64,000 nucleotides of DNA. Origin: an uncultured Alcanivorax sp. Its GTDB lineage: Bacteria > Pseudomonadota > Gammaproteobacteria > Pseudomonadales > Alcanivoracaceae. The translations under genes were made by a program, and so were the position numbers. Positions within the stretch are counted from its first letter, which is position 1, and every line of letters begins with the position of its first letter. The notes beneath the pieces are model-generated. The model saw nothing but the letters and a program-made list of their open reading frames with translations, searched no databases and had not been told where the DNA came from. The stretch is from the NCBI GenBank assembly GCA_913055795.1, contig CAJXLA010000002.1:21420-85419 (forward strand). Reading direction: 5' to 3'. Positions 1 to 64,000 of the stretch are shown in pieces.

Positions 1-1254
1 CCCAGTCCGTACCGGGACCGGTCATCGGCCGAGAACCGCGAGCTCTTCGAGAAGATGCGTGCCGGGGAATTCGCCGAGGGCGAGGCGGTACTGCGCGCGA
101 AAATCGACATGGCCGCGTCCAACATGAATCTGCGCGACCCGGTGCTCTATCGGGTGCTGCACGCCAGTCACCATCAGACCGGGGACCAGTGGTGCATCTA
201 CCCCATGTATGACTTCACGCATCCGATCTCGGACGCGCTGGAGGGGGTCACCCACAGCCTCTGCACCCTGGAGTTCGAGGATCACCGGCCGCTCTACGAC
301 TGGGCCATCGACAACACCTCGGTGCCGGCGCGCCCGTATCAATATGAATTCGCCCGGCTCAACATCAACTACACCGTCACCAGCAAGCGCAAGCTCAAGC
401 GCCTGGTGGACGAGGGCCATGTGGACGCCTGGGATGATCCGCGCATGCCCACCATCTGCGGTTTCCGCCGGCGCGGCTACACGCCCGCGAGCATCCGTCG
501 CTTCAGCGAGATGGTGGGTGTGGCCAAGTCGGATTCCGTGGTGGACATGGGCATGCTGGAGTCCGCCATCCGGGATGATCTCAACACCAATGCCCCGCGC
601 GCCATGTGCGTGCTGCGCCCGCTCAGGCTGGTGATCGAGAACTGGCCCGAGGGGCAGGAGGAAATGCTCACCGCGCCCATGCATCCCCAGGATGAATCCA
701 TGGGTACGCGCGAGATTCCCATGACCCGCGAGCTCTATATCGACCAGGCGGATTTCCGCGAAGAAGCGAACAAGAAGTTCAAGCGCCTGGTGCTGAACAA
801 CAAGGAGGTGCGCCTGCGCTACGGCTATGTGATCCATGCCCATGATGTGGTCCACGACGACGACGGCGAGGTGGTCGAAGTCCGCTGCACCTATGATCCG
901 GACACGCTCGGGCGTGATCCGGAGGGCGAGGACCGCAAGGTGCGCGGCGTCATCCACTGGGTCTCGGCGCCGCGCAGCCAGCCCTGCGAGCTGCGCCTCT
1001 ATGACCGGCTCTTTACCGTACCCGATCCCACCCGGCTGGAAGAGGGCGAGGATTTCCTGGACTACGTCAATCCGGAATCCCGGGTCACCCTGACCGGGGC
1101 CCGCGTAGAGGAGAACCTGGCCGCGCCCGAACCGGAATCGCGCTATCAGTTCGAACGCGAGGGCTATTTCTACGTGGACCCGGACAGCCGCGACGGCGCG
1201 CCGGTGTTCAATCTGACGGTGGGGCTAAGGGAGTCGTGGCCCCGCGATGCATGA
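1..1254 (+). CDS. glnS: glutaminyl-tRNA synthetase, C-terminal 417 codons (cut by window start)
   Basis: This is a class I aminoacyl-tRNA synthetase that charges tRNA-Gln with glutamine in the cytoplasm. The reading frame is open from base 1 and begins inside the catalytic half (SPYRDRS), so roughly the first quarter of a protein of about 550 residues lies outside the window. The KMSKS-like loop reads VTSKRKL, as in the GlnS subfamily. The stretches [29 protein letters not shown] and [11 protein letters not shown] match GlnS closely, including the C-terminal beta-barrel anticodon-binding part. The TGA stop is followed at once by a heptanucleotide repeat shared with the convergent folD. Identification is firm. 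The missing part is only the window edge, with no sign of damage. Confidence 0.97.
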
Positions 1255-1355
1255 AAGACGAAAGACGCAAGCCAAAAGATAAGGTCAAGCTGCGGGGTGC
1301 GCGCAGCGCACCCCGCGTCCTTCGCTTTCTACTTTCTGCTTTCTTCTTTCGTCTA
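1253..1355. repeat. heptad-arm repeat 1 between convergent glnS and folD
   Basis: Purine-rich 7-bp units run rightward from the glnS stop (GAAAGAC twice, then GCAAGCC, AAAAGAT). Related units run leftward from the folD stop; read on the minus strand they are GACGAAA, GAAGAAA, GCAGAAA, GTAGAAA. The two arms flank a perfect GC hairpin at 1292-1316. Because the left arm is A/G-rich and the right arm C/T-rich with the same 7-base period, transcripts entering from either gene could extend the hairpin. The same layout recurs at 15410-15512, 23046-23190 and 23986-24157, with a single arm at 63678-63726. Confidence 0.8.
1292..1316. terminator. GC-rich hairpin between glnS and folD
   Basis: An 11-bp perfect stem (GCGGGGTGCGC / GCGCACCCCGC) encloses the 3-nt loop GCA midway between the two convergent genes. 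The half-site GGTGCGC resembles the palindrome at 26473-26527. There is no long T-run, but the flanking heptad arms would lengthen the stem in either RNA. It probably acts as a bidirectional terminator or transcript-end stabiliser. Confidence 0.55.
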
Positions 1356-2201
1356 GATGCCGAAGGCTCTTTCCCCGGCCTCCAACGTCTGCAGGATCAG
1401 GGAGTTGATGGTCATGGGGCCGACGCCGCCCGGGACGGGGGTATAGGCGGCCACCCGGTCTTTCAGCGGCTCCAGTTCGATATCGCCGCATTTTTCCGGG
1501 TGGAAGCCGGCATCGACCACCACGGCGCCGTCGGATACCCAGTCCGCCTTGATGAACTCGGGTTGGCCCACCGCGCCCACGACCAGATCCGCCTGGCGCA
1601 CGTGTTCGGCCAGGTTGCGGGTGCGGCTGTGGCACATGGTGACGGTGGCATTCGCCTGGAGCAGCATCATGCTCATGGGCTTGCCGAGAATGGCGCTGCG
1701 GCCCACCACGACGGCGTGCTTGCCCGCCAGCTCGATACCGTAGTGATCCAGGATGCGCATGATGCCCAGGGGCGTGGCGCTGCCGTAGGCCGGCTCGCCC
1801 ATGGCCATGCGGCCGAAGCCCAGACAGGTGACACCGTCCACGTCCTTGTCCAGGGCGATGGCGTCAAAACAGCGGCGCTCGTCCACCTGCTCCGGAACCG
1901 GATGCTGCAGCAGGATGCCGTGGACATCCGGGTCCTGGTTGAGCGCTTCGATCTGCTCCAGCAATTCCTCGGTGGTGGTGGACTCGGGCAGTTCGATGGC
2001 GCGCGAGTCCAGGCCCACGCGCCGGCAGGCATTGCCTTTCATGCGCACATAGGTGGCGGAGGCCGGGTCCGCGCCCACCAGGACGGTGGCGAGAATGGGG
2101 TAGCGGCCGCCCGAGCGTTCCCGCAGGTGGTTCACGCGGGTCTGCATGTCCGCCTCGAAGTGCCGGGCGAGTTCCTTGCCTTCCAGTACCAGAGCGCTCA
2201 T
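1353..2201 (-). CDS. folD: bifunctional methylenetetrahydrofolate dehydrogenase/cyclohydrolase
   Basis: FolD interconverts 5,10-methylene-, methenyl- and 10-formyl-tetrahydrofolate with NADP in the cytoplasm, supplying one-carbon units for purines and formyl-Met-tRNA. The protein has 282 residues, against 288 in E. coli. The catalytic pair is in SATYVRMK (Y51, K55). DKDVDG, the dinucleotide-binding GRSAILGKP and the C-terminal [10 protein letters not shown] loop are all present. The start ATG is preceded by CGGGAG. It converges on glnS and is divergent from the tRNA operon. No defects are visible. Confidence 0.97.
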
Positions 2202-2324
2202 GAATGCTCCCGCGGGTCAGGGGCGCCAGGGCCCGATTGCGAAGCGGTGATTTTCGCATGGCCGGTGTGCGGGGGCCAAACGGTGAGCACTGGTTCTGGT
2301 ATCCTGTATGCTGATCGGATCGCG

Positions 2325-2353
2325 TTGACCGGTCCGGGGGGCACGGGTATTAT
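2325..2353 (+). promoter_or_regulatory. sigma70-type promoter of the tRNA operon
   Basis: TTGACC (2325-2330) and TATTAT (2348-2353) are separated by exactly 17 bp. They are followed by a GC-rich discriminator (GCGCTCC), as expected for a stringently controlled stable-RNA promoter. The first tRNA begins 25 bp after the -10. Confidence 0.75.
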
Positions 2354-2376
2354 GCGCTCCGCTCAACTCGCTCGCT

Positions 2377-2454
<78 letters not shown>

Positions 2455-2510
2455 ATCTGGTGCTCCCCTGAGCATGGGTGAAGCCGGGCCTTCGAGCGGT
2501 ACAGATCAAT

Positions 2511-2587
2511 GCGCCTGTAGCTCAACCGGATAGAGCAACGGCCTTCTAAGCCGTAGGTTGCAGGTTCAAGTCCTGCCAGGCGTACCA
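2511..2587 (+). tRNA. tRNA-Arg (anticodon TCT)
   Basis: Acceptor arm GCGCCTG pairs with CAGGCGT (first pair G-U). The anticodon arm is ACGGC-CTTCTAA-GCCGT with TCT, which reads AGA/AGG codons. The T arm contains GGTTCAAGTCC, the discriminator base is A and CCA is encoded. It lies between tRNA-Pro and tRNA-His. Confidence 0.96.
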
Positions 2588-2622
2588 ATCGGAAACGCCG
2601 GCAGGGTCGACAAGTTGCCGTG

Positions 2623-2698
2623 GTGGCTGTAGCTCAGTCGGTAGAGCCCTGGATTGTGGCTCCAGTGGTCGTGGGTTCGAGTCCCATCAGCCACCCCA
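2623..2698 (+). tRNA. tRNA-His (anticodon GTG)
   Basis: Acceptor arm GTGGCTG pairs with CAGCCAC. The anticodon arm is CTGGA-TTGTGGC-TCCAG with GTG. A G at 2622 is placed to be the extra -1 nucleotide pairing with discriminator C2695, the identity mark of tRNA-His. CCA is encoded at 2696-2698. It is the last tRNA before a strong terminator. Confidence 0.96.
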
Positions 2699-2704
2699 TT
2701 TTTG

Positions 2705-2732
2705 AAAAACCCCGGTTCTTCCGGGGTTTTTT
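2705..2732 (+). terminator. intrinsic terminator of the tRNA operon
   Basis: AAAACCCCGG, loop TTCTT, CCGGGGTTTT and further T residues form a textbook Rho-independent terminator starting 7 bp after the tRNA-His CCA end. Confidence 0.92.
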
Positions 2733-2758
2733 ATGACACGGGCGATGGCGCGTGCGCA

Positions 2759-2787
2759 TAGGCAGCGCGCGCCGGTTTGGTTATAAT
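2759..2787 (+). promoter_or_regulatory. candidate sigma70 promoter of tig
   Basis: A perfect TATAAT (2782-2787) lies 17 bp from TAGGCA (2759-2764), which matches the -35 consensus at four of six bases. The tig start codon is about 70 bp downstream. It follows the tRNA terminator, so tig appears to have its own promoter. Confidence 0.6.
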
Positions 2788-2858
2788 CGCTCGCCTTCGC
2801 GGGAGCCGGCGCGCACCGGAGGTGCCGGCACGAAAAACGTCTTTCAAATGAGGGTGTT

Positions 2859-4172
2859 ATGCAGGTTTCTGTCGAGACGACTTCGGGGCTGGAACGCAAG
2901 GTTACGGTGGGCGTGCCGGCTCAGGAAGTGGAAAGCGCCGTGGAAGGGCGTTTGAAGGAGGCTCAGAAGAACCTGCGCCTGGACGGCTTCCGCCCCGGCA
3001 AGGTGCCCATGCAGGAGGTCAAGCGCCGCTATGGCGCGTCCGTGCGCCAGGAAATCATGGGCGAGGTCATGCGCGATCACTTCATCAAGGCCATGGAGCA
3101 GGAAGAGCTCCAGCCGGCGGGCATGCCCCAGTTCGAGACCACGAAGAATGAACCCGGCGAGGATCTGGAATTCACGGCCACCTTTGAGGTGTATCCCGAG
3201 GTGGAACTGGCGGATTTCTCGCAGATCCAGGTAGAGCGTCCGGTGTCCGAGGTGAACGAGGCGGACATCGACGAGATGATCGCCACGCTGCAGAAACAGC
3301 GTGCTGAGTGGCAGGTCGTGGACGGCCCGGCGCAGATGGAAGACCGGGTCAATATCGACTACGAAGGTAGCGTCAATGGCGAGGCCTTCGAGGGAGGCTC
3401 CGCCCAGGGGCAGAGTCTGGAGCTGGGTTCGGGGCAGATGATTCCCGGCTTCGAGGAAGCCCTGGTGGGCCTGAGCGCCGGTGAAGAGAAAAACGTCGAG
3501 GTGACCTTTCCGGACGAGTACAACGAGCCGGATCTCGCCGGTCAACCGGCGGTGTTCAAGGTCAAGGTCCATCAGGTGGAGCGCCAGGCGCTGCCCGAGG
3601 TGGATGGGGAATTCATGCAGGCGTTCGGCGTGGATAGCGGAGATATGGACGAGTTCCGCGCGGAGGTACGCCGGAACATGGAGCGCGAGCTGCGCAAGCA
3701 GATCGGCGAAAAGGAAAAGGAACAGGTCATGGACGAGCTCATCCGCGTTCATGAGCTCCACGTGCCCGAGGCGCTGATTCAGCAGGAAGTCGAGCGGCTG
3801 CGTAATCAGATGGTGCAGCAGTTCGGCGGCGGTCAGCAGTTCGACTCCAGCATGCTCCCCGACGAGCTTTTCCGCGATCAGGCCGAGCGCAGCGTGCGCC
3901 TGGGGCTGATCATGCGCGGGGTCATGGATCAGTACCAGCTCCAGGCCGATCCGGAACGCGTGCGCGAATACGTCGAGGAACTGGCCGGCCAGTACGAACA
4001 GCCCCAGGAAGTGATCAACTACGTCTACAGCAACCAGGAACAGCTGCAACAGGTGGAAGGTGCCGTGCTGGAAGAGCAGCTGGTGGAGCAGGTCAAGGAA
4101 GAGGCCCAGGTGCATGAAAAGGAAATGTCCTACCAGGACGCGGTCACGCCCCGGCAGCAGCAGGGCCAGTAA
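2859..4172 (+). CDS. tig: trigger factor, ribosome-associated chaperone and prolyl isomerase
   Basis: Trigger factor binds ribosomal protein L23 at the exit tunnel and helps nascent chains fold. The protein has 437 residues, against 432 in E. coli. The ribosome-binding signature LDGFRPGKVP lies at residues 41-50. The FKBP-like isomerase domain lies around 150-240 (EDRVNIDYEGSVNGEAFEGG, then GQMIPGFEEALVG), followed by the long helical C-terminal arms. ATG is preceded by GAGGG. It is the first gene of the tig-clpP-clpX-lon quality-control block, a conserved gammaproteobacterial order. Confidence 0.97.
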   Translation: MQVSVETTSGLERKVTVGVPAQEVESAVEGRLKEAQKNLRLDGFRPGKVPMQEVKRRYGASVRQEIMGEVMRDHFIKAMEQEELQPAGMPQFETTKNEPGEDLEFTATFEVYPEVELADFSQIQVERPVSEVNEADIDEMIATLQKQRAEWQVVDGPAQMEDRVNIDYEGSVNGEAFEGGSAQGQSLELGSGQMIPGFEEALVGLSAGEEKNVEVTFPDEYNEPDLAGQPAVFKVKVHQVERQALPEVDGEFMQAFGVDSGDMDEFRAEVRRNMERELRKQIGEKEKEQVMDELIRVHELHVPEALIQQEVERLRNQMVQQFGGGQQFDSSMLPDELFRDQAERSVRLGLIMRGVMDQYQLQADPERVREYVEELAGQYEQPQEVINYVYSNQEQLQQVEGAVLEEQLVEQVKEEAQVHEKEMSYQDAVTPRQQQGQ

Positions 4173-4210
4173 CGCCGCCCTTTGGGGGCCCGTTTCCGGG
4201 TGCGCGCCTG

Positions 4211-4254
4211 CCCGGCCGGTCCGCGCGGCACCAGCGCCGCGCGGACCGGCCGGG
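4211..4254. terminator. perfect 19-bp GC hairpin between tig and clpP
   Basis: Left arm 4211-4229 and right arm 4236-4254 are exact reverse complements (19 bp, almost all G/C) around the loop ACCAGC. No T-run follows, so it is not a classic intrinsic terminator. It may stabilise the tig mRNA 3' end, attenuate read-through into clpP or be a lone palindromic repeat. Its function is inferred from position only. Confidence 0.5.
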
Positions 4255-4339
4255 TCCGTCAATGGCCCTTATGGACGGGTCTCGTCGTTGCCCCTAAGAT
4301 GGCGGCATCCATTCCGTAGATGAACGAAGGAAGTCCCTG

Positions 4340-4996
4340 ATGATTAATCCCAGCGCCATGAACAATCCCACCCCGGAGATGCAGGAGCTGATGAACAATC
4401 CCCGCAATCTTGGCCTGGTGCCGGTGGTGATTGAGCAGACCTCGCGCGGCGAGCGCTCCTTCGATATCTATTCGCGCCTGCTCAAGGAACGGGTGATCTT
4501 CATGGTGGGCCAGATGGAAGATCAGATGGCCAACCTGATTGTGGCGCAGCTGCTCTTCCTGGAGTCCGAGAATCCCGACAAGGACATCAACCTCTACATC
4601 AACAGCCCCGGCGGCTCGGTGACTTCGGGTATGTCCGTCTATGACACCATGCAGTTCGTCAAGCCGGACGTGTCCACCATGTGCGTGGGCCAGGCGGCGA
4701 GCATGGGGGCTTTCCTGCTGGCCGCGGGCGCGCAGGGCAAGCGTTTCGCGCTGCCGCACTCGCGCATGATGATCCACCAGCCGCTGGGCGGCTTCCAGGG
4801 CCAGGCCTCGGATATCGAGATCCATGCCCAGGAAATCCTCAAGATCAAGAAGCAGCTCAATACGCTGCTCTCCGAGCACACCGGCCAGCCTTTCGAGAAG
4901 GTGGAGCAGGACACCGACCGGGACAATTTCCTGGATGCCGAGGAGGCGCGCGAGTACGGCCTCGTGGATGAGGTGATCCGCAACCGTACTGTCTAA
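4340..4996 (+). CDS. clpP: ATP-dependent Clp protease proteolytic subunit
   Basis: ClpP is the serine peptidase that forms the double-heptamer chamber served by ClpX and ClpA. The protein has 218 residues. The catalytic triad is S121 (GQAASMGA), H146 ([10 protein letters not shown]) and D195 (DRDNF). [10 protein letters not shown] is the oligomer-sensor stretch. The N-terminal 20 or so residues (rich in N, P and M) would be removed as a propeptide, as in E. coli. GAAGGAAG precedes the ATG; M7 is an alternative start. It sits directly upstream of its partner clpX, 154 bp away. Confidence 0.97.
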
Positions 4997-5088
4997 GTGC
5001 CTGTTTCACAGTCGTTTCACGCATTGTTGCGCAATGTCGCGATATTGTGTGACGGCCTGCTAGAGGCGGCGACAGCGGGATGGGAGGT

Positions 5089-5115
5089 CTTGAAAAACGG
5101 CCTTCTTCCCGGCAT
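5089..5115 (+). promoter_or_regulatory. candidate heat-shock (sigma32-like) promoter of clpX
   Basis: CTTGAAA (5089-5095) matches the sigma32 -35 element exactly. Twelve bases later CCCGGCAT (5108-5115) resembles the CCCCAT-type -10. It lies about 35 bp before the clpX ATG in the 154-bp clpP-clpX gap. The spacing is at the short end for sigma32, so this is tentative. Confidence 0.35.
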
Positions 5116-5150
5116 CTTGATACCCAACAGTAGTGTAATGAGGCGTTCAG

Positions 5151-6437
5151 ATGACCGACCAATCCGGCGGCAAGGGTGATGATGGCAAGCTGCTGTATTG
5201 CTCTTTCTGCGGCAAGAGTCAGCACGAGGTCCGCAAGCTGATCGCGGGGCCGTCCGTGTTCATCTGTGATGAATGCGTGGACCTGTGCAACGACATTATT
5301 CGCGAGGAAGTGCAGGAAGAGGCACAGCAGAGCCCCCAGGAGCGTCTGCCCACGCCGGACGAGATCAACCGGACGCTGGATGAGTACGTCATTGGCCAGG
5401 AAAGCGCCAAGCGGGTGCTTTCCGTGGCGGTCTACAATCACTACAAGCGGTTGCGCCGCGAGGGCAGCAAGGACCGCGACGACGTCGAGCTGGGCAAGAG
5501 CAACATCCTCATGATCGGGCCCACGGGCAGTGGCAAGACGCTGCTGGCCGAGACCCTGGCGCGCATGCTGAATGTGCCCTTCACCATCGCCGACGCCACC
5601 ACGCTCACCGAAGCGGGTTATGTGGGCGAGGACGTGGAAAACATCATCCAGAAGCTGCTCCAGAAGTGTGATTACGACGTGGAACAGGCCCAGATGGGCA
5701 TTGTCTACATTGACGAGATCGACAAGGTCTCGCGCAAGGCGGACAACCCCTCCATTACCCGGGATGTCTCCGGCGAGGGCGTTCAGCAGGCCCTGCTCAA
5801 GCTCATCGAGGGCACCACGGCCTCCGTGCCGCCCCAGGGCGGCCGCAAGCATCCGCAGCAGGAGTTCCTGCAGGTAGACACCACCAACATGCTGTTTATC
5901 TGTGGGGGCGCCTTCTCGGGGCTGGAAAAGGTCATTCGGGATCGTTCGGAGAAGGGGGGTATCGGCTTCTCCGCCGAGGTGAAGAGCAAGGACAACGAAC
6001 GCAGTACCGGCGAAGTGCTGCGCTCGGTCGAGCCGGAAGACATGGTCAAGTACGGCCTGATTCCGGAATTCGTGGGCCGTCTGCCGGTGATCGCCACCCT
6101 GGAAGAGCTCACCGAGGACGCCCTGGTCGAGATCCTTACCGAGCCGCGCAATGCGCTGACCAAGCAGTATTCCCGGCTCTTCGAGATGGAAGACGTGGAA
6201 CTGGATTTCCGCGACGACGCCCTGCGCGCGGTGGCGCACAAGGCCATGGAGCGCAATTCCGGTGCCCGGGGGCTGCGCTCCATCCTTGAAAATGTGCTGC
6301 TCGAGACCATGTATAGAGTGCCGTCCATGGAAGGGGTGGTGAAGGTGGTCATTGACGCGGCTACCGTGCGGGGCGAATCCGAACCCCTGCTGATTTACGA
6401 AAACAGCGAGCAGTCCTCCCGAGTGGCCCCGGATTGA
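5151..6437 (+). CDS. clpX: ATP-dependent Clp protease ATP-binding subunit ClpX
   Basis: ClpX is the AAA+ unfoldase that feeds tagged proteins to ClpP. The protein has 428 residues. The N-terminal zinc-binding domain has C17, C20, C39 and C42. Walker A is GPTGSGKT (123-130). The substrate-gripping pore loop is GYVGE (156-160), Walker B is VYIDEIDK, and the ClpP-docking loop is GIGF in [10 protein letters not shown]. The C-terminal small domain is complete. The start follows GAGG. The gene lies between clpP and lon, and a heat-shock-like promoter is possible at 5089-5115. Confidence 0.97.
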
Positions 6438-6479
6438 GGCATCGGCCTCGATCCGGCCCTGTTCCGCAACGAGGTTGAT

Positions 6480-8876
6480 GTGTTGAAAAATATCCCCCTT
6501 TTGCCACTGCGTGACGTAGTGGTGTATCCCCATATGGTGATTCCGCTCTTCGTGGGGCGGGAGAAATCCATTCGTGCACTCGAAGTTGCTTACGAGGCCG
6601 ACAAGCAGATCCTGCTGGTGGCCCAGCGCAATGCCTCGGACGACGATCCCGGCGCGGATGATCTGCATCCCGTGGGTACGGTGTCCACCATCCTGCAGAT
6701 GCTCAAACTGCCCGACGGCACCGTGAAGGTGCTGGTCGAAGGCGGTCATCGCGGCCATGTGGCGCGTACAGAGGTGAGCGACGAGTGCATGGTCGCCGAT
6801 GCCCGCGAGCTGGACGAGCGCCTGCCCGAAGCCAGCGAGGCGGACGCGCTGGCGAAGTCGCTGCATAACCAGTTCGAGGAATACGTCAAGCTCTCCAAGA
6901 AAGTCGCGCCCGAGATTCTCAATTCGGTGTCGTCCATCGAGGAGCTGGGCCGGCTGGCGGACACGGTTGCGGCGCACCTGCAGCTCAAGCTGGAGGAAAA
7001 GCAGGAAGTGCTGGAGATGGCCGATGTGCGCGAGCGCGTCGAGCATCTCATCGCCCTGATGGAATCGGAGATCGATATCCTCAAGGTGGAAAAGCGCATC
7101 CGCGGGCGCGTCAAGAAACAGATGGAAAAGAGCCAGCGCGAGTACTATCTGAATGAGCAGATGAAAGCCATTCAGAAAGAGCTGGGCGATCTCGAGGATG
7201 GTGGCAATGACCTGGACGATCTGGAGAAGAAGATCGACGAGTCCGGCATGCCCCAGGAAGCACTGGACAAGTGCAAGAACGAGTTGAACAAGCTGCGCAT
7301 GATGTCGCCCATGTCCGCCGAGGCCACGGTGGTGCGCAGCTATCTGGACTGGATGGTCAGCGTCCCCTGGAAAAAGCGCAGCCGGCTGCGCAATGATCTG
7401 CAGCGTGCCGAGCGCGTGCTGGACGAAGACCATTACGGGCTGGAAGAGGTCAAGGCCCGGATTCTGGAATTCCTGGCGGTGCAGGCCCGCGTGGGCAAGG
7501 TCAAGGGCCCCATTCTGTGCCTGGTAGGTCCGCCGGGTGTGGGCAAGACCTCGCTGGGCCAGTCCGTCGCCCGAGCGACCAACCGCAAGTTCGCGCGCAT
7601 GGCGCTGGGCGGTGTGCGCGACGAGGCGGAAATTCGCGGCCACCGGCGTACCTATATCGGGGCGCTGCCGGGCAAGGTGATTCAGAACCTCAGCAAGGTC
7701 GAGGTGCGTAACCCGCTGTTCCTGCTCGATGAAGTGGACAAGATGGGCATGGACATGCGCGGGGATCCGTCCTCCGCCCTGCTGGAAGTGCTCGATCCGG
7801 AACAGAACGACAAGTTCCACGACCATTACCTGGAGACGGATTTCGATCTGTCGCAGACGCTGTTCATCTGCACCTCCAACACCATGAATATCCCCGATGC
7901 CCTGCTTGACCGGATGGAAGTCATCCGGCTGCCGGGCTATACCGAGGATGAAAAGGTCAACATCGCCAAGCAGTATCTGCTGCCCAAGCAGATGAAGGCG
8001 ACGGGACTGAAAAAGGGCGAGGTCGAGGTCGACGACGACAGCCTGCGTTACATCATTCGTCACTACACGCGCGAGGCCGGTGTGCGGAATCTCGAGCGCG
8101 AAGTGGCCAAGATGTGCCGTAAGGTGGTCAAGGAACACCAGGTGGCGAATACCCGCGAGACGGTGAGTGTCGACGAAAGCGCACTGGAACATTACCTGGG
8201 CGTGCGCCGTTATGACTTCGGCCGTGCCGAGGACGAGGACCAGATCGGTCAGGTCACAGGCCTGGCCTGGACCCAGGTGGGCGGCGAGCTGCTGTCCATT
8301 GAAGGTGTGAGCACGCCCGGGAAGGGCCGGGTGACCATGACCGGTTCGCTGGGGGATGTGATGCAGGAATCCATCCAGGCGGCGAACACCGTGGTCAAGA
8401 GCCGGGCACAGACCCTGGGGGTTCGACGCCAGCAACTGGAGCACAGCGACTTCCATATCCACGTGCCCGAAGGGGCCACGCCCAAGGATGGTCCCAGCGC
8501 GGGTGTCGCCATGGCCACGGCCCTGGTATCCATTCTCACGGGGATTCCGGTGCGCGCCGATGTGGCCATGACGGGTGAAATCACGCTGCGGGGGCAGGTG
8601 CTCAGCATTGGCGGTTTGAAGGAAAAACTGCTGGCGGCGCACCGCGGGGGCATCAAGACGGTCTTGATTCCGCATGACAATGAGCGGGATCTCAAGGAGA
8701 TACCGGACAACATTACGGAATCGCTGGACATTCGTCCGGTTAAATGGATTGATGAGGTGCTGGAGATCGCCTTGCGACACATGCCCACGCCGCTCAGCGA
8801 CGAGGAAGTGGAGCAGGACGAGATCAAGGCAGAAGACGCGCGCAAAAGTGACGAAGATCGCGTCAGCACCCATTGA
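6480..8876 (+). CDS. lon: ATP-dependent protease La
   Basis: Lon degrades misfolded and regulatory proteins in the cytoplasm. The protein has 798 residues, against 784 in E. coli. The N-terminal substrate-binding domain is followed by a coiled region, an AAA+ module with Walker A GPPGVGKT (350-357) and [10 protein letters not shown] as Walker B, and the protease domain with the Ser-Lys dyad S673 (DGPSAGV) and K716 (GGLKEKL). A GTG start was chosen because it gives the standard N-terminus ([12 protein letters not shown]); a TTG lies one codon later. The acidic C-terminal tail is slightly longer than usual. It lies 42 bp after clpX, probably partly co-transcribed. Confidence 0.96.
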
Positions 8877-8948
8877 CTCGGGGCCCGTCCAATGGCGAAC
8901 TAGGCATGGAACGGGTCTTAACTGCAACCGCCGCAGACGGGAGCTTTC

Positions 8949-8977
8949 TTGACGGGGTAAGGGCCCGTTGGTATAAA
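8949..8977 (+). promoter_or_regulatory. sigma70-type promoter of hupB
   Basis: TTGACG (8949-8954) and TATAAA (8972-8977) are separated by 17 bp. They lie in the 165-bp lon-hupB gap, with the -10 ending 64 bp before the hupB start. This agrees with hupB being expressed independently and strongly. Confidence 0.75.
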
Positions 8978-9041
8978 GATTGCTTTCTAATGGTAGTGGC
9001 GGGCGCGTCATACAACATCGGGAAAACAAAAGGGGATATTT

Positions 9042-9314
9042 GTGAATAAATCGGAACTCATTGATGCGATCGCGGCCGAGGCCGATATTTCCAAGGCGGA
9101 CGCTGGTCGGGCGCTGGATGCCACGCTGGATTCGATTACCGGCGCACTGAAGAAAGGGGATACGGTTTCGCTGGTCGGGTTTGGTACCTTCTCCGTGAAA
9201 GAGCGCGCCGCGCGTACCGGGCGTAATCCGCAAACGGGCGAGCCCATCAAGATCGCCGCGGCCAAGACACCGGGCTTCAAGGCCGGCAAGGCACTCAAGG
9301 ACGCCGTCAACTGA
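9042..9314 (+). CDS. hupB: DNA-binding protein HU-beta
   Basis: HU is a small histone-like dimer that bends DNA and shapes the nucleoid. The protein has 90 residues, the family length. [20 protein letters not shown] is the beta-arm with the intercalating-proline segment RNPQTG, and the end GKALKDAVN is typical. The GTG start follows AGGGG. The lon-hupB-ppiD order is conserved in gammaproteobacteria. Tandem hairpins downstream end the transcript. Confidence 0.97.
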
Positions 9315-9345
9315 ATACGGTGTGGCCATGCGAGCTGGGTGATGC

Positions 9346-9420
9346 GGATCAAGCGCGAAGGCGCTGATCCGGATCACCACTATTCGGGAAAAGCGTATCC
9401 GCCAGGATGCGCTTTTTGTT
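9346..9420 (+). terminator. tandem hairpins ending hupB
   Basis: The first hairpin is GGATCAAGCGC / GCGCTGATCC with loop GAAG (9346-9370, one bulged A). The second, AAAAGCGTATCC / GGATGCGCTTTT (9389-9416, one G-U pair), is followed by TTGTTTT and looks like a true intrinsic terminator. Confidence 0.8.
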
Positions 9421-9491
9421 TTCCGGGGTAATCCTTTTTCGAATGGTATTGATACCGGGTTTTCGATCACGACTCGTGAGTGGAGAGCAGC

Positions 9492-11486
9492 ATGCAGGAA
9501 TTCCGGCGCTTTGTTAAAGGCCCAATGGGCAAGGTGTTGCTGGTGGCTATCATCCTGCCCTTCGTGATTTCGGCCTTTTACGGCTATTTCACCGGCGGTC
9601 AGCAGGACAATGCCGTAGCCGAGGTCAACGGCACGCCCATCAACAAGCGCACCCTGGATGCGCGTGTACGTCAGTATCGCCAGCGTATCAGCGAACAACG
9701 GCCCGAGCTGGATTCCAGCATGCTGGAGCAGTTCATCAATCCGTCCATGGTTTTGCAGGGACTGATCAACAACCAGCTGATTTACAGCTATGCGCATCAG
9801 GCCAGTATGGCCGTGGCCGATCAGCAAACGGCGCGGCGCATTCGCAGCTCGCAAACCTTTCAGAACGAGCAAGGCGAATTCTCGCGCGAACGCTTTGAAC
9901 GGATGGTGCGCAATGCCGGCATGAATCCGTCCAGCTACATGGACAATCTGCGTCGCGACATCCTGGGCAACCAGGTGCGCGCGGGTGTTCAGGACACCGC
10001 CTTCGCGCTACCGGGTGAGCTGGCGACCCAGCGGCGCCTGGGCGAGCAGAGCCGGGATCTGCGTTATGTCGTGACCCGTCCGGACGTGTTGGTGGACAGC
10101 TACAGGGTGGATGACGAGCGTGTGCGCGAGTACTACGACAACAATCGCGATCAGTTCATGCGCCCGCCGCGCTTCCAGCTGGCCTGGGTGGAACTGAGTC
10201 CGGCGCATTATGAAGACCGGGTAAACATCACCGAGGAAGACATTCGCCGCGAATATGAAGCGCGCAAGCAAACCGGCAGTCTTCAGCCCGGGAGCGCCCA
10301 GGGTCGCCAGGCAGCGCATATCCTGCTCAAAACCGGTGATCAGCGCAGCGAGCAAGAGGCCATGGCTCGAGCCATGGAACTGCGTGAACGCATCGGTCAG
10401 GGTACGTCCTTTGCCCAGGCGGCGCGCCGCAACTCCGAGGATGCCGCGACCGCGGACCAGGGCGGTGATCTGGGTCGGGTGCGCCGGGGCGATTTGCCGG
10501 AGAGCATGGCGGACGCACTCTTTGCGCTTCAGGCCGGCGAAGTATCAGAGCCGGTGGTGTCCGACAGTGGTGTGCATCTGATCAAGCGTGCGGAAGGGGA
10601 CCAGGGAGGCGGTGAGCTGCCGAGTTTCGCGGAAAAACGCGACGAAATGGCCCGGTCGCTGCGCCAGGGCGAGATTCAGGCGCTGCTGTCCGAGGATGCG
10701 TCCCGGCTGGATCAGCTGGCCTATGAACATACAGACCTGCGCACGCCGGCCGAGAAACTGGACCTGGAGATCCGGACGACGGACTGGTTCACGCTCAACA
10801 ACCCGAAGGGCATCGCCACCAACGCGGCGGTGCGCGAGGCCATGCAGACCCCGGAAGTGCGCGAGGATGATCAGAACAGTGAATTGCTGGAGCTTGGGGA
10901 CCAGCGCCGCGTGGTGATCCGGATGGCGGGTCGCAAACCGGAAGAACCCCGCCCGTTGTCGGAAGTGGCGGATCGTATCCGGCAGCAGATCAAGCGTGAG
11001 CGCGCGCGCAGCGAGCTGGATCAGCGCGCCGAGACAGTGCGCAAGGCACTGGAGCAGGGCCGGGCCCTGGACGATATCGCCGCCGAACTGGCGCTGGAGC
11101 CGCGTACCGCCTCGGATGTTCAGCGGGGTGCGCGTGAGCCCGATGCCAAGCTGGTTAACGAGGCCTTTTCCATGCGCCGGCCGGGTGACGGGGTTTCCGG
11201 CCCCGAGCTGGTGCGCCTGGCTGACGGCGGGCTGGCCGTGGTGACGGTCACGGCTGTGACCGACGGCGACCCGTCCGGACTCAGCGAGCAGCAACAGCGC
11301 CAGGCCCTGGCCCGGCTGGGCCAGGAGAACGGGCGCCAGAGCCTGCGTTCGCTCATCGCCTGGTTGCGTGCGGAAGGTGACGTGAATATCAACGAGAGCA
11401 AGCTCGAGGAAGACGGCGATGGTCGGCAAGCGCCGGCCCCGGGCGCCGGTGGCCCGCAACAGCGACCTGCCATGCCGGGGCAATAA
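9492..11486 (+). CDS. ppiD: periplasmic folding chaperone PpiD (parvulin-type, inner-membrane anchored)
   Basis: PpiD assists folding of proteins leaving the Sec translocon. The protein has 664 residues, against 623 in E. coli. One N-terminal transmembrane anchor (about residues 12-32) is followed by SurA_N-like helices and a parvulin domain near 270-365 (AAHILLK, FAQAARRNSED, GDLGRVRRGD, SDSGVHLIK). A long C-terminal part ends in a Pro/Gly-rich tail. The ATG at 9492 is preceded by GGAGAG; a GTG four codons upstream is less well spaced. Its place after hupB matches E. coli. Confidence 0.93.
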   Translation: MQEFRRFVKGPMGKVLLVAIILPFVISAFYGYFTGGQQDNAVAEVNGTPINKRTLDARVRQYRQRISEQRPELDSSMLEQFINPSMVLQGLINNQLIYSYAHQASMAVADQQTARRIRSSQTFQNEQGEFSRERFERMVRNAGMNPSSYMDNLRRDILGNQVRAGVQDTAFALPGELATQRRLGEQSRDLRYVVTRPDVLVDSYRVDDERVREYYDNNRDQFMRPPRFQLAWVELSPAHYEDRVNITEEDIRREYEARKQTGSLQPGSAQGRQAAHILLKTGDQRSEQEAMARAMELRERIGQGTSFAQAARRNSEDAATADQGGDLGRVRRGDLPESMADALFALQAGEVSEPVVSDSGVHLIKRAEGDQGGGELPSFAEKRDEMARSLRQGEIQALLSEDASRLDQLAYEHTDLRTPAEKLDLEIRTTDWFTLNNPKGIATNAAVREAMQTPEVREDDQNSELLELGDQRRVVIRMAGRKPEEPRPLSEVADRIRQQIKRERARSELDQRAETVRKALEQGRALDDIAAELALEPRTASDVQRGAREPDAKLVNEAFSMRRPGDGVSGPELVRLADGGLAVVTVTAVTDGDPSGLSEQQQRQALARLGQENGRQSLRSLIAWLRAEGDVNINESKLEEDGDGRQAPAPGAGGPQQRPAMPGQ

Positions 11487-11508
11487 AGCCGCCTTTCCGG
11501 ATAGCGGA

Positions 11509-11531
11509 CATCAGGGCGCCCGGCCCTGATG
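11509..11531. terminator. hairpin between ppiD and the copD-like gene
   Basis: A perfect 9-bp stem CATCAGGGC / GCCCTGATG with a 5-nt loop lies between two convergent genes. A T-rich stretch (GGTTTTTAC) follows some 18 bp later. It is probably a bidirectional transcript end. Confidence 0.55.
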
Positions 11532-11550
11532 CCCGCCCGTCCCTGCCGGT

Positions 11551-11568
11551 TTTTACAACAGCCTGCTA
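11551..11568. repeat. single end of the TAGCAGGCTGTTGAA repeat family
   Basis: On the minus strand this reads TAGCAGGCTGTTGTAAAA. Its first three bases are the TAG stop of the copD-like gene. No matching second end is visible to the left, so this looks like a decayed or partial copy. Confidence 0.6.
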
Positions 11569-12021
11569 GAGATAACGCCCGGCCGCGCCGATTACGACCA
11601 CGACCAGCCCCAGCAGCAGATTGATGCCCACGAAACGGCGAATCTGGCCGATCCGGTGCAGGCCGTCCTGTGTGTCGTCGCTTTCCAGAGCCCGGCCCAG
11701 CCGGCGGTAGGGGGCGAAGAATACGTGCAGAAAGAGCAGGATCATGACAATGCCCAGCGCCTGCATGACATGCACATGCCAGCCCGCCTGACTCATACCT
11801 CCGAGGTGGCGAAAGACCATCATGTACCCGGATACGGGCAGAATGATCACCGCCGCCCAGACCCAGCGGAAAAAACGGCTCAGGGTGGGATACCACAACG
11901 CCGGGCGCTGCTCGGGCGCTACCGCCTCGCCCACGGCCGGGCGCATGCACTGCCAGGCGAAAAACATCCCGCCGACCCAGACCACGGCCGCGAGTACATG
12001 CAGAGCAATCCAGACACTCAT
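11566..12021 (-). CDS. CopD-like four-helix membrane protein
   Basis: The protein has 151 residues with four predicted transmembrane helices. It begins MSVWIALHVLAAVVWVGGMF, the opening seen in CopD/DUF-type copper-resistance and cytochrome-like membrane proteins. Conserved-looking His residues are H8 and those in WHVHVMQ and FLHVFFAPY; they could bind heme or copper. AGGAGAG precedes the ATG. It is a lone gene between convergent ppiD and divergent gdhA. Its TAG stop is the terminus of a palindromic repeat, and another end of the same repeat lies upstream of its start at 12056. Assignment to the CopD family is likely; the substrate is unknown. Confidence 0.7.
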   Translation of the reverse strand: MSVWIALHVLAAVVWVGGMFFAWQCMRPAVGEAVAPEQRPALWYPTLSRFFRWVWAAVIILPVSGYMMVFRHLGGMSQAGWHVHVMQALGIVMILLFLHVFFAPYRRLGRALESDDTQDGLHRIGQIRRFVGINLLLGLVVVVIGAAGRYL

Positions 12022-12055
12022 ATCGACTCTCCTGCGAATGTTGCCGGAGGCAGTC

Positions 12056-12075
12056 TAGCAGGCTGTTGAACAACC
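12056..12075. repeat. single end of the TAGCAGGCTGTTGAA repeat family
   Basis: TAGCAGGCTGTTGAACAACC lies between the starts of the copD-like gene and gdhA, with its outer (TAG) edge facing copD. The sequence to its right up to 12289 shows no second end. In the rest of this 268-bp gap I see no convincing promoter; TTGCAT at 12194 with TACCTT at 12215 is too closely spaced. Confidence 0.6.
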
Positions 12076-12289
12076 TGTTATCCAGCCGGCGTGGGCTGAG
12101 CGTGTGGCAGATGAGCCCGGAACCCGCGCCCTCCGTGGAGTCCACGGCCTGCCGGCGAACCCATGGGGCGCGTGTTTGCCGGTACAGGTTCTTTTGCATC
12201 ATGGCTCAACGCTGTACCTTGGATAACGGCTTTTGGTGTTTCCCGACCCGTTCCATTGTCGGCGGGCGGCGGTCCAAGGATCTTGAAGA

Positions 12290-13642
12290 ATGCTGAACGT
12301 AGATGAGCACCTGGCGCGGCTGCGCCGCAGCAGTCCGGGCCAGGATGAGTTCTATCAGGCGGTCGAGGAAGTGCTGACTTCGTTGCAGCCGTTGTTCGAG
12401 TCGGACCCGCGTTATCTGCGGGAAAGTGTCATAGAACGGCTGATCGAACCCGAGAAACAACTCATTTTCCGGGTGGCCTGGCAGGACGACGAGGGCCGTG
12501 TACGGGTCAACAAGGGTTACCGGGTGCAATTCAATTCGGCTTTGGGCCCCTACAAGGGCGGCTTGCGGTTTCATCCCACGGTGAATGGCGGCGTCATCAA
12601 GTTTCTCGGCTTCGAGCAGATTTTCAAGAACGCGCTCACCGGGCTGCCGCTGGGTGGCGGCAAGGGGGGTTCGGATTTTGATCCCAAAGGCCATTCCCGA
12701 TCCGAGATCATGCGTTTCTGTCAGGCCTTCATGACGGCGCTCTATGATCATATCGGGCCCACCACGGATGTGCCCGCCGGCGATATCGGCGTGGGTGGGC
12801 GTGAAATCGGTTTCCTCTATGGGCAGTACCGGCGCCTTAGCGGGCGTTTCGATGGCGCCATGACCGGCAAATCCTTCGCCTGGGGCGGATCGCTCGTGCG
12901 CCCGGAGGCGACCGGTTATGGTTTGGTCTACTTCACGGAAAAGATGCTGGCGGAGCGTAACGACGCCTTTGCCGGCAAGACCTGCCTGGTTTCGGGGGCG
13001 GGCAATGTGGCCCTGCACACCCTGGAAAAGCTGGTGGAGCTGGGAGCTCGGCCCATTACCTGTTCGGATTCGACCGGTGCGCTTATTCATGAAAAGGGGC
13101 TGGATGTGGCCCTGCTGAAAACGATCAAGGAAGAACGTCGCGAGCGGCTGGATCGCTATCTGGATACCCATACGGACGCGGTCTTCATTCCGATGGCCGA
13201 TTATGAACCGGGCCGTTCGCCGGTATGGGCCTGTTCCGGTGAGGTTGCCTTTCCCTGTGCGACCCAGAACGAACTGGGCCTGGAGGACGCGCGCGCACTC
13301 ATTGCCAATGGGGTGCTGGCGGTCAGTGAAGGGGCCAACATGCCCTGTACCGCGGACGCGGTGGACGAATTGCTCCATGCCGGGGTTCTCTACGGGCCCG
13401 GCAAGGCTGCCAATGCCGGCGGTGTCGCCGTCAGTCAGCTGGAGATGCAGCAGAACGCGGCCATGGCCAGCTGGGCGGCGGATAAGGTGGATGAGCGGCT
13501 GCGGCTGATCATGCGCGATATTCACCAGCGTGCCTGTGACGCCTCGAAAGAATTCGGCGAGCCGGGCAACCTTATGCTCGGGGCCAATATCGCGGGCTTT
13601 CGGCGAGTCGCCAATGCCATGATTGAACAGGGTGTGTTCTGA
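12290..13642 (+). CDS. gdhA: NADP-type glutamate dehydrogenase
   Basis: GdhA makes glutamate from 2-oxoglutarate, ammonia and NADPH in the cytoplasm. The protein has 450 residues, against 447 in E. coli, and is of the small hexameric type. The substrate-binding region reads FNSALGPYKGGLRFHPTV. The catalytic lysine K125 is in PLGGGKGGSDFDPKG. TDVPAGDIGVGGREIG, the Rossmann segment VSGAGNVALHTLEK and the C-terminal GGVAVSQLEMQQN are all present. The ribosome site is weak (TTGAAGA). It converges on the flavin monooxygenase, with a hairpin between. High-ammonia nitrogen assimilation is the expected role. Confidence 0.97.
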   Translation: MLNVDEHLARLRRSSPGQDEFYQAVEEVLTSLQPLFESDPRYLRESVIERLIEPEKQLIFRVAWQDDEGRVRVNKGYRVQFNSALGPYKGGLRFHPTVNGGVIKFLGFEQIFKNALTGLPLGGGKGGSDFDPKGHSRSEIMRFCQAFMTALYDHIGPTTDVPAGDIGVGGREIGFLYGQYRRLSGRFDGAMTGKSFAWGGSLVRPEATGYGLVYFTEKMLAERNDAFAGKTCLVSGAGNVALHTLEKLVELGARPITCSDSTGALIHEKGLDVALLKTIKEERRERLDRYLDTHTDAVFIPMADYEPGRSPVWACSGEVAFPCATQNELGLEDARALIANGVLAVSEGANMPCTADAVDELLHAGVLYGPGKAANAGGVAVSQLEMQQNAAMASWAADKVDERLRLIMRDIHQRACDASKEFGEPGNLMLGANIAGFRRVANAMIEQGVF

Positions 13643-13690
13643 CCCAATCGTCGGGCTGACGGCTGTCGGATTGAAAGTCCGGAACGGATA

Positions 13691-13724
13691 GAAGAAGGAG
13701 CGGGTCAAGCCCGCTCCCTCTTCA
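13691..13724. terminator. hairpin between gdhA and the monooxygenase gene
   Basis: The stem GGAGCGGG / CCCGCTCC is extended outward by GAAGA / TCTTC past one mismatch. It lies midway between two convergent stop codons and probably serves both transcripts. Confidence 0.7.
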
Positions 13725-13736
13725 TTCCGTTGTCAC

Positions 13737-15224
<1,488 letters not shown>

Positions 15225-15362
15225 AAGCTCCCCTGATCCTGGTTGAATCACACCGCTTGCCCACGCGGGTGTGCCTTTGTCCGGACCATTGTCGCGGCCC
15301 GGCCCGGGGGGAGACTATTCACAAGGGGCCAATCAATGGTCAGCGGGGGACGAGAGCGCGCC

Positions 15363-15390
15363 CGGGGCTGCCCGAAGCGTTGCAGCCCCG
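15363..15390. repeat. palindrome upstream of the monooxygenase gene
   Basis: CGGGGCTGC (15363-15371) and GCAGCCCCG (15382-15390) are perfect reverse complements around a 10-nt loop. It lies in the 305-bp gap 15225-15529, which has no gene; the rest of that gap is the heptad-arm repeat at 15410-15512, a terminator, and about 140 bp of plain sequence next to the monooxygenase start. Roles such as operator or upstream terminator are possible but unproven. Confidence 0.5.
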
Positions 15391-15409
15391 ACGATTTCAC
15401 TGGAATAGA

Positions 15410-15512
15410 GTCGAAAGTCGAAAGCCGAAAGCCGCAAGCCGAAAGGAACAAGAATGGGCGCCGGTGGCGCCATTCGTTATTTCTTGCTACTTGCCGCTTG
15501 CCACTTTCGACT
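15410..15512. repeat. heptad-arm repeat 2
   Basis: Left arm: GTCGAAA twice, GCCGAAA, GCCGCAA, GCCGAAA (15410-15444). Core hairpin: GAATGGGCGCC / GGCGCCATTC with loop GGT and one bulged G (15452-15475). Right arm, read on the minus strand from 15510: GTCGAAA, GTGGCAA, GCGGCAA, GTAGCAA. The two arms are approximate inverted copies, so the whole can fold into a long interrupted stem. It follows the 3' end of the SH3-domain gene. Confidence 0.8.
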
Positions 15513-15530
15513 AAACCCCGGCAGGGGTTT
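15513..15530 (-). terminator. intrinsic terminator of the SH3-domain gene
   Basis: On the minus strand AAACCCC, loop TGCC, GGGGTTT starts at the first base of the TGA stop and is followed by AGTCG. It is a short 7-bp perfect stem with a T-triplet tail, immediately next to heptad repeat 2. Confidence 0.6.
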
Positions 15531-16207
15531 CAGTTCATCCAGCTCCCGCGCCCGCGATTACCCCGGGATTGGAAGATCCATCCCAGAATGCCGCCCAGCA
15601 GGAGAATGCCCGCGCCCATGGCCCACTGTTGCGAGGTCTTGTCGTCACGCAGCATGGCGGTCTGGGCCTGGGCCTGGTCGAGTTCGGTGCGCAGGGCGCT
15701 GACTTTCTCGTTGAGTTCTTTGTTGGCCTTGTCGAGGCGCATGGGTTCGGCGGCGAGTTCTTCCAGGTGTTCCACCCGGTCCCGGGCCTGCTGCAGATCG
15801 GATTTCAGGGTGTCGTTTTCCCCGGCCAGCTGGTCGCGTTCGTTGCGCAGTTTTTCCCGCTCGGTCCGGGCCGCTTCCAGTTCCGACTGCACAGTACTGA
15901 AGCGTTGCTGCAATTGCTCCAGCCGCATCCGCGCGATGGGCGAACGGCTCAGATACTGTTTCTGGATCCAGCCTTCGTCGTCCTGGTAGCGCACCTGGGC
16001 CCAGTTGTTGTCCTCGGGCCATTCGACGATTTCCACGCCCGTGCCGGTTTTCAGGCCCCGGTTTACGATGCGGTATTGTTGACCGGCGCCCGAGCGTAGC
16101 GGCACAAAGAGTTCGTCGTCGATCCAGGCATTTTGCGACTGGGCCAGCGTGGGCGTGCTTGCACCGCCGAGGAGAACCAGTACAAAAAAGGCGAACAGGC
16201 GCATCAT
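15530..16207 (-). CDS. TIGR04211/YgiM-like SH3 and coiled-coil envelope protein
   Basis: The protein has 225 residues. A signal peptide of about 22 residues (LFAFFVLVLLGGASTPTLAQ) is followed by a bacterial SH3 domain (LRSGAGQQYRIVNRGLKTG, WAQVRYQDDEGWIQKQYL). A long coiled coil (about 95-185, rich in E, R, Q and L) and one C-terminal transmembrane helix (GAGILLLGGILGWIF) complete it. This order is that of E. coli YgiM, a periplasmic protein held to the inner membrane with its SH3 domain outside. The molecular role is unknown; SH3b domains often contact peptidoglycan. It may head toward the yciB-yciI genes on the same strand, 86 bp upstream. Confidence 0.85.
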   Translation of the reverse strand: MMRLFAFFVLVLLGGASTPTLAQSQNAWIDDELFVPLRSGAGQQYRIVNRGLKTGTGVEIVEWPEDNNWAQVRYQDDEGWIQKQYLSRSPIARMRLEQLQQRFSTVQSELEAARTEREKLRNERDQLAGENDTLKSDLQQARDRVEHLEELAAEPMRLDKANKELNEKVSALRTELDQAQAQTAMLRDDKTSQQWAMGAGILLLGGILGWIFQSRGNRGRGSWMN

Positions 16208-16293
16208 GAATCACTCCGTTGCGAAATCGGGCGCAGTCTAGCGAAATCGATGCCGTGATGACACGACGCGGGGCATTCCGCGCAGTAGCAGGC

Positions 16294-16593
16294 TCAAGGC
16301 AGAACCTTGTTGAAAGGTTTGACGATGACGCTGCGATAGACGCCCGCCTGCACATAGGGATCGGCGTCCGCCCAGGCCCGGGCGTCATCCAGCGAATCGA
16401 ACTCCGCCACCACCAGCGAGCCGGTGAAGCCGGCTTCGCCGGGCGATTCCGTATCCAGCGCCGGGTGAGGCCCGGCGAGGATCAGCCGGCCCTGTTCGCG
16501 CAGGGCCTGCAGGCGTTTCAGGTGTTCGTCCCGGGCCTGCTGGCGTAGCGGACCGGAATCGTCCACGTCTTCACTGATGATCGCGTAGAGCAT
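16294..16593 (-). CDS. yciI: YciI-like protein
   Basis: The protein has 99 residues with the YciI fold (ferredoxin-like, dimeric). It begins [10 protein letters not shown]; a His-Asp pair typical of the family may be H24 with D72/D77 near [21 protein letters not shown]. The biochemical function is not settled in any organism beyond weak hydrolytic reports. It overlaps the 3' end of yciB by 23 bp and has a ribosome site GAGGATAAGG inside yciB, so the two are translationally coupled. The yciB-yciI pairing is also found in E. coli. Confidence 0.88.
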
Positions 16594-17206
16594 CCTTATC
16601 CTCTTCGCTGGATTCGGGAACCTCCTTGCCCGTCACCCGGGCGCGATCCGCCGGGGACATGCGTTTATAAACAAAGACAAAGGCGGCGATGTAGAACAGG
16701 AACTGAATGGCCGTCAGGCCGAAGAGCTTGAAGTTCACCCAGAAATCGGTACTGAAGCTATAGGCCACCCAGAGATTGAGTCCGCCGATCAGCAGGAAGT
16801 AGACCACAAAGGCCAGGTTCAACACCAACCAGTCCCGGCGCGTGAGGGCGATGACAAAGCCCAGGCCGTTACGCATCAGCGCCTCGCACATGCGCTGGAG
16901 CAGGTTTCGGTCGCGCAGGAACTGCCCCAGCAGCAGCACGCCGGCCAGCACAAAGCTGATAATGCTGGGGCGCCACTTGATGAAGATCTCGTTCTGGAAG
17001 AGCAGGGTCATGCCGCCGAAGATGAGCGTGATCACGAAGACGGTGAGGTGCATGCGCTCCACGCGGCGCCAGATGAGCCAGCCCACGGTGACCTGAAGGG
17101 TGCAGGCCGCTATGATGCCCCAGGTGGCCAGCATGATGTCCCGGCCGCCCGCGAAATAGAGTCCGAAAAAGACGATCACGGGCAGGTAGTCGAAAAGCTG
17201 CTTCAT
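16571..17206 (-). CDS. yciB: inner membrane-spanning protein YciB (intracellular septation protein A family)
   Basis: The protein has 211 residues and about five hydrophobic helices: opening [20 protein letters not shown], the polar [11 protein letters not shown] between helices, [15 protein letters not shown], and the final FNLYxAYxF-like segment [21 protein letters not shown]. YciB contributes to envelope and septum integrity and interacts with elongation and division proteins in E. coli. The hydrophilic C-terminus is somewhat extended ([21 protein letters not shown]). It is the first gene of the yciB-yciI pair and divergent from rnm across a 256-bp gap filled mostly by a repeat copy. Confidence 0.92.
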
Positions 17207-17231
17207 ACGGCAAGAGTCCGGTGACGTTTTG

Positions 17232-17413
17232 GGCAGGCTGTTGATAAATTCGTTGCGCTGTCAGCGTGGCCTGAAGCGTGCAGCTGATGCGCACGGGCGC
17301 GACGGGGCAGGGTGGTGCCCTTTCCGAGCGACCCGATGCAGCAGATGGGCGCTTCCGGCCGTGCCTCTCGCGGGTTTCACGCTGGTTCGCAACGAGTTTA
17401 TCAACAGCCTGCC
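17232..17413. repeat. TAGCAGG-family palindromic element, full copy B (182 bp)
   Basis: Ends GGCAGGCTGTTGATAAA and TTTATCAACAGCCTGCC are inverted copies that extend a further nine bases inward (TTCGTTGCG / CGCAACGAG) with a single mismatch. It fills most of the divergent intergenic region between yciB and rnm, so any promoters for these genes must lie within or at the edges of it. Its interior has no reading frame of note. Confidence 0.85.
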
Positions 17414-17462
17414 AACCATCATAATGCATTCCCCCATTGCCTGAAATGCATCCGGAGAGCTC

Positions 17463-18305
17463 ATGCCACCCAGGTACGATCTGCACAGCCACAGCACCGC
17501 CTCCGACGGCGCCCTGTCGCCGCGAGGACTGGTCCGCCGGGCGGCGGAGCAGGGCGTGGAGCATCTGGCGCTGACCGATCACGACACCCTGGCGGGCCTG
17601 CCCGAGGCCCGGGACGCGGCCGGGGAGGTGGGCATTTCGCTGGTGCCCGGTGTGGAACTGTCCGTGCTCTGGGGCAGCCGGGAGCTGCACCTGCTGGGGC
17701 TGTGGGTGAACCCGGATGACGCCGGGCTGCGGGAGCTGGTGGCCAACCAGATGGCCGCCCGCGAGCGCCGGGCCCGCACCATGGGCGAGCGTCTGGACAA
17801 GGCAGCCGGGCTCGCGAACAGCTATGACCGAGCCTGCGCCCTGGCGGACAGTGCTGCGCCGGGGCGGCCGTTTTTCGCCCGCCTGCTGCTGGATGCGGGC
17901 AAGGTGCGCAACTTCCAGCATGCCTTTGATCGGTTCCTCAAGCAGGGTCGCTCCGCTTTCGTGAAAACGCCCTGGTGTGAGCTGGATGAAGCGGTGCGGG
18001 TGATCGACGCCGCCGGCGGCCGCGCCGTGCTGGCCCACCCCGCGCGCTACGGGCTCACCCGGCGCAAGCTGCGTCAATTGCTTACGGATCTGGTGAATGC
18101 GGGCGGGCACGGCCTGGAAGTGGCCACGCCCGGCTTGTCCCATGATCAGCGCGCGCTGCTGTCGGCATGCGCGCGCGATTTTCCCCTGGCCGCCTCGGCC
18201 GGGTCGGACTTCCACAGCCCCGAGCAGCACTGGCTGGAACTGGGGCGGTTGCCCGAGCTGCCTACGGGCACGCGTGCGGTCTGGGAAGCTGAAGTCCCGG
18301 CCTGA
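17463..18305 (+). CDS. rnm: PHP-domain 5'-3' exonuclease / nucleoside 3',5'-bisphosphate phosphatase (RNase AM)
   Basis: The protein has 280 residues. Metal-binding motifs of the PHP superfamily are visible: DLHSHSTASDG (D6, H8, H10), LTDHDT, PGVELS, LAHPARYG and the C-terminal SAGSDFHSP. The E. coli orthologue (formerly YciV) trims 5' ends of rRNAs and hydrolyses 3',5'-bisphosphonucleotides. GGAGAG precedes the ATG. It begins a conserved run rnm-yciO-trpS-scpA-scpB-rluB; the rnm-yciO gap is only 39 bp. Confidence 0.92.
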   Translation: MPPRYDLHSHSTASDGALSPRGLVRRAAEQGVEHLALTDHDTLAGLPEARDAAGEVGISLVPGVELSVLWGSRELHLLGLWVNPDDAGLRELVANQMAARERRARTMGERLDKAAGLANSYDRACALADSAAPGRPFFARLLLDAGKVRNFQHAFDRFLKQGRSAFVKTPWCELDEAVRVIDAAGGRAVLAHPARYGLTRRKLRQLLTDLVNAGGHGLEVATPGLSHDQRALLSACARDFPLAASAGSDFHSPEQHWLELGRLPELPTGTRAVWEAEVPA

Positions 18306-18344
18306 GCTTGCAACCGACGGGGGTGCTGCCCACAATCGCGCGCC

Positions 18345-18968
18345 ATGACCGAGATCATCGAGATTCATCCGGAAACCCCCCAGCCGCGGCTGATCCGCCA
18401 GGCAGTGGAGGTGATTCGCCGAGGCGGGCTCATCGCCTATCCCACGGACACCACCTATGCCCTGGGTTGCGGGGTGGGCGAGAAAAAGGCACTGGAAAGG
18501 CTGATCCAGCTCCGGCGCCTGGACGACAAGCACCAGTTCACGCTGCTGTGTCCGGACCTGTCGAAGCTGGCCACCTACGCGCGCGTGGACAATCCGGACT
18601 TCCGGCTGCTCAAGGCGCATCTGCCCGGCCCCTATACCTTCATTCTCAAGGCCACGGCCGAGGTGCCGCGCCAGCTCCAGCACCCGAAGAAAAAGACCAT
18701 CGGCCTTCGGGTGTCGGATGATCCCGTCTGTCGTGCCCTGCTGGACGAACTGGGTGAGCCCCTGATGACGTCCACCCTGCAACTGCCCGGCGACGAATAC
18801 CCGCTCGCCGATCCCGCCGACGTGGAAGACGAGCTGGGCAAGCAGGTGGATCTGATGCTTCTCGCCGGGCATCGGGGTCTGGAAGAAACCACGGTGGTGG
18901 ATTTGTCCAGCGGCGAGGGCCCCGAGGTGATCCGTGCCGGCGCCGGGCCGGTCGACGCGATTTATTAG
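18345..18968 (+). CDS. yciO: YciO (YrdC/Sua5-type protein)
   Basis: The protein has 207 residues and is a single YrdC-like domain. PTDTTYALGC, the KK-R-DDKH binding face and the C-terminal VDLSSGEGPEVIRAGAG are characteristic. YrdC-family enzymes make threonylcarbamoyl-AMP for tRNA t6A synthesis; YciO is the paralogue whose in vivo role is less clear. It has the YciO signature IxLRRLDDKHQFTLLC rather than YrdC's shorter form. It is likely co-transcribed with rnm. Confidence 0.9.
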   Translation: MTEIIEIHPETPQPRLIRQAVEVIRRGGLIAYPTDTTYALGCGVGEKKALERLIQLRRLDDKHQFTLLCPDLSKLATYARVDNPDFRLLKAHLPGPYTFILKATAEVPRQLQHPKKKTIGLRVSDDPVCRALLDELGEPLMTSTLQLPGDEYPLADPADVEDELGKQVDLMLLAGHRGLEETTVVDLSSGEGPEVIRAGAGPVDAIY

Positions 18969-18989
18969 GCCGTTGTAGCCACGTATCTG

Positions 18990-19019
18990 TGTAAATCCGC
19001 GCTGGTGGGCGGCTATAAT
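18990..19019 (+). promoter_or_regulatory. candidate promoter of trpS
   Basis: A perfect TATAAT (19014-19019) lies 41 bp before the trpS start, with a poor -35 (TGTAAA at 18990-18995, 18-bp spacer). The -10 is convincing and the -35 weak. Confidence 0.5.
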
Positions 19020-19059
19020 GGCCGCTTTCCGTTTTTCGGCAATGCATCAGGAGTAACTG

Positions 19060-20274
19060 TTGAGTTCAGTGGTGTCTTCCCAGCGGGTGGTCTCGGGCAT
19101 GCGTGCCACCGGTCGCCTGCATCTGGGCCACTATCATGGCGTTCTCAAGAACTGGGTTCAGCTGCAGCATGAATACGAGTGCTTCTTCTTCGTTGCGGAC
19201 TGGCATGGTTTGACCACGGAATACGCCGATCCCCGCGAAATCGAGCAGAACGTCTGGGAAATGGTCATCGACTGGCTCGCCGCCGGACTCAACCCGGGTT
19301 CCGCGACGCTGTTCATCCAGTCCCAGGTGCCCGAGCACGCCGAACTGCATCTGTTGCTGTCCATGATTACGCCGCTGGGCTGGCTCGAGCGTGTGCCCAC
19401 CTACAAGGACCAGCAGGAAAAGCTCCGCGACCGGGACCTCGACACCTACGGTTTCCTCGGCTATCCGCTGCTGCAGTCCGCGGACATTCTGCTCTACCGC
19501 GCCGGCTGGGTGCCGGTGGGGCAGGATCAGGTGGCCCATGTGGAAATCACCCGCGAAATCGCGCGCCGTTTCAACCACCTCTACGGTTATGAACCGGGCT
19601 TCGAGGAAGCGGTGGAACAGGCGATCCGCAAGATGGGCAAGAAGCAGGCGCGCATTTACCGCGACAACCGGCGCAAGTACCAGGAGCAGGGCGATGAATC
19701 CGCCCTGGAAACGGCCCGCGCGCTGGTGCAGGACCAGCAAAACATCACCCTGGGCGACCGGGAGCGGCTGTTCGGGGATCTGGAAGGGGGCGGCAAGGTG
19801 ATCCTGCCCGAGCCCCAGCCCCTGCTGACCCCGGCATCGCGCATGCCCGGGCTGGACGGCGAGAAGATGTCCAAGTCCTACGGCAATTTCATCGGCCTGC
19901 GCGAGGAGCCGGATGATGTGGATCACAAGATCCGGCGCATGCCCACCGATCCCAAGCGCGTGCGGCGCACGGACCCGGGCGAGCCCGAGGACTGCCCGGT
20001 CTGGCCCCTGCACCAGATCTATTCCGACGAGCGCACCCAGGAATGGGTGCAGGAAGGCTGCCGCAACGCCGGTATCGGCTGTGTGGAGTGCAAGAAGCCG
20101 GTCATTGACGCCATTCAGGCCGAGCTGGATCCGATCCGCAAACGTGCCGATGAACATATGCGCAACCCGGATCTCGTGCGTACCATCGTGGCCGATGGCG
20201 CCGAAGAGGCCCGCGAGAACGCCCGGGACACCCTCGAGGAAGTGCGCGAGGCCATGGGCCTGAAATACCGATAG
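19060..20274 (+). CDS. trpS: tryptophanyl-tRNA synthetase
   Basis: TrpS is a class I synthetase charging tRNA-Trp. The protein has 404 residues, the long TrpS form found in many proteobacteria (the short form has about 330). The HIGH-type motif is HLGH (21-24 in GRLHLGHYHG) and the KMSKS loop is KMSKS (269-273 in GEKMSKSYGN). A TTG start was chosen because it sits 7 bases after CAGGAG and gives the family N-terminus; GTG codons three codons later are alternatives. It is followed by scpA after 13 bp, suggesting a common transcript into the condensin genes. Confidence 0.95.
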   Translation: MSSVVSSQRVVSGMRATGRLHLGHYHGVLKNWVQLQHEYECFFFVADWHGLTTEYADPREIEQNVWEMVIDWLAAGLNPGSATLFIQSQVPEHAELHLLLSMITPLGWLERVPTYKDQQEKLRDRDLDTYGFLGYPLLQSADILLYRAGWVPVGQDQVAHVEITREIARRFNHLYGYEPGFEEAVEQAIRKMGKKQARIYRDNRRKYQEQGDESALETARALVQDQQNITLGDRERLFGDLEGGGKVILPEPQPLLTPASRMPGLDGEKMSKSYGNFIGLREEPDDVDHKIRRMPTDPKRVRRTDPGEPEDCPVWPLHQIYSDERTQEWVQEGCRNAGIGCVECKKPVIDAIQAELDPIRKRADEHMRNPDLVRTIVADGAEEARENARDTLEEVREAMGLKYR

Positions 20275-20287
20275 GGAGCGACAGCGG

Positions 20288-21166
20288 ATGCAGCAGGACG
20301 ACACCGTAGCGCAGCCAGAAACACCGCGCCTGCCCGCTCCGCGTCAGGAAGAGATGCCGTTCGGACTGGTGTACGGCCAGGCCATCACCAAGCTCCCCGA
20401 CGATCTCTATATTCCGCCGGACGCGCTGGAAGTCTTTCTGGAGGCGTTCGAGGGGCCGCTGGATCTGCTGCTCTATCTGATCAAGCGCCAGAACCTGGAC
20501 ATTCTGGATATTCCCGTGAGCCAGATCACGACCCAGTACATGGAGTACGTGGAGCTGATGAAGGCCATGAATCTGGAACTGGCCGCGGAATATCTGGTCA
20601 TGGCCGCCATGCTTGGCGAGATCAAGTCGCGCACCCTGCTGCCGCGTCCGGAAAAGGACGAGGAAGAAGAAGAGCAAGACCCGCGCGCCGAGCTGATCCG
20701 GCGCCTGCAGGAATACGAACGGTTCAAGAAGGCCGCCGAGGAAATCGACGAATTGCCGCGTGTGGAGCGCGACATTCATACGGTTGCGGCCCGGCGCCCG
20801 GATTATGTGCGCGAGAAACCGCATCCGGAAGTGGACCTGCGCGAGGTGCTGCTCGCCCTCAAGGACGTGCTCAAGCGCGCCGACATGTACGAAAGCCATC
20901 ACGTGGAAATGGAGCACCTGTCCACGCGCGAACGCATGACCCAGGTGCTGGAGAAACTTCAGGGCCGGGATTTCGTGCCTTTCGTGTCGCTGTTCACCGT
21001 GGAAGAGGGGCGTGCTGGTGTCGTGGTGACCTTTTTGGCCGTGCTGGAGCTGCTCAAGAACACCCTGGTGGAACTGGTGCAGCACGAGCCCTATGCGCCC
21101 CTTCATGTGAAGGCCCGGGCGGCGGAGATCGGAGACGAGGAACCGGTGGGATCACCGGAAGGCTAG
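20288..21166 (+). CDS. scpA: segregation and condensation protein A (kleisin)
   Basis: ScpA is the kleisin that bridges the SMC dimer and ScpB. The protein has 292 residues. The N-terminal SMC-binding region begins at EVFLEAFEGPLDLLLYLIKRQNLDI (about 49-73), and an acidic linker (DEEEEEQD) precedes the C-terminal winged helix (RMTQVLEKLQ to FLAVLELLKN). The TAG stop is the first three bases of a palindromic repeat inserted between scpA and scpB. The operon partner scpB follows after 100 bp. Confidence 0.95.
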   Translation: MQQDDTVAQPETPRLPAPRQEEMPFGLVYGQAITKLPDDLYIPPDALEVFLEAFEGPLDLLLYLIKRQNLDILDIPVSQITTQYMEYVELMKAMNLELAAEYLVMAAMLGEIKSRTLLPRPEKDEEEEEQDPRAELIRRLQEYERFKKAAEEIDELPRVERDIHTVAARRPDYVREKPHPEVDLREVLLALKDVLKRADMYESHHVEMEHLSTRERMTQVLEKLQGRDFVPFVSLFTVEEGRAGVVVTFLAVLELLKNTLVELVQHEPYAPLHVKARAAEIGDEEPVGSPEG

Positions 21167-21238
21167 CAGGCTGTTGAGAAACCCCTTGCGTACTCAGGCT
21201 TTCAGGCTGGTTCGCAAGGGTTTCTCAACAGCCTGCCA
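21164..21238. repeat. TAGCAGG-family palindromic element, short copy C (75 bp)
   Basis: Left arm GCAGGCTGTTGAGAAACC and right arm GGTTTCTCAACAGCCTGC are perfect inverted copies, continued inward by CCTTGCG / CGCAAGG. The interior is only about 25 bp, so the DNA or RNA could form a near-complete hairpin. It begins with the scpA stop and ends 29 bp before the scpB start. Confidence 0.85.
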
Positions 21239-21266
21239 GGCCCGGATATTTCCAGGGGGAGTTGGT

Positions 21267-22211
21267 TTGGAAGAACACAAGATCAAACAGATTCTGGAAG
21301 CGGCCATTCTCGCGGCGGACGGTCCGCTGGACCGGGACGGGCTGCTCATGCTTCTGGACGAGGACGACAAGCCCGACAAGCAGACTCTGGACCGGTTGCT
21401 GAACGAGCTGGCGGATGACTATGCCGAGCGCGGCGTGGAGTTGCGCGAAGTGGGCTCGGGCTTTCGCTTTCAGGTGCGCACGGAACTGGGGCCCTGGGTC
21501 AGCCGCCTCTGGACCGAACGGGCGCCGCGTTATTCGCGCGCCATCATGGAAACGCTGGCGTTGATCGCTTACCGCCAGCCGGTCACGCGCGGCGAAATCG
21601 AGGAAGTACGGGGCGTATCCGTGGGTACCCAGATCATCCGCACCCTGCAGGAGCGCGGCTGGGTGCGTGTGGTGGGCCACCGCGACGTGCCGGGCCGGCC
21701 GGCGATGTTCGCCACCACCAAGCAGTTTCTGGATTACTTCAATCTGGCGAGTTTGGATGAGCTGCCCGCGTTGTCCGAGATCAAGGACCTGGACAAGCTC
21801 AACGAAGAGCTGGAACTCGAAGACGACGAGAAGGAACAGGAAGACGCCGCTGCCGAGGCGACGGCGGACACGGGCACTTCGACTCCGCCAGCCCCGGGGC
21901 AAGAAGACGACCAGGCGGACACCGGGGACGAGGTATCCGCGGCGGAATCCGCGCTGGCGGCCGGCTGGCAGGAAGATGATCCGGATATTGACGAGTCCCA
22001 GCTGATGGAACTGTCCAAAGTGGACGCCGTGCTCAAGGATGTGGAGGAAACCTTCCACAAGAAGCCGCACCAAAAGCCGCCCGAGCAAGCCGATACCGAA
22101 GCGGAGTCGGACGACGAAGAACCAGGTACGGACGCTGATTCCATGGAAACCGAACCGCCGCACGAAGGTTCGGATCCCGATCCCACAGAGGCCGATCCCG
22201 ATCATGAGTGA
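21267..22211 (+). CDS. scpB: segregation and condensation protein B, with long acidic tail
   Basis: ScpB binds ScpA in the SMC condensin complex. The protein has 314 residues from a TTG start that follows AGGGGGA by six bases; upstream in-frame codons fall in the repeat element. Two winged-helix modules occupy residues 1-175: LEAAILAADGPL, RYSRAIMETLALIAYRQPVTRGEIE, VSVGTQIIRTLQERGWVRVVG. The last 135 residues are a very acidic, low-complexity extension (D/E/T/P-rich), as known in some pseudomonad ScpB proteins. The stop overlaps the rluB start (ATGAGTGA). Confidence 0.92.
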   Translation: MEEHKIKQILEAAILAADGPLDRDGLLMLLDEDDKPDKQTLDRLLNELADDYAERGVELREVGSGFRFQVRTELGPWVSRLWTERAPRYSRAIMETLALIAYRQPVTRGEIEEVRGVSVGTQIIRTLQERGWVRVVGHRDVPGRPAMFATTKQFLDYFNLASLDELPALSEIKDLDKLNEELELEDDEKEQEDAAAEATADTGTSTPPAPGQEDDQADTGDEVSAAESALAAGWQEDDPDIDESQLMELSKVDAVLKDVEETFHKKPHQKPPEQADTEAESDDEEPGTDADSMETEPPHEGSDPDPTEADPDHE

Positions 22212-23049
22212 AAAACTCCAGAAGGTACTGGCCCGTACGGGCCTGGGTTCGCGCCGGCAGGCGGAAACCTGGATCCAGGACGGCCGCGTGAGCGTGGACG
22301 GCGAAACGGCCACCCTGGGCGACCGGGTGGAAGGCAACGAAGAAATCCGGCTGGATAACAAGCGCGTGCCCGTGCGACCCGAAGAAGATATCGAGCGCCG
22401 GGTCATCCTGTACCACAAGAATGTGGGCGAGGTGTCCTCGCGCAACGATCCGGAGAATCGTCCCACCGTCTTCGATCATCTGCCGCGCCTGCGCGGCGCG
22501 CGCTGGGTCCAGGTGGGCCGGCTGGACATCAACACCTCCGGACTCATGCTGTTCACCACGGACGGCGAGCTGGCGCACCGGCTCATGCATCCCTCGAATG
22601 AGTTTGTCCGCGAATACGCCGTTCGGGTGCGCGGCGAGATCACCGAGGACAAACGCGAAGCCTTGCTGAAGGGAGTAGAGCTGGAAGACGGTGTATCGAG
22701 CTTTCGCTCCGTCGAGGACGCCGGCGGCAGCGAGGAAGGGGCCAACCACTGGTACAAGGTGACGCTGATCGGCGGCAAGTACCGCGAAGTGCGGCGCCTG
22801 CTGGAATCCCAGGATCTGGACGTCTCCCGTCTGATCCGGACACGGTTCGGCGATGTGGAGCTGCCGTCCAATCTGCGCCGGGGACGCTGGATGGACATGC
22901 CGCCGGAACAGGTTCAGCAACTGGTATCCCGGGTGGAGCTCAAGAGCAAGCACTACACCGGCCTCTACGGCCGGGCCCGCCTCAAGCACCAGAAAGGCAA
23001 TCGGGGCGGCCCGCCGCGCAAGCCCAGACGCGGGCCGTACCGGAAGTAG
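22204..23049 (+). CDS. rluB: 23S rRNA pseudouridine(2605) synthase
   Basis: The protein has 281 residues. An N-terminal S4 RNA-binding domain (KLQKVLARTGLGSRRQAETWI) is followed by the RsuA/RluB catalytic domain with the nucleophile D108 in GRLDINTSGLM. The Lys/Arg/Gly-rich C-terminal tail (KHQKGNRGGPPRKPRRG) is typical of RluB rather than RluE or RluF. It overlaps the end of scpB by 8 bp, so translation is coupled. The TAG stop begins a heptad repeat and a terminator follows. Confidence 0.94.
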   Translation: MSEKLQKVLARTGLGSRRQAETWIQDGRVSVDGETATLGDRVEGNEEIRLDNKRVPVRPEEDIERRVILYHKNVGEVSSRNDPENRPTVFDHLPRLRGARWVQVGRLDINTSGLMLFTTDGELAHRLMHPSNEFVREYAVRVRGEITEDKREALLKGVELEDGVSSFRSVEDAGGSEEGANHWYKVTLIGGKYREVRRLLESQDLDVSRLIRTRFGDVELPSNLRRGRWMDMPPEQVQQLVSRVELKSKHYTGLYGRARLKHQKGNRGGPPRKPRRGPYRK

Positions 23050-23190
23050 CAAGGCGCAAGGGGCAAGGGGCAAGGGGCAAGGGGCAAGGAGCAAGGAATC
23101 AAGCGGGCGCCTTCGGCGCCCTTGTTTTTTGCCTTGTTCGGAAGGTGCGCACGGCGCACCCTACGACTACTCGCGCCTCGCCCCTCGCGC
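23046..23190. repeat. heptad-arm repeat 3 between convergent rluB and the methyltransferase-like gene
   Basis: Left arm from the rluB stop: GTAGCAA, GGCGCAA, GGGGCAA four times in perfect tandem (23060-23087), GGAGCAA. Right arm, minus-strand reading: GCGCGAG, GGGCGAG, GCGCGAG (23170-23190). Between them are the rluB terminator and a palindrome GGTGCGCACGGCGCACC (about 23145-23162) followed by CTACG, the same core as at 26473-26527. Confidence 0.8.
23105..23130 (+). terminator. intrinsic terminator of rluB
   Basis: GGGCGCC, loop TTC, GGCGCCC then TTGTTTTTT. It is a strong Rho-independent terminator 56 bp after the rluB stop and lies inside heptad-arm repeat 3. Confidence 0.9.
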
Positions 23191-23200
23191 CTCCTTCCTT

Positions 23201-23917
23201 TTACATGATTTTCGGCAGCACCATTCCGGTGCGCGCCTTGTATTGGTCCCATTCCGGATAGCGGGCCATGGATGCTTCCTTCATGCGCATATTGGTCTGG
23301 AACAGCAGCCCCCAGATGGCTGCCAGGATCAGCCAGGGCAGCCAGTGCCAGACCACCAGGGCATAACTGCCGTAGACCATCATTTCGCCCAGATAGTTGG
23401 GATGGCGCATGAAACGGAACATGCCGTCGGTGATCAGCCCGCGCTTGTAGCGCAGCGTGTAAAACTTCTGCGCGTCGGCGACCAGCATGATGGCCAGTCC
23501 CAGGGTATGCACCGCAATGGCCAGGGTGAGCCAGGGCAGGGAAGCGCCGTCCGCGATGCCCGAAATCAGCAAGAAGGGAAAAATCCAGTAGGGACCAAGC
23601 ACGAAGATGAGCGCGTTCAGCGCGCCGCCAAAGGTGATACGTTTCTGCCAGTTCGGGTCCGGAAAGACCGTATCCTTCATCAGCCAGGCTATGCCATAGG
23701 TGCCATGCAACCCCAGATAGACCCAGGCCTGCACCGAGGTGTCGCGGAAATACCACATCAGAAAGGCCACCCAGAGCGCGGTGGCGCCTTTCTGGAAGTT
23801 GATCACCCAGGCGAACTTGAGCACCCGGGGACCGCCCAGAAAGTCCCCGGACATATGATCAACAAAACGCGCCAGCCGCGCGAAAAAGGGATGGGGTTGC
23901 TGGGCGCCGTTATCCAT
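23201..23917 (-). CDS. isoprenylcysteine methyltransferase-like / DUF1295-type integral membrane protein
   Basis: The protein has 238 residues and five or six hydrophobic helices. Near the C-terminus, FRFMRHPNYLGEMMVYGSYALV and YPEWDQYKARTG carry the cofactor-binding RHPxYxGE signature shared by ICMT, phospholipid methyltransferases and steroid-reductase-like DUF1295 proteins. GGGAGG precedes the ATG. It is monocistronic, convergent with rluB. It could methylate a lipid or thiol or reduce a sterol-like substrate; sequence alone does not decide. Confidence 0.7.
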   Translation of the reverse strand: MDNGAQQPHPFFARLARFVDHMSGDFLGGPRVLKFAWVINFQKGATALWVAFLMWYFRDTSVQAWVYLGLHGTYGIAWLMKDTVFPDPNWQKRITFGGALNALIFVLGPYWIFPFLLISGIADGASLPWLTLAIAVHTLGLAIMLVADAQKFYTLRYKRGLITDGMFRFMRHPNYLGEMMVYGSYALVVWHWLPWLILAAIWGLLFQTNMRMKEASMARYPEWDQYKARTGMVLPKIM

Positions 23918-23985
23918 GAGACCTCCCCGGGACTGTTCTGGTAAACGCCAAGCTTAGCAACTGACGACTACCGGCAAAATCGGCA

Positions 23986-24157
23986 GGGCAAAGCCGAAAG
24001 ACGAAAGCCGAAAGTGGAAAGAAACACGGCGGACGCTTTAGTGCCCTTTTGCCGCGTTAACGGAACGTGCGCACGGCGCAACCCGGTTTGACACCCTGGA
24101 CCCGAAAGATCCTGCATTTGTCTTGCGTCTTGCGTCTTGCGTCTTGCGTCTTGCGTC
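23986..24157. repeat. heptad-arm repeat 4 with five perfect 7-bp units
   Basis: Left arm: GGGCAAA, GCCGAAA, GACGAAA, GCCGAAA, GTGGAAA (23986-24020). A degenerate GTGCGCACGGCGCA core lies near 24066-24081. Right arm: TTGCGTC five times without error (24123-24157), that is, GACGCAA on the minus strand, beginning at the stop codon of the DCC gene. It lies in the 239-bp gap between two minus-strand genes; nothing else is seen there. Confidence 0.82.
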
Positions 24158-24570
24158 TAGAATCTTTCGTTTCCTGTCTTGCCGAGATTATTGATCCGGG
24201 TCCGGCGCAACAGCTTGAGCAGCACATTGCGCCAGGCACGCAACAGCGGATAGAGCACCCGCGCGCGGGCGGGCGCGGCAAAGAGGTGGTAGTTCAGGCG
24301 GTTGAAAACGCCGCTACGCGAACTCAGCAGCGCCAGCACCCGGATGGCGTCGTCGGCGTAGTACAGCTCATCGTCCACCTTGAGGACCATGCCCTCGTCG
24401 ATGTCCCAGCCCCGGGCGGTGATCGCCGGCAGGAAGCGGTGATCGGTGCGCGCGTCCACCAGTTCCAGCGTCCCGAGGGACTGACGCACGCGCACAAGCC
24501 GGGCATAGAAGTCGCACGCGGGACATTGCTGGTCGTAGATCAGATAAAGCTTGTGTCCGGTCTTTGCCAT
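24157..24570 (-). CDS. DCC-family (DUF393) thiol-disulfide-type protein
   Basis: The protein has 137 residues. The N-terminal YDQQCPACDFYARLV resembles the DxxCxxC motif that gives the DCC family its name, though the usual DGDC is DQQC here. The pattern of a thioredoxin-like start, a charged middle (DARTDHRFLPAITARGWDI) and a helical C-terminus fits. Redox activity is presumed from the paired cysteines only. It lies 7 bp after rsmE on the same strand, so the two are probably one operon. Its TAG stop starts a heptad repeat. Confidence 0.75.
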   Translation of the reverse strand: MAKTGHKLYLIYDQQCPACDFYARLVRVRQSLGTLELVDARTDHRFLPAITARGWDIDEGMVLKVDDELYYADDAIRVLALLSSRSGVFNRLNYHLFAAPARARVLYPLLRAWRNVLLKLLRRTRINNLGKTGNERF

Positions 24571-24577
24571 AAGGATC

Positions 24578-25294
24578 TTATACCAGCCGCATGATGCGCC
24601 CCACCAGCGTGGGCAGGGCCGTGTCCACCTTCAGGATACGCTCGCCCAGGCCCACACAGGCAAAGCCCTGTTCGCGGAACCAGTCCACCTCGTGATCGAT
24701 CCAGCCGCCCTCCGGGCCGATGGCCAGGGTCACCGCTTCGGTAAGATCGCAGGGCATGGCCGCGTCATCACCCGGATGGGCCAGCAGACAGCGTGAATCC
24801 CGGGCGAAGCAGGGCAGTTCGTCCTCCACAAAGGGGCGGAACCAGCGCTGCAGATGAACCCGGGGCAGCAAGGTATCGCCCGCCTGCTCCAGGCCCAGCA
24901 GCAGTTTCTCGCGGATCTTGTCCGCTTCCAGCTCCGGGCTCTGCCAGAAGCTTTTCTCCACCCGATGGCTATGGACCAGCACCAGGTCCTTGATGCCCAG
25001 GCTGGTGGCGTCGATCAGGGTGCGCCGGAGCATGGCCGGGCGCGGCAGCGCCAGGATGAGGCGCAAGGGCAGCGGCTCGGGCGCGGCGCGCTCGGCCTCG
25101 AAATCCAGCACCGCGCCCTCGGCATCGCGATCGCGCACCCGGGCGGTGCCGCGCGCACCGTTCAGCAGGCCGGCGCGCAGCGCATCACCGGTGTCCAGGC
25201 CCAGCACCCGGCGGATATGCTCGGCCCGGCGCCCGGTCACGCGCCAGGTGCCGTCGTCCCGGCGGTCGGTGTCTTCCAGCAGCAACAGGTTCAT
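24578..25294 (-). CDS. rsmE: 16S rRNA (uracil(1498)-N3)-methyltransferase
   Basis: RsmE methylates U1498 of 16S rRNA using S-adenosylmethionine. From the ATG giving MNLLLLEDTD the protein has 238 residues; an ATG 12 codons upstream (25330) is an alternative with no better ribosome site. The SPOUT-fold knot motifs are clear: LAIGPEGGWIDHEVDWF and LGERILKVDTALPTLVG. The N-terminal PUA-like domain has AEHIRRVLGLDTGDALRAG. It is followed closely by the DCC gene. Confidence 0.92.
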   Translation of the reverse strand: MNLLLLEDTDRRDDGTWRVTGRRAEHIRRVLGLDTGDALRAGLLNGARGTARVRDRDAEGAVLDFEAERAAPEPLPLRLILALPRPAMLRRTLIDATSLGIKDLVLVHSHRVEKSFWQSPELEADKIREKLLLGLEQAGDTLLPRVHLQRWFRPFVEDELPCFARDSRCLLAHPGDDAAMPCDLTEAVTLAIGPEGGWIDHEVDWFREQGFACVGLGERILKVDTALPTLVGRIMRLV

Positions 25295-25398
25295 GCGGGG
25301 ATTATTCCAGTTGCGGCGCGCCTGCGCCATTCAGACTGACCACAGGGTCGTCGGCCTGGCGTTTTTCGAGCTTGCGCTCAGACCCGGGCTTGTTACCC

Positions 25399-25557
25399 TA
25401 GCAGGCTGTTGAAAGCCCCGCAGGGCCTGGCCTGAAACGTCCATCTGCTGCACTTTGTCGCTCGGCAAGGGAACCCCCCTTCCCGGCGCAACAAAGCACA
25501 CCAGCTGCACGCTTCAGGCCACGCTGAGTGCGCAAGGGGTCTTCCAGCAGCCTGCTA
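25399..25557. repeat. TAGCAGG-family palindromic element, full copy D (159 bp)
   Basis: It starts TAGCAGGCTGTTGAAAGCCCC and ends CAGCAGCCTGCTA, with TA at both outer edges and CCC outside each, compatible with a TA target duplication. It fills half of the 312-bp gap (25295-25606) between divergent rsmE and the MoxR-like gene; I see no convincing promoter in the remainder. Confidence 0.82.
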
Positions 25558-25606
25558 CCCGTGCGGCGCCGGGCCGCCGACCTGTGTGAAGATCGTGGAG
25601 AAGACC

Positions 25607-26452
25607 ATGGAGTTCCAGGGTACCGACCAGTACGTCGTCACCGAAGACCTGAAGATGGCGGTCAATGCCGCCATCAACCTGAAGCGCCCCCTGCTCATCA
25701 AGGGTGAGCCGGGCACGGGCAAGACCATGCTGGCCGAGGAAGTGGCCGAGGCCATCAATGCGCCGCTGATTACCTGGCACATCAAGTCCAGCACCAAGGC
25801 GCAGCAGGGGTTGTACGAGTACGACGCCGTGTCGCGCCTGCGCGATTCCCAGCTCGGTAACGAAGGTGTCGAGGATGTAGCCAACTACATCAAGAAGGGC
25901 AAGCTCTGGGAAGCCTTCGAGGCGGACGAGCAGACGGTGCTGCTCATCGACGAGATCGACAAGGCGGACATCGAGTTTCCCAATGACCTGTTGCAGGAAC
26001 TCGACCGCATGGAGTTCTTCGTCTACGAAACCGGCGAAACCATCCGGGCGAAGCAGCGGCCTATCGTCATCATTACCTCGAACAACGAGAAGGAACTGCC
26101 GGACGCCTTCCTGCGGCGCTGTTTCTTCCACTACATCAACTTCCCGGATGCCGAGACCATGATGGATATCCTGGATGTGCACTTCCCGGATCTGAAAAAG
26201 GACATGGTCAAGGAAGCCCTGGAAATCTTCTTCGATCTGCGCAAGGTTCCGGGGCTGAAGAAAAAGCCCTCCACCTCGGAGCTGATCGACTGGCTCAAGC
26301 TGCTGATGGCCGACGATATCCCGGACGATATTCTCACCAACCGGGATCCGAGCAAGGCCATTCCGCCGCTGTACGGCGCCCTGGTGAAGAACGAATCGGA
26401 CGTTCAGCTGCTGGAACGCCTGGCCTTTATGGCGCGCCGCGAAGGGCGCTAG
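25607..26452 (+). CDS. MoxR-family AAA+ ATPase
   Basis: The protein has 281 residues from the ATG with GGAG six bases upstream; a GTG seven codons earlier (25586) is possible. Walker A is GEPGTGKT (33-40) and Walker B is LLIDEIDKAD. TSNNEKELPDAFLRRC is sensor 1 with the arginine finger, and the C-terminal lid domain ends in LERLAFMARREGR. MoxR proteins act as chaperones with VWA-domain partners, inserting metals or cofactors or remodelling complexes. The next gene encodes that VWA partner, so they form one module. Confidence 0.9.
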   Translation: MEFQGTDQYVVTEDLKMAVNAAINLKRPLLIKGEPGTGKTMLAEEVAEAINAPLITWHIKSSTKAQQGLYEYDAVSRLRDSQLGNEGVEDVANYIKKGKLWEAFEADEQTVLLIDEIDKADIEFPNDLLQELDRMEFFVYETGETIRAKQRPIVIITSNNEKELPDAFLRRCFFHYINFPDAETMMDILDVHFPDLKKDMVKEALEIFFDLRKVPGLKKKPSTSELIDWLKLLMADDIPDDILTNRDPSKAIPPLYGALVKNESDVQLLERLAFMARREGR

Positions 26453-26472
26453 AACAGGGCATTGCCAGCCAT

Positions 26473-26527
26473 GGTGCGCACAGCGCACCCTACGCTGGAT
26501 CAGGAGTAGGGTGCGCCCGTGCGCACC
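26473..26527. repeat. paired GTGCGCAC palindromes (REP-like) between the MoxR and VWA genes
   Basis: Left unit GGTGCGCACAGCGCACCCTAC (26473-26493) and right unit 26506-26527 are inverted copies of one another with two differences. Each unit is itself nearly palindromic (GGTGCGCAC / GCGCACC). A 12-nt spacer separates them. Single cores of this type occur at 1293-1315, about 23145-23162 and 24066-24081. It could shape the mRNA between the two genes. Confidence 0.75.
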
Positions 26528-26559
26528 AGCGAATGATCTGAAACGGCAAGAGAAACCGC

Positions 26560-27738
26560 ATGCTCGTCAACTTTTTCCAGACGTTGCGCAACTACCGGGT
26601 GCCCGTAAGCATGCGCGAGTTGCTGGATCTCTATGAAGCGCTGCAGGCCCGCGTGGCCTGGGGCAGCATCGACGAGTTCTATCAGCTCGCCCGGGCGGTC
26701 ATGGTCAAGGATGAGGCCCACTATGACCGTTTCGACCGTGCCTTCGCCGCCTATTTCGAGGGTCTGGAAGAACTGGGCAATGAATGGCTTACGCAGTCCA
26801 TTCCCGAGGACTGGCTTCGCAAGGAACTGGAGAAGAACCTCACTCAGGAAGAAATCGACCAGCTGGAGGGCAACGGCAGTCTGGAAGAGCTCATGGAGAA
26901 ATTCCGTGAGCGCCTGGAGAACCAGGACGAGCGCCACGAGGGTGGCAACCGCCATATCGGCACCGGCGGCACCTCGCCCTTCGGTGCCTATGGTGCACAT
27001 CCGGAGGGCATCCGCCTGGGCGGGCCTTCGCGCAATCAGCGCGCCACCAAGGTCTGGGAAAAGCGTGAATTCGCTAACCTGGACGATTCGCGTGAACTGG
27101 GTACCCGCGACATCAAGCTCGCGCTGCGCCGCCTGCGCAAGCTCGCCCGCACCGGCCGCGAGGAAGAACTGGATCTGGACACCACCATCAGCTCCACGGC
27201 CAGGAACGCCGGCCTGCTGGATATCCATATGCGGCCGGAACAGGAAAACCGCGCCAAGGTGCTGCTGTTCTTCGATGTGGGCGGTTCCATGGATACGCAC
27301 ATCAAGACCTGCGAAGAACTGTTCTCCGCCGCCCGGCAGGAGTTCAAGCACATGGAATACTTCTACTTCCACAACTTCGTGTACGAGTATGTGTGGAAGG
27401 ACAATCGCCGGCGCTGGGACGAAAAGATGCCGTTGTGGGATGTGCTCCACAAGTACGGCCATGACTACAAGGTGATCTTCGTGGGCGATGCCGCCATGAG
27501 CCCCTATGAGATCAATTCCGTGGGCGGGTCCATTGAGCACTGGAACAAGGAAGCCGGCGCGGTCTGGTTTCAGCGCATCACCGAAACCTATGACAAGGTA
27601 GCCTGGCTCAACCCGGAGCCGCGCAAGACCTGGGACTATGTCACCTCCACCGCCTGGATTCGCCAGTTGGTCGACGACCACATGTATCCGTTGACCATGG
27701 AAGGGATTGATGAGGCGGTACGCTACCTCGCGAAGTAG
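26560..27738 (+). CDS. CoxE-like VWA-domain protein
   Basis: The protein has 392 residues. The N-terminal half is helical and charged (MRELLDLYEALQARVAWGS, then EKNLTQEEIDQLEGNGSLEELMEKFRERL). A glycine-rich linker leads to a VWA domain whose metal site reads FFDVGGSMD (D239, S243): the DxSxS motif has Gly in place of the first Ser, as in CoxE-like proteins. It is the partner of the upstream MoxR ATPase. In known cases such pairs mature molybdenum-copper or other metalloenzymes. No such enzyme is nearby, so the client is unknown. A hairpin follows. Confidence 0.85.
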   Translation: MLVNFFQTLRNYRVPVSMRELLDLYEALQARVAWGSIDEFYQLARAVMVKDEAHYDRFDRAFAAYFEGLEELGNEWLTQSIPEDWLRKELEKNLTQEEIDQLEGNGSLEELMEKFRERLENQDERHEGGNRHIGTGGTSPFGAYGAHPEGIRLGGPSRNQRATKVWEKREFANLDDSRELGTRDIKLALRRLRKLARTGREEELDLDTTISSTARNAGLLDIHMRPEQENRAKVLLFFDVGGSMDTHIKTCEELFSAARQEFKHMEYFYFHNFVYEYVWKDNRRRWDEKMPLWDVLHKYGHDYKVIFVGDAAMSPYEINSVGGSIEHWNKEAGAVWFQRITETYDKVAWLNPEPRKTWDYVTSTAWIRQLVDDHMYPLTMEGIDEAVRYLAK

Positions 27739-27750
27739 CAACACGCCAGA

Positions 27751-27781
27751 AGCGGGCGCGGGAGCGACCCCCGTGCCCGCT
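27751..27781 (+). terminator. hairpin after the VWA gene
   Basis: AGCGGGCGCGGG / CCCGTGCCCGCT forms a 12-bp stem with one G-U pair and a 7-nt loop, 12 bp after the stop. No T-run follows. It probably ends or protects the moxR-coxE transcript. The rest of the 231-bp gap to 27969 shows no clear feature. Confidence 0.6.
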
Positions 27782-27969
27782 GGATAATCCCTGCCTCGAC
27801 TTGTGATTCGGGTTTGTGTGGAAGCAGGTTGAACCGGCCGTCGCTTTTCTCCGATTACGGGCCAAAAGCATCCGCTCCGCTGTCCCGGAAATGCTATTGT
27901 GAAATTTCCATTCTTTCCCGTACCGGTTGCCAAGGCGTCATGGAAGGGTGACAACATTCAGAGGGACCC

Positions 27970-28401
27970 ATGAGTCAAACGAAGATGTTCGAAAGCCTGG
28001 GCGCGCCATTGCGCAATGTGCGCTCGTCCTGTGGCAGTGTCCGCGAATCCGATGGCGCCGTGTTTCTGCGGGTCTGGCAGGACAGCAGCCGGAAAATCGA
28101 CGGCAAACGCTATATGTGGATCTCGGACGACACGCCCGTGGCCGAAGACGCAGCGACCCGGGAGCGGCTGGAGCATGCCCGTCTGATCCAGTCCGGGCGA
28201 CCCTGCTACATGGTCATGTGCCAGGCCGAGGATACCCGTGCCGAGCCGCGTAAAGTGAAGACGTTCAATGCCCGGGAGCTTTTTGAAGGCGGCGAGGTTG
28301 TTTTCACGGAAGGCGCCTACTGGCTCGAGCTGGCGGGACGGGTGGCGGTCAAGCATGTGACCTCGGAAAGGAAGGAATCGGCCGATTCCAGTAACGCTTG
28401 A
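27970..28401 (+). CDS. conserved-type hypothetical protein, 143 aa
   Basis: I do not recognise a named domain. The protein has 143 residues, is soluble, and opens MSQTKMFESLGAPLRNVRSSCGSVRESDGAVFLRVWQD, followed by KIDGKRYMWISDD, a central RPCYMVMCQAED with two Cys, and KTFNARELFEGGEVVFTEGAYWLELAGRVAV. The mixture of short beta-strand-like segments suggests a compact beta-rich fold. AGAGGGA precedes the ATG, so it is well translated. It is a lone gene with no operon partner, convergent with a DUF1499 lipoprotein gene. No function is proposed. Confidence 0.75.
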   Translation: MSQTKMFESLGAPLRNVRSSCGSVRESDGAVFLRVWQDSSRKIDGKRYMWISDDTPVAEDAATRERLEHARLIQSGRPCYMVMCQAEDTRAEPRKVKTFNARELFEGGEVVFTEGAYWLELAGRVAVKHVTSERKESADSSNA

Positions 28402-28507
28402 CGCGCCTGTGTCCGGTCCGGTGTTTGCAATCGGCAAGGGCCGCGCCTTCGTGGAACTCTTTGAACCGGACTGACTCGGTCCCGAACAGCGCAACGGGCT
28501 GGCAATG

Positions 28508-28996
28508 CTATTTCCGGCTGGTTTCGTCCTTCCCGCTGATCAGCTCGGCCTCGATCAGCTTTTTCCGCAGTTTGTCCACCCGCTCGCGATTCACGTTGAA
28601 ATCGTAATAGCCCACCCGTGCACTGGACCGGACATGAACCCGGTTGCTCTCACGTGTCCGCAGGAGCTCCAGGTCATCGGTATAGAAGCGCCAGGGGCTG
28701 ACCACTTCCGCGTGCAGATAGTATTCGCTGCGCTTGACCACGGTGGTGCGTTCCATGCCGTTGACGACTTCACCCAGACGTTGCCAGGTGTCATCGCTGT
28801 GGGCCTGAAGTTCGAAGGGCGCGATCTGCTTGTCCGGGTCCTCGGCCTGACTGCTCACGCAGCGCGGCGGTTCCGGGCAGGGCGTCAGCTCGCCGTCCTC
28901 GGCCAACCCCGTGCTGTGCCGGGTGATGGAGCAGGCGGAAAGCGTCAACACCATCAGGGGCAGGGCAGTGCGGCAAGCGATGGCGCGAGCGGTCAT
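28508..28996 (-). CDS. DUF1499-domain lipoprotein
   Basis: The protein has 162 residues. A lipoprotein signal peptide ends LTLSAC (lipid-modified C22). The DUF1499 domain opens with CPEPPRCVSSQAED and continues WQRLGEVVNGMERTTVVKRSEYYLHAEV, DDLELLR, VHVRSSARVGYYDFNVNRERVDKLRKKL, all in the family order. DUF1499 proteins are envelope proteins of unknown role. GGAGAG precedes the ATG. It is a single gene, divergent from the toxin-antitoxin pair. Confidence 0.85.
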   Translation of the reverse strand: MTARAIACRTALPLMVLTLSACSITRHSTGLAEDGELTPCPEPPRCVSSQAEDPDKQIAPFELQAHSDDTWQRLGEVVNGMERTTVVKRSEYYLHAEVVSPWRFYTDDLELLRTRESNRVHVRSSARVGYYDFNVNRERVDKLRKKLIEAELISGKDETSRK

Positions 28997-29067
28997 GAGT
29001 CTCTCCGGCTGAAGTCAGACCTACAGCATACGCACGAACCGTGGTTGTGACGTGAAAAGATTCGGCC

Positions 29068-29105
29068 TTGCTCGTTGATCGTGCTGATTGCTACATTTGT
29101 AGCAA
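29068..29105 (+). promoter_or_regulatory. promoter and palindromic operator of the toxin-antitoxin pair
   Basis: TTGCTC (29068-29073) and TACATT (29092-29097) form a -35/-10 pair with an 18-bp spacer. The -10 lies inside a perfect inverted repeat, TTGCTACA-TT-TGTAGCAA (29088-29105). A repressor bound there would block RNA polymerase, the usual arrangement for antitoxin autoregulation. Confidence 0.6.
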
Positions 29106-29127
29106 GATGCAGCAGCCGAGGTGGGTT

Positions 29128-29529
29128 ATGGCAAGTCCCATGAGACTGGACGCGGCGCTGGTGCGCGCGGCCGAGGCGCAAGGGCGGCTGGAGAAGCGCT
29201 CCACGCCCCGGCAGATCGAGTACTGGGCGGAGCTGGGCCGGCAGCTGGCCGGTGAGCTGTCCCTGGAGGATGTACTGGCCGTCCGTCAGGGGCTGGCGCG
29301 CGTCCGGGTTGAGGCCGTGGAAGCGGGCCCGGTGGATTCGGACGAGGTGTTCGCCCGGGTCGACGAACTGCGCGAGGATGGTGGGCTCTATGAGGCGGTA
29401 ACGGAGGCGCCCGTTCACTTCGAGCCCAGCCGGAGCCGGCCGGGCATGCTGGACCGGGTTTATCCCGACGGCCGACGGGAAACCGGTGTGTTCCGTGACG
29501 GTGAATTCCGGGTGGCTCATTCCGCATGA
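29128..29529 (+). CDS. ParD-like antitoxin
   Basis: The protein has 133 residues from the ATG with AGGTGGG upstream; in-frame ATGs 7 or 13 codons earlier are less well placed. It opens MASPMRLDAALVRAAEAQGRLEKRSTPRQIEYWAELGR, which fits a ribbon-helix-helix type DNA-binding N-terminus of the ParD-like family. The C-terminal half (PGMLDRVYPDGRRETGVFRDGEFRVAH) would contact the toxin. It overlaps the downstream zeta-like kinase gene by 4 bp (ATGA), as in coupled toxin-antitoxin operons. A palindromic operator lies upstream. Confidence 0.8.
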   Translation: MASPMRLDAALVRAAEAQGRLEKRSTPRQIEYWAELGRQLAGELSLEDVLAVRQGLARVRVEAVEAGPVDSDEVFARVDELREDGGLYEAVTEAPVHFEPSRSRPGMLDRVYPDGRRETGVFRDGEFRVAHSA

Positions 29530-30107
29530 GTGCGCCTCAGCTCTGGCTGCTGGCCGGTGGTAACGGGGCCGGCAAATCCACCTTTTATCGTCTTGCCCTT
29601 CAGCCCCGGGGACTGCCCTTTATCAATGCGGACCGGATTGCCCGCGATCTGGCACCGACGGAGACGGACAACACGAGCTATCAGGCCGCTGTTATAGCCG
29701 AAAAGCTGCGCACGGAGTGGCTGGAAGCGGGACGGACCTTTTGTTTTGAAACCGTGTTCTCTCATCCGGGCAAGGTGGATTTCGTCGCCCGGGCCCGGGC
29801 GCTGGGCTACAAGGTTCTCTTTGTCTATATGCATCTGGAGTCTGCCGAGCTGAATCTGGCCCGGGTGAGTCAGCGCGTGAGTTCCGGAGGCCATGGTGTG
29901 CCGGAAGACAAGGTTCGCAGCCGTTTGCCCCGGACCCGGGAGCATGCCCGCCGTGTTGTCCCCCTGGTGGATGAGCTGCGTCTGCTCGACAACAGCCAGC
30001 GCGCTACCCCTTTTCACGAGCTCGCATTGGTGCGCCAGGGCCGGGTGGTGCGGGCCGTGAATCCCTTGCCCGACTGGGCGCGATCCCTGTTGGCCGTTTC
30101 GCGTTGA
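29526..30107 (+). CDS. zeta-toxin-like P-loop kinase
   Basis: The protein has 193 residues. Walker A is GGNGAGKST (11-19). INADRIARDL carries D36 at the place of the catalytic aspartate of zeta toxins. FCFETVFSHPGKVDF and RVSQRVSSGGHGVPEDKVRSRLPRT match the substrate-binding and lid segments of the zeta/AAA_33 type. Classical zeta toxins phosphorylate UDP-N-acetylglucosamine; that activity is inferred here by family only. The upstream partner is ParD-like rather than an epsilon antitoxin. Confidence 0.82.
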   Translation: MSAPQLWLLAGGNGAGKSTFYRLALQPRGLPFINADRIARDLAPTETDNTSYQAAVIAEKLRTEWLEAGRTFCFETVFSHPGKVDFVARARALGYKVLFVYMHLESAELNLARVSQRVSSGGHGVPEDKVRSRLPRTREHARRVVPLVDELRLLDNSQRATPFHELALVRQGRVVRAVNPLPDWARSLLAVSR

Positions 30108-30146
30108 AGGATAGCTCCGGTTCGCTGCGGCGTATGGCGGGGACGG

Positions 30147-30176
30147 TTACAAGTCCGGGCCCGGCTCGGGTACGCT
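30147..30176 (+). promoter_or_regulatory. weak candidate promoter of the antiporter operon
   Basis: TTACAA (30147-30152), an 18-bp spacer and TACGCT (30171-30176), 27 bp before the mnhE ATG. Each hexamer deviates from consensus. It is the only candidate in the 96-bp gap after the toxin gene. Confidence 0.35.
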
Positions 30177-30203
30177 GTGCCCTGGCCTACAGGGGAGAAC
30201 GGG

Positions 30204-30713
30204 ATGCCGGAAACACGACAGCGGCTGAATGATGTCATGACGGCATGGGGCCGTTTTCTCGTTCTCTTTCTGCTCTGGTGGATCATCTCCGAAGGCGATG
30301 GGAGCGGTCTGTGGTTCGGGGGCATCGCCGCCGCGCTGGTGGCCTGGTTCTCGGTACGTTTTTTCGCGGGCGATGACTATCGCATCCGCTGGCGGGCCCT
30401 GCCCGGTTTCGCGGTCTTTTTCCTCACCCGATCCGTGGCGGCGGGCACCGACGTGGCGCTTCGTTTGCTGCGGCCTGCACTGCCCCTTCAGCCCGGGGAA
30501 ATTACGCTCACCACCCGGCTTCCCGGCGGGGCGCCACACGGGTTGCTGGCCAATACCCTGAGTCTCTTGCCCGGCACGCTGACCGTGTCTCTGCGCGGCG
30601 ATACGCTGGTGCTTCACGGCCTGGATCTGCGCATGGACCTGGAGGCTTCGGTGCGCCAGGTGGAAGTGCGCATCGCGCGGCTGTTCGGCTGTCGGCTGGA
30701 GTCGGCATCATGA
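30204..30713 (+). CDS. mnhE: Mrp/Mnh-type cation:proton antiporter subunit E
   Basis: The protein has 169 residues from the ATG with AGGGGAG upstream. Two or three hydrophobic helices at the N-terminus (FLVLFLLWWIISEG, WFGGIAAALVAWFSV, LPGFAVFFLTRSVAAG) are followed by a cytoplasmic domain with LLANTLSLLPGTLTVSLRGDTLVLHGLD, the MrpE/MnhE/MbhA hallmark. It is the first gene of a nine-gene operon in which each gene overlaps the next by 4-8 bp. Order E-F-G first is that of the archaeal Mbh membrane arm. Confidence 0.92.
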   Translation: MPETRQRLNDVMTAWGRFLVLFLLWWIISEGDGSGLWFGGIAAALVAWFSVRFFAGDDYRIRWRALPGFAVFFLTRSVAAGTDVALRLLRPALPLQPGEITLTTRLPGGAPHGLLANTLSLLPGTLTVSLRGDTLVLHGLDLRMDLEASVRQVEVRIARLFGCRLESAS

Positions 30714-30991
30714 CGCTGATGTTGTCTGGCACCGCCCTGGTGTTGCTGGCGACCCTGGTGCTGGGCCTGGTCCGCATCTGGCTGGGTCCGGCGCCGGCGG
30801 ATCGCATGCTCGCCTCGCAGCTGTTCGGTACCACCGGAGTGGCGTTGCTGCTGGTACTGGCCGAGGCCCAGACGGCGCCCGCGTTGCGGGACGCGGCCCT
30901 GACCCTGGCGGTGCTGGCCATTCTTGCCTGTGTGGCTTTTGTCACGCGCATGGTGGGTGCGGACGTGGACGAAGACGAGGGGGACTCGTGA
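30710..30991 (+). CDS. mnhF: Mrp/Mnh-type antiporter subunit F
   Basis: The protein has 93 residues and three transmembrane helices. VRIWLGPAPADRMLASQLFGTTGVALL is the MrpF/MnhF signature (GPxxxDR). It ends with a short acidic tail, DVDEDEGDS. ATGA overlap with mnhE implies coupled translation. It is a small structural subunit of the antiporter's membrane arm (equivalent to MbhB). Confidence 0.92.
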   Translation: MTLMLSGTALVLLATLVLGLVRIWLGPAPADRMLASQLFGTTGVALLLVLAEAQTAPALRDAALTLAVLAILACVAFVTRMVGADVDEDEGDS

Positions 30992-31284
30992 GCGGGCTCG
31001 AGTTGCTGCGGGTGCTGTTGCTCGCCGCGGGTTGTTTCTTCTTTGCGGTGGGCACCCTGGGCCTTTTCCGCCTGCCGGATACTCGTACCCGGCTCCACGC
31101 CCTGACCAAGGTGGACAATCTGGGACTGGGCCTGATGGTGCTCGGGTTACTGCCCGGGGTGGAATCCGTGCCCGCGGGTCTGAAGCTGGTGCTGATCTGG
31201 CTGGTGGCCCTGGCGGCCGCCGCCACCGCCGCTCACCTGGTGGCCCGGGCCGTCCGTGTCAGCGAGGGAGACGACGATGGCTGA
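30988..31284 (+). CDS. mnhG: Mrp/Mnh-type antiporter subunit G
   Basis: The protein has 98 residues and three helices. GCFFFAVGTLGLFRLPDTRTRLHALTKVDNLGLGL is diagnostic of MrpG/MnhG/MbhC (GxxGxxRxPDxxTRxHAxTK). A GTG start overlaps the mnhF stop by 4 bp. The acidic C-terminus SEGDDDG overlaps the start of the next gene. Confidence 0.93.
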   Translation: MSGLELLRVLLLAAGCFFFAVGTLGLFRLPDTRTRLHALTKVDNLGLGLMVLGLLPGVESVPAGLKLVLIWLVALAAAATAAHLVARAVRVSEGDDDG

Positions 31285-31528
31285 ACTGTTGCTGGACGTG
31301 CTCCTGGTGCTGGCCCTGTTGAGTACGGCCTCGGCGGCCCTGCTGTCCCGGGACCTCTTCCGCGCCGTGGTGCTCTTTATCGCTTTCGGCCTGTTGCTGT
31401 CGCTGTCCTGGGTGCGGTTGCACGCGCCGGATCTGGCCCTGGCCGAGGCGGCCATCGGCGCCGGGCTGACCGGCGTATTGTTGCTGGACGCCGTCAGTCA
31501 TTTCCGCGGGCGCCGGGAGGTGGAATGA
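31277..31528 (+). CDS. MbhD-like subunit (DUF4040), corresponding to the C-terminal part of MrpA
   Basis: The protein has 83 residues from an ATG with GAGGGAG upstream, overlapping mnhG by 8 bp. Three helices with LLSRDLFRAVVLFIAFGLLLSLSWVRLHAPDLALAEAAIGAGLTGVLLLDAV match the MbhD segment (AxDLAxTEAAVGAG type) normally fused to the C-terminus of MrpA. Here it stands alone, as in Mbh hydrogenases. A free-standing MbhD next to MnhE-F-G and before MnhB points to the Mbh-like gene order. Confidence 0.85.
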   Translation: MAELLLDVLLVLALLSTASAALLSRDLFRAVVLFIAFGLLLSLSWVRLHAPDLALAEAAIGAGLTGVLLLDAVSHFRGRREVE

Positions 31529-32196
31529 AAGCCGGGGTGGTGACGGTGCTGGCCTTGCTGCTGGGCGGCATCCTGGCGCCCGTGGTGGTGGCGGTGGCGA
31601 GCGCTGATCCCGGCACGAGCCTGCACACGCTGGTCCAAACCCGTCTTGAGGCCAGCGGCGTGGAGCATCCGGTGACGGCCGTGCTGCTCAATTTCCGCGC
31701 TTATGACACCCTGCTGGAAATCGGCGTGCTGGTCGTGGCGGGCATCACCGGCATGTCGCTCAGCCGCGCCGGCGCGCGGGCGGAGCCGGAGCTGCGCAGT
31801 ACCAACACGCTCCTCCATGCGCTGGCGCGCTGGTTCGTGCCCCTGATGCTGCTGCTGGCGGCCTGGCTGCTCTGGGCCGGTTCCCACCGGCCCGGCGGGG
31901 CCTTTCAGGCCGGGGCCGTGCTGGCCGCCGCCGGGGTCATGATGCGCCTCACGGGTCTGCCCACCGCCTGGATCGCCCCCGGACCCATGTTGCGGCTGGG
32001 GTTGAGCGCGGGCTTTTCCGTCTTCCTGCTGGTGGCCGCGGTGGGCGCGCTCACGGGCCGGGCCTTTCTGGCGTATCCGCCCCTGCTGTCCGGACCCCTG
32101 ATCCTGGTGATCGAGACCCTGCTGACCCTGTCCATCGGCATGATCCTGCTGGGGCTCTATGTCGCCGCTGCGCAGCGAGACGGGGCGGACGAATGA
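31525..32196 (+). CDS. fused MbhE-MnhB antiporter subunit
   Basis: The protein has 223 residues, longer than a plain MrpB (about 140). Residues 1-85 contain HPVTAVLLNFRAYDTLLEIGVLV, the MbhE segment that usually lies at the end of MrpA. Residues from about 100 carry WFVPLMLLLAAWLLWAGSHRPGGAFQAGAVLAAAGVMMR, the MnhB/MbhF core (HxxPGGGFQxG type). The two parts appear to be one polypeptide with no internal frame break. It overlaps its neighbours by 4 bp on each side. Confidence 0.85.
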   Translation: MKAGVVTVLALLLGGILAPVVVAVASADPGTSLHTLVQTRLEASGVEHPVTAVLLNFRAYDTLLEIGVLVVAGITGMSLSRAGARAEPELRSTNTLLHALARWFVPLMLLLAAWLLWAGSHRPGGAFQAGAVLAAAGVMMRLTGLPTAWIAPGPMLRLGLSAGFSVFLLVAAVGALTGRAFLAYPPLLSGPLILVIETLLTLSIGMILLGLYVAAAQRDGADE

Positions 32197-32498
32197 GCCC
32201 GGGTCTGCTCTATGCCCTGGCCGGAATGCTGCTCTTCGTGATGGGGCTGGCCGGTTTCGCCCTGTTGCGGCATCTGCTGCGGCGTTTGATGGCGTTCAAT
32301 CTGGTGGGCTCCGGTACCTTTCTGGTGCTGGTGGGCCTGGCGCAGCGCCCGGATGGTGAGCCCGACCCGGTCGCGCAGGCCCTGGTGCTCACCGGCATTG
32401 TCGTGGCCATTGCCGCCACGGCCCTGGCCCTGGTGCTGATGCGCCGCTGGTTCGATCTCACCGGCCGCACCCGGCTGGACGGGGAGGCGGACGAATGA
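32193..32498 (+). CDS. mnhC: Mrp/Mnh-type antiporter subunit C (NuoK-like)
   Basis: The protein has 101 residues and three helices, the size and pattern of MnhC/MbhG/NuoK. MAFNLVGSGTFLVLVGLA and DPVAQALVLTGIVVAIAATALALVLMRRWF match the NuoK/MrpC pattern (NxxxxAxxLxxxxxG; DPxxQALVLTAIVI). It ends in a hydrophilic tail, TGRTRLDGEADE. ATGA overlaps on both sides. Confidence 0.92.
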   Translation: MSPGLLYALAGMLLFVMGLAGFALLRHLLRRLMAFNLVGSGTFLVLVGLAQRPDGEPDPVAQALVLTGIVVAIAATALALVLMRRWFDLTGRTRLDGEADE

Positions 32499-33946
32499 CG
32501 CTCAACCTCTTGGTGGCCGGTCTGTTGTTCACGCCCCTGGCCTGGGCTGTGGTGTCCCTGCTGATCGGCTTCCGCGCGGGCCGCTGGCTGGCCGGCGCGG
32601 GCATGGTGCTGCAGGCCGGGGTGACGCTGGGTCTGGTCTGGACGTTAACGGGGCAGGGCGGTTTCGAATATGCATTGGGCGACTGGCAGCCGCCGCTGGG
32701 CATCGGCCTGCGGGTGGATGGCATGGCGCTGACGCTGGTGTTGCTTACCACCCTGGTGGCTTCGGCCTGTGGCTTGCATGCCGCGGGCTATCTGGAGGCG
32801 GACCGCCCGGGCCAGCGCTATTTCTGGCCCCTGTTCTGGTTCCTCTGGGCGGGTATCAACGGGGTCTGGCTGGCCGGCGATATCTTCAATATCTATGTGG
32901 GCCTGGAACTGGTCACCCTGGCGGCCGTGGGGCTGGTGGCCCTGAGCGGCGAGCCGCCGGCGTTGCGCGCCGCCCTGCGCTATCTCTTTGCCGCGCTGGC
33001 CGGCTCGCTGGCCTTTCTGCTGGGCGTGGCCCTGCTGTACGGCGCCTACGGCACCCTGTCCCTGCGGTTGCTGGCGGAGGCGGTGCAGGCGGACGGCACC
33101 GGCAGCGCGGCCCTGGCGCTGATGTTCGCCGGCCTGGCGGTGAAGACCGCGCTCTTTCCCGTGCATGCCTGGCTACCGCCCGCCCATGGCATTGCCCATG
33201 CCCCGGTGAGCGCATTGTTGTCGGCCCTGGTGGTCAAGGCTTCGGCCTGGGTTGCCATCCGGCTCTGGCTGGATCTCGGGCCGGTCCTGGGCAGTTCCGG
33301 CGGAGCCTTTTTGATGGGCTTGCTGGGAACGGCGGCCATTGTCTGGGGCAGCTGGATGGCCTGGTGTCAGACCGGACTCAAGAAGCTGGTGGCCTATTCA
33401 TCGGTGGGGCAGGTGGGGTATCTCTTTTTGCTGTTCCCGCTCACCTTCGCGGTGTCGGACCGGGTGGCGGAGCTGGCGACACAGGGCGTGATGCTGCATC
33501 TGATCAGCCACGCCCTGGCCAAGGCGGCGCTGTTCATGGCCGCGGGCAATTTGATCTGGGCGGTGGGGGATGGACGCATTGTCTCGCTGGCGGGTGCGGG
33601 CCGTCATCTGCCCCTGTCCCTGTTCGCCTTCGGGCTGGCGGCCGTGTCCATCATGGGCTTGCCGCCTTCGGGCGGTTTTACCGCCAAGTGGCTGTTGTTG
33701 CAGGCGGCCTGGCAGGCCGGGCAATGGGGGTGGGCGCTGGCGGTGCTTGTGGGCGGACTGCTCGCGGCGCTCTATGTGTTCAAGGTGTTCGCGGCCTGCT
33801 ATGTGGACAAGGCAAGCGGTGATGATTTCCATTACCCGCCGCGCCGGCTGGATCTCATGCCCCTGGGCCTGGCCGTGATGGCGCTGGGTCTGGGGCTGGT
33901 TGCGGGGCTCCCGCTCCACTGGATGGGCATCGGAGGTGCGCCGTGA
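32495..33946 (+). CDS. MrpD/NuoN-like antiporter subunit, first of three
   Basis: The protein has 483 residues and about 14 helices (proton-conducting antiporter family PF00361). The TM5 glutamate E138 is in IYVGLELVTL and the TM7 lysine K217 is in GLAVKTALFPVHAWLPPAH, so the ion-translocating pair is intact. Further polar residues occur in HALAKAALFMAAG and MGLPPSGGFTAKWLL. The nearest relatives by family would be MnhD/MbhH. Together with the next two genes it gives the operon three large antiporter-like subunits, whereas standard Mrp has two (A and D). Confidence 0.9.
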   Translation: MTLNLLVAGLLFTPLAWAVVSLLIGFRAGRWLAGAGMVLQAGVTLGLVWTLTGQGGFEYALGDWQPPLGIGLRVDGMALTLVLLTTLVASACGLHAAGYLEADRPGQRYFWPLFWFLWAGINGVWLAGDIFNIYVGLELVTLAAVGLVALSGEPPALRAALRYLFAALAGSLAFLLGVALLYGAYGTLSLRLLAEAVQADGTGSAALALMFAGLAVKTALFPVHAWLPPAHGIAHAPVSALLSALVVKASAWVAIRLWLDLGPVLGSSGGAFLMGLLGTAAIVWGSWMAWCQTGLKKLVAYSSVGQVGYLFLLFPLTFAVSDRVAELATQGVMLHLISHALAKAALFMAAGNLIWAVGDGRIVSLAGAGRHLPLSLFAFGLAAVSIMGLPPSGGFTAKWLLLQAAWQAGQWGWALAVLVGGLLAALYVFKVFAACYVDKASGDDFHYPPRRLDLMPLGLAVMALGLGLVAGLPLHWMGIGGAP

Positions 33947-35442
33947 CGACCACCGTGGCACTACCGCTGGGCGCACTCCTGGCTTCACTGCTGGCGTCGG
34001 TGGTGATCTTCATGCTGCCGGAACGCCGGCACGGCGCGCGCATTGCCGTGAACCTGTCGGCGGCGGCGCTCAAGCTGGCGCTGGTGTGCGTCATGATCTG
34101 GGGCGTGTTTCAGGGCCGGGCATATGGACTGCGTTTCGCGGTCCTGCCGGAACTGGATTTCGTGCTCCGGGCCGACGCCCTGGCCATGATGTTCGCGGGG
34201 CTGTCCTCACTGTTGTGGCTGCTCACCACCGTCTATGCCGTGGGCTATCTGGAAGACTCGCCCAACCGCAGCCGTTTCTTCGGTTTCTTCAGTCTCTGTG
34301 TGGCTTCCACCCTGGGCATTGCCCTGGCGGGCAATCTGTTCACCTTCTTCGTATTCTACGAAATGCTCACGCTGTCCACCTATCCGCTGGTGGTCCATCG
34401 GGGCACGCCCGAGGCCCTGAGCGCCGGCCGCAAGTATCTCGCCTATACACTCACGGGCGGCGCCGTGCTCTTGCTGGGCATGGTCTGGTTGCAGAGCCTG
34501 GCCGGGGATCTGACGTTTCAGCCGCAGGGGCATTCACAGCTTCTGGCGCACCAGGATCGGGGAACCCTGACCGCCATCTTCGCGCTGCTGTTTGCCGGGT
34601 TGGCCGTCAAGGCGGCGGTCGTACCCCTGCACGGCTGGTTGCCTGCCGCCATGGTGGCGCCGGCTCCGGTGAGCGCGTTGCTGCATGCGGTGGCCGTGGT
34701 CAAGGCGGGGGCGTTCGGCATGGTGCGCGTGCTCTATCATGTCTTCGGCATCGAGTTCAGCGCCGCGCTGGGCCTGCTGGGCCCCGTCGCCGGTGTTGCC
34801 GCCTTCACCATCATCTATGGCTCGGTGCGCGCGCTCGTCCAGACGGATCTCAAGCGCCGGCTGGCGTTTTCCACCATCAGTCAGGTCGCCTATATCCCGC
34901 TGGGTCTGTGCCTGCTGGGCCCGGTGGGTACGGCCGGTGGACTCGTGCATCTGCTCCATCAGGGGCTGATGAAGATCACGCTCTTTTTCTGCGCGGGCAA
35001 CTATGCCGAAACAATTGGCGTTCAACGCATCGACGCGCTCGACGGGGCCGGGCGGCGCATGCCCGCCACCAGCATGGCGTTCACGGTCGGGGCCTTCGGC
35101 ATGATGGGCACGCCGCCGCTGGCGGGCTTCGTGACCAAGTGGACCCTGGGCACCGGGGCGCTGGCCGCGGACATGCCCTGGGTCATTGCCGTGCTGGTCG
35201 CGAGCAGCCTGCTCAATGCCGTCTATTTCCTGCCCCTTGTGCACCGGCTCTGGTTCCGTGAGCTGCCGGGGGCCTGGCCCCGGGAACATCATCACGAGGG
35301 CCGGCTGGAAACCAGCCCCTGGCTGCTCTGGCCGCCGCTGTTCACCGCCGCCAGCATTCTGGTGGTAGGCCTGCTGGCCGCCGTGCCCTTTAGCCCGCTG
35401 TCCTGGGCGGAGCTGGTGGCCGCGCGGGAGTTTGCGCCATGA
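33943..35442 (+). CDS. MrpD/NuoM-like antiporter subunit, second of three
   Basis: The protein has 499 residues and about 14 helices. A GTG start overlaps the previous stop (GTGA). TM5 E140 lies in FFVFYEMLTLSTYPLVVH and TM7 K223 in GLAVKAAVVPLHGWLPAAM. HLLHQGLMKITLFFCAGNY and MGTPPLAGFVTKWTLG are the later conserved segments. Motif FYEMLTLxTYPLV is typical of the group of Mrp/complex I-like proteins found in multi-MnhD clusters. It should translocate cations or protons. Confidence 0.9.
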   Translation: MTTTVALPLGALLASLLASVVIFMLPERRHGARIAVNLSAAALKLALVCVMIWGVFQGRAYGLRFAVLPELDFVLRADALAMMFAGLSSLLWLLTTVYAVGYLEDSPNRSRFFGFFSLCVASTLGIALAGNLFTFFVFYEMLTLSTYPLVVHRGTPEALSAGRKYLAYTLTGGAVLLLGMVWLQSLAGDLTFQPQGHSQLLAHQDRGTLTAIFALLFAGLAVKAAVVPLHGWLPAAMVAPAPVSALLHAVAVVKAGAFGMVRVLYHVFGIEFSAALGLLGPVAGVAAFTIIYGSVRALVQTDLKRRLAFSTISQVAYIPLGLCLLGPVGTAGGLVHLLHQGLMKITLFFCAGNYAETIGVQRIDALDGAGRRMPATSMAFTVGAFGMMGTPPLAGFVTKWTLGTGALAADMPWVIAVLVASSLLNAVYFLPLVHRLWFRELPGAWPREHHHEGRLETSPWLLWPPLFTAASILVVGLLAAVPFSPLSWAELVAAREFAP

Positions 35443-37106
35443 ACGGGTTGATGCTGGCTGCCGTGCTCCTGCCGTTGTTGTCTTGTGGGCCCGCAGGGCG
35501 CAACGCGCGTTGGCCCATGGCGCTGCTGGTGCTTGCGCCCGTGCCGGCCCTGGTGCTGGCCTTGCTGTTTCGCCAGGGCGAGCTGGCCCTGCCGGGGCTG
35601 TTGCTGGGCGGGGTCTGGATGCTGGACGAGATCCGCGGCACTTTTCTGGTGCTCACGGCCTTGCTCTGGCTGTTCGCCGGCGTCTACGCGGCGGGTTATA
35701 TGAAGAGCGCGGGTCTGCGTGGTTTCCGCGTGTTCTGGCTGCTGACCCTGACGGGCAATCTGGGGCTGATTCTGGCGGCGGATATCGCCGGCTTCTATAC
35801 TTTTTTTGCCCTGATGACCTTTTCTGCCTACGGGCTCATTGTCCATGCACGTACGCGGGCGGCGTACCGGGCCGGGCGGATCTATCTGATCATGGCTGTG
35901 GTGGGCGAGATGCTGTTGCTTGCCGGTTTTCTGCTGGCCGCCCGCGAAGCCGGCAGTCTCATGCTGGCGGATCTGCCGTCGGCGCTGGCCGGAGCCGGGC
36001 ACTCGGCTCTGCTGATCGCGTTGCTGGGGCTGGGTTTCGGGGTCAAGGCGGGTCTGCCCCTGCTGCATTTCTGGTTGCCGCTGGCGCACCCGGTGGCCCC
36101 CACACCCGCCAGTGCCGTGCTGAGCGGCGCCATGATCAAGGCCGGACTGCTGGGCTGGTTGTTGGTGCTGCCGTTCGGGGCCGCACCCGAGTGGTCGAAC
36201 GCCATGATCCTGGTGGGTGTGGTGGCTGCGCTGGGCGCGGGGGTCATCGGCGTTTGCCAGCATGACCCCAAGACGGTGCTGGCCTATTCCAGTATCAGCC
36301 AGATGGGCTTGATGACGTTGCTGGTGGGGGCGGCCCTGGCGGATACGGCCCCGGCTCTGGCCCTGATCCCCGTACTGGCGCTCTACGCACTGCATCATGG
36401 TCTGGCCAAGGGCGCGCTCTTCCTCGCGGTGGGGCTGCATTGGCCCCGGAACCGGGTTCGCAGGGCCCTGCTGTGGCTGCCGGTGGCCCTGCCGGGCCTG
36501 GCACTGGCGGGGCTGCCCTGGAGCAGTGGGGCCGCGGCGAAACTGGCTGCCAAGCAAGCGCTGGGGCAGGGACCGGAGGCGGGCCTGGTGTCCGCCTTGC
36601 CGCTGCTGATGAGTGCCGGCGCCGTTGCCACCATGCTGCTGGTGGCCCGATTTGTGGTCTGTCTGGCCCGTCATCGCGATAACGGCAGCAACCCGCCGGG
36701 CGTTGTCTCGGGATGGGCGGTTATGGCCGGGGTCAGTATCCTGTTGTTCTGGTGGCTGCCCTGGCCGGAGGGTATCGACCCGGAGCGGGCGAAACTGCTG
36801 TTGCCCGATGGCGCGAAAATCCGGAGCCTGAGCTGGCCCTTGCTGGCGGGCCTGGGGCTCGCGTTTCTGGCGGTGCTGGCCCCTGTCCGGGTGCCCGCGA
36901 TTCCGGCGGGTGACGCAGTCGTGATTCCGGAATGCCTGGTCCGGTGGGTCGGGCGATGGAGCAGGCCGGGTTCCATCCGGCTGCCCCGATGGGTAAGGCC
37001 GGACGTGCGCAAGATGAGTGAACAAGGGGAAGACTGGATTCGCGCGCACAATGGCGTTGTCTTTCTGGCGCTCCTGGTCGCGGCTCTGGTGCTGTTACTT
37101 CGGTAA
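35439..37106 (+). CDS. MrpD/NuoL-like antiporter subunit, third of three, lacking the TM5 glutamate
   Basis: The protein has 555 residues, longer than its two neighbours because of a C-terminal extension with a final helix (AHNGVVFLALLVAALVLLLR). TM7 lysine K203 is kept in GFGVKAGLPLLHFWLP. At the TM5 position, where the paralogues have Glu, it has A124 (TFFALMTFSAYGLIVH). A glutamate occurs in the next helix (E157 in VVGEMLLLAG) and might compensate. HHGLAKGALFLAVGL and LPWSSGAAAKLAAK follow. It could be a NuoL-like end cap or a non-pumping structural subunit. It is the last gene of the overlapping operon. Confidence 0.88.
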   Translation: MNGLMLAAVLLPLLSCGPAGRNARWPMALLVLAPVPALVLALLFRQGELALPGLLLGGVWMLDEIRGTFLVLTALLWLFAGVYAAGYMKSAGLRGFRVFWLLTLTGNLGLILAADIAGFYTFFALMTFSAYGLIVHARTRAAYRAGRIYLIMAVVGEMLLLAGFLLAAREAGSLMLADLPSALAGAGHSALLIALLGLGFGVKAGLPLLHFWLPLAHPVAPTPASAVLSGAMIKAGLLGWLLVLPFGAAPEWSNAMILVGVVAALGAGVIGVCQHDPKTVLAYSSISQMGLMTLLVGAALADTAPALALIPVLALYALHHGLAKGALFLAVGLHWPRNRVRRALLWLPVALPGLALAGLPWSSGAAAKLAAKQALGQGPEAGLVSALPLLMSAGAVATMLLVARFVVCLARHRDNGSNPPGVVSGWAVMAGVSILLFWWLPWPEGIDPERAKLLLPDGAKIRSLSWPLLAGLGLAFLAVLAPVRVPAIPAGDAVVIPECLVRWVGRWSRPGSIRLPRWVRPDVRKMSEQGEDWIRAHNGVVFLALLVAALVLLLR

Positions 37107-37155
37107 CCGGGATGAACAGCCTGTTAAGACTTTGTTCGGCAAAACGGGAAATCGC

Positions 37156-37818
37156 ATGCGCATCAAGATTACCCACCGCCGCGTAACCCTGGTGTTGCAG
37201 CTGATCCTGTTGATCGAAGCGGTGCTGGCCTTTGCCGGTAGCCGCTGGATGGTGGGTTTCCTCAGCTCCTTCATTATCGGGATCACACTGATCCCGCTTT
37301 TGTTCGAGCGCCGTTTCCGGGTCTATGCGCCGCCGCAGCTTCAGCTGCTTGCCGTGGTTTTTGTCTTCGCGACGCTGTTCCTGGGCGAAGTCTACGACTA
37401 TTACAACCGCTTCTGGTGGTGGGATATCGCCCTGCATGCCAGTTCCGGGTTTCTGCTGGGCATCCTGGGCTTTCTGCTGGTTCATGTCATGAATGAAATC
37501 GAGCGGCTGGATCTGCACATGAAACCCGGTTTCGTGGCGTTTTTCGCCTTTTTGTTTGCCCTGGGGGTGGGCACGCTCTGGGAAATCTTCGAGTTCACCC
37601 TGGATGCGCTATTGGGCATGAACATGCAAAAGCCCATGTTGGGGGATTCGTCCGGGCTCACGGACACCATGTGGGATCTGATCGTGGACGCGCTGGGCGC
37701 GCTGGTGATCAGCGTGCTGGGTTACCGCGATCTGAAAAATCGTGACAGAAAGACGTTTCTCGAGCGCTGGCTGACCAGCTTTGTGGACCGCAATCCACGG
37801 TTTTTCCTTCGGGAATGA
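37156..37818 (+). CDS. YjdF-like (DUF2238) membrane protein
   Basis: The protein has 220 residues from an ATG with CGGGAA upstream. About five helices carry the family marks RFWWWDIALHASSGFLLGILGFLLV, LWEIFEFTLDALLGMNMQKP, and DTMWDLIVDALGALVISVLGY. E. coli YjdF has about 209 residues; its function is unknown. It begins 49 bp after the last antiporter gene and could share that transcript. A hairpin and a repeat end follow. Confidence 0.85.
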   Translation: MRIKITHRRVTLVLQLILLIEAVLAFAGSRWMVGFLSSFIIGITLIPLLFERRFRVYAPPQLQLLAVVFVFATLFLGEVYDYYNRFWWWDIALHASSGFLLGILGFLLVHVMNEIERLDLHMKPGFVAFFAFLFALGVGTLWEIFEFTLDALLGMNMQKPMLGDSSGLTDTMWDLIVDALGALVISVLGYRDLKNRDRKTFLERWLTSFVDRNPRFFLRE

Positions 37819-37832
37819 CAGAGAGCGGGATA

Positions 37833-37851
37833 CGGGGCCTGAATGGCCCCG
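37833..37851 (+). terminator. hairpin after the yjdF-like gene
   Basis: CGGGGCC, loop TGAAT, GGCCCCG (7-bp perfect stem) then GTATTTC. It lies 14 bp after the stop and is likely to end the antiporter/yjdF transcript. Confidence 0.6.
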
Positions 37852-37854
37852 GTA

Positions 37855-37870
37855 TTTCAACAACCTGCTA
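37855..37870. repeat. single end of the TAGCAGGCTGTTGAA repeat family
   Basis: Read on the minus strand: TAGCAGGTTGTTGAAA. It is one end only, with the outer TA edge facing the 3' end of the reductase-like gene 8 bp away. The partner end is absent. Confidence 0.55.
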
Positions 37871-37878
37871 AAGGAGGG

Positions 37879-39117
37879 TTACGCCCTCTGTTGCACTTCA
37901 AAGGTCAGGCCCGCCCTGGCTTCCAGGCGCCGGATCAGCTTGTCACCGAAGATGGTGGCCGGCGTCCAGAAGCCGCCGGGCTTGTCCTCGCGGGGTGTTT
38001 CTTCGGCCAGGCAAAGCGCCGCCTCGGAAATCATCTTCGAGGTGGATCCGTAGCCCGGATCCTTGTCGCCGGTGACTTTCGTGCGAATCTCGTCGCCATT
38101 GGCCGTCCGGCCGTGGAAACGGATATCGAAAAAGCCCTTGTCCTGCGCTTCCGGGCTTGGGCCCTCGCCGGGCGCGGGGAGGAAGAACTTTTCCATGATC
38201 CAGCGCGTGGGTTTGATAGCGGCGCTGACCATGAAACCGCCGAGGCCGGCAGCCATGCTGTAGGCCCCCATTCGACCCTTCATGCCCTGGCCGGTAATCA
38301 CGGCTTCGTCATATTGAAAATCCGGGCCATAGGCGCCCCCGGTAATGCAGTTACTACGGTGCACCACCCGGGTGTTGATCGAGCCCATGACGAAGGGGGC
38401 CAGCCACAGGTCGAAGTCCGGGTCGTATTCGGCCGATGCGACATGGGGTTGTCGAACCCGGCTCACGCTGTCCGTGATGCACAGCGCATAGGGGTCGGCG
38501 AGAACCTTGCGCAGTTCCTTGTCCTTCGCCGCTTGCTGAGCGACGTTGAGCATGCTGGCTACCGTGCCCCCGGAAAAGGTGCCTTTCATGGATTTGACGC
38601 GCATCTTGACGCGATTGCAGGGCGCACCGAAGTTCGTTTGCGCTTGTTGCTGCAGAAAATGCACGCCCAGATCCGAAGGGATGGAGTCGAAACCGCAGCA
38701 GTGCACGATACGCGCGCCGCTTTCGCGGGCCTGAGTTTCGTATTTCTGCAGCATGGCGCGGATCCACTGAACTTCGCCGGTCAGATCGACATAGTCGGTG
38801 CCGTTTTCCACACAGGCGCTGACCATGGGCTCGCCGTAGAAGGCATAGGGGCCGACGGTGGAAAGCACGACTCGCGTCTGGCGGCACAGTTCATTGAGTT
38901 CCTCCGGCTTGTTCGCGTCGGCGGTCAGCAACGGCAGGTCCCTCGCCTTGTCACCGAGTCCCGTGCGTACCTGTTCCAGTTTTTCCCGGGAGCGTCCGGC
39001 GGCGGCCCATTTCACTTCGCCGTTCACGCCATGGGTTTCGGTGAGATAGCGGCAGATGATCTGGCCCACAAAGCTCGTGGCGCCGAATACGACAAGCTCG
39101 AAGGGTTGTTCGGCCAT
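37879..39117 (-). CDS. trans-acting enoyl reductase / saccharopine dehydrogenase-like NADP-binding protein
   Basis: The protein has 412 residues. The N-terminal Rossmann fold has VVFGATSFVGQIICRYL and WAAAGRSREKLEQV; STVGPYAFYGEPMVSACVENGTDYVDLTGE and HCCGFDSIPSDLG are hallmarks of the SCCPDH / trans-acting enoyl reductase group. Mycobacterial members reduce lipid or polyketide intermediates in trans; most bacterial ones are uncharacterised. GGAGAA precedes the ATG. It stands alone on the minus strand, upstream of no obvious partner. The substrate is unknown. Confidence 0.82.
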   Translation of the reverse strand: MAEQPFELVVFGATSFVGQIICRYLTETHGVNGEVKWAAAGRSREKLEQVRTGLGDKARDLPLLTADANKPEELNELCRQTRVVLSTVGPYAFYGEPMVSACVENGTDYVDLTGEVQWIRAMLQKYETQARESGARIVHCCGFDSIPSDLGVHFLQQQAQTNFGAPCNRVKMRVKSMKGTFSGGTVASMLNVAQQAAKDKELRKVLADPYALCITDSVSRVRQPHVASAEYDPDFDLWLAPFVMGSINTRVVHRSNCITGGAYGPDFQYDEAVITGQGMKGRMGAYSMAAGLGGFMVSAAIKPTRWIMEKFFLPAPGEGPSPEAQDKGFFDIRFHGRTANGDEIRTKVTGDKDPGYGSTSKMISEAALCLAEETPREDKPGGFWTPATIFGDKLIRRLEARAGLTFEVQQRA

Positions 39118-39230
39118 GGGTTGTTCTCCAGTGGTTATCCCGCGTTTCGATATGGAAGAACATCATGGTGGCAGCACGGGCGGGTTGCAACATTCAGAAC
39201 AGGCCTGAATGACGCATGCCGTGCTTTATC

Positions 39231-40010
39231 TCATTGAAATGTCTTACGCGACCAGTCGGTCGTATCCAGGGTTTCCCGGTACCCGTGCCAGGTGGCATGG
39301 CCGATCAGCGGCAACAGCACGGCAAAGCCCAGGTAAGCGGTAAGGAAACCCGCCAGAACACAGACGCCGATACAAAGGGACCAGACCAGCATGGCTGCCT
39401 TGTTGCGCAGGGTGGCGTTCACGCTGGAGATGATGGCGGTAATGGTGTCCGCGTCCCGGTCCAGAATCATGGGCAGGGAAAAGGCGCTGGTCATGAAAAT
39501 GATGGCGCAAAAAATGGCGCCCACGGCACTGCCGATGCCCAGGAAAAGCAACCAGTCCTGAATGCTTGTATCTGCTTCCACGGGAAAGAACACATGAATC
39601 AGGGTGGCTGCGCGCGCCCAGATGAGAAAGATGATCAGCACGGCTACGGCAAAGACCATGGCATCACTGAGGGCATTCCAGGCGTCACGGGCCGTTGCGC
39701 CCAGGGTCAGCGGGTTCCCGGTTTCGCGGCGCGCACTCACCGAATAGAGGGTGAGCGCCAGCAGCGGCCCCAGAAAAACAAAGCCGGAAATCAGGCCCAG
39801 GTAAAGGCCCAGGTTGCCCAGATACCAGGCGGCCGCGCTGATGGCGTAGCTGAAGATTACCATGATCAGGCCGTAGCTCAGGCTGATTGCGCGAGCCTGA
39901 CGCAGATCCCGCCAGCCCAGGCGCAGCCAGTGGAGCGGGGCCGTCCAGTGCAGCGATTGGCAGGGCGCGGCGAGCGGCCGGGTATCTTCGTCGTTGTTCG
40001 AGGGTGTCAT
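39231..40010 (-). CDS. DUF2189 integral membrane protein
   Basis: The protein has 259 residues and about six helices. PLHWLRLGWRDLRQARAISLSYGLIMVIFSY is the typical DUF2189 start (WLxxGwxDl). FLGPLLALTLYSVSARRETG, VFAVAVLIIFLIWARAATLIHVFFP and VLLPLIGHATWHGYRET follow in family order. The function is unknown. It lies 50 bp after fnr on the same strand, and DUF2189 genes commonly sit near respiratory or cytochrome genes. It may share the fnr transcript. Confidence 0.85.
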   Translation of the reverse strand: MTPSNNDEDTRPLAAPCQSLHWTAPLHWLRLGWRDLRQARAISLSYGLIMVIFSYAISAAAWYLGNLGLYLGLISGFVFLGPLLALTLYSVSARRETGNPLTLGATARDAWNALSDAMVFAVAVLIIFLIWARAATLIHVFFPVEADTSIQDWLLFLGIGSAVGAIFCAIIFMTSAFSLPMILDRDADTITAIISSVNATLRNKAAMLVWSLCIGVCVLAGFLTAYLGFAVLLPLIGHATWHGYRETLDTTDWSRKTFQ

Positions 40011-40060
40011 GAGCGTTGGTTGCCGGGTTATGGAGGCGGCCCTGTCAAGGCACGCCGGGA

Positions 40061-40807
40061 CTACAGATTCTGAACATTCAGCCGCAGTTCACCGTGGCGG
40101 CAGAGATGATCCCGGTCCTGTATGTCTACTTCACGGCCCTGAACGCGCAGAACCCCTTCGTTGTGCAGCCGGGTCATGATGCGGCTGACCGTTTCCACCG
40201 CCAGGCCCAGATAGTTGGCCATTTCATTACGGGGCATGGGCAGACGCAACTGGTGCGCGGACAATCCGCGCCGGTGAGCGCGGGCCGATAACGACAGCAG
40301 CAGGGCCGCGATCCGGTCCTCGGCGCTCTTGCGGCTGAGCAGCATGTGCAGCTCGCGGTCGGACTTGATTTCCTGACTCATGAGCTTAAAGAAGTGGCGC
40401 TGCAGCGAAGGAATTTGCAGCGACAGCGCTTCCATATGTTCAAAGGGCACCTCACACACGGATGAGGTTTCCAGCGCCTGGGCCGAGGAGGCGTAGTAGG
40501 CGGTACTGATGCCATCCATGCCTACCACCTCGCCGGGCAGATAAAAACCGGTGATCTGTTGCTCGCCTTCCTCGGTCAGGCTGTAGGTTTTGATAGCGCC
40601 GCTGCGAACGGCATAGACGGAACGGAACGGGTCCCGGGCGTTATACAGATGTTCGCCCGGTTTCAGGGAACGTCCACGCTTGAGGATGTTATCAAGCTGT
40701 TCTACCTGATCGGGCGCGACGGCCAGCGGCAGGCAGACCGCGCTGAGATTGCAATCATTGCAGGATACTGTCTGGACCAAGGGTGACTCCTTCAACCTGG
40801 AGGGCAT
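40061..40807 (-). CDS. fnr: FNR/ANR-type oxygen-sensing transcription regulator
   Basis: FNR carries an oxygen-labile [4Fe-4S] cluster and, when intact, binds TTGAT-N4-ATCAA sites. From the ATG at 40807 the protein has 248 residues. The cluster cysteines are C16, C19, C25 (CNDCNLSAVC) and C118 (SSVCEVPF). The cyclic-nucleotide-binding-like domain is followed by the helix-turn-helix with ETVSRIMTRLHNEG, which has the E--SR recognition residues. A TTG at 40780 preceded by AAGGAG is an equally good start, giving 239 residues. It follows hemN and the cbb3 cluster; FNR-type sites lie upstream of both hemN and ccoN. Confidence 0.95.
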   Translation of the reverse strand: MPSRLKESPLVQTVSCNDCNLSAVCLPLAVAPDQVEQLDNILKRGRSLKPGEHLYNARDPFRSVYAVRSGAIKTYSLTEEGEQQITGFYLPGEVVGMDGISTAYYASSAQALETSSVCEVPFEHMEALSLQIPSLQRHFFKLMSQEIKSDRELHMLLSRKSAEDRIAALLLSLSARAHRRGLSAHQLRLPMPRNEMANYLGLAVETVSRIMTRLHNEGVLRVQGREVDIQDRDHLCRHGELRLNVQNL

Positions 40808-40999
40808 GCTACCGGGAGCCCCGAACCGGTTCCGCCCATAGTACGCCGTTCCGAGGCGGCATTGAAGCATTCCGCGTGAATCTGTTGGCCCCTGTAAAAA
40901 CCGGGTTTTGCAAGGCGGGGAAGCCTCTTGAGCGCTTGGCAGGAATGAGACGGGTTCGCGCTCAGGAGTAATTCGCGGTTGCACAAGGCCGGGACAGCT

Positions 41000-42373
41000 T
41001 CAAAGAATCCGGCTGAAACGGCGGTTGGTTTCAGCTGCGCTCAGATAGCGGTCGAAGACCATCGCCACGGCGCGCGCAAAGGTGCGGCCCGTTTCCGTCA
41101 GCCGGAAGCCGTGTTCATTGATATGCAGCAGCCCTTCGCGGGCGAGTTCGTCCAGCCGCGGACACTCCGCGGCAAAATACTGCTCGAAATGCAGGCCCCA
41201 GCGGTCCTCGAAAGCCGGGATGTCGATCTCCATGTCGCACAGCAGACGAATGATCAGATCCCGCCGGATCCGATCATCCCGGCTCAGTCGATACCCGCGT
41301 TCAAAGGGAAGTTGACCTGTCCGTAGCGCATCTCCCCAGTCCTGCAGGTCCTTGTGGTTCTGCGCATAAAGATCGCCGAGCTGGCTGATGGCCGACGGGC
41401 CCATGGCGATGAGATCCGCTTCGCCGTGGAGCGTGTAGCCCTGGAAATTGCGATGCAGCGTGCCGGCGCGCTGGGCCCGTGCGAGTTCGTCATCGGGCTG
41501 CGCGAAATGATCCATGCCCACATGGATGTAGCCGGCTTCTTCCAGCATGCGCGCGGCGCGGATCTGCATGCGTAGCTTTTCCTCGGGTGAGGGCAGGGCG
41601 TCGTCGTTGATCTGGCGTTGCACCTTGAAGCGTTCGGGCAGGTGCGCATAATTGAACAGCGACAACCGGTCCGGACCCAGAGCGATGATTTTCTCCAGGG
41701 TGAGCGCCAGACTGCCTTCGGACTGACAGGGCAGGCCCAGGATCAGATCCATGCTCAGCGAATGGTATTCGTGGTCGCGGATCTCCTGGACCCGGTCGCG
41801 AATCATGGCTTCGGGTTGGATCCGGTTGACGGCTTTTTGCACCCGAGGGTCGAGATCCTGCACGCCCAGGCTTACGCGGTTGAAACCAATACCGCGCAGC
41901 AGCCCCAGGCGACCGTCGTCCACGGTGCGCGGATCGATTTCAATGGCGTAGTCGCCGCCTTCTTCGAGCAGGCGAAAGCGCCGGCCCGTGAGAAACATGA
42001 GTTCGGTGATCTGGGCGTCGTCCAGCCAGGTGGGGGTACCGCCGCCCCAGTGCAGCTGTACCACCGGACGCCGGGTATCCACGCGTTGGGCGTGCAGATC
42101 CATCTCCCGTTCCAGATCGTCCATGAAGGGTTCGCCGCGGGCCTTGTTGGCCGTGATGATGCGGTTGCAGGCACAGTAATAGCAGACGGTGTTGCAGAAC
42201 GGGATATGGAAGTACAGCGACAGCGGGCGCTGATCCGTGTTGCCCTCACGGATCACCTCGGCATAGTCGTCACCGTCGACTTGTTCATGGAACTGCAGGG
42301 CCGAGGGATAAGAGGTATAACGCGGTCCCTGCCCGCCGTAGCGACGTACCAGTTCCGGATCCCGGTTGGACAT
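41000..42373 (-). CDS. hemN: oxygen-independent coproporphyrinogen III dehydrogenase
   Basis: HemN is a radical-SAM enzyme that decarboxylates coproporphyrinogen III for heme synthesis without oxygen. The protein has 457 residues, as in E. coli. The cluster motif is C60-x3-C64-x2-C67 followed by C69 (PFCNTVCYYCAC). Also conserved: WGGGTPTWL, IEIDPRTV and GVQDLDP. GGGAG precedes the ATG. It lies between the cbb3 assembly cluster and fnr, the arrangement known in Pseudomonas. Its predicted leader is a palindromic repeat, downstream of an FNR-type promoter. Confidence 0.97.
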   Translation of the reverse strand: MSNRDPELVRRYGGQGPRYTSYPSALQFHEQVDGDDYAEVIREGNTDQRPLSLYFHIPFCNTVCYYCACNRIITANKARGEPFMDDLEREMDLHAQRVDTRRPVVQLHWGGGTPTWLDDAQITELMFLTGRRFRLLEEGGDYAIEIDPRTVDDGRLGLLRGIGFNRVSLGVQDLDPRVQKAVNRIQPEAMIRDRVQEIRDHEYHSLSMDLILGLPCQSEGSLALTLEKIIALGPDRLSLFNYAHLPERFKVQRQINDDALPSPEEKLRMQIRAARMLEEAGYIHVGMDHFAQPDDELARAQRAGTLHRNFQGYTLHGEADLIAMGPSAISQLGDLYAQNHKDLQDWGDALRTGQLPFERGYRLSRDDRIRRDLIIRLLCDMEIDIPAFEDRWGLHFEQYFAAECPRLDELAREGLLHINEHGFRLTETGRTFARAVAMVFDRYLSAAETNRRFSRIL

Positions 42374-42388
42374 AACGACTCCCGTTGG

Positions 42389-42525
42389 TAGCAGGCTGTT
42401 GAAAAACCCCTGGCGTACTCATCGTTGCCTTTTCCGGCGGGGCGGGCGTCGCCTTCAAAAGCACGCCTCGATTGCGAATCAGCCTCAAAGCCTGAGTACG
42501 TAACGGTTTTTTCAATAGCCTGACA
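42389..42525. repeat. TAGCAGG-family palindromic element, copy F (137 bp), in the hemN leader
   Basis: Left end TAGCAGGCTGTTGAAAAACC; right end GGTTTTTTCAATAGCCTGACA. GGCGTACTCA and TGAGTACGTAAC continue the inverted arms. The interior (CCGGCGGGGCGGGCGTCGCC) is related to copy H. The right edge coincides with the transcription start predicted from the FNR site at 42560-42573. The left edge is 16 bp from the hemN ATG. Confidence 0.85.
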
Positions 42526-42532
42526 GGGAGCC

Positions 42533-42573
42533 AGTATGATTCATGCAGTCTGCAACTTCTTGATATAAGTCAA
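42533..42573 (-). promoter_or_regulatory. FNR-type class II promoter of hemN
   Basis: Box TTGACTTATATCAA (minus strand, 42573-42560) differs from TTGAT-N4-ATCAA at one base. CATACT (42538-42533) is a good -10, placed so that the box is centred near -41.5 for a start at about 42525. The box overlaps the stop codon of the TauE/SafE-like gene. hemN is FNR- or ANR-regulated in several gammaproteobacteria. Confidence 0.65.
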
Positions 42574-43307
42574 TGGATCTGTGCGGGAGCGTCGTGTTGG
42601 CCGTGGTCCGCTCCGTGGTCCATGCCCTGGTGTGCGGCGGTCCAGCCCTGCCAGAGGAACCATGCGGCCATGAGCGCGGCCAGCACGGCGGAGCTTGCAC
42701 GCCAGCCCCGGCTGCGGAGCCAGCCCAGATGGCCGGTAATGACACCCGCGCCCATGACGGTGGGCAGCGTCACCAGACCAAAGACCAGCATCACCGACGC
42801 TCCGCTGACCGGGCCCGCGGCGGTCACCGCCAGGGCCAGGGCGGAATAGACCAGACCACAGGGCAGCAGACCCCAGGCCATGCCCAGGGCCAGCGCCTTC
42901 ACCGGCCGGTCCACGGGCACGAGTCTTTTCACCAGCGGCTGAATACGGCGCCAGAGCCCGTGCCCGAGGTTTTCCAGCCAGGCCAGCCCGCTCGCCCGGC
43001 CGGCAAGCGACAGTGCCAGCAGCAACATGAGCACGCCCGAGGCCAGAAACGGTGCGCCGCGCGGTACGGGCAGCGCATTCACGAGTGCGCCCCCGAAAGC
43101 GCCCACCAGGGCCCCCAGCAGCGTATAGGAGAGCACGCGGCCGCCGCTGAACAACGCCTGCCAGCCCCACAGGGCCCGCCCGGATTGCTTTTCGCGGGGC
43201 AGGGAAAAGGTCAGCGCGCCGCTGATGCCCGAGCACATGCCCAGGCAGTGACCGGCCCCGGCGAGCGCCAGCAGCGCCGCCGAGGCAAGCAGACCGGCAT
43301 CAGTCAT
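42570..43307 (-). CDS. TauE/SafE (DsbD_2-like) membrane protein of the cbb3 cluster
   Basis: The protein has 245 residues and six or more helices. Opening AGAGHCLGMCSGISGALTFSL and central GMAWGLLPCGLVYSALALAV carry the paired Cys motifs (HCxGMCG and PCG) of the DsbD_2/UreH-like group, placed where metal or thiols could cross the membrane. The C-terminal tail is His-rich (HQGMDHGADHGQHD), suggesting copper binding. It overlaps ccoS by 8 bp, so it belongs to the ccoGHIS operon. The gene in this position is conserved next to hemN in pseudomonads. The exact role is unproven. Confidence 0.82.
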   Translation of the reverse strand: MTDAGLLASAALLALAGAGHCLGMCSGISGALTFSLPREKQSGRALWGWQALFSGGRVLSYTLLGALVGAFGGALVNALPVPRGAPFLASGVLMLLLALSLAGRASGLAWLENLGHGLWRRIQPLVKRLVPVDRPVKALALGMAWGLLPCGLVYSALALAVTAAGPVSGASVMLVFGLVTLPTVMGAGVITGHLGWLRSRGWRASSAVLAALMAAWFLWQGWTAAHQGMDHGADHGQHDAPAQIH

Positions 43308-43464
43308 GGTCGTCTTCGCGCCGTTCGCGGTCGTCGAAGATCACCCGCCAGGCCGGGCTGTCCAGATCATCGAACTGGTTGCGCCGCAATGCCCAGATAA
43401 AGGCGGCGATAGCGCCGGCGACCAGCAGGATGGCCAGTGGAATCAACAGGATCACAATCTTCAT
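43300..43464 (-). CDS. ccoS: cbb3-type cytochrome oxidase assembly protein CcoS
   Basis: A 54-residue reading frame beginning MKIVILLIPLAILLVAGAIAA has one transmembrane helix, followed by FIWALRRNQFDDLDSPAWRVIFDD, the signature of CcoS (xGQFDDLDxPxxxxL-like). CcoS is needed for heme and copper insertion into cbb3 oxidase. The start overlaps the ccoI stop by 4 bp, and the stop overlaps the next gene start by 8 bp. It is short but convincing. Confidence 0.93.
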   Translation of the reverse strand: MKIVILLIPLAILLVAGAIAAFIWALRRNQFDDLDSPAWRVIFDDRERREDDHD

Positions 43465-45866
43465 GTGACGGGACTCCCCTCGTGTTGTGCATGCCCGTCC
43501 GGCGATTGTAAAAGCCGGGAGGCGTTGATGGTGACCAGCAATGACGATAGCGACATGCCGATGGCGGCCAGCCAGGGTGGCACCAGACCGGCCATGGCGA
43601 AGGGCACGGCCAGCAGATTATACCCCAGGGCCCAGGCCAGGTTCTGGCGTAGAATGCGGCGGGCGCGCAACGCCAGCGGCCGCAGCCGCGCCAGTCCGCT
43701 GAGCGCGTCATCCATCAGATAGAGCCCGGCCGCCTCGCGCGTGAGCGCCGGCCCGCGCGCCATGGCCACGGACACGTCCGCCGCCGCCAGCGCGGGGGCG
43801 TCATTGATACCGTCACCGGTCATCATCACGGTTGCTGGTTCACCCTGAAGTTCTCGCAGCCAGGCCAGCTTGGCCTCCGGGGTCAGCCCCGGCCGCCAGT
43901 CGTCGATGCCGCAGCGTTCGGCCACCGGGGTCACCGCCGATGCGCGGTCACCGGAGGCGAGATGAAGCCGCAGCCCGGACGCCATCAGCCGGTGGCACAG
44001 TTCCGGCGCCTCCGCGCGCACCGGATCCGCCAGAAAGAAGAGCAGGGCCGGGACTTCATCCCGGAACAGCGCCACCACCGTCTCGCCCTCGTTGCCGGCG
44101 TATTCGTCCGGCGCTGCCGCCAGGCGCCAGTGATGGCCCTCGGCCCTGGCCTCCATGCCCGCTTGCGACTGGATCGCGTCCACCGGGAGGGGGTCCGCCA
44201 TGGCGGCCAGCGCCCGGCCTGCGGGGTGACGCGCGTGCCGTTCCATGCCTGCCGCCAGGGCGCGCAGCCGGTTCGCATCCCGGCTGCTGTCCAGCAGCTG
44301 TTCCCGCACGACCGAAAATTCGCCCCGGGTGAGTGTGCCGGTCTTGTCCAGCAGGGCGTGCGTGAGCGCGGGCACGCGGAAGAGCTGATCGGAGTCGGCC
44401 ACCAGAATCCCTTCCCGCAACGCCCGGTCCAGCGCCGCCGACAGCGACAAAGGTGTGGCCAGCGCCAGGGCGCAGGGGCAGGCCACCACCAGCACGGCCA
44501 GGGCATGTTCAAAGGCGCCATACCCGCCCCCGTGCAGCACAAAGGTCGTACCCGCCAGGAAAACAATGGCGGCAACGAATCCGGGCACGATGCGACGCGC
44601 GAGATCCGTGCCGGCATGGCGCTGTTCCCGGGCCTGGTCCACCAGACGTCCGATCCGGGCCACGCGGTTGGCGTCCACGCCGCCGGCGGCACACAACGCC
44701 AGATGCCCCTCCACGACCTTGCTGCCCGCTACCAGGCGGTCGCCCGGCTGGCACTGGCGAGGGCGGAATTCGCCTGTGACCACGGCTTCATCCACCCGGG
44801 CCCGACCTTCGGTGACCCGGCCGTCCACGGCGATCACCTCGCCCTGGTTGAACAGCAGGTCGTCGTCGGCACGCACCGTGGCGGCGGGGACCCGGTGATA
44901 TTCCCCATCCGCCTCACGGCGGCGCACGGCCAGCGGCAGGGTGTCGCGCAGGTGGCTCAGGGCCAGCGTCACCCGGTGCCGGGCCCGCTGTTCCAGCCAC
45001 CGGCTGCCCAGCAAAAAGAACACGAACATGGAGATGGATTCGTAATACACATGCTCGCCGCCGGTCACGGTGCTGGCCGCGCTGCCGCCAAAACCCAGCA
45101 GCAGCGCCAGACTCACGGGCAGGTCCATGCCCGGGGCGCGGGCCCGCAGGCCCCGCCAGGCGCCCGCCAGAAAGGGCCAGCCCGCGAACAAGACCACGGG
45201 CGTGGCCACGATCAGCGAGAACCAGCGGAACAGGTCCCGGTAGAGGGGTTCCATGTCGTAAAAGGCGCCGGAATACAGCGCCACGGCCAGCATCATGGCC
45301 TGCATGGTCCCCAGCGCGGCCACCAGAATGCGCATTAGCAACATGCGCTGTTCGCGTTGTTCAGTGGCCAGACGGGCATCGCGGGCGGGCAGACGGGGGC
45401 GGTAACCCAGATCCAGCAGGCGTTCGGCAATGGCGCGGGCCGTGGTTGTACTGTCCCGGCGCCAGCGCACCCGCAGGCGGTGATTGCTCAGATTGAGCGC
45501 CGCGCGTTCCAGACCCGGCAGTTCCAGCAGGGCCTTCTCGATCAGCCAGGCGCAGGCGGCACAGTGAATCCCTTCGATCAGCAGGGTGAGGGAGAAGGTT
45601 TCGCCGTCATCTTCCAGCCAGGGTTCAATCAGTTCCGGGATCTCGAACACGGCCAGTTCAGCGGAGCGCTCGTCCGCGTTTTCGGGCGGGGTCAGCGGAT
45701 TGTCGCCGGTGCGCCACTGGTAGTATTCGCCCAGGCCCAGGTCATGGATGGTTTCAATGGCCGCCGCGCAGCCCGGACAACAGGCGTCGCGGGGGCCGTC
45801 CGGTGTCCGCGCCTGCACCGGCCTGGCGCCCACGGGCAGCCCGCAATGCCAGCATCCGGTGGTCAC
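43461..45866 (-). CDS. ccoI: copper-transporting P-type ATPase CcoI/FixI
   Basis: CcoI exports copper toward the cbb3 oxidase. The protein has 801 residues. An N-terminal Cys-rich part (CWHCGLP, CCPGCAAAIE) is followed by a heavy-metal domain with GIHCAACAWLIEKAL, transmembrane helices, the CPC helix VVACPCALALATP, the phosphorylation site DKTGTLTRGEF, and the hinge TGDGINDAPALAAADVSVAM. A GTG start overlaps the ccoH stop (GTGA). It lies in the ccoGHIS order. Confidence 0.96.
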   Translation of the reverse strand: MTTGCWHCGLPVGARPVQARTPDGPRDACCPGCAAAIETIHDLGLGEYYQWRTGDNPLTPPENADERSAELAVFEIPELIEPWLEDDGETFSLTLLIEGIHCAACAWLIEKALLELPGLERAALNLSNHRLRVRWRRDSTTTARAIAERLLDLGYRPRLPARDARLATEQREQRMLLMRILVAALGTMQAMMLAVALYSGAFYDMEPLYRDLFRWFSLIVATPVVLFAGWPFLAGAWRGLRARAPGMDLPVSLALLLGFGGSAASTVTGGEHVYYESISMFVFFLLGSRWLEQRARHRVTLALSHLRDTLPLAVRRREADGEYHRVPAATVRADDDLLFNQGEVIAVDGRVTEGRARVDEAVVTGEFRPRQCQPGDRLVAGSKVVEGHLALCAAGGVDANRVARIGRLVDQAREQRHAGTDLARRIVPGFVAAIVFLAGTTFVLHGGGYGAFEHALAVLVVACPCALALATPLSLSAALDRALREGILVADSDQLFRVPALTHALLDKTGTLTRGEFSVVREQLLDSSRDANRLRALAAGMERHARHPAGRALAAMADPLPVDAIQSQAGMEARAEGHHWRLAAAPDEYAGNEGETVVALFRDEVPALLFFLADPVRAEAPELCHRLMASGLRLHLASGDRASAVTPVAERCGIDDWRPGLTPEAKLAWLRELQGEPATVMMTGDGINDAPALAAADVSVAMARGPALTREAAGLYLMDDALSGLARLRPLALRARRILRQNLAWALGYNLLAVPFAMAGLVPPWLAAIGMSLSSLLVTINASRLLQSPDGHAQHEGSPVT

Positions 45867-46372
45867 CAGGGCGCGGCCTTGAGGGTGGTGGCACGGTCCC
45901 GGTGCAGATCCAGACGCTGGCGGATACGCCAGTCACCGGGTTCGGGTTCCAGGGAAGCGACCCAGCGTCCGGTGGGCAGGCCCACCGGGGCGCTGTACCG
46001 CCCGGGGGCTTCCCGTACCAGCCGCAGCACCTGATCTCGCCTGGACTGGGTGGGGTGACGCAGGGCCAGCTTGAGCGAGGGCGCGGATACCGAGTCCGGG
46101 TTGGCAAAAAAGAGCACGGCCCGGCCGTCGCGGTTGTTCAGGGTGGCGGTCAGCCCCAGCTCATCGGCGCGTTTTTCTTCTTGCCGGGACTTGTTGATGC
46201 CGCGGCCATCCGTGTACCAGTCATCCACTACGCGCTCGTGCGCATTATTCACGGCGATGATTACGGTTGTGATGCCCGCGACCACGGAAGACGCCGGCAG
46301 CAGAATGACAACCCAGACCCAGAAATGGCGATACCAGGGCTTATCGTCCTGGTGTGATGAATCTTGATTCAT
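45863..46372 (-). CDS. ccoH: cbb3 oxidase assembly protein CcoH/FixH
   Basis: The protein has 169 residues. One N-terminal transmembrane helix (RHFWVWVVILLPASSVVAGITTVIIA) is followed by VDDWYTDGRGINKSRQEEKRADELGL, typical of FixH (xxDDYYxxGxxIN), and a periplasmic beta-rich domain. It assists cbb3 assembly with CcoI. The start lies 32 bp inside ccoG, a longer overlap than elsewhere in the cluster. Confidence 0.92.
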   Translation of the reverse strand: MNQDSSHQDDKPWYRHFWVWVVILLPASSVVAGITTVIIAVNNAHERVVDDWYTDGRGINKSRQEEKRADELGLTATLNNRDGRAVLFFANPDSVSAPSLKLALRHPTQSRRDQVLRLVREAPGRYSAPVGLPTGRWVASLEPEPGDWRIRQRLDLHRDRATTLKAAPW

Positions 46373-47765
46373 GTTCGGTTTTCACTTTCGGGTTGCCACG
46401 AGCGCGTGCCCCAAACCAGATCGTGCCGGTATCGAGGTCGTCGTAGAACGGATCATAGCCCAGGGTGACGGCGACCGACGCCTGTTCGCCCGGACCAACG
46501 GCCACATGCTGGGGACCATTCCATTCCAGCCCCTCGGGCCCGCGGTAGGACAGGTCGTACACCTGGGCATTCTGGCTCTTGTTGACCACGCGCAGCGTGT
46601 AGGTGTTTTCGATGGAACCGTCACTGGCCGTGCGATAGAGCTGGTTACGGTCGCGCATGACGTCCAGTTCGATGGGAACGCGCAGCCAGAGCGCGCCGCC
46701 CAGGGCCGCGATGATCACCAGCAGTGCCACGCCGTAACCAATCAGGCGCGGGCGCAGCAAGTTCGTCTGACCGCCCTCGAGCGCATTCTCCGTGGTGTAG
46801 CGGATCAGTCCGCGCGGTTTGCCGATATGGTCCATGACGCTGTCACAGGCATCGATACAGGCGGCGCAGTGAATGCACTCGTACTGCAGGCCCTCACGGA
46901 TGTCGATGCCGGTGGGGCAGACCTGGACGCAGAGTCCGCAGTCAATGCAGTCGCCGAACTCCGATTCATCCCGGTCACGCTTGGCGCCCCGGTGACGGGG
47001 TTCGCCACGGTCTTCGTCATAGGAAACAATCAGTGTGTCCCGGTCGAACATCACGCTCTGAAAACGTGCATAGGGGCACATATAGATGCAGACCTGTTCG
47101 CGCATCCAGCCCGCGTTGCCGTAGGTAGCCAGGGTGAAAAAACCGATCCAGAAGGCTTCCCAGCCGCCCAGCTCGAACTGAAACAGCCGGAAGGTGAGAT
47201 CGCTAATGGGGGAAAAATAGCCCACGAAGGTCAAGCCGGTCAGCAGGGCCAGCGCCAGCCAGAGCACATGTTTGCCGCCCCGCCGCGTAATCTTGCGCGG
47301 TGTCCAGGGCGCCTTGTCCAGTTTCAGGCGAGCGTTGCGGTCGCCTTCCAGCTTGCTTTCGATCCAGGTGAAAAAGCGCGTCCAAGTGGTCTGGGGGCAC
47401 ACATAGCCGCACCAGACCCGGCCCGCGAACACGGTCACGAAGAACAGCGCGAAGGCGGCCACCATCAGGGTGAAGGCCAGCAGGATGAAGTCCTGGGGCA
47501 TGAAGGTGACCCCGAAGATGTGGAACTGGCGTTCGGGCAAATCGAACAAAACGGCCTGGCCGCCTTCCCAGCGCAGCCAGGGGCCCACCAGGTAGATGCC
47601 CATGGTGATCCAGACGGTCAGATCCCGCAGCCGCTGGAAACGCCCGTGAATGCTTTTGGGGTGAATGTGCTCGCGCGCCTCGTAGAGGCTGACGGAGCCG
47701 TCCGCTTTCACTCCCTTGTTGGTCGGCGTTTCATCCTTGACCCGGATGCGCTCGGTATCACTCAT
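46341..47765 (-). CDS. ccoG: cbb3 oxidase accessory ferredoxin-like protein CcoG/RdxA
   Basis: The protein has 474 residues and about five helices. Two 4Fe-4S sets are visible: CIDCGLCVQVCPTG and CIHCAACIDACDS. Additional Cys pairs occur in VWCGYVCPQT and CIYMCPYARFQ. A C-terminal Ig-like domain follows the last helix. CcoG acts as a cupric reductase supplying Cu(I) for oxidase assembly in other proteobacteria. It starts immediately after the ccoP stop, linking structural and assembly genes. Confidence 0.95.
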   Translation of the reverse strand: MSDTERIRVKDETPTNKGVKADGSVSLYEAREHIHPKSIHGRFQRLRDLTVWITMGIYLVGPWLRWEGGQAVLFDLPERQFHIFGVTFMPQDFILLAFTLMVAAFALFFVTVFAGRVWCGYVCPQTTWTRFFTWIESKLEGDRNARLKLDKAPWTPRKITRRGGKHVLWLALALLTGLTFVGYFSPISDLTFRLFQFELGGWEAFWIGFFTLATYGNAGWMREQVCIYMCPYARFQSVMFDRDTLIVSYDEDRGEPRHRGAKRDRDESEFGDCIDCGLCVQVCPTGIDIREGLQYECIHCAACIDACDSVMDHIGKPRGLIRYTTENALEGGQTNLLRPRLIGYGVALLVIIAALGGALWLRVPIELDVMRDRNQLYRTASDGSIENTYTLRVVNKSQNAQVYDLSYRGPEGLEWNGPQHVAVGPGEQASVAVTLGYDPFYDDLDTGTIWFGARARGNPKVKTEHESRFITPGR

Positions 47766-48671
47766 TCAATTTCCGGATTGGGAGAGGTTATATACGTAGG
47801 CAGCGAGAACATGGATTTGTTCCTCGGACAAGCGGTTGCCGAAGGACGGCATCTTTCCGGAGCGGCCGTTCATGAGCGTATCCTGAATCGTCTTCAGATC
47901 GCTGCCATAAAGCCAGCTGTCATCGGTGAGATCGGGCGCGCCCATGGCCTGATTGCCCGTGCCATCCTGGCCGTGACAGGCCGCGCAGGTGGCAAATTTG
48001 GGCTTGGCACGTTCGATGGCTTTCGCCTTGGCCGGGTCCTCGGCAATTTGCGGATTGCTCAGGCTTTGTACATAAACGGCCATGTCCCGCACACCTTCTT
48101 TACCGCCCAGTGCGCTCCCCATGGCGGGCATGTTGCCCTGACGGCCATTATTCAGCGTGGTTTTGATGGCTTGCGGTGAACCGCCGTAGAGCCAGGCATT
48201 GTCCGTAAGGTTGGGATAACCCCGCGCGCCGCGGCCATCGGAACCGTGGCAGGTGGCGCAGTTGTTGGCGAAAAGCCGCCCGCCCACTTCCATGGCTTCG
48301 GGATACTGCGTGAGTTCCTTGACCGGTTCCTTGGCGAATTCGGCAAAGATGGGTTGGGCGCGCTTTTCCATCATCTCGACCCGCTTTTCCAGCTGCTTCT
48401 CGGATGACCAGCCCAGGATGCCGTCGTACGCCCCCAGACCGGGATAGAGCGCCAGATAGATCAGGGTGAAGGCCAGGGTCAGCCAGAACAGCCACAGCCA
48501 CCACCGCGGCAGGGGCTGGTTGCGTTCCTCAATGCCGTCAAAGACATGGCCGGTAGTTTCCTTTTTCGCTTCTTCAGCCGACATTTTCCGGTTGGACCAA
48601 AGCAACCAGGCACAGCCGCCCAGATTGATCACCACAATGATGATGATGAACCAGCTCCAGAAATCACTCAT
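47766..48671 (-). CDS. ccoP: cbb3 cytochrome oxidase subunit III (diheme cytochrome c)
   Basis: The protein has 301 residues from the ATG giving MSDFWSWFIIIIVVINLGG. Two transmembrane helices (about 5-25 and 57-77) are followed by two c-type heme sites, C138-AT-C141-H142 and C229-AA-C232-H233. Axial methionine candidates lie in GNMPAMGSALGG and GKMPSFGNRLS. It passes electrons to CcoO and CcoN on the periplasmic side. The start overlaps ccoQ by 8 bp. Confidence 0.96.
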   Translation of the reverse strand: MSDFWSWFIIIIVVINLGGCAWLLWSNRKMSAEEAKKETTGHVFDGIEERNQPLPRWWLWLFWLTLAFTLIYLALYPGLGAYDGILGWSSEKQLEKRVEMMEKRAQPIFAEFAKEPVKELTQYPEAMEVGGRLFANNCATCHGSDGRGARGYPNLTDNAWLYGGSPQAIKTTLNNGRQGNMPAMGSALGGKEGVRDMAVYVQSLSNPQIAEDPAKAKAIERAKPKFATCAACHGQDGTGNQAMGAPDLTDDSWLYGSDLKTIQDTLMNGRSGKMPSFGNRLSEEQIHVLAAYVYNLSQSGN

Positions 48672-48834
48672 GACGGTCTTTCTCCTTCCGGGCGGGCTCC
48701 TCGGCAAAGGGCAGCTCGGCGTGACGCTCGAAATCGGCCTTGCGTCCGGGCCGGAACACCCAGACCACCAGGGCGATAAAAGCCGCGAAGAACACCAGGG
48801 TGAGAACAATATGATAAACGGTTGCAGCGCTCAT
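48664..48834 (-). CDS. ccoQ: cbb3 cytochrome oxidase subunit CcoQ/FixQ
   Basis: The protein has 56 residues with one transmembrane helix (VYHIVLTLVFFAAFIALVVWVFRPG) and a charged tail (RKADFERHAELPFAEEP), the usual CcoQ layout. The start follows GAGGGAG and lies 2 bp after the ccoO stop. It stabilises CcoP in the complex. Confidence 0.93.
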   Translation of the reverse strand: MSAATVYHIVLTLVFFAAFIALVVWVFRPGRKADFERHAELPFAEEPARKEKDRHE

Positions 48835-48836
48835 GG

Positions 48837-49472
48837 TTACTCCCTCCGCGTCCGTTCCTTGCCCAGTGACTGCAGATAGGCCACAAGTGCGTCCATTTCC
48901 GTGGCATCCGACCACTCGTTTTCGACCTTTTTCATCTGCTTGTTGATGAACTCGTCCGAATAGAGTTCATCGTGGCCCAGCGGGCCGGCGAAGGTGCGCA
49001 GTTTCTTCTCCGTCAGGCTCCAGTCCACCTGGTTTTCCGCCAGCCAGGGATAGGCGGGCATATTGGATTCCGGCACCACCGAGCGTGGATCAAGCAGGTG
49101 CTGGCGTTGCCAGGCATCGCTGTACTTGCCGCCCACCCGCGCAAGATCCGGGCCGGTGCGCTTGGAACCCCACAGGAAGGGGTGTTCGGCCACGTCCTCG
49201 CCGGCCATGGAGTAGGGGCCGTAACGAGCGGTTTCCGAGCGCAGGGTGCGCACCATCTGGGTATGGCAGACATGGCAGCCCTCGCGGATATAGATGTCCC
49301 GGCCTTCCATTTGCAGTGCCGTATAGGGTTCCAGCGTGTCGATCTTCTCGGTGCTCGCCTTGTCCCAGAACAGCGGAATGATTTCGGCGATCCCGCCGAA
49401 GCTGACCGCTACCAGGGTGAGCACAATCAACAGGCCCACATTCTTTTCGATTCGTTCGTGTCCGGTCGCCAT
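48837..49472 (-). CDS. ccoO: cbb3 cytochrome oxidase subunit II (monoheme cytochrome c)
   Basis: The protein has 211 residues from ATG ([20 protein letters not shown]). One N-terminal helix is followed by the heme site C66-HV-C69-H70, in the stretch [53 protein letters not shown] is characteristic. It is the monoheme subunit between CcoP and CcoN. It begins 4 bp after the ccoN stop. Confidence 0.97.
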
Positions 49473-49476
49473 GAGC

Positions 49477-50904
49477 TCAGGCCTCCGCCAGGTTGGATTC
49501 ACCGTCGCGGTTTTTCTCTTCGCGAATCGTCTTGTAGACGTTCCAGGCCATGAGCAGCATGCCCGCGAAGAAGATAATCCCGCCCAGCAGGCGAACGACA
49601 TAGTAGGGGAAGCGTTCTTCCATTTCCTGAATGAACGAGAACGTCAGCGTGCCGTCCGGATTCACCGCCCGCCACATCAGCCCCTGCATGACACCGGATA
49701 CCCACATGGAGGCGATGTAGAGCACGGTGCCGATGGTGGCGAGCCAGAAGTGTGTGTTGATCCAGCCCACACTGTACATGGCCTGGCGGTTGTACAGGCG
49801 CGGCACCAGCACGTAGAGCGAGCCCATGGTGATCATGGATACCCAGCCCAGTGCGCCCGAGTGCACATGGCCGATGGTCCAGTCCGTGTTGTGCGACAGC
49901 GCGTTGACCGTTTTGATGGACATCATCGGACCTTCAAAGGTGGACATGCCATAGAAGGACAGGGCCACGATCAGGAACCGGATAATCGGGTCGGTACGCA
50001 GTTTGTACCAGGCTCCGGACAGGGTCATGATGCCATTGATCATCCCGCCCCAGCTGGGTGCGAGCAGCACCAGCGAGAACACCATGCCCAGTGACTGGGC
50101 CCAGTCGGGCAGGGCGCTGTAATGCAGATGGTGCGGGCCGGCCCACATGTAGACCGCGATCAGTGCCCAGAAGTGGACAATGGACAACCGATAGGAATAA
50201 ATCGGGCGTTCGGCCTGAATGGGCACATAGTAATACATCATGCCCAGAAAACCCGCGGTCAGAAAAAAGCCCACGGCATTGTGGCCGTACCACCACTGCA
50301 CCATGGCGTCGATGGTGCCGCTGAACACCGGATAGGACTTCATGAAGCTGACCGGCACGGACAGATTGTTGAAGATATGCAGTAGTGCAATGGCAATGAT
50401 AAAAGAGCCGTAGAACCAGTTGGCGACATAGATATGTTCCATCTTGCGCCGGGCAATGGTGGTGAAAAACACCACCGCATAGGCTACCCAGACCACGGTG
50501 ATGAGAATATCAATGGGCCATTCCAGTTCCGCGTATTCGTGGGTCGAGGTATAGCCCAGCGGCAGCGTTATGGCCGCGGCCACGATCACCGCCGTCCAGC
50601 CCCAGAAGGTGAAACCGGCGAGCTTCGGAAAAGCCAGCGTGGTTTGACAGGTACGCTGGACCACATAGTAGGAAGTGCCGATCAACGCCGACCCGCCGAA
50701 CGCGAAAATCACCGCATTGGTATGCAGCGGGCGGATACGGCCGAAACTCAGCCACGGGGTCTCGAAATTGAACCAGGGCCAGGCCAGCTGAGCGGCGATC
50801 AATACGCCCACCAGCATGCCCACGATCCCCCATACCACCGTCATGACGGTGAACTGGCGAACAACGCGGTAATTGTAGGGTGGAGACGCGGCGGGGTTCT
50901 GCAT
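49477..50904 (-). CDS. ccoN: cbb3 cytochrome oxidase catalytic subunit I
   Basis: CcoN reduces oxygen to water with high affinity and pumps protons. The protein has 475 residues from the ATG with AAGGAA upstream, and 12 helices. Heme- and copper-ligand histidines are in [29 protein letters not shown] and [10 protein letters not shown]. The cbb3-type cross-linked tyrosine is in MMYYYVP, and a Glu channel residue is in STFEGPMMS. It is the first gene of the ccoNOQP-GHIS cluster, preceded by a perfect FNR site. Confidence 0.97.
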
Positions 50905-50939
50905 CGTGATCGTTCCTTCCCGGATGTCAGGGCAGCGAG

Positions 50940-50981
50940 ACACTACCAAGGTTGAGCCGTGACGATCTTGATCTGAATCAA
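50940..50981 (-). promoter_or_regulatory. FNR-type class II promoter of ccoN
   Basis: TTGATTCAGATCAA (minus strand, 50981-50968) fits TTGAT-N4-ATCAA exactly. TAGTGT (50945-50940) is positioned as the -10 of a class II promoter with the box at about -41.5. The ccoN ATG is about 30 bp below the predicted start. FNR/ANR activation of cbb3 operons is well established. Confidence 0.75.
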
Positions 50982-51099
50982 AGCCGTCACCCGGGCGTAT
51001 TTTACCGGAGCGCCCGAGTGCGAGAACAGAGCGGTTCGTGACTATTCAGGCAAAACAGCAATCACTCGCATCGGCGACGGCTTTGTGGGGCTGTTTGTA

Positions 51100-51128
51100 T
51101 TCACGCGTTCACGTTGTCCCGGTAGACT
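51100..51128 (+). promoter_or_regulatory. candidate sigma70 promoter of the amidoligase operon
   Basis: TTCACG (51100-51105) and TAGACT (51123-51128) are separated by exactly 17 bp, and the -10 ends 64 bp before the amidoligase start. Each hexamer matches consensus at four of six bases. Confidence 0.5.
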
Positions 51129-51192
51129 GCCCTCTGCCGCGGCCGGCATTCCGGCCGAGCGGTCGCCACGGAATACCGGGAGTTGATCCAGC

Positions 51193-52203
51193 ATGCGCGA
51201 GCTGCCCGCACTTCGCCTGCCGAGCCGGCAAAGCAGCCTGAAGGGTGCCGAGCGTCGGGTGGGCGTGGAAATCGAATTCTCGGGCATCGGTTTTAACGAG
51301 CTGGTTGCCACGGTGGCCGACTACCTGGGCGGCGAGGCCCGGGAGAAGGCCTACTACGAGATGGCCATTGCCACGCCGGAAGGCGAGTATCTGGTGGAGC
51401 TGGACTCCGCGCCGGTGAAGGCGCTGGACGATTATTATCCCAGCCTGCCCGAGCCCCTGGCCCAGTTGCGTGACGGCGCCAAGGATCTTTTTGAGGCGGC
51501 GGCGGAACGGGTGGTGCCGCTGGAAGTGGTTACGCCGCCGTTGCCGCTGTCGCTGCTGTACAAGGTTAACGGGCTCTGTGATCACCTGCGCGCGCACGGC
51601 GCCCTGGGCAGTCGCCATGCGGCCTATTTTGCCTTCGGATGCCAGCTCAATCCGGAGTTGCCCGATTACGAGGCGGATACCCTGCTGGCCTATATGCGCG
51701 CCTTTGCCGGGCTCTACCCCTGGCTGCGCGAGCGCCAGCAACTGGATTTCAGCCGCAAGCTGACCACCTATATCAGCCCCTGGCCCCGGCCCTATGTGGA
51801 GCTGATCAGTGATCCGGACTACCAGCCGTCCCGGGAACAGCTGATCATCGACCATCTGGAGTACAACCCCACGCGCAACCGGGCCCTGGATCTGCTGCCG
51901 CTCTGGGCGCATCTGCGCCCGGACATCCTCTGGCAGTGCGTGGACGACAAGCGCATCAAGGCCCGGCCCACGCTGCACTACCGGCTGCCGGACTGTGACC
52001 TGGACAACCTGGACTGGAGTTTTGCTCATGTCTGGAATGACTGGGCCGCCGTGGAGGCGCTGGCATCGGACGAGACCCGGCTGGCGGAGTTCATGGTTGC
52101 CTTCCGGGGCAGCCTGAAACGGTCTCCGGAAAACCGCCGTCGTGACTGGGTGGAGGAGTGTGATCAATGGGTACACCAGGCACTCGCCCGCTCGTCGGCC
52201 TGA
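51193..52203 (+). CDS. amidoligase-family protein (glutamine-synthetase-like fold)
   Basis: The protein has 336 residues. The opening GAERRVGVEIEFSGI carries the paired glutamates (E26, E28) that bind metal in the putative amidoligase family (PF12224), and HAAYFAFGCQLNPELP, LTTYISPWPRPYVELISDPDY and HLEYNPTRNRALDLLPLWAHL complete the domain. Such enzymes are predicted to join a carboxylate to an amine using ATP, by analogy with glutamine synthetase and gamma-glutamylcysteine ligase. It overlaps the next gene, a class I amidotransferase, by 37 bp. No substrate is known. Confidence 0.82.
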   Translation: MRELPALRLPSRQSSLKGAERRVGVEIEFSGIGFNELVATVADYLGGEAREKAYYEMAIATPEGEYLVELDSAPVKALDDYYPSLPEPLAQLRDGAKDLFEAAAERVVPLEVVTPPLPLSLLYKVNGLCDHLRAHGALGSRHAAYFAFGCQLNPELPDYEADTLLAYMRAFAGLYPWLRERQQLDFSRKLTTYISPWPRPYVELISDPDYQPSREQLIIDHLEYNPTRNRALDLLPLWAHLRPDILWQCVDDKRIKARPTLHYRLPDCDLDNLDWSFAHVWNDWAAVEALASDETRLAEFMVAFRGSLKRSPENRRRDWVEECDQWVHQALARSSA

Positions 52204-52895
52204 GTTTTCGGCACCCGGGCCGTCCGGACGCGCTGCTCGCACGGCTCGCGCTGACCCGGAACGGCGCTCGGGTGCGGATGCTGCGCCCGGGCAGTCCCGT
52301 GCCCTGGGAGGCGCTCAACGCCCTGGTGATCGGTGGCGGTCATCACATTCACCCGGGTTGTTTCGGCCAGGACCCTGCGGTGCGCGCAGGCTATCGTCCT
52401 CACCGTGATCGGCTGGAACTGGAGCTGCTGGATTTCGCACGCCGGCGCGCCCTGCCGGTGCTGGGGATCTGTCGGGGCGCGCAGGTGCTGAACGTCAGCC
52501 GGGGCGGAGTGCTGGTTCAGGATATCGTGCCCCTGCGCGAGTTCACTCAACCCGGCCGGCTGCTGTTGCCGCTCCAGTCCGCGCGCGTGCAGCCCGGCTC
52601 GCGGCTGGCACGGTTGCTCACCCGGACTCGGCTGGGCATCAACCGCATTCACAGCCAGGCCATGGAAAGCCTGGGTGCCGGCCTCAGGCCCGTGGCCTGG
52701 GACGCCGACGGCTTTATTCAGGCCATCGAAAGCACCGATGGCAGCTGGCAGCTCGGGGTGCAATGGCACCCGGAATATCTGCTCTATCACCCGCTGCACC
52801 GGCGGCTGTTCGCCGGGCTGGTGCGCGCCGCCCGGCGCTGGCGCAACCGGCAGGGCAAGACCACGGCGACGCCGGGCGCGCATGAAGACGGCTAG
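52167..52895 (+). CDS. class I glutamine amidotransferase / gamma-glutamyl hydrolase-like (PuuD family) protein
   Basis: The protein has 242 residues, with GGAGGAG upstream of the ATG. The nucleophile C102 is in GICRGAQ and the His-Glu of the triad is in VQWHPEYL (H201, E203). GGGHHIHP replaces the usual GGxDxxP of PuuD. It should cleave a gamma-glutamyl amide or transfer ammonia. Overlap by 37 bp with the amidoligase gene implies the two act on one pathway, either ammonia supply or removal of the glutamyl group after ligation. Confidence 0.82.
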   Translation: MGTPGTRPLVGLSFRHPGRPDALLARLALTRNGARVRMLRPGSPVPWEALNALVIGGGHHIHPGCFGQDPAVRAGYRPHRDRLELELLDFARRRALPVLGICRGAQVLNVSRGGVLVQDIVPLREFTQPGRLLLPLQSARVQPGSRLARLLTRTRLGINRIHSQAMESLGAGLRPVAWDADGFIQAIESTDGSWQLGVQWHPEYLLYHPLHRRLFAGLVRAARRWRNRQGKTTATPGAHEDG

Positions 52896-52911
52896 CTGTG
52901 CAATCTCATCA

Positions 52912-52930
52912 GTTTTTCAACGGCCTGCTA
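52912..52930. repeat. single end of the TAGCAGGCTGTTGAA repeat family
   Basis: Read on the minus strand: TAGCAGGCCGTTGAAAAAC. The TAG is the stop codon of the yqaA-like gene. No second end lies in the 32 bp before the upstream gene. Confidence 0.6.
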
Positions 52931-53353
52931 GAGCAGTGTCTGTTCGCCCAGCCACAGAATCGCCGCGTAGCGCGCGCCCTTGCCCGTGCCCACCAGCAGG
53001 GTGAACAGCCAGAAGGGCACGCGCATAATGCCGCCCACAAAGGTCAGCGCGTCGCCGCCCACCGGCATCCAGGCGAGCAGCAACGACCAGGTGCCGTATC
53101 GGCGGAAGCGCTCCTGGGCCTTGTGCAGCGTGGCCGGTTTGACGGGAAACCAGCGCCGGTCCTGGTAATGCAGCAGATAGAGCCCGATGAGCCAGTTCAC
53201 ATGAGCCCCCAGCGTGTTGCCCAGCGTTGCTGCCGCCCACAAACCCCAGGGCGAAAACCCCTGATGCATGTAGGCGAGCAACACCGCCTCGGAATAAAAG
53301 GGCAGAATGGTGGCGGCGCCCAAGGCGGAAGCGAACAGGATCAGGTAGGCCAT
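52928..53353 (-). CDS. YqaA-like DedA-superfamily membrane protein
   Basis: The protein has 141 residues with three or four helices. It opens MAYLILFASALGAATILPFYSEAVLLAYMHQG, and ATLGNTLGAHVNWLIGLYL plus RFRRYGTWSLLLAWMPVGGDALTFVGGIMRVP fit the VTT/DedA fold of the short YqaA type. DedA proteins support membrane homeostasis, and several members flip lipid carriers or phospholipids. The TAG stop is the terminus of a repeat element. It is monocistronic and divergent from the SDR gene. Confidence 0.85.
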   Translation of the reverse strand: MAYLILFASALGAATILPFYSEAVLLAYMHQGFSPWGLWAAATLGNTLGAHVNWLIGLYLLHYQDRRWFPVKPATLHKAQERFRRYGTWSLLLAWMPVGGDALTFVGGIMRVPFWLFTLLVGTGKGARYAAILWLGEQTLL

Positions 53354-53441
53354 GGCGCGTCACTCTACCCGGGCGCGCGTGCAGGGCAAAACGGCTCAGG
53401 CTCGTGCGCGCCCCGGGTAGCTCAGCGCAAGGGGAATGGTT

Positions 53442-54098
53442 ATGCAGGTATTGATCGCGGGTGCGAACGGCAAGATCGGGCGTCACCTGCTCAACTATAT
53501 GGCGGACAGCGAACACCAGGCGCGGGCGCTGATCCGCGATGCCGATCAGGCGCCGGAACTGCTGGAACGGGGCGCCTTTGAAACCGTGGTGGGCGATCTG
53601 GAAAGGGATTGCTCCCGGGCTTTGCAGGGCTGCGACGCCGTCATCTTTACCGCCGGTTCCGGCCCCCATACCGGCCCGGACAAGACGGAGGCCGTGGACC
53701 GCGACGGCGCCATTGGTCTGATCGACGCCGCCGAGGCCGCCGGCGTGCGGCGTTTTATCATGGTCAGCTCCATGCGCGCGGACCAGCCCGAAACCGGCCC
53801 CGAGCACATGCAGCACTATTTCCACGCCAAGCAGCAGGCGGATAACCACCTGCGCGCCGGCACTCTGGACTACACCATTGTGCGCCCGGGCAAGTTGACC
53901 GAAGGACCGGGCATGGGCCGGATCGAGGTGGCGGAACGGCTGGATCATTTCGGCGAGATTCCGCGCGAGGATGTGGCCCGGGCGTTGCTGGAGACCCTGA
54001 CCGCCGAGCACACGATTCGCCACGCCTATGATCTGCTCAGCGGTGACGACAACATCAGCAGGGCCATTGCGGGGCTGAGCTTTACCGGTGACGCCTAG
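53442..54098 (+). CDS. atypical SDR (NAD(P)H-binding, YwnB/NmrA-like) protein
   Basis: The protein has 218 residues from the ATG eight bases after AAGGGG; an ATG two codons earlier is too close to that site. MQVLIAGANGKIGRHLLNYM is the GxxGxxG dinucleotide site. VVGDLERDCSRALQGCDAVIFTAGSG, FIMVSSMRAD and DYTIVRPGKLTEGPG are in the order of the NAD(P)-binding_10 family. The catalytic role is unknown. The stop TAG is the first three bases of repeat copy H. It is a single gene. Confidence 0.82.
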   Translation: MQVLIAGANGKIGRHLLNYMADSEHQARALIRDADQAPELLERGAFETVVGDLERDCSRALQGCDAVIFTAGSGPHTGPDKTEAVDRDGAIGLIDAAEAAGVRRFIMVSSMRADQPETGPEHMQHYFHAKQQADNHLRAGTLDYTIVRPGKLTEGPGMGRIEVAERLDHFGEIPREDVARALLETLTAEHTIRHAYDLLSGDDNISRAIAGLSFTGDA

Positions 54099-54253
54099 CA
54101 GGCTGTTGAAGAACCCCTTGCGCATTCAGCGTGGCCTGAAGCGCCCATCGTTGCCATTTTTCGACGGGGCGGGCCCCGCCTTCAAAATGGCGCCTCGATT
54201 GCGAACCAGACTGAAAGCCTGAGTACGCAACGGGTTTTTCAACAGCGCTGCTA
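54096..54253. repeat. TAGCAGG-family palindromic element, full copy H (158 bp)
   Basis: It runs from the SDR stop codon: left end TAGCAGGCTGTTGAAGAACC, right end GGGTTTTTCAACAGCGCTGCTA. Inner arms CCTTGCGCATTCA and TGAGTACGCAACGG follow. The core includes GGCGCCTCGATTGCGAACC, which recurs, reversed, in the copy at 63926-64000. TA is present at both outer edges. Confidence 0.85.
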
Positions 54254-54301
54254 GCGCAAGATCGGGGATCCTGGACCCGGCCCGGGTTATGAGGTCATCA
54301 A

Positions 54302-54976
54302 TCAGAGCGCCGAGTTGCGTCCCTCGGCGGTCAGATCCTGCGCTGTTTCGCTTTTCTTCACCTCGCGCGGATCGGGACTGGTGCCCCAGAATCGGTCCAT
54401 GAAACGGTTGCTTACACCGAACCAGTAGCCCTCGTTGAGGAAATGATGCTTGAGGTGATCGGCGAAGGTCCGGCGCATGGGACCCCAGTCGGGACGCCAG
54501 CGCGAATGCACGGCATAGTGCATCCACTCATAGGTCGTCAGCGCGGTCCAGAACCCGGCCATGAACCAGAGTCCGTCCGCGAAGACGCCGAAACCGGCCG
54601 CGACACCCAGCACGATGGCGATGGACGGCAGCGACACCCATTCCGGCAGAAACAGCAGCTCCGGGTCCGTGGGGCGTTCGTGGTGCGCATGGTGCAGCCG
54701 GCGCATGAGTTTCTGCAGCGCCGGATGCCGCGGCTGCCAGTGCAGGATATAGCGGTGGATGGGGATCTCGATGAGATACCAGAGCACAAAACCCGCGAGC
54801 GCGACCAGCGGCACGCCCGCATGCCGGCTGCCACCCAGCACGGCCGCCAGCCAGAGACCGGCCAGGGCAGCCACGGTGACCCGCGCTTCCGGGCAACGCA
54901 GAAAGCCGCGCGTGGCCTCGCCGAAGCTGCGCGCGCGGGGGATGCGCTTTTGATCCGTGACCGAAGAGTCGAGCAT
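54302..54976 (-). CDS. fatty acid hydroxylase / sterol desaturase superfamily membrane protein
   Basis: The protein has 224 residues and three or four helices. The eight-histidine iron motifs are visible: EIPIHRYILH, LHHAHHE, YEWMHYAVH and HLKHHF. This is the pattern of membrane di-iron hydroxylases acting on fatty acids, sterols, carotenoids or sphingolipids. The C-terminus has FGVSNRFMDRFWGT, typical of the superfamily. The substrate cannot be inferred. It is alone between two repeat-rich gaps and divergent from the transglycosylase gene across 216 bp. Confidence 0.85.
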   Translation of the reverse strand: MLDSSVTDQKRIPRARSFGEATRGFLRCPEARVTVAALAGLWLAAVLGGSRHAGVPLVALAGFVLWYLIEIPIHRYILHWQPRHPALQKLMRRLHHAHHERPTDPELLFLPEWVSLPSIAIVLGVAAGFGVFADGLWFMAGFWTALTTYEWMHYAVHSRWRPDWGPMRRTFADHLKHHFLNEGYWFGVSNRFMDRFWGTSPDPREVKKSETAQDLTAEGRNSAL

Positions 54977-55192
54977 GCATTCATTATGCCGGATTGCGGG
55001 CCGGATTCAAACGACCGTTCGGCACTGAATCGGGTGCGCAGGCGGTTGCGCAACCCCGGCCCGGGCGGGGCACCATTGAGCGCGCGCAGCAAGCCGTTGG
55101 CGGGCTGCCCGGGCGGACACGCTTTGACAGCTTCGCGCTTTTACTTGACCTTGACGGTCGGGTAAACCGGATATCGCAGCGGAGACCACGGA

Positions 55193-57313
55193 ATGACACG
55201 TCTTTTGCCCTTGTTGTTGCTGGTGTTGCTGGGCGCTTGTGATAACACCCCGGAACCCGATGACCGGCCCAGGGCACGCGATTTCAGCAACTATACGGAC
55301 AAGGGGGATCTGGCCGACATTCGCGAGCGCGGGTATCTGCGTCTGCTCGCGCCGCGCTCGGATCTGGACGGCCGGTTGCCGCGCGAGGGCGTGCCCATGG
55401 AGGCCTACCGTGAAGAGGCCGAGGATTTCGCCCGGTCGGAAGGGCTGACACCGGTCTGGGTCTATGTCGATAACTTCGATGTGCTACTGGCGGAACTGCG
55501 CGCCGGGCGTGGTGATCTGGTGGTAACCAATCTCACCCAGACCCGCTCGCGGGATCAGATCGTGGATTTCAGTCTGCCCGTGGCCATGGTGGATGAAGTT
55601 CTGGTGCTGCCCGCGGACTCCGGGCTGGAGTCCCTGGACGATGCCAGTGATCTCACCATTGCCGCGCCCCGGGGTACGTCCTATCTGGAGACGGCCCACG
55701 AAGTCTCTCTGGAGCGCCCGGAGATCACGGTGCGCAGGCTGGAAGGGGGTGTCAGTGACCGGCAGATGGTCCGCGGCGTGGCCACGGGGCGCCATGACGC
55801 GGCCATTATCGATTCCAACATGGTGCCTGTGCTTGTGGACGACAACCGCCGGGTACGGCGGGGCCCCGTGCTCAATGACAACCGCGCCATTGCCTGGGCC
55901 AGCCGGCCGCAGAATCCGGATCTGCGACGCCGCCTCAATGAATACCTGATCAGCCACCGCGTGCTGGCCTCACGCTCGGAAACGCAAAAGCGGGACTGGT
56001 CGGCCATCAAGGAATCGGGCGAACTGCGTGTGATTACCTCGAACAACCCGGCGAGCTACTTTGTCTGGCGCGGTGATCTCATGGGCTTCGATTACGAGCT
56101 CATGGAACGCTTCGCCGAGCGCCATGATCTGCAATTGAGCCTGGTGGTGCGCAGCACGCCTTCAGCCATGTTCGAGGCCCTCAAGAAGGGGCGTGGCGAT
56201 GTCATCGCCGCCTCGTTGACCAACACCGAGGATCGGCGCCAGCGCGGCATCCGCTTTAGTCGGCGCTACCTGGAAGTGACGGAACAGCTGGTGGGGCCGG
56301 CAAAAATGGACGGTATCGATGAAGAGGCCGATCTCGACGGCCGTACCGTGGTGGTCAATCCGGAGACCAGTTATTACGACACCCTGCAGAAGATTCAGGC
56401 GCAGAAAGACATTGAACTGACGATTCGGAAGGCGCCCGAGCAAACCACCGAACGGTTGATTGCCGGGGTCGACGACGGGCGCTATCCGCTGACGGTGGCG
56501 GACAGCCACCTGGCCGGGCTGGAATCGTCCTGGCGCTCGGGCGTGAAGGTGCTGACGGATCTGTCGGATACGCGCGATATCGCCTGGGCGTTGCGCAAGG
56601 CTCAATCCGAACTCAAAAAACAGTTGAATGCGTACATTGGCGACGAATACCGCGGCACCTTCTACAACATTACCTACAAGAAGTACTTCAAGCAGACCAA
56701 GTCCATCCGCCGGCACCGCGAACACCGGGTCGAACCGGGCGAGGCCATTTCGCCCTTTGATCATCTGGTCAAGAAATACGCGGATGAACACGGCTATGAC
56801 TGGCGCATTATTACCGCCCAGATGTTCCAGGAAAGCCGCTTCAATCCGGAAGCACGTTCCTTCGCCGGCGCACGGGGGCTGATGCAGCTCATGCCGCGTA
56901 CCGCGCGGGAGTTGGGCTATAGCAATCTTGGCGATCCGGAAGTGTCCATTGCCGCGGGCGTAGAGTATCTGGACTGGCTCTGGGACCGTTTTCCCGGTGA
57001 TTTGCCGCTGGAGGAACGCATCTACTTCACGCTGGCGTCCTACAACGCCGGTTATAACCATGTCCGCGACGCGCGACGCCTGGCGCAGCAGCAGGGGCTG
57101 GATCCGGACCAATGGTTCGCCCATGTGGAGAAGGCCATGCTGCTGCTGCAGAAGCCGCAATATTTCCGCGATGCCCGCTTTGGCTATGTGCGCGGTCGTG
57201 AACCGGTGCAGTACGTGCGTGAGATCCGCAACCGCTACATCGCCTATCTTGAGGTCACCGAACGCAAGAAGCTCGGCAAGAAGGCCCCGGCCCCGGACAA
57301 GCTGGTAGACTAG
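55193..57313 (+). CDS. MltF-like lytic transglycosylase lipoprotein with two solute-binding domains
   Basis: The protein has 706 residues; typical MltF has about 500. The lipoprotein signal peptide ends LLGAC (C16). Two periplasmic solute-binding (SBP_bac_3-type) domains follow in tandem, about residues 45-265 (IRERGYLRLLAPRSDLDG) and 275-495 (IKESGELRVITSNNPASYF). The C-terminal SLT domain (about 530-660) has catalytic E547 in QMFQESRFNPEARS and the family stretches GARGLMQLMP, AAGVEYLDWLW and SYNAGYNHV. It cleaves peptidoglycan glycan strands at the outer membrane. The duplicated sensor domain is unusual. Confidence 0.9.
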   Translation: MTRLLPLLLLVLLGACDNTPEPDDRPRARDFSNYTDKGDLADIRERGYLRLLAPRSDLDGRLPREGVPMEAYREEAEDFARSEGLTPVWVYVDNFDVLLAELRAGRGDLVVTNLTQTRSRDQIVDFSLPVAMVDEVLVLPADSGLESLDDASDLTIAAPRGTSYLETAHEVSLERPEITVRRLEGGVSDRQMVRGVATGRHDAAIIDSNMVPVLVDDNRRVRRGPVLNDNRAIAWASRPQNPDLRRRLNEYLISHRVLASRSETQKRDWSAIKESGELRVITSNNPASYFVWRGDLMGFDYELMERFAERHDLQLSLVVRSTPSAMFEALKKGRGDVIAASLTNTEDRRQRGIRFSRRYLEVTEQLVGPAKMDGIDEEADLDGRTVVVNPETSYYDTLQKIQAQKDIELTIRKAPEQTTERLIAGVDDGRYPLTVADSHLAGLESSWRSGVKVLTDLSDTRDIAWALRKAQSELKKQLNAYIGDEYRGTFYNITYKKYFKQTKSIRRHREHRVEPGEAISPFDHLVKKYADEHGYDWRIITAQMFQESRFNPEARSFAGARGLMQLMPRTARELGYSNLGDPEVSIAAGVEYLDWLWDRFPGDLPLEERIYFTLASYNAGYNHVRDARRLAQQQGLDPDQWFAHVEKAMLLLQKPQYFRDARFGYVRGREPVQYVREIRNRYIAYLEVTERKKLGKKAPAPDKLVD

Positions 57314-57372
57314 TGCGCCCGAACCGCGGCGGTGAGTGGCCGCCGCGATCTCCCAATGGCGCAGGAGCATCC

Positions 57373-59184
57373 GTGATCAGGTATCGAATCGAGCCCGTAC
57401 GGCCCGAGGCCCATCTCTATCGTGTCACCCTGACCGTGGCCGAGCCCGTGCCCGAGGGGCAGGCCTTCAGCCTGCCTGCCTGGATTCCCGGCAGCTACAT
57501 GATCCGCGACTTCGCCCGGCATGTGGCGGCATTCCATGCCTGGCAGGGCGAGCAGGAACTGGCCTGGCGCAAGCTGGACAAGCAGACTTGGCAGCTGGAT
57601 CCGGCCGAGGGGCCCGTCACGGTCGTCTATGAGGTCTATGCCTGGGATCTGTCCGTGCGCGGCGCCCATCTCGATACGCGCCACGGTTCCTTCAACGGCC
57701 CCTGTGTTTTCATGGCGGCTGTGGGGCACGAGGACCAGCCCTGTGAGGTCGAGATCCGGCCGCCCGAGGGTAGCGCGTACACCGGCTGGCAACTGGCCAC
57801 GGGCATGCCACGCGTGTCCGGCCAGGCCTTCGGCTTTGGCACCTTCCGGGCGGACAATCACGACGCGCTCATGGATTATCCGGTGGAAATGGGGCCCTTC
57901 GACCACGCCGAATTCACCGCCCGGGGCGTGCCCCATCAGGTGGTGATCAACGGCCGCCACCAGGCCGACCTGGCGCGCCTGTGCCGGGATCTGGTCCCCA
58001 TCTGCGAGCATCATATCGACCTCTTTGGCGAGCCCGCGCCCATGGACAACTACGTCTTCATTATCCGGGCCACGGATACGGTCTATGGGGGGCTGGAACA
58101 CCGCAACTCCACCAGCCTCATGGTCCCGCGCAAGGAGTTGCCCCGGCGCACGGACCCGCCCGGCGAAGTGAGCAAGGGCTACCGCAATTTCCTGGGGCTG
58201 TGCAGTCACGAGTATTTCCATACCTGGAACGTGAAACGCATCAAGCCCGAAGCCTTCACACCCTTCGATCTCTCGCGGGAAGTGCATACCGAACTGCTCT
58301 GGGCCTTCGAGGGCATTACCAGCTATTACGACGAGCTGGCGCTGGTGCGCACGGACCGCATTACGGTGAACAGCTATCTGGAACTGCTGGGCGCGCTGAT
58401 TACGCGCGTGCATCGTGGCCGGGGCCGGTTCCGTCAGACGGTGACCGAATCCAGCTTTGATGCCTGGACGCGTTTCTACAAGCAGGACGAAAACGCCCCC
58501 AATGCCATTGTCAGCTACTACGCCAAGGGCGCGCTGGTGGCGCTGGCGCTGGATCTCGTGATCCGGGACCGCACGGACGAGGTCAAATCCCTGGAAGACC
58601 TCATGCGTATGCTGTGGCAACGCCATGGGCAGACGGGCGAGGGCGTACCGGAGCAGGGCATTCAGCCGCTGGCGGAAGAACTGGTGGGCGAATCGCTGGC
58701 CGAGTTCTTCAACCATGCGCTTTACAGCACCGAGGATCTGCCGCTGCAGGAACTGCTGGCGCCGCGCGGTATCGAGCTGAACTGGCGGCCCGCCGATCAC
58801 CACGCGGATATGGGCGGCGACGTGGGCAAGCCCGAGCGGCCCGCGCCCCATCTGGGCGTGCGGCTGGCGGACGATGCCCTGGGTGCGCGCATTGCCGTGT
58901 GTTACGAGCAGGGCGCGGCCATGGAAGCCGGCTTGTCCGCCGGCGATATCATCATCGCCGTGGATCATCTCAAGGTGAATCAGGCCAACCTGGATGATGT
59001 CCTGTCCGGCTTTCATCCGGGCGAGCAGGTCGAGCTCCATGCCTTCCGCCGGGACGAGCTCATGCGCTTCACCGTCACCTTGTCCGAGGACGAGACCACC
59101 ACGGCCTGGCTGCGCATCGCGCCCAATGGCCTCACCGACAAGGGCCGGCGCTGGCTGCATCGGGAGGATGCAAAAGCTTCATGA
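57373..59184 (+). CDS. M61-family metallopeptidase with PDZ domain
   Basis: The protein has 603 residues from a GTG preceded by AGGAG. The zinc site is H279-E280-YF-H283 in SHEYFHTWNVKRIKP, with a downstream Glu in WAFEGITSYY. An N-terminal beta-sandwich domain opens IRYRIEPVRPEAHLYRVTL; PGSYMIRDFARHV is typical of M61. The PDZ domain lies near 480-570 (GVRLADDALGARIAVCYEQGAAMEAGLSAGD). No signal peptide is seen, so it is probably cytoplasmic. It overlaps hrpA by 4 bp and is 59 bp after the transglycosylase gene. Confidence 0.9.
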   Translation: MIRYRIEPVRPEAHLYRVTLTVAEPVPEGQAFSLPAWIPGSYMIRDFARHVAAFHAWQGEQELAWRKLDKQTWQLDPAEGPVTVVYEVYAWDLSVRGAHLDTRHGSFNGPCVFMAAVGHEDQPCEVEIRPPEGSAYTGWQLATGMPRVSGQAFGFGTFRADNHDALMDYPVEMGPFDHAEFTARGVPHQVVINGRHQADLARLCRDLVPICEHHIDLFGEPAPMDNYVFIIRATDTVYGGLEHRNSTSLMVPRKELPRRTDPPGEVSKGYRNFLGLCSHEYFHTWNVKRIKPEAFTPFDLSREVHTELLWAFEGITSYYDELALVRTDRITVNSYLELLGALITRVHRGRGRFRQTVTESSFDAWTRFYKQDENAPNAIVSYYAKGALVALALDLVIRDRTDEVKSLEDLMRMLWQRHGQTGEGVPEQGIQPLAEELVGESLAEFFNHALYSTEDLPLQELLAPRGIELNWRPADHHADMGGDVGKPERPAPHLGVRLADDALGARIAVCYEQGAAMEAGLSAGDIIIAVDHLKVNQANLDDVLSGFHPGEQVELHAFRRDELMRFTVTLSEDETTTAWLRIAPNGLTDKGRRWLHREDAKAS

Positions 59185-62100
59185 GCGAGCCGGCCGAGCC
59201 GACATCCCTGGAGGCGCTACGCGCACGCCTGGATGCGTGCATGGCCTCGGATCGTCACGCGCTGCGTCGGCGCATCCAGGGCCTGGAAAAGCGCTACAGC
59301 GACAAGGGCTTGCGGGCCGTGGCGCAGGATCTGGAAGCCTCCATCGCCCGCCGTGAACGCCGCGAACAGATCCAGCCGGTGCTGGAATGGCCGGAGCTGC
59401 CCGTTGTCGACCATCTGGAGGAACTGCGCCGGGTGGTGAACGAAAACCAGATCGTGATCGTTGCCGGCGAAACCGGCTCCGGCAAGACCACCCAGCTGCC
59501 CAAGCTCTGTCTGGAACTGGGCCGCGGCCGCGCCGCGCGCATCGGCCATACCCAGCCGCGCCGGCTGGCGGCGCGTTCGGTGGCGCAACGCCTGGCCGAG
59601 GAAGTGCACACGCCGCTGGGCGATCAGGTGGGCTTCAAGGTGCGCTTTCAGGACCAGGTGAGCGAAGACAGCCTGGTCAAGATCATGACCGACGGCATGC
59701 TGCTCACCGAAATGCAGGGCGATCGTTTCCTGAATCAGTACGACACCCTGATCATCGATGAAGCCCATGAACGCAGCCTGAACATCGATTTTCTGCTGGG
59801 CTATCTGAAAAAACTGCTGCCCCGACGCCCGGATCTGAAAGTTATCATTACCTCGGCCACCATCGACGAGGAACGCTTTGCGCAACACTTCGGTGACGCA
59901 CCTGTGGTGCGCGTGTCCGGCCGCACCCATCCGGTGGAAGTCGAGTATCGCCCGCCGGCGGACGACGGCGACGCCGATCTCGCACGCCAGATCGAAAACG
60001 TACTCCTCGAAATCGAGGCGCTGGAACGCGAGGAAGGCCGTCCCCGTGCCCGGGATGTGCTGGTTTTTCTCACCGGCGAGCGCGACATTCGCGAGGTGCA
60101 CCACCACCTAAAGAAATGCGGTTTCCCCGACACCGAATTCCTGCCGCTTTATGCGCGGCTGAGCCGCAGTGAGCAGAACCGCGTGTTTCAGTCCCATCGG
60201 GGCCGGCGGGTGGTGCTGTCCACCAATGTCGCCGAAACCTCGCTGACCGTGCCCGGTATCCGCTATGTCATCGACGCGGGCAAGGCGCGTATCAGCCGCT
60301 ACAGCGTGCACTCCAAGGTGCAGCGGCTGCCCGAAGAGCCCATTTCCAGAGCCAGCGCCGATCAGCGCGCGGGCCGGTGCGGACGCATCATGCCCGGCAT
60401 CTGTTATCGCCTCTACTCGGAAGAGGATTACCACTCGCGGCCGGAATACACCGACCCGGAAATCCGGCGTACCAATCTGGCGTCCGTAATTCTTTCCATG
60501 GCCGATCTCCAGCTGGGCCGTGTGGAGGATTTCCCCTTTATCGATCCGCCCGACGGCCGGCTGATCCGGGATGGCTATCGGCTGCTGGAAGAGCTGGGCG
60601 CCATGGGCGACAAGCGCAAGGTAACGAAACTCGGCCGGCGCCTGGCGAAACTGCCCGTGGACCCGAAGCTGGGGCGCATGCTGCTGGCCGCCTCGGACAA
60701 GGGCGTACTGGAGCCGGCGCTCGTGGTGGTCTCCGCGCTGTCCGTGCAGGACCCGCGCGAGCGTCCGCCGGAGAAACAGCAACAGGCGGATCAGGCCCAT
60801 CAGCCCTTCACCGACAAGGATTCCGACTTCGCCTTCTTTCTGAACCTCTGGGCCTGGGCCGAGGAACAGCGTCAGCAACTGTCGCGCAATCAGCTCGAAA
60901 AAGCCTTCAAACGCAATTTCCTGTCGCCGCTGCGCATGCGCGAGTGGCGCGATACCCATCGTCAGCTGCGCTTGCTGTGCAAGGATCTGAAACTGAATCC
61001 GGGTGGCACCGGCGATTACGAAAAACTGCATCGTGCGTTGCTGACCGGATTGCTGGGGCAGGTGGTGCGCAAGACCGATGACGGTGACTGGCTGTCCACG
61101 CGCAACCGCAAGCCCGTGATCTGGCCCGGCTCGGCCGTGGTGAAGACCAAACAGAAATGGTTGATGGCGGCCGAGCTGGTGGAAACCTCGCGGTTGTTCG
61201 CGCGCACCGTGGCCGTGATCAAACCGGAATGGGTGGAGGCCGAGGGCGCGCATCTGCTCAAGCGCCAGTATTACGAGCCGCACTGGTCGAAAAAACGCGG
61301 CTGTGTCCTGGCCAAGGAGGAAGTCAGCCTCTTCGGTCTGGTGGTGGCTGCCGGGCGGCGCGTGCATTACGGGCCGGTGGACCCGGAGCTTGCTCGCGAG
61401 ATCATGATCCGGGAAGGCCTGGTGGCCGGCGAAGTGCGCGACAAGCCGGCCTTTCTGGAACACAACGAACAAAAGATCCGTGAACTGGAGGACTACGAAC
61501 ACAAGCTGCGCCGCCGCGATATCCTGGCGGGCGAAGAAGAGCAGGTCGCCTTCTACAGCGAGCATCTGCCCGAAGGTCTCTACACGCTCACGGGCCTGCT
61601 GGACTGGTACCGCAACAAGGCCACGCAAGCGGAACGCGAAGCGCTGGAGATGAGCGAGGATTTCCTGCTGGCGCGCACGCCCGATCTGGACGAAGACGCC
61701 TATCCGGATACGCTCACCCTGGACGGACTTACCCTGCCGGTGGAATACCATTTCGACCCGCAAGCGGGCCGGGACGGCGCCACCTTGCGTGTCCCCGTGG
61801 AAGTGCTCAATCAGGTGCCCGAACCGGCGCTGGCATGGCTGGTGCCCGGGCTGCTGCGCGAGAAACTGGAGACCCTGCTGCGCGGTCTGCCCAAGGCCCG
61901 GCGGCGTCACTTCGTGCCCGTGCCCGATTTTGTCCAGGCCCTGATGGAAACCCTGACGCCGGGTGCCGAGTCCCTGCTGCCCGCGCTCACCCGCGAGCTG
62001 CAGCGCATGACGGGCGTGCGCGTGGAACAGGAAGAATGGCCCGTGGATGAGTTGCCCGCCCATCTGCGCTTCCATGTGCGCGTGGTGGACGGCGACGAGA

Positions 62101-63032
62101 CCCTGGCCGAGGGCACGGACCTGGCTGAACTCAAGGAGCGCTTCGCCGATCAGGCCCGCGAAGCCGTGGCGGAGGACGCCCAGGCGGAAACCATTGCCGG
62201 TACGGACTGGTGCTTCGACACCCTGCCGCCCACGCGGGAAGTGGAGCGCGGCGGCGTGACCCTGCGCCTCTATCCGGGCCTGCAGGACCGGGGCCGGGAT
62301 GTGGCCCTGGAGTATTTTGCAGACGCGCCCGAGGCGGACTGGCATCACCACTGGGGCGTGGCCCGCCTCTTGCTGCTGCGCCTGCCGGATCAGACCCGAG
62401 AGCTGCGCGGCAAGATCAAGCGCCTGCCGGGTTTCCAGAAGGCGGCCGGCGATTTCAGCGAGCTCACCGAGGAGGCCCTGCTGCGCCTGGCCGCGGATCA
62501 TTTCGGCGCCGGCGACGGCATCCGTGATGATCAGGCTTTCCATGCCGCGTTGTCTCGTCACCGGAGCAATTTCGTGCAGCAAGCGGAACAGCGCCTTCAG
62601 GCCTGGTCACAGTGGCTGGTGGACTACCGGCGCATCCGTGCCCGGCTGGACAAGGATTTTCCGCTCGCCTGGGCCCATGCCCACCGGGATCTCAAGGTGC
62701 AGCTGGGCGAACTCTTTCATCCCGGGTTTCTGCTGGATGTGCCCGGTGAATGGCTGCAGCGCTATCCGCGCTATCTGGAGGCCATCGATCAGCGCCTGGA
62801 GCGTCTGGGCGGGCGCATTGGGCAGGACCGCGCCGCCGTGGCCGAGCTGGAAGGTTTCCGCGAGCAGTACCAGCGCCGCGCCGGCGACCGCCCCCTGTGG
62901 CAGCAGCCCGAACCCCTGGTCACCTTCCGCTTCATGCTGGAAGAATACCGCGTGAGCCTGTTCGCCCAGCAGCTGGGTACGAAGGTATCGGTTTCGCCCA
63001 AGCGCCTGCGCAAGCAGTGGGAGCTGTGCTGA
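59181..63032 (+). CDS. hrpA: ATP-dependent RNA helicase HrpA
   Basis: HrpA is a DEAH-box helicase linked to mRNA processing and rescue of collided ribosomes. The protein has 1283 residues, against 1300 in E. coli. Walker A is GETGSGKTT (96-104) and the DEAH box is at 193-196. TSATID, TNVAETSLTVPGIRYVID and QRAGRCGR are motifs III, V and VI. A long C-terminal DUF3418-type region ends in KVSVSPKRLRKQWE. The ATGA overlap with the upstream peptidase gene suggests co-translation. Confidence 0.97.
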   Translation: MSEPAEPTSLEALRARLDACMASDRHALRRRIQGLEKRYSDKGLRAVAQDLEASIARRERREQIQPVLEWPELPVVDHLEELRRVVNENQIVIVAGETGSGKTTQLPKLCLELGRGRAARIGHTQPRRLAARSVAQRLAEEVHTPLGDQVGFKVRFQDQVSEDSLVKIMTDGMLLTEMQGDRFLNQYDTLIIDEAHERSLNIDFLLGYLKKLLPRRPDLKVIITSATIDEERFAQHFGDAPVVRVSGRTHPVEVEYRPPADDGDADLARQIENVLLEIEALEREEGRPRARDVLVFLTGERDIREVHHHLKKCGFPDTEFLPLYARLSRSEQNRVFQSHRGRRVVLSTNVAETSLTVPGIRYVIDAGKARISRYSVHSKVQRLPEEPISRASADQRAGRCGRIMPGICYRLYSEEDYHSRPEYTDPEIRRTNLASVILSMADLQLGRVEDFPFIDPPDGRLIRDGYRLLEELGAMGDKRKVTKLGRRLAKLPVDPKLGRMLLAASDKGVLEPALVVVSALSVQDPRERPPEKQQQADQAHQPFTDKDSDFAFFLNLWAWAEEQRQQLSRNQLEKAFKRNFLSPLRMREWRDTHRQLRLLCKDLKLNPGGTGDYEKLHRALLTGLLGQVVRKTDDGDWLSTRNRKPVIWPGSAVVKTKQKWLMAAELVETSRLFARTVAVIKPEWVEAEGAHLLKRQYYEPHWSKKRGCVLAKEEVSLFGLVVAAGRRVHYGPVDPELAREIMIREGLVAGEVRDKPAFLEHNEQKIRELEDYEHKLRRRDILAGEEEQVAFYSEHLPEGLYTLTGLLDWYRNKATQAEREALEMSEDFLLARTPDLDEDAYPDTLTLDGLTLPVEYHFDPQAGRDGATLRVPVEVLNQVPEPALAWLVPGLLREKLETLLRGLPKARRRHFVPVPDFVQALMETLTPGAESLLPALTRELQRMTGVRVEQEEWPVDELPAHLRFHVRVVDGDETLAEGTDLAELKERFADQAREAVAEDAQAETIAGTDWCFDTLPPTREVERGGVTLRLYPGLQDRGRDVALEYFADAPEADWHHHWGVARLLLLRLPDQTRELRGKIKRLPGFQKAAGDFSELTEEALLRLAADHFGAGDGIRDDQAFHAALSRHRSNFVQQAEQRLQAWSQWLVDYRRIRARLDKDFPLAWAHAHRDLKVQLGELFHPGFLLDVPGEWLQRYPRYLEAIDQRLERLGGRIGQDRAAVAELEGFREQYQRRAGDRPLWQQPEPLVTFRFMLEEYRVSLFAQQLGTKVSVSPKRLRKQWELC

Positions 63033-63098
63033 GCGTCACAGTGCGCTGGATGCTACAATCCGCTCGCCCTGATTTCGGGAAAAGGTAGTCCGGGACCC

Positions 63099-63677
63099 AT
63101 GAAAGTTGAACTGGCCGCCACCACACGGCTGCCCACGCCCTTCGGCGAATTCACCCTTCAGGGGTTTGTCGAGGATGATGGCGCCGAGCACGTCGCGCTT
63201 ACCCTGGGGGACGTCACCGGCGACGAACCCGTGCTGGCGCGCGTGCACTCGGAATGTCTGACCGGCGACGCCCTGTTCAGCCAGCGCTGCGACTGCGGCC
63301 CCCAGCTGGAAGCCGCCCTGGAGCGCATTCACGAGGAAGGCCGGGGCGTGCTGGTCTATCTGCGCCAGGAAGGCCGGGGCATCGGCCTGATCAACAAGCT
63401 CCGCGCCTATGCGGAACAGGACAAGGGCGCCGATACGGTCGAGGCCAACGAAATGCTGGGCTTTCTCCCGGACGCGCGCAACTACGAAGTGGCCGCCGAT
63501 ATCCTCAAGGCATTGAAGGTGGCGCCGCTACGGTTGATGACCAATAACCCGGAAAAGGTGCGCTCGCTGGAGGAATACGGCATCACCATCAGCGAGCGCC
63601 TGCCCCACAAGGTCGCCGCCACCGACCACAACCGCCATTATCTGTTTACCAAGCAGGAAAAGTTCGGGCATTTATAA
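63099..63677 (+). CDS. ribA: GTP cyclohydrolase II
   Basis: RibA converts GTP to the pyrimidine precursor of riboflavin. The protein has 192 residues. The zinc site is C-x10-C-x-C in [16 protein letters not shown]. The catalytic segment is [22 protein letters not shown] and the GTP-binding part is [43 protein letters not shown] is typical of stand-alone RibA. A TACAAT at 63054 may be its -10, with no good -35. The TAA stop leads straight into heptad repeat 5. No FMN riboswitch is seen upstream. Confidence 0.96.
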
Positions 63678-63726
63678 GACGAAAGACGAAAGACGAAAGA
63701 CGAAAGCCGAAAGCCGAAAGAAGAAA
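63678..63726. repeat. heptad repeat 5, single arm after ribA
   Basis: GACGAAA four times in perfect tandem (63678-63705), GCCGAAA twice, GAAGAAA, starting at the first base after the ribA stop. No opposite arm or core hairpin is visible before 63762. Part of the 323-bp gene-free gap 63678-64000, which holds four kinds of repeat and nothing else I can support. Confidence 0.85.
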
Positions 63727-63761
63727 GCGAGCAGACTGATAGCACGGCGGTGGCTGCAGGT

Positions 63762-63856
63762 GGTTCCTCCCCTGGCAAGGGAGGCCAGGAGGGGTCGAGT
63801 TCCAGAGCTTCTGCCTGTGTGACCCCCTCTAACTCCCCCTTGCCAGGGGGAGAACC
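63762..63856. repeat. inverted repeat with 35-36 bp arms
   Basis: Left arm 63762-63796 begins GGTTCCTCCCCTGGCAAGGG. Right arm 63821-63856 is its reverse complement with several mismatches (CCCCCTTGCCAGGGGGAGAA). A 24-nt loop separates them. The inner CCTGGCAAGGG / CCCTTGCCAGG part is itself near-palindromic. Typical of dispersed intergenic repeats; possible terminator for ribA. Confidence 0.7.
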
Positions 63857-63893
63857 GGAGGCGGGTATCAGGTGGCAACCCAGCCCCAAAAAT

Positions 63894-63925
63894 ATAACCA
63901 CAGAGATCACGGAGAACACAGAGCT
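63894..63925. repeat. short CACAGAG-type tandem repeat
   Basis: ACCACAGAGATCACGGAGAA followed by CACAGAG: three degenerate units of about 9 bp (CACAGAGAT, CACGGAGAA, CACAGAGCT). It sits between the inverted repeat and the last palindromic element. Confidence 0.5.
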
Positions 63926-64000
63926 TAACAGGCTGTTGAAAAACCCCTTGCGCGCTCAGGCTTTCAGGCTGGTGCGCAATCGAGGCGCCCTTTTGAAGGC
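63926..64000. repeat. TAGCAGG-family palindromic element, copy I (cut by window end)
   Basis: Begins TAACAGGCTGTTGAAAAACC and continues CCTTGCGCGCTCAGGC, TTTCAGGCTGGTGCGC, AATCGAGGCGCCC, which is the reversed inner sequence of copy H. The right half lies beyond the window. Confidence 0.8.

Follow-up and report, generated by a model that had tools for sequence, protein, structure and literature searches.

The leader of the hemN gene in the analysed window (the whole stretch of 64,000 nt, from an uncultured Alcanivorax sp.) carries a short copy of a MITE family, and the arrangement is probably explained by a tolerated, ordinary insertion of such an element into the leader of an FNR-driven gene; a regulatory role of the copy itself finds no support in the sequence. 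The coordinates that a first-pass annotation had given for an FNR-like box, a CATACT -10 hexamer and the element, all on the minus strand, were confirmed (Table 1), as was its suspicion that the element is of a mobile type.

Table 1. Features of the hemN locus (window positions).
Feature	Position	Strand	Basis and remarks
fnr/anr regulator gene, 3' of hemN	40061..40840 (start approximate)	-	NF008365 (Fnr subfamily model) 269 bits, cutoff 228; CRP-family domains
hemN, oxygen-independent coproporphyrinogen III oxidase	41000..42373	-	TIGR00538 560 bits, cutoff 325; ATG at 42373
hemN Shine-Dalgarno GGGAG	42379..42383	-	sequence; outside the MITE copy
TA flank of the MITE copy, hemN side, intact	42389..42390	-	YTAR/TA at most family ends
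Short MITE copy (133 bp) with an internal deletion	42391..42523	-	bounded by inverted repeats RCAGGCTGTTGAAAAACCC; identity to family consensus 85.6%
Predicted +1 of the FNR-dependent transcript	42524..42525	-	class II FNR geometry (box centre -41.5) and -10
-10 hexamer CATACT	42533..42538	-	21 nt after the FNR box
FNR/Anr box TTGACTTATATCAA	42560..42573	-	one mismatch to TTGATNNNNATCAA; overlaps the stop codon of the DsbD_2-family gene
DsbD_2-family membrane protein gene, upstream of hemN	42570..43307	-	PF13386, 152 bits; end of the ccoGHI cluster

The hemN locus and its FNR-type promoter

The 46 genomes of the family include about 40 with a hemN ortholog (57-60% identical), and 35 loci were examined besides the window's own; the closest orthologous hemN compared is ~60% identical to that of the window, and a search of named genomes for hemN returned just distant relatives, with identities of at most ~53%. 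The fnr gene adjoins hemN in all 35 loci and the DsbD_2-family gene lies upstream of it in 31 of them, and this shared gene order rules out an assembly artefact or a misjoined repeat as the source of the element junctions on either side, even though many contigs of this genome end in such repeats. A same-genus genome (G001) was rejected as a source of the empty site, because its sole full-length hemN is a different gene (44% identical) in another neighbourhood. This gene (L219, on contig C59) has an FNR-like box of its own and replaces the cco-linked hemN.

The window contains five FNR-like boxes with at most one mismatch, where chance alone would give 0.9, so that the box at hemN needs independent support. 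An FNR box is present upstream of hemN in 35/35 ortholog loci, and the best -10 sits 21-22 nt past the box in every one of the 29 relatives measured, four of which have the same CATACT hexamer; the distance from box to start codon in these 29 is 68-118 nt, most commonly 68-70. The locus thus combines a box near -41.5, a -10 at fixed spacing and conservation in relatives, as befits a class II FNR promoter, and footprinting across relatives lends good support to the view, already taken in the first-pass annotation, that the hemN promoter is genuine. hemN would be expected to depend on FNR in this organism too, and its +1 is predicted, from FNR geometry and the -10, to fall at the promoter-side edge of the element, at its degenerate TA-type flank.

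Elsewhere in the window, a perfect FNR box (TTGATTCAGATCAA; 50968-50981, minus strand) precedes a COX1-family (ccoN-like) gene, so that read-through from the cco cluster may also reach hemN. Intergenic short repeats of the AAAGNCG type (GACGAAAGACGAAAG..., units of ~7 bp) occur at 15409-15456, 23045-23092, 23985-24032 and 63670-63745.

The MITE copy in the hemN leader

The core of the copy, CAGGC...GCCTG, spans 42522-42392 (131 bp), or 42523-42391 with the variable terminal base, and extends to 42525-42389 (137 bp) with the TA-type flanks, leaving 15 nt (42388-42374) between element and ATG. The promoter-side flank is degenerate, reading TGT (42525-42523, minus strand) where TAR is expected, and the exact insertion event can therefore be reconstructed in part. 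The deletion junction of the copy is common to three other copies (L173, L174 and L183) and coincides with a direct repeat, containing TGAG, that the full-length MITE carries. None of the 35 family relatives examined has the element near hemN.

The element is a palindrome of 133-137 bp beginning at the predicted +1, but its pairing is imperfect: the outer arms of the hemN copy form 25 of 30 pairs, those of the family consensus 29, and the five mispaired positions show no compensatory change. Its identity to the consensus is near the low end of the family. Among the 29 complete copies longer than 100 bp it ranks last in folding energy per nucleotide, computed for the hemN strand, and third from last in the strength of its outer arms. 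The structure of the hemN copy, as far as pairing and predicted folding go, is one of decay and not of maintenance.

The MITE family in this and related genomes

The repeat family is short, non-coding and bounded by inverted repeats, and has many copies, and is thus a MITE family. The genome holds ~90 copies of 131-264 bp with consensus ends AAAAACCCG...CGCAAGGGGTTTTT; a search of the genome returned 85 matches, in many cases with both arms of a single copy counted separately, and termini within 2 mismatches of CAGGCTGTTGAAAAACCC numbered 91 + 88, against 0 for the reversed control. Alignment of complete copies revealed a full-length form of 263-264 bp and shorter ones that have lost part of the interior. 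The 35 complete copies examined all lie outside genes (gene calls around them were made with a simple codon-usage script), 9 between convergent, 8 between divergent and 16 between co-directional genes, with two unclassified at contig ends. None of the other copies has an FNR-like box within 250 bp; the hemN copy alone has one.

YTAR/TA flanks occur at most MITE ends, with TA at both ends in 16/35 copies; the hemN copy has it on one side only. In 29/35 copies the terminal bases of the two ends are complementary to each other, which favours a 2-bp TA duplication (IS630/Tc1-like) over a 4-bp YTAR duplication (IS5-like); the former would suit the family better as its target-site duplication. A search for an autonomous transposase found no DDE_3 domain (PF13358) in this genome, which is 86.7% complete, and no long terminal-repeat pair was present among the places listed for it and nine related genomes. 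Many MITEs have no surviving parent element. No copies were found in named plasmids or phages, and a literature search with the terminal repeat as a string gave no matching paper.

Other copies or relatives of the MITE in the window lie at 17234-17411, 21167-21235, 25402-25554, 54099-54249 and 63929-64000; they include a 69-bp mini form, and the copy at 63929-64000 is truncated where the window stops. In the assembly (G000) a large share of the 169 contigs begin or end inside this MITE (e.g., C41, C44, C60, C101, C116 and C143), which probably accounts for much of its fragmentation. In a related genus (g8; L079, L168 and L172) copies of 263-265 bp are ~86% identical to the consensus and number a few per genome, compared with roughly 90 here. 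Four further loci in related genera (L080, L081, L083 and L084) have the same ~250-bp interior with different ends, GGGAACCTCTGAATAACTCC replacing GCAGGCTGTTGAAAAACCC, as if termini had been exchanged between transposon families.

Why the element begins at the predicted transcription start

Joining the flanks of the element gives a reconstructed empty site, ...CATACTGGCTCCC-TACCAACGGGAGTCGTTATG, in which the box stands 65 nt from the ATG, close to the usual 68-70 nt of the relatives. Just one TA is found in this empty site downstream of the -10 and upstream of the start codon. Two other positions nearby also offer a TA, one within the -10 itself and one within the TTATG that includes the start codon, but insertion at either would damage hemN. 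TA targeting, together with a requirement that -10 and start codon survive, therefore adequately explains why the element begins at +1, and with ~90 intergenic copies in the genome it is unsurprising that one should lie at a start site.

A non-autonomous MITE inserting at TA/YTAR probably landed in the short leader of a pre-existing, conserved FNR-activated hemN promoter, its point of entry being the only TA available there. The FNR box, the -10 and the Shine-Dalgarno sequence were spared, so that transcripts made under FNR control should begin at the element edge or right beside it. The resulting mRNA would have a leader of roughly 150 nt, largely folded into a single imperfect hairpin, and its ribosome-binding site would be unaltered; that the element fills almost the whole predicted 5' leader agrees with the earlier annotation. 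After insertion the copy decayed. It has most likely been tolerated and not selected for regulation, although it may have a slight influence on mRNA stability or on read-through.

Folding of the leader and possible effects on hemN

Folded from the predicted +1, the 155-nt leader forms an imperfect hairpin of -56.8 kcal/mol (z = -2.4 versus shuffles), but z is -1.0, a small excess over shuffles, when the fold is extended into part of hemN. The predicted energy for opening the ribosome site is nearly the same with the element (6.47 kcal/mol) and without it (6.38 kcal/mol), and sequestration of this site is therefore not predicted. No match to an Rfam family was found. Conserved or compensated structure, or an effect on the ribosome site, would mark a cis-regulatory RNA leader; here the outer arms show no compensation and no change at the ribosome site is predicted. 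The first-pass annotation had gone further and suggested a structured leader controlling translation or stability. This part is not supported, as the ribosome site lies outside the hairpin with its predicted accessibility unchanged, the copy is among the most decayed and lacks compensation in its outer arms, and other copies occur in intergenic settings of every sort, unconnected with FNR sites.

5'-terminal hairpins are established stabilisers of mRNA, as in E. coli ompA and similar cases. The predicted hemN structure begins 3-4 nt from the predicted +1, and a hairpin so close to the end (within ~3 nt) could shield the FNR-induced hemN mRNA from decay that depends on the 5' end, or RNase III could cut the hairpin, and in either way hemN expression would be set; RNase III cleaves the terminal repeats of a Correia element downstream of the mtrCDE promoter (PMC10969869). 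The z-score of the leader itself points the same way, but its drop on extension into hemN, the uncompensated arm mismatches of a much decayed copy, the lack of an Rfam match and a family showing no preference for such positions speak against this reading, which we consider unlikely. The broader proposal that the MITE turned a very short FNR-controlled leader into a long 5'-terminal hairpin altering mRNA stability, and thereby added a new post-transcriptional layer to low-oxygen heme synthesis in this lineage, seems to us decidedly unlikely.

The element might also dampen hemN as a partial terminator-like hairpin, since the family consensus has an A-tract, GC-stem and T-tract at both ends, which pair at 29/30 positions. 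This is very improbable: a terminator scan found no intrinsic terminator, the intervening interior of ~70 nt is long for one, and the base of the stem in the hemN copy is broken at several pairs. That the element supplies a promoter or protein-binding site of its own, replacing FNR control of hemN, is hardly credible, for although other bacterial MITEs bear promoters or IHF sites (PMC10969869), no sigma-70-like promoter was found in 42200-42700, no sequence within one mismatch of the IHF consensus lies in the hemN copy, and the original promoter retains an undamaged FNR box and -10.

Comparison with known systems

MITE insertions as such are known, and the copy in the hemN leader is by itself ordinary. 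The hemN case illustrates how insertion of a mobile repeat into an existing leader can leave promoter and ribosome site unbroken, and why such insertions look precise: between them, target preference and selection allow hardly more than a single site. In Pseudomonas an FNR/Anr box upstream of hemN is a core feature (PMC6588701); the present locus is like it in this box and in the proximity of hemN to fnr/anr, but differs in that no element has been reported in the Pseudomonas leader. The family resembles other bacterial MITEs, both IS630/Tc1-like (TA-flanked) and IS5-like (YTAR-flanked), in its small size, lack of coding capacity, terminal inverted repeats, copy number, strictly intergenic location here and TA/YTAR flanks, whereas its autonomous partner was not found, no DDE_3 being present in the incomplete genome.

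The nearest parallel is the Correia element directly downstream of the Neisseria mtrCDE promoter, where an IHF site and cleavage by RNase III mediate its action (PMC10969869). Both features have been established by experiment there, whereas no IHF match was found in the hemN copy. If the hemN leader did alter mRNA stability, it would represent a second, independent case of the same arrangement; as it stands, the likeness is one of layout, with a MITE of similar size lying between promoter and gene and, here by prediction, forming a hairpin in the transcript.
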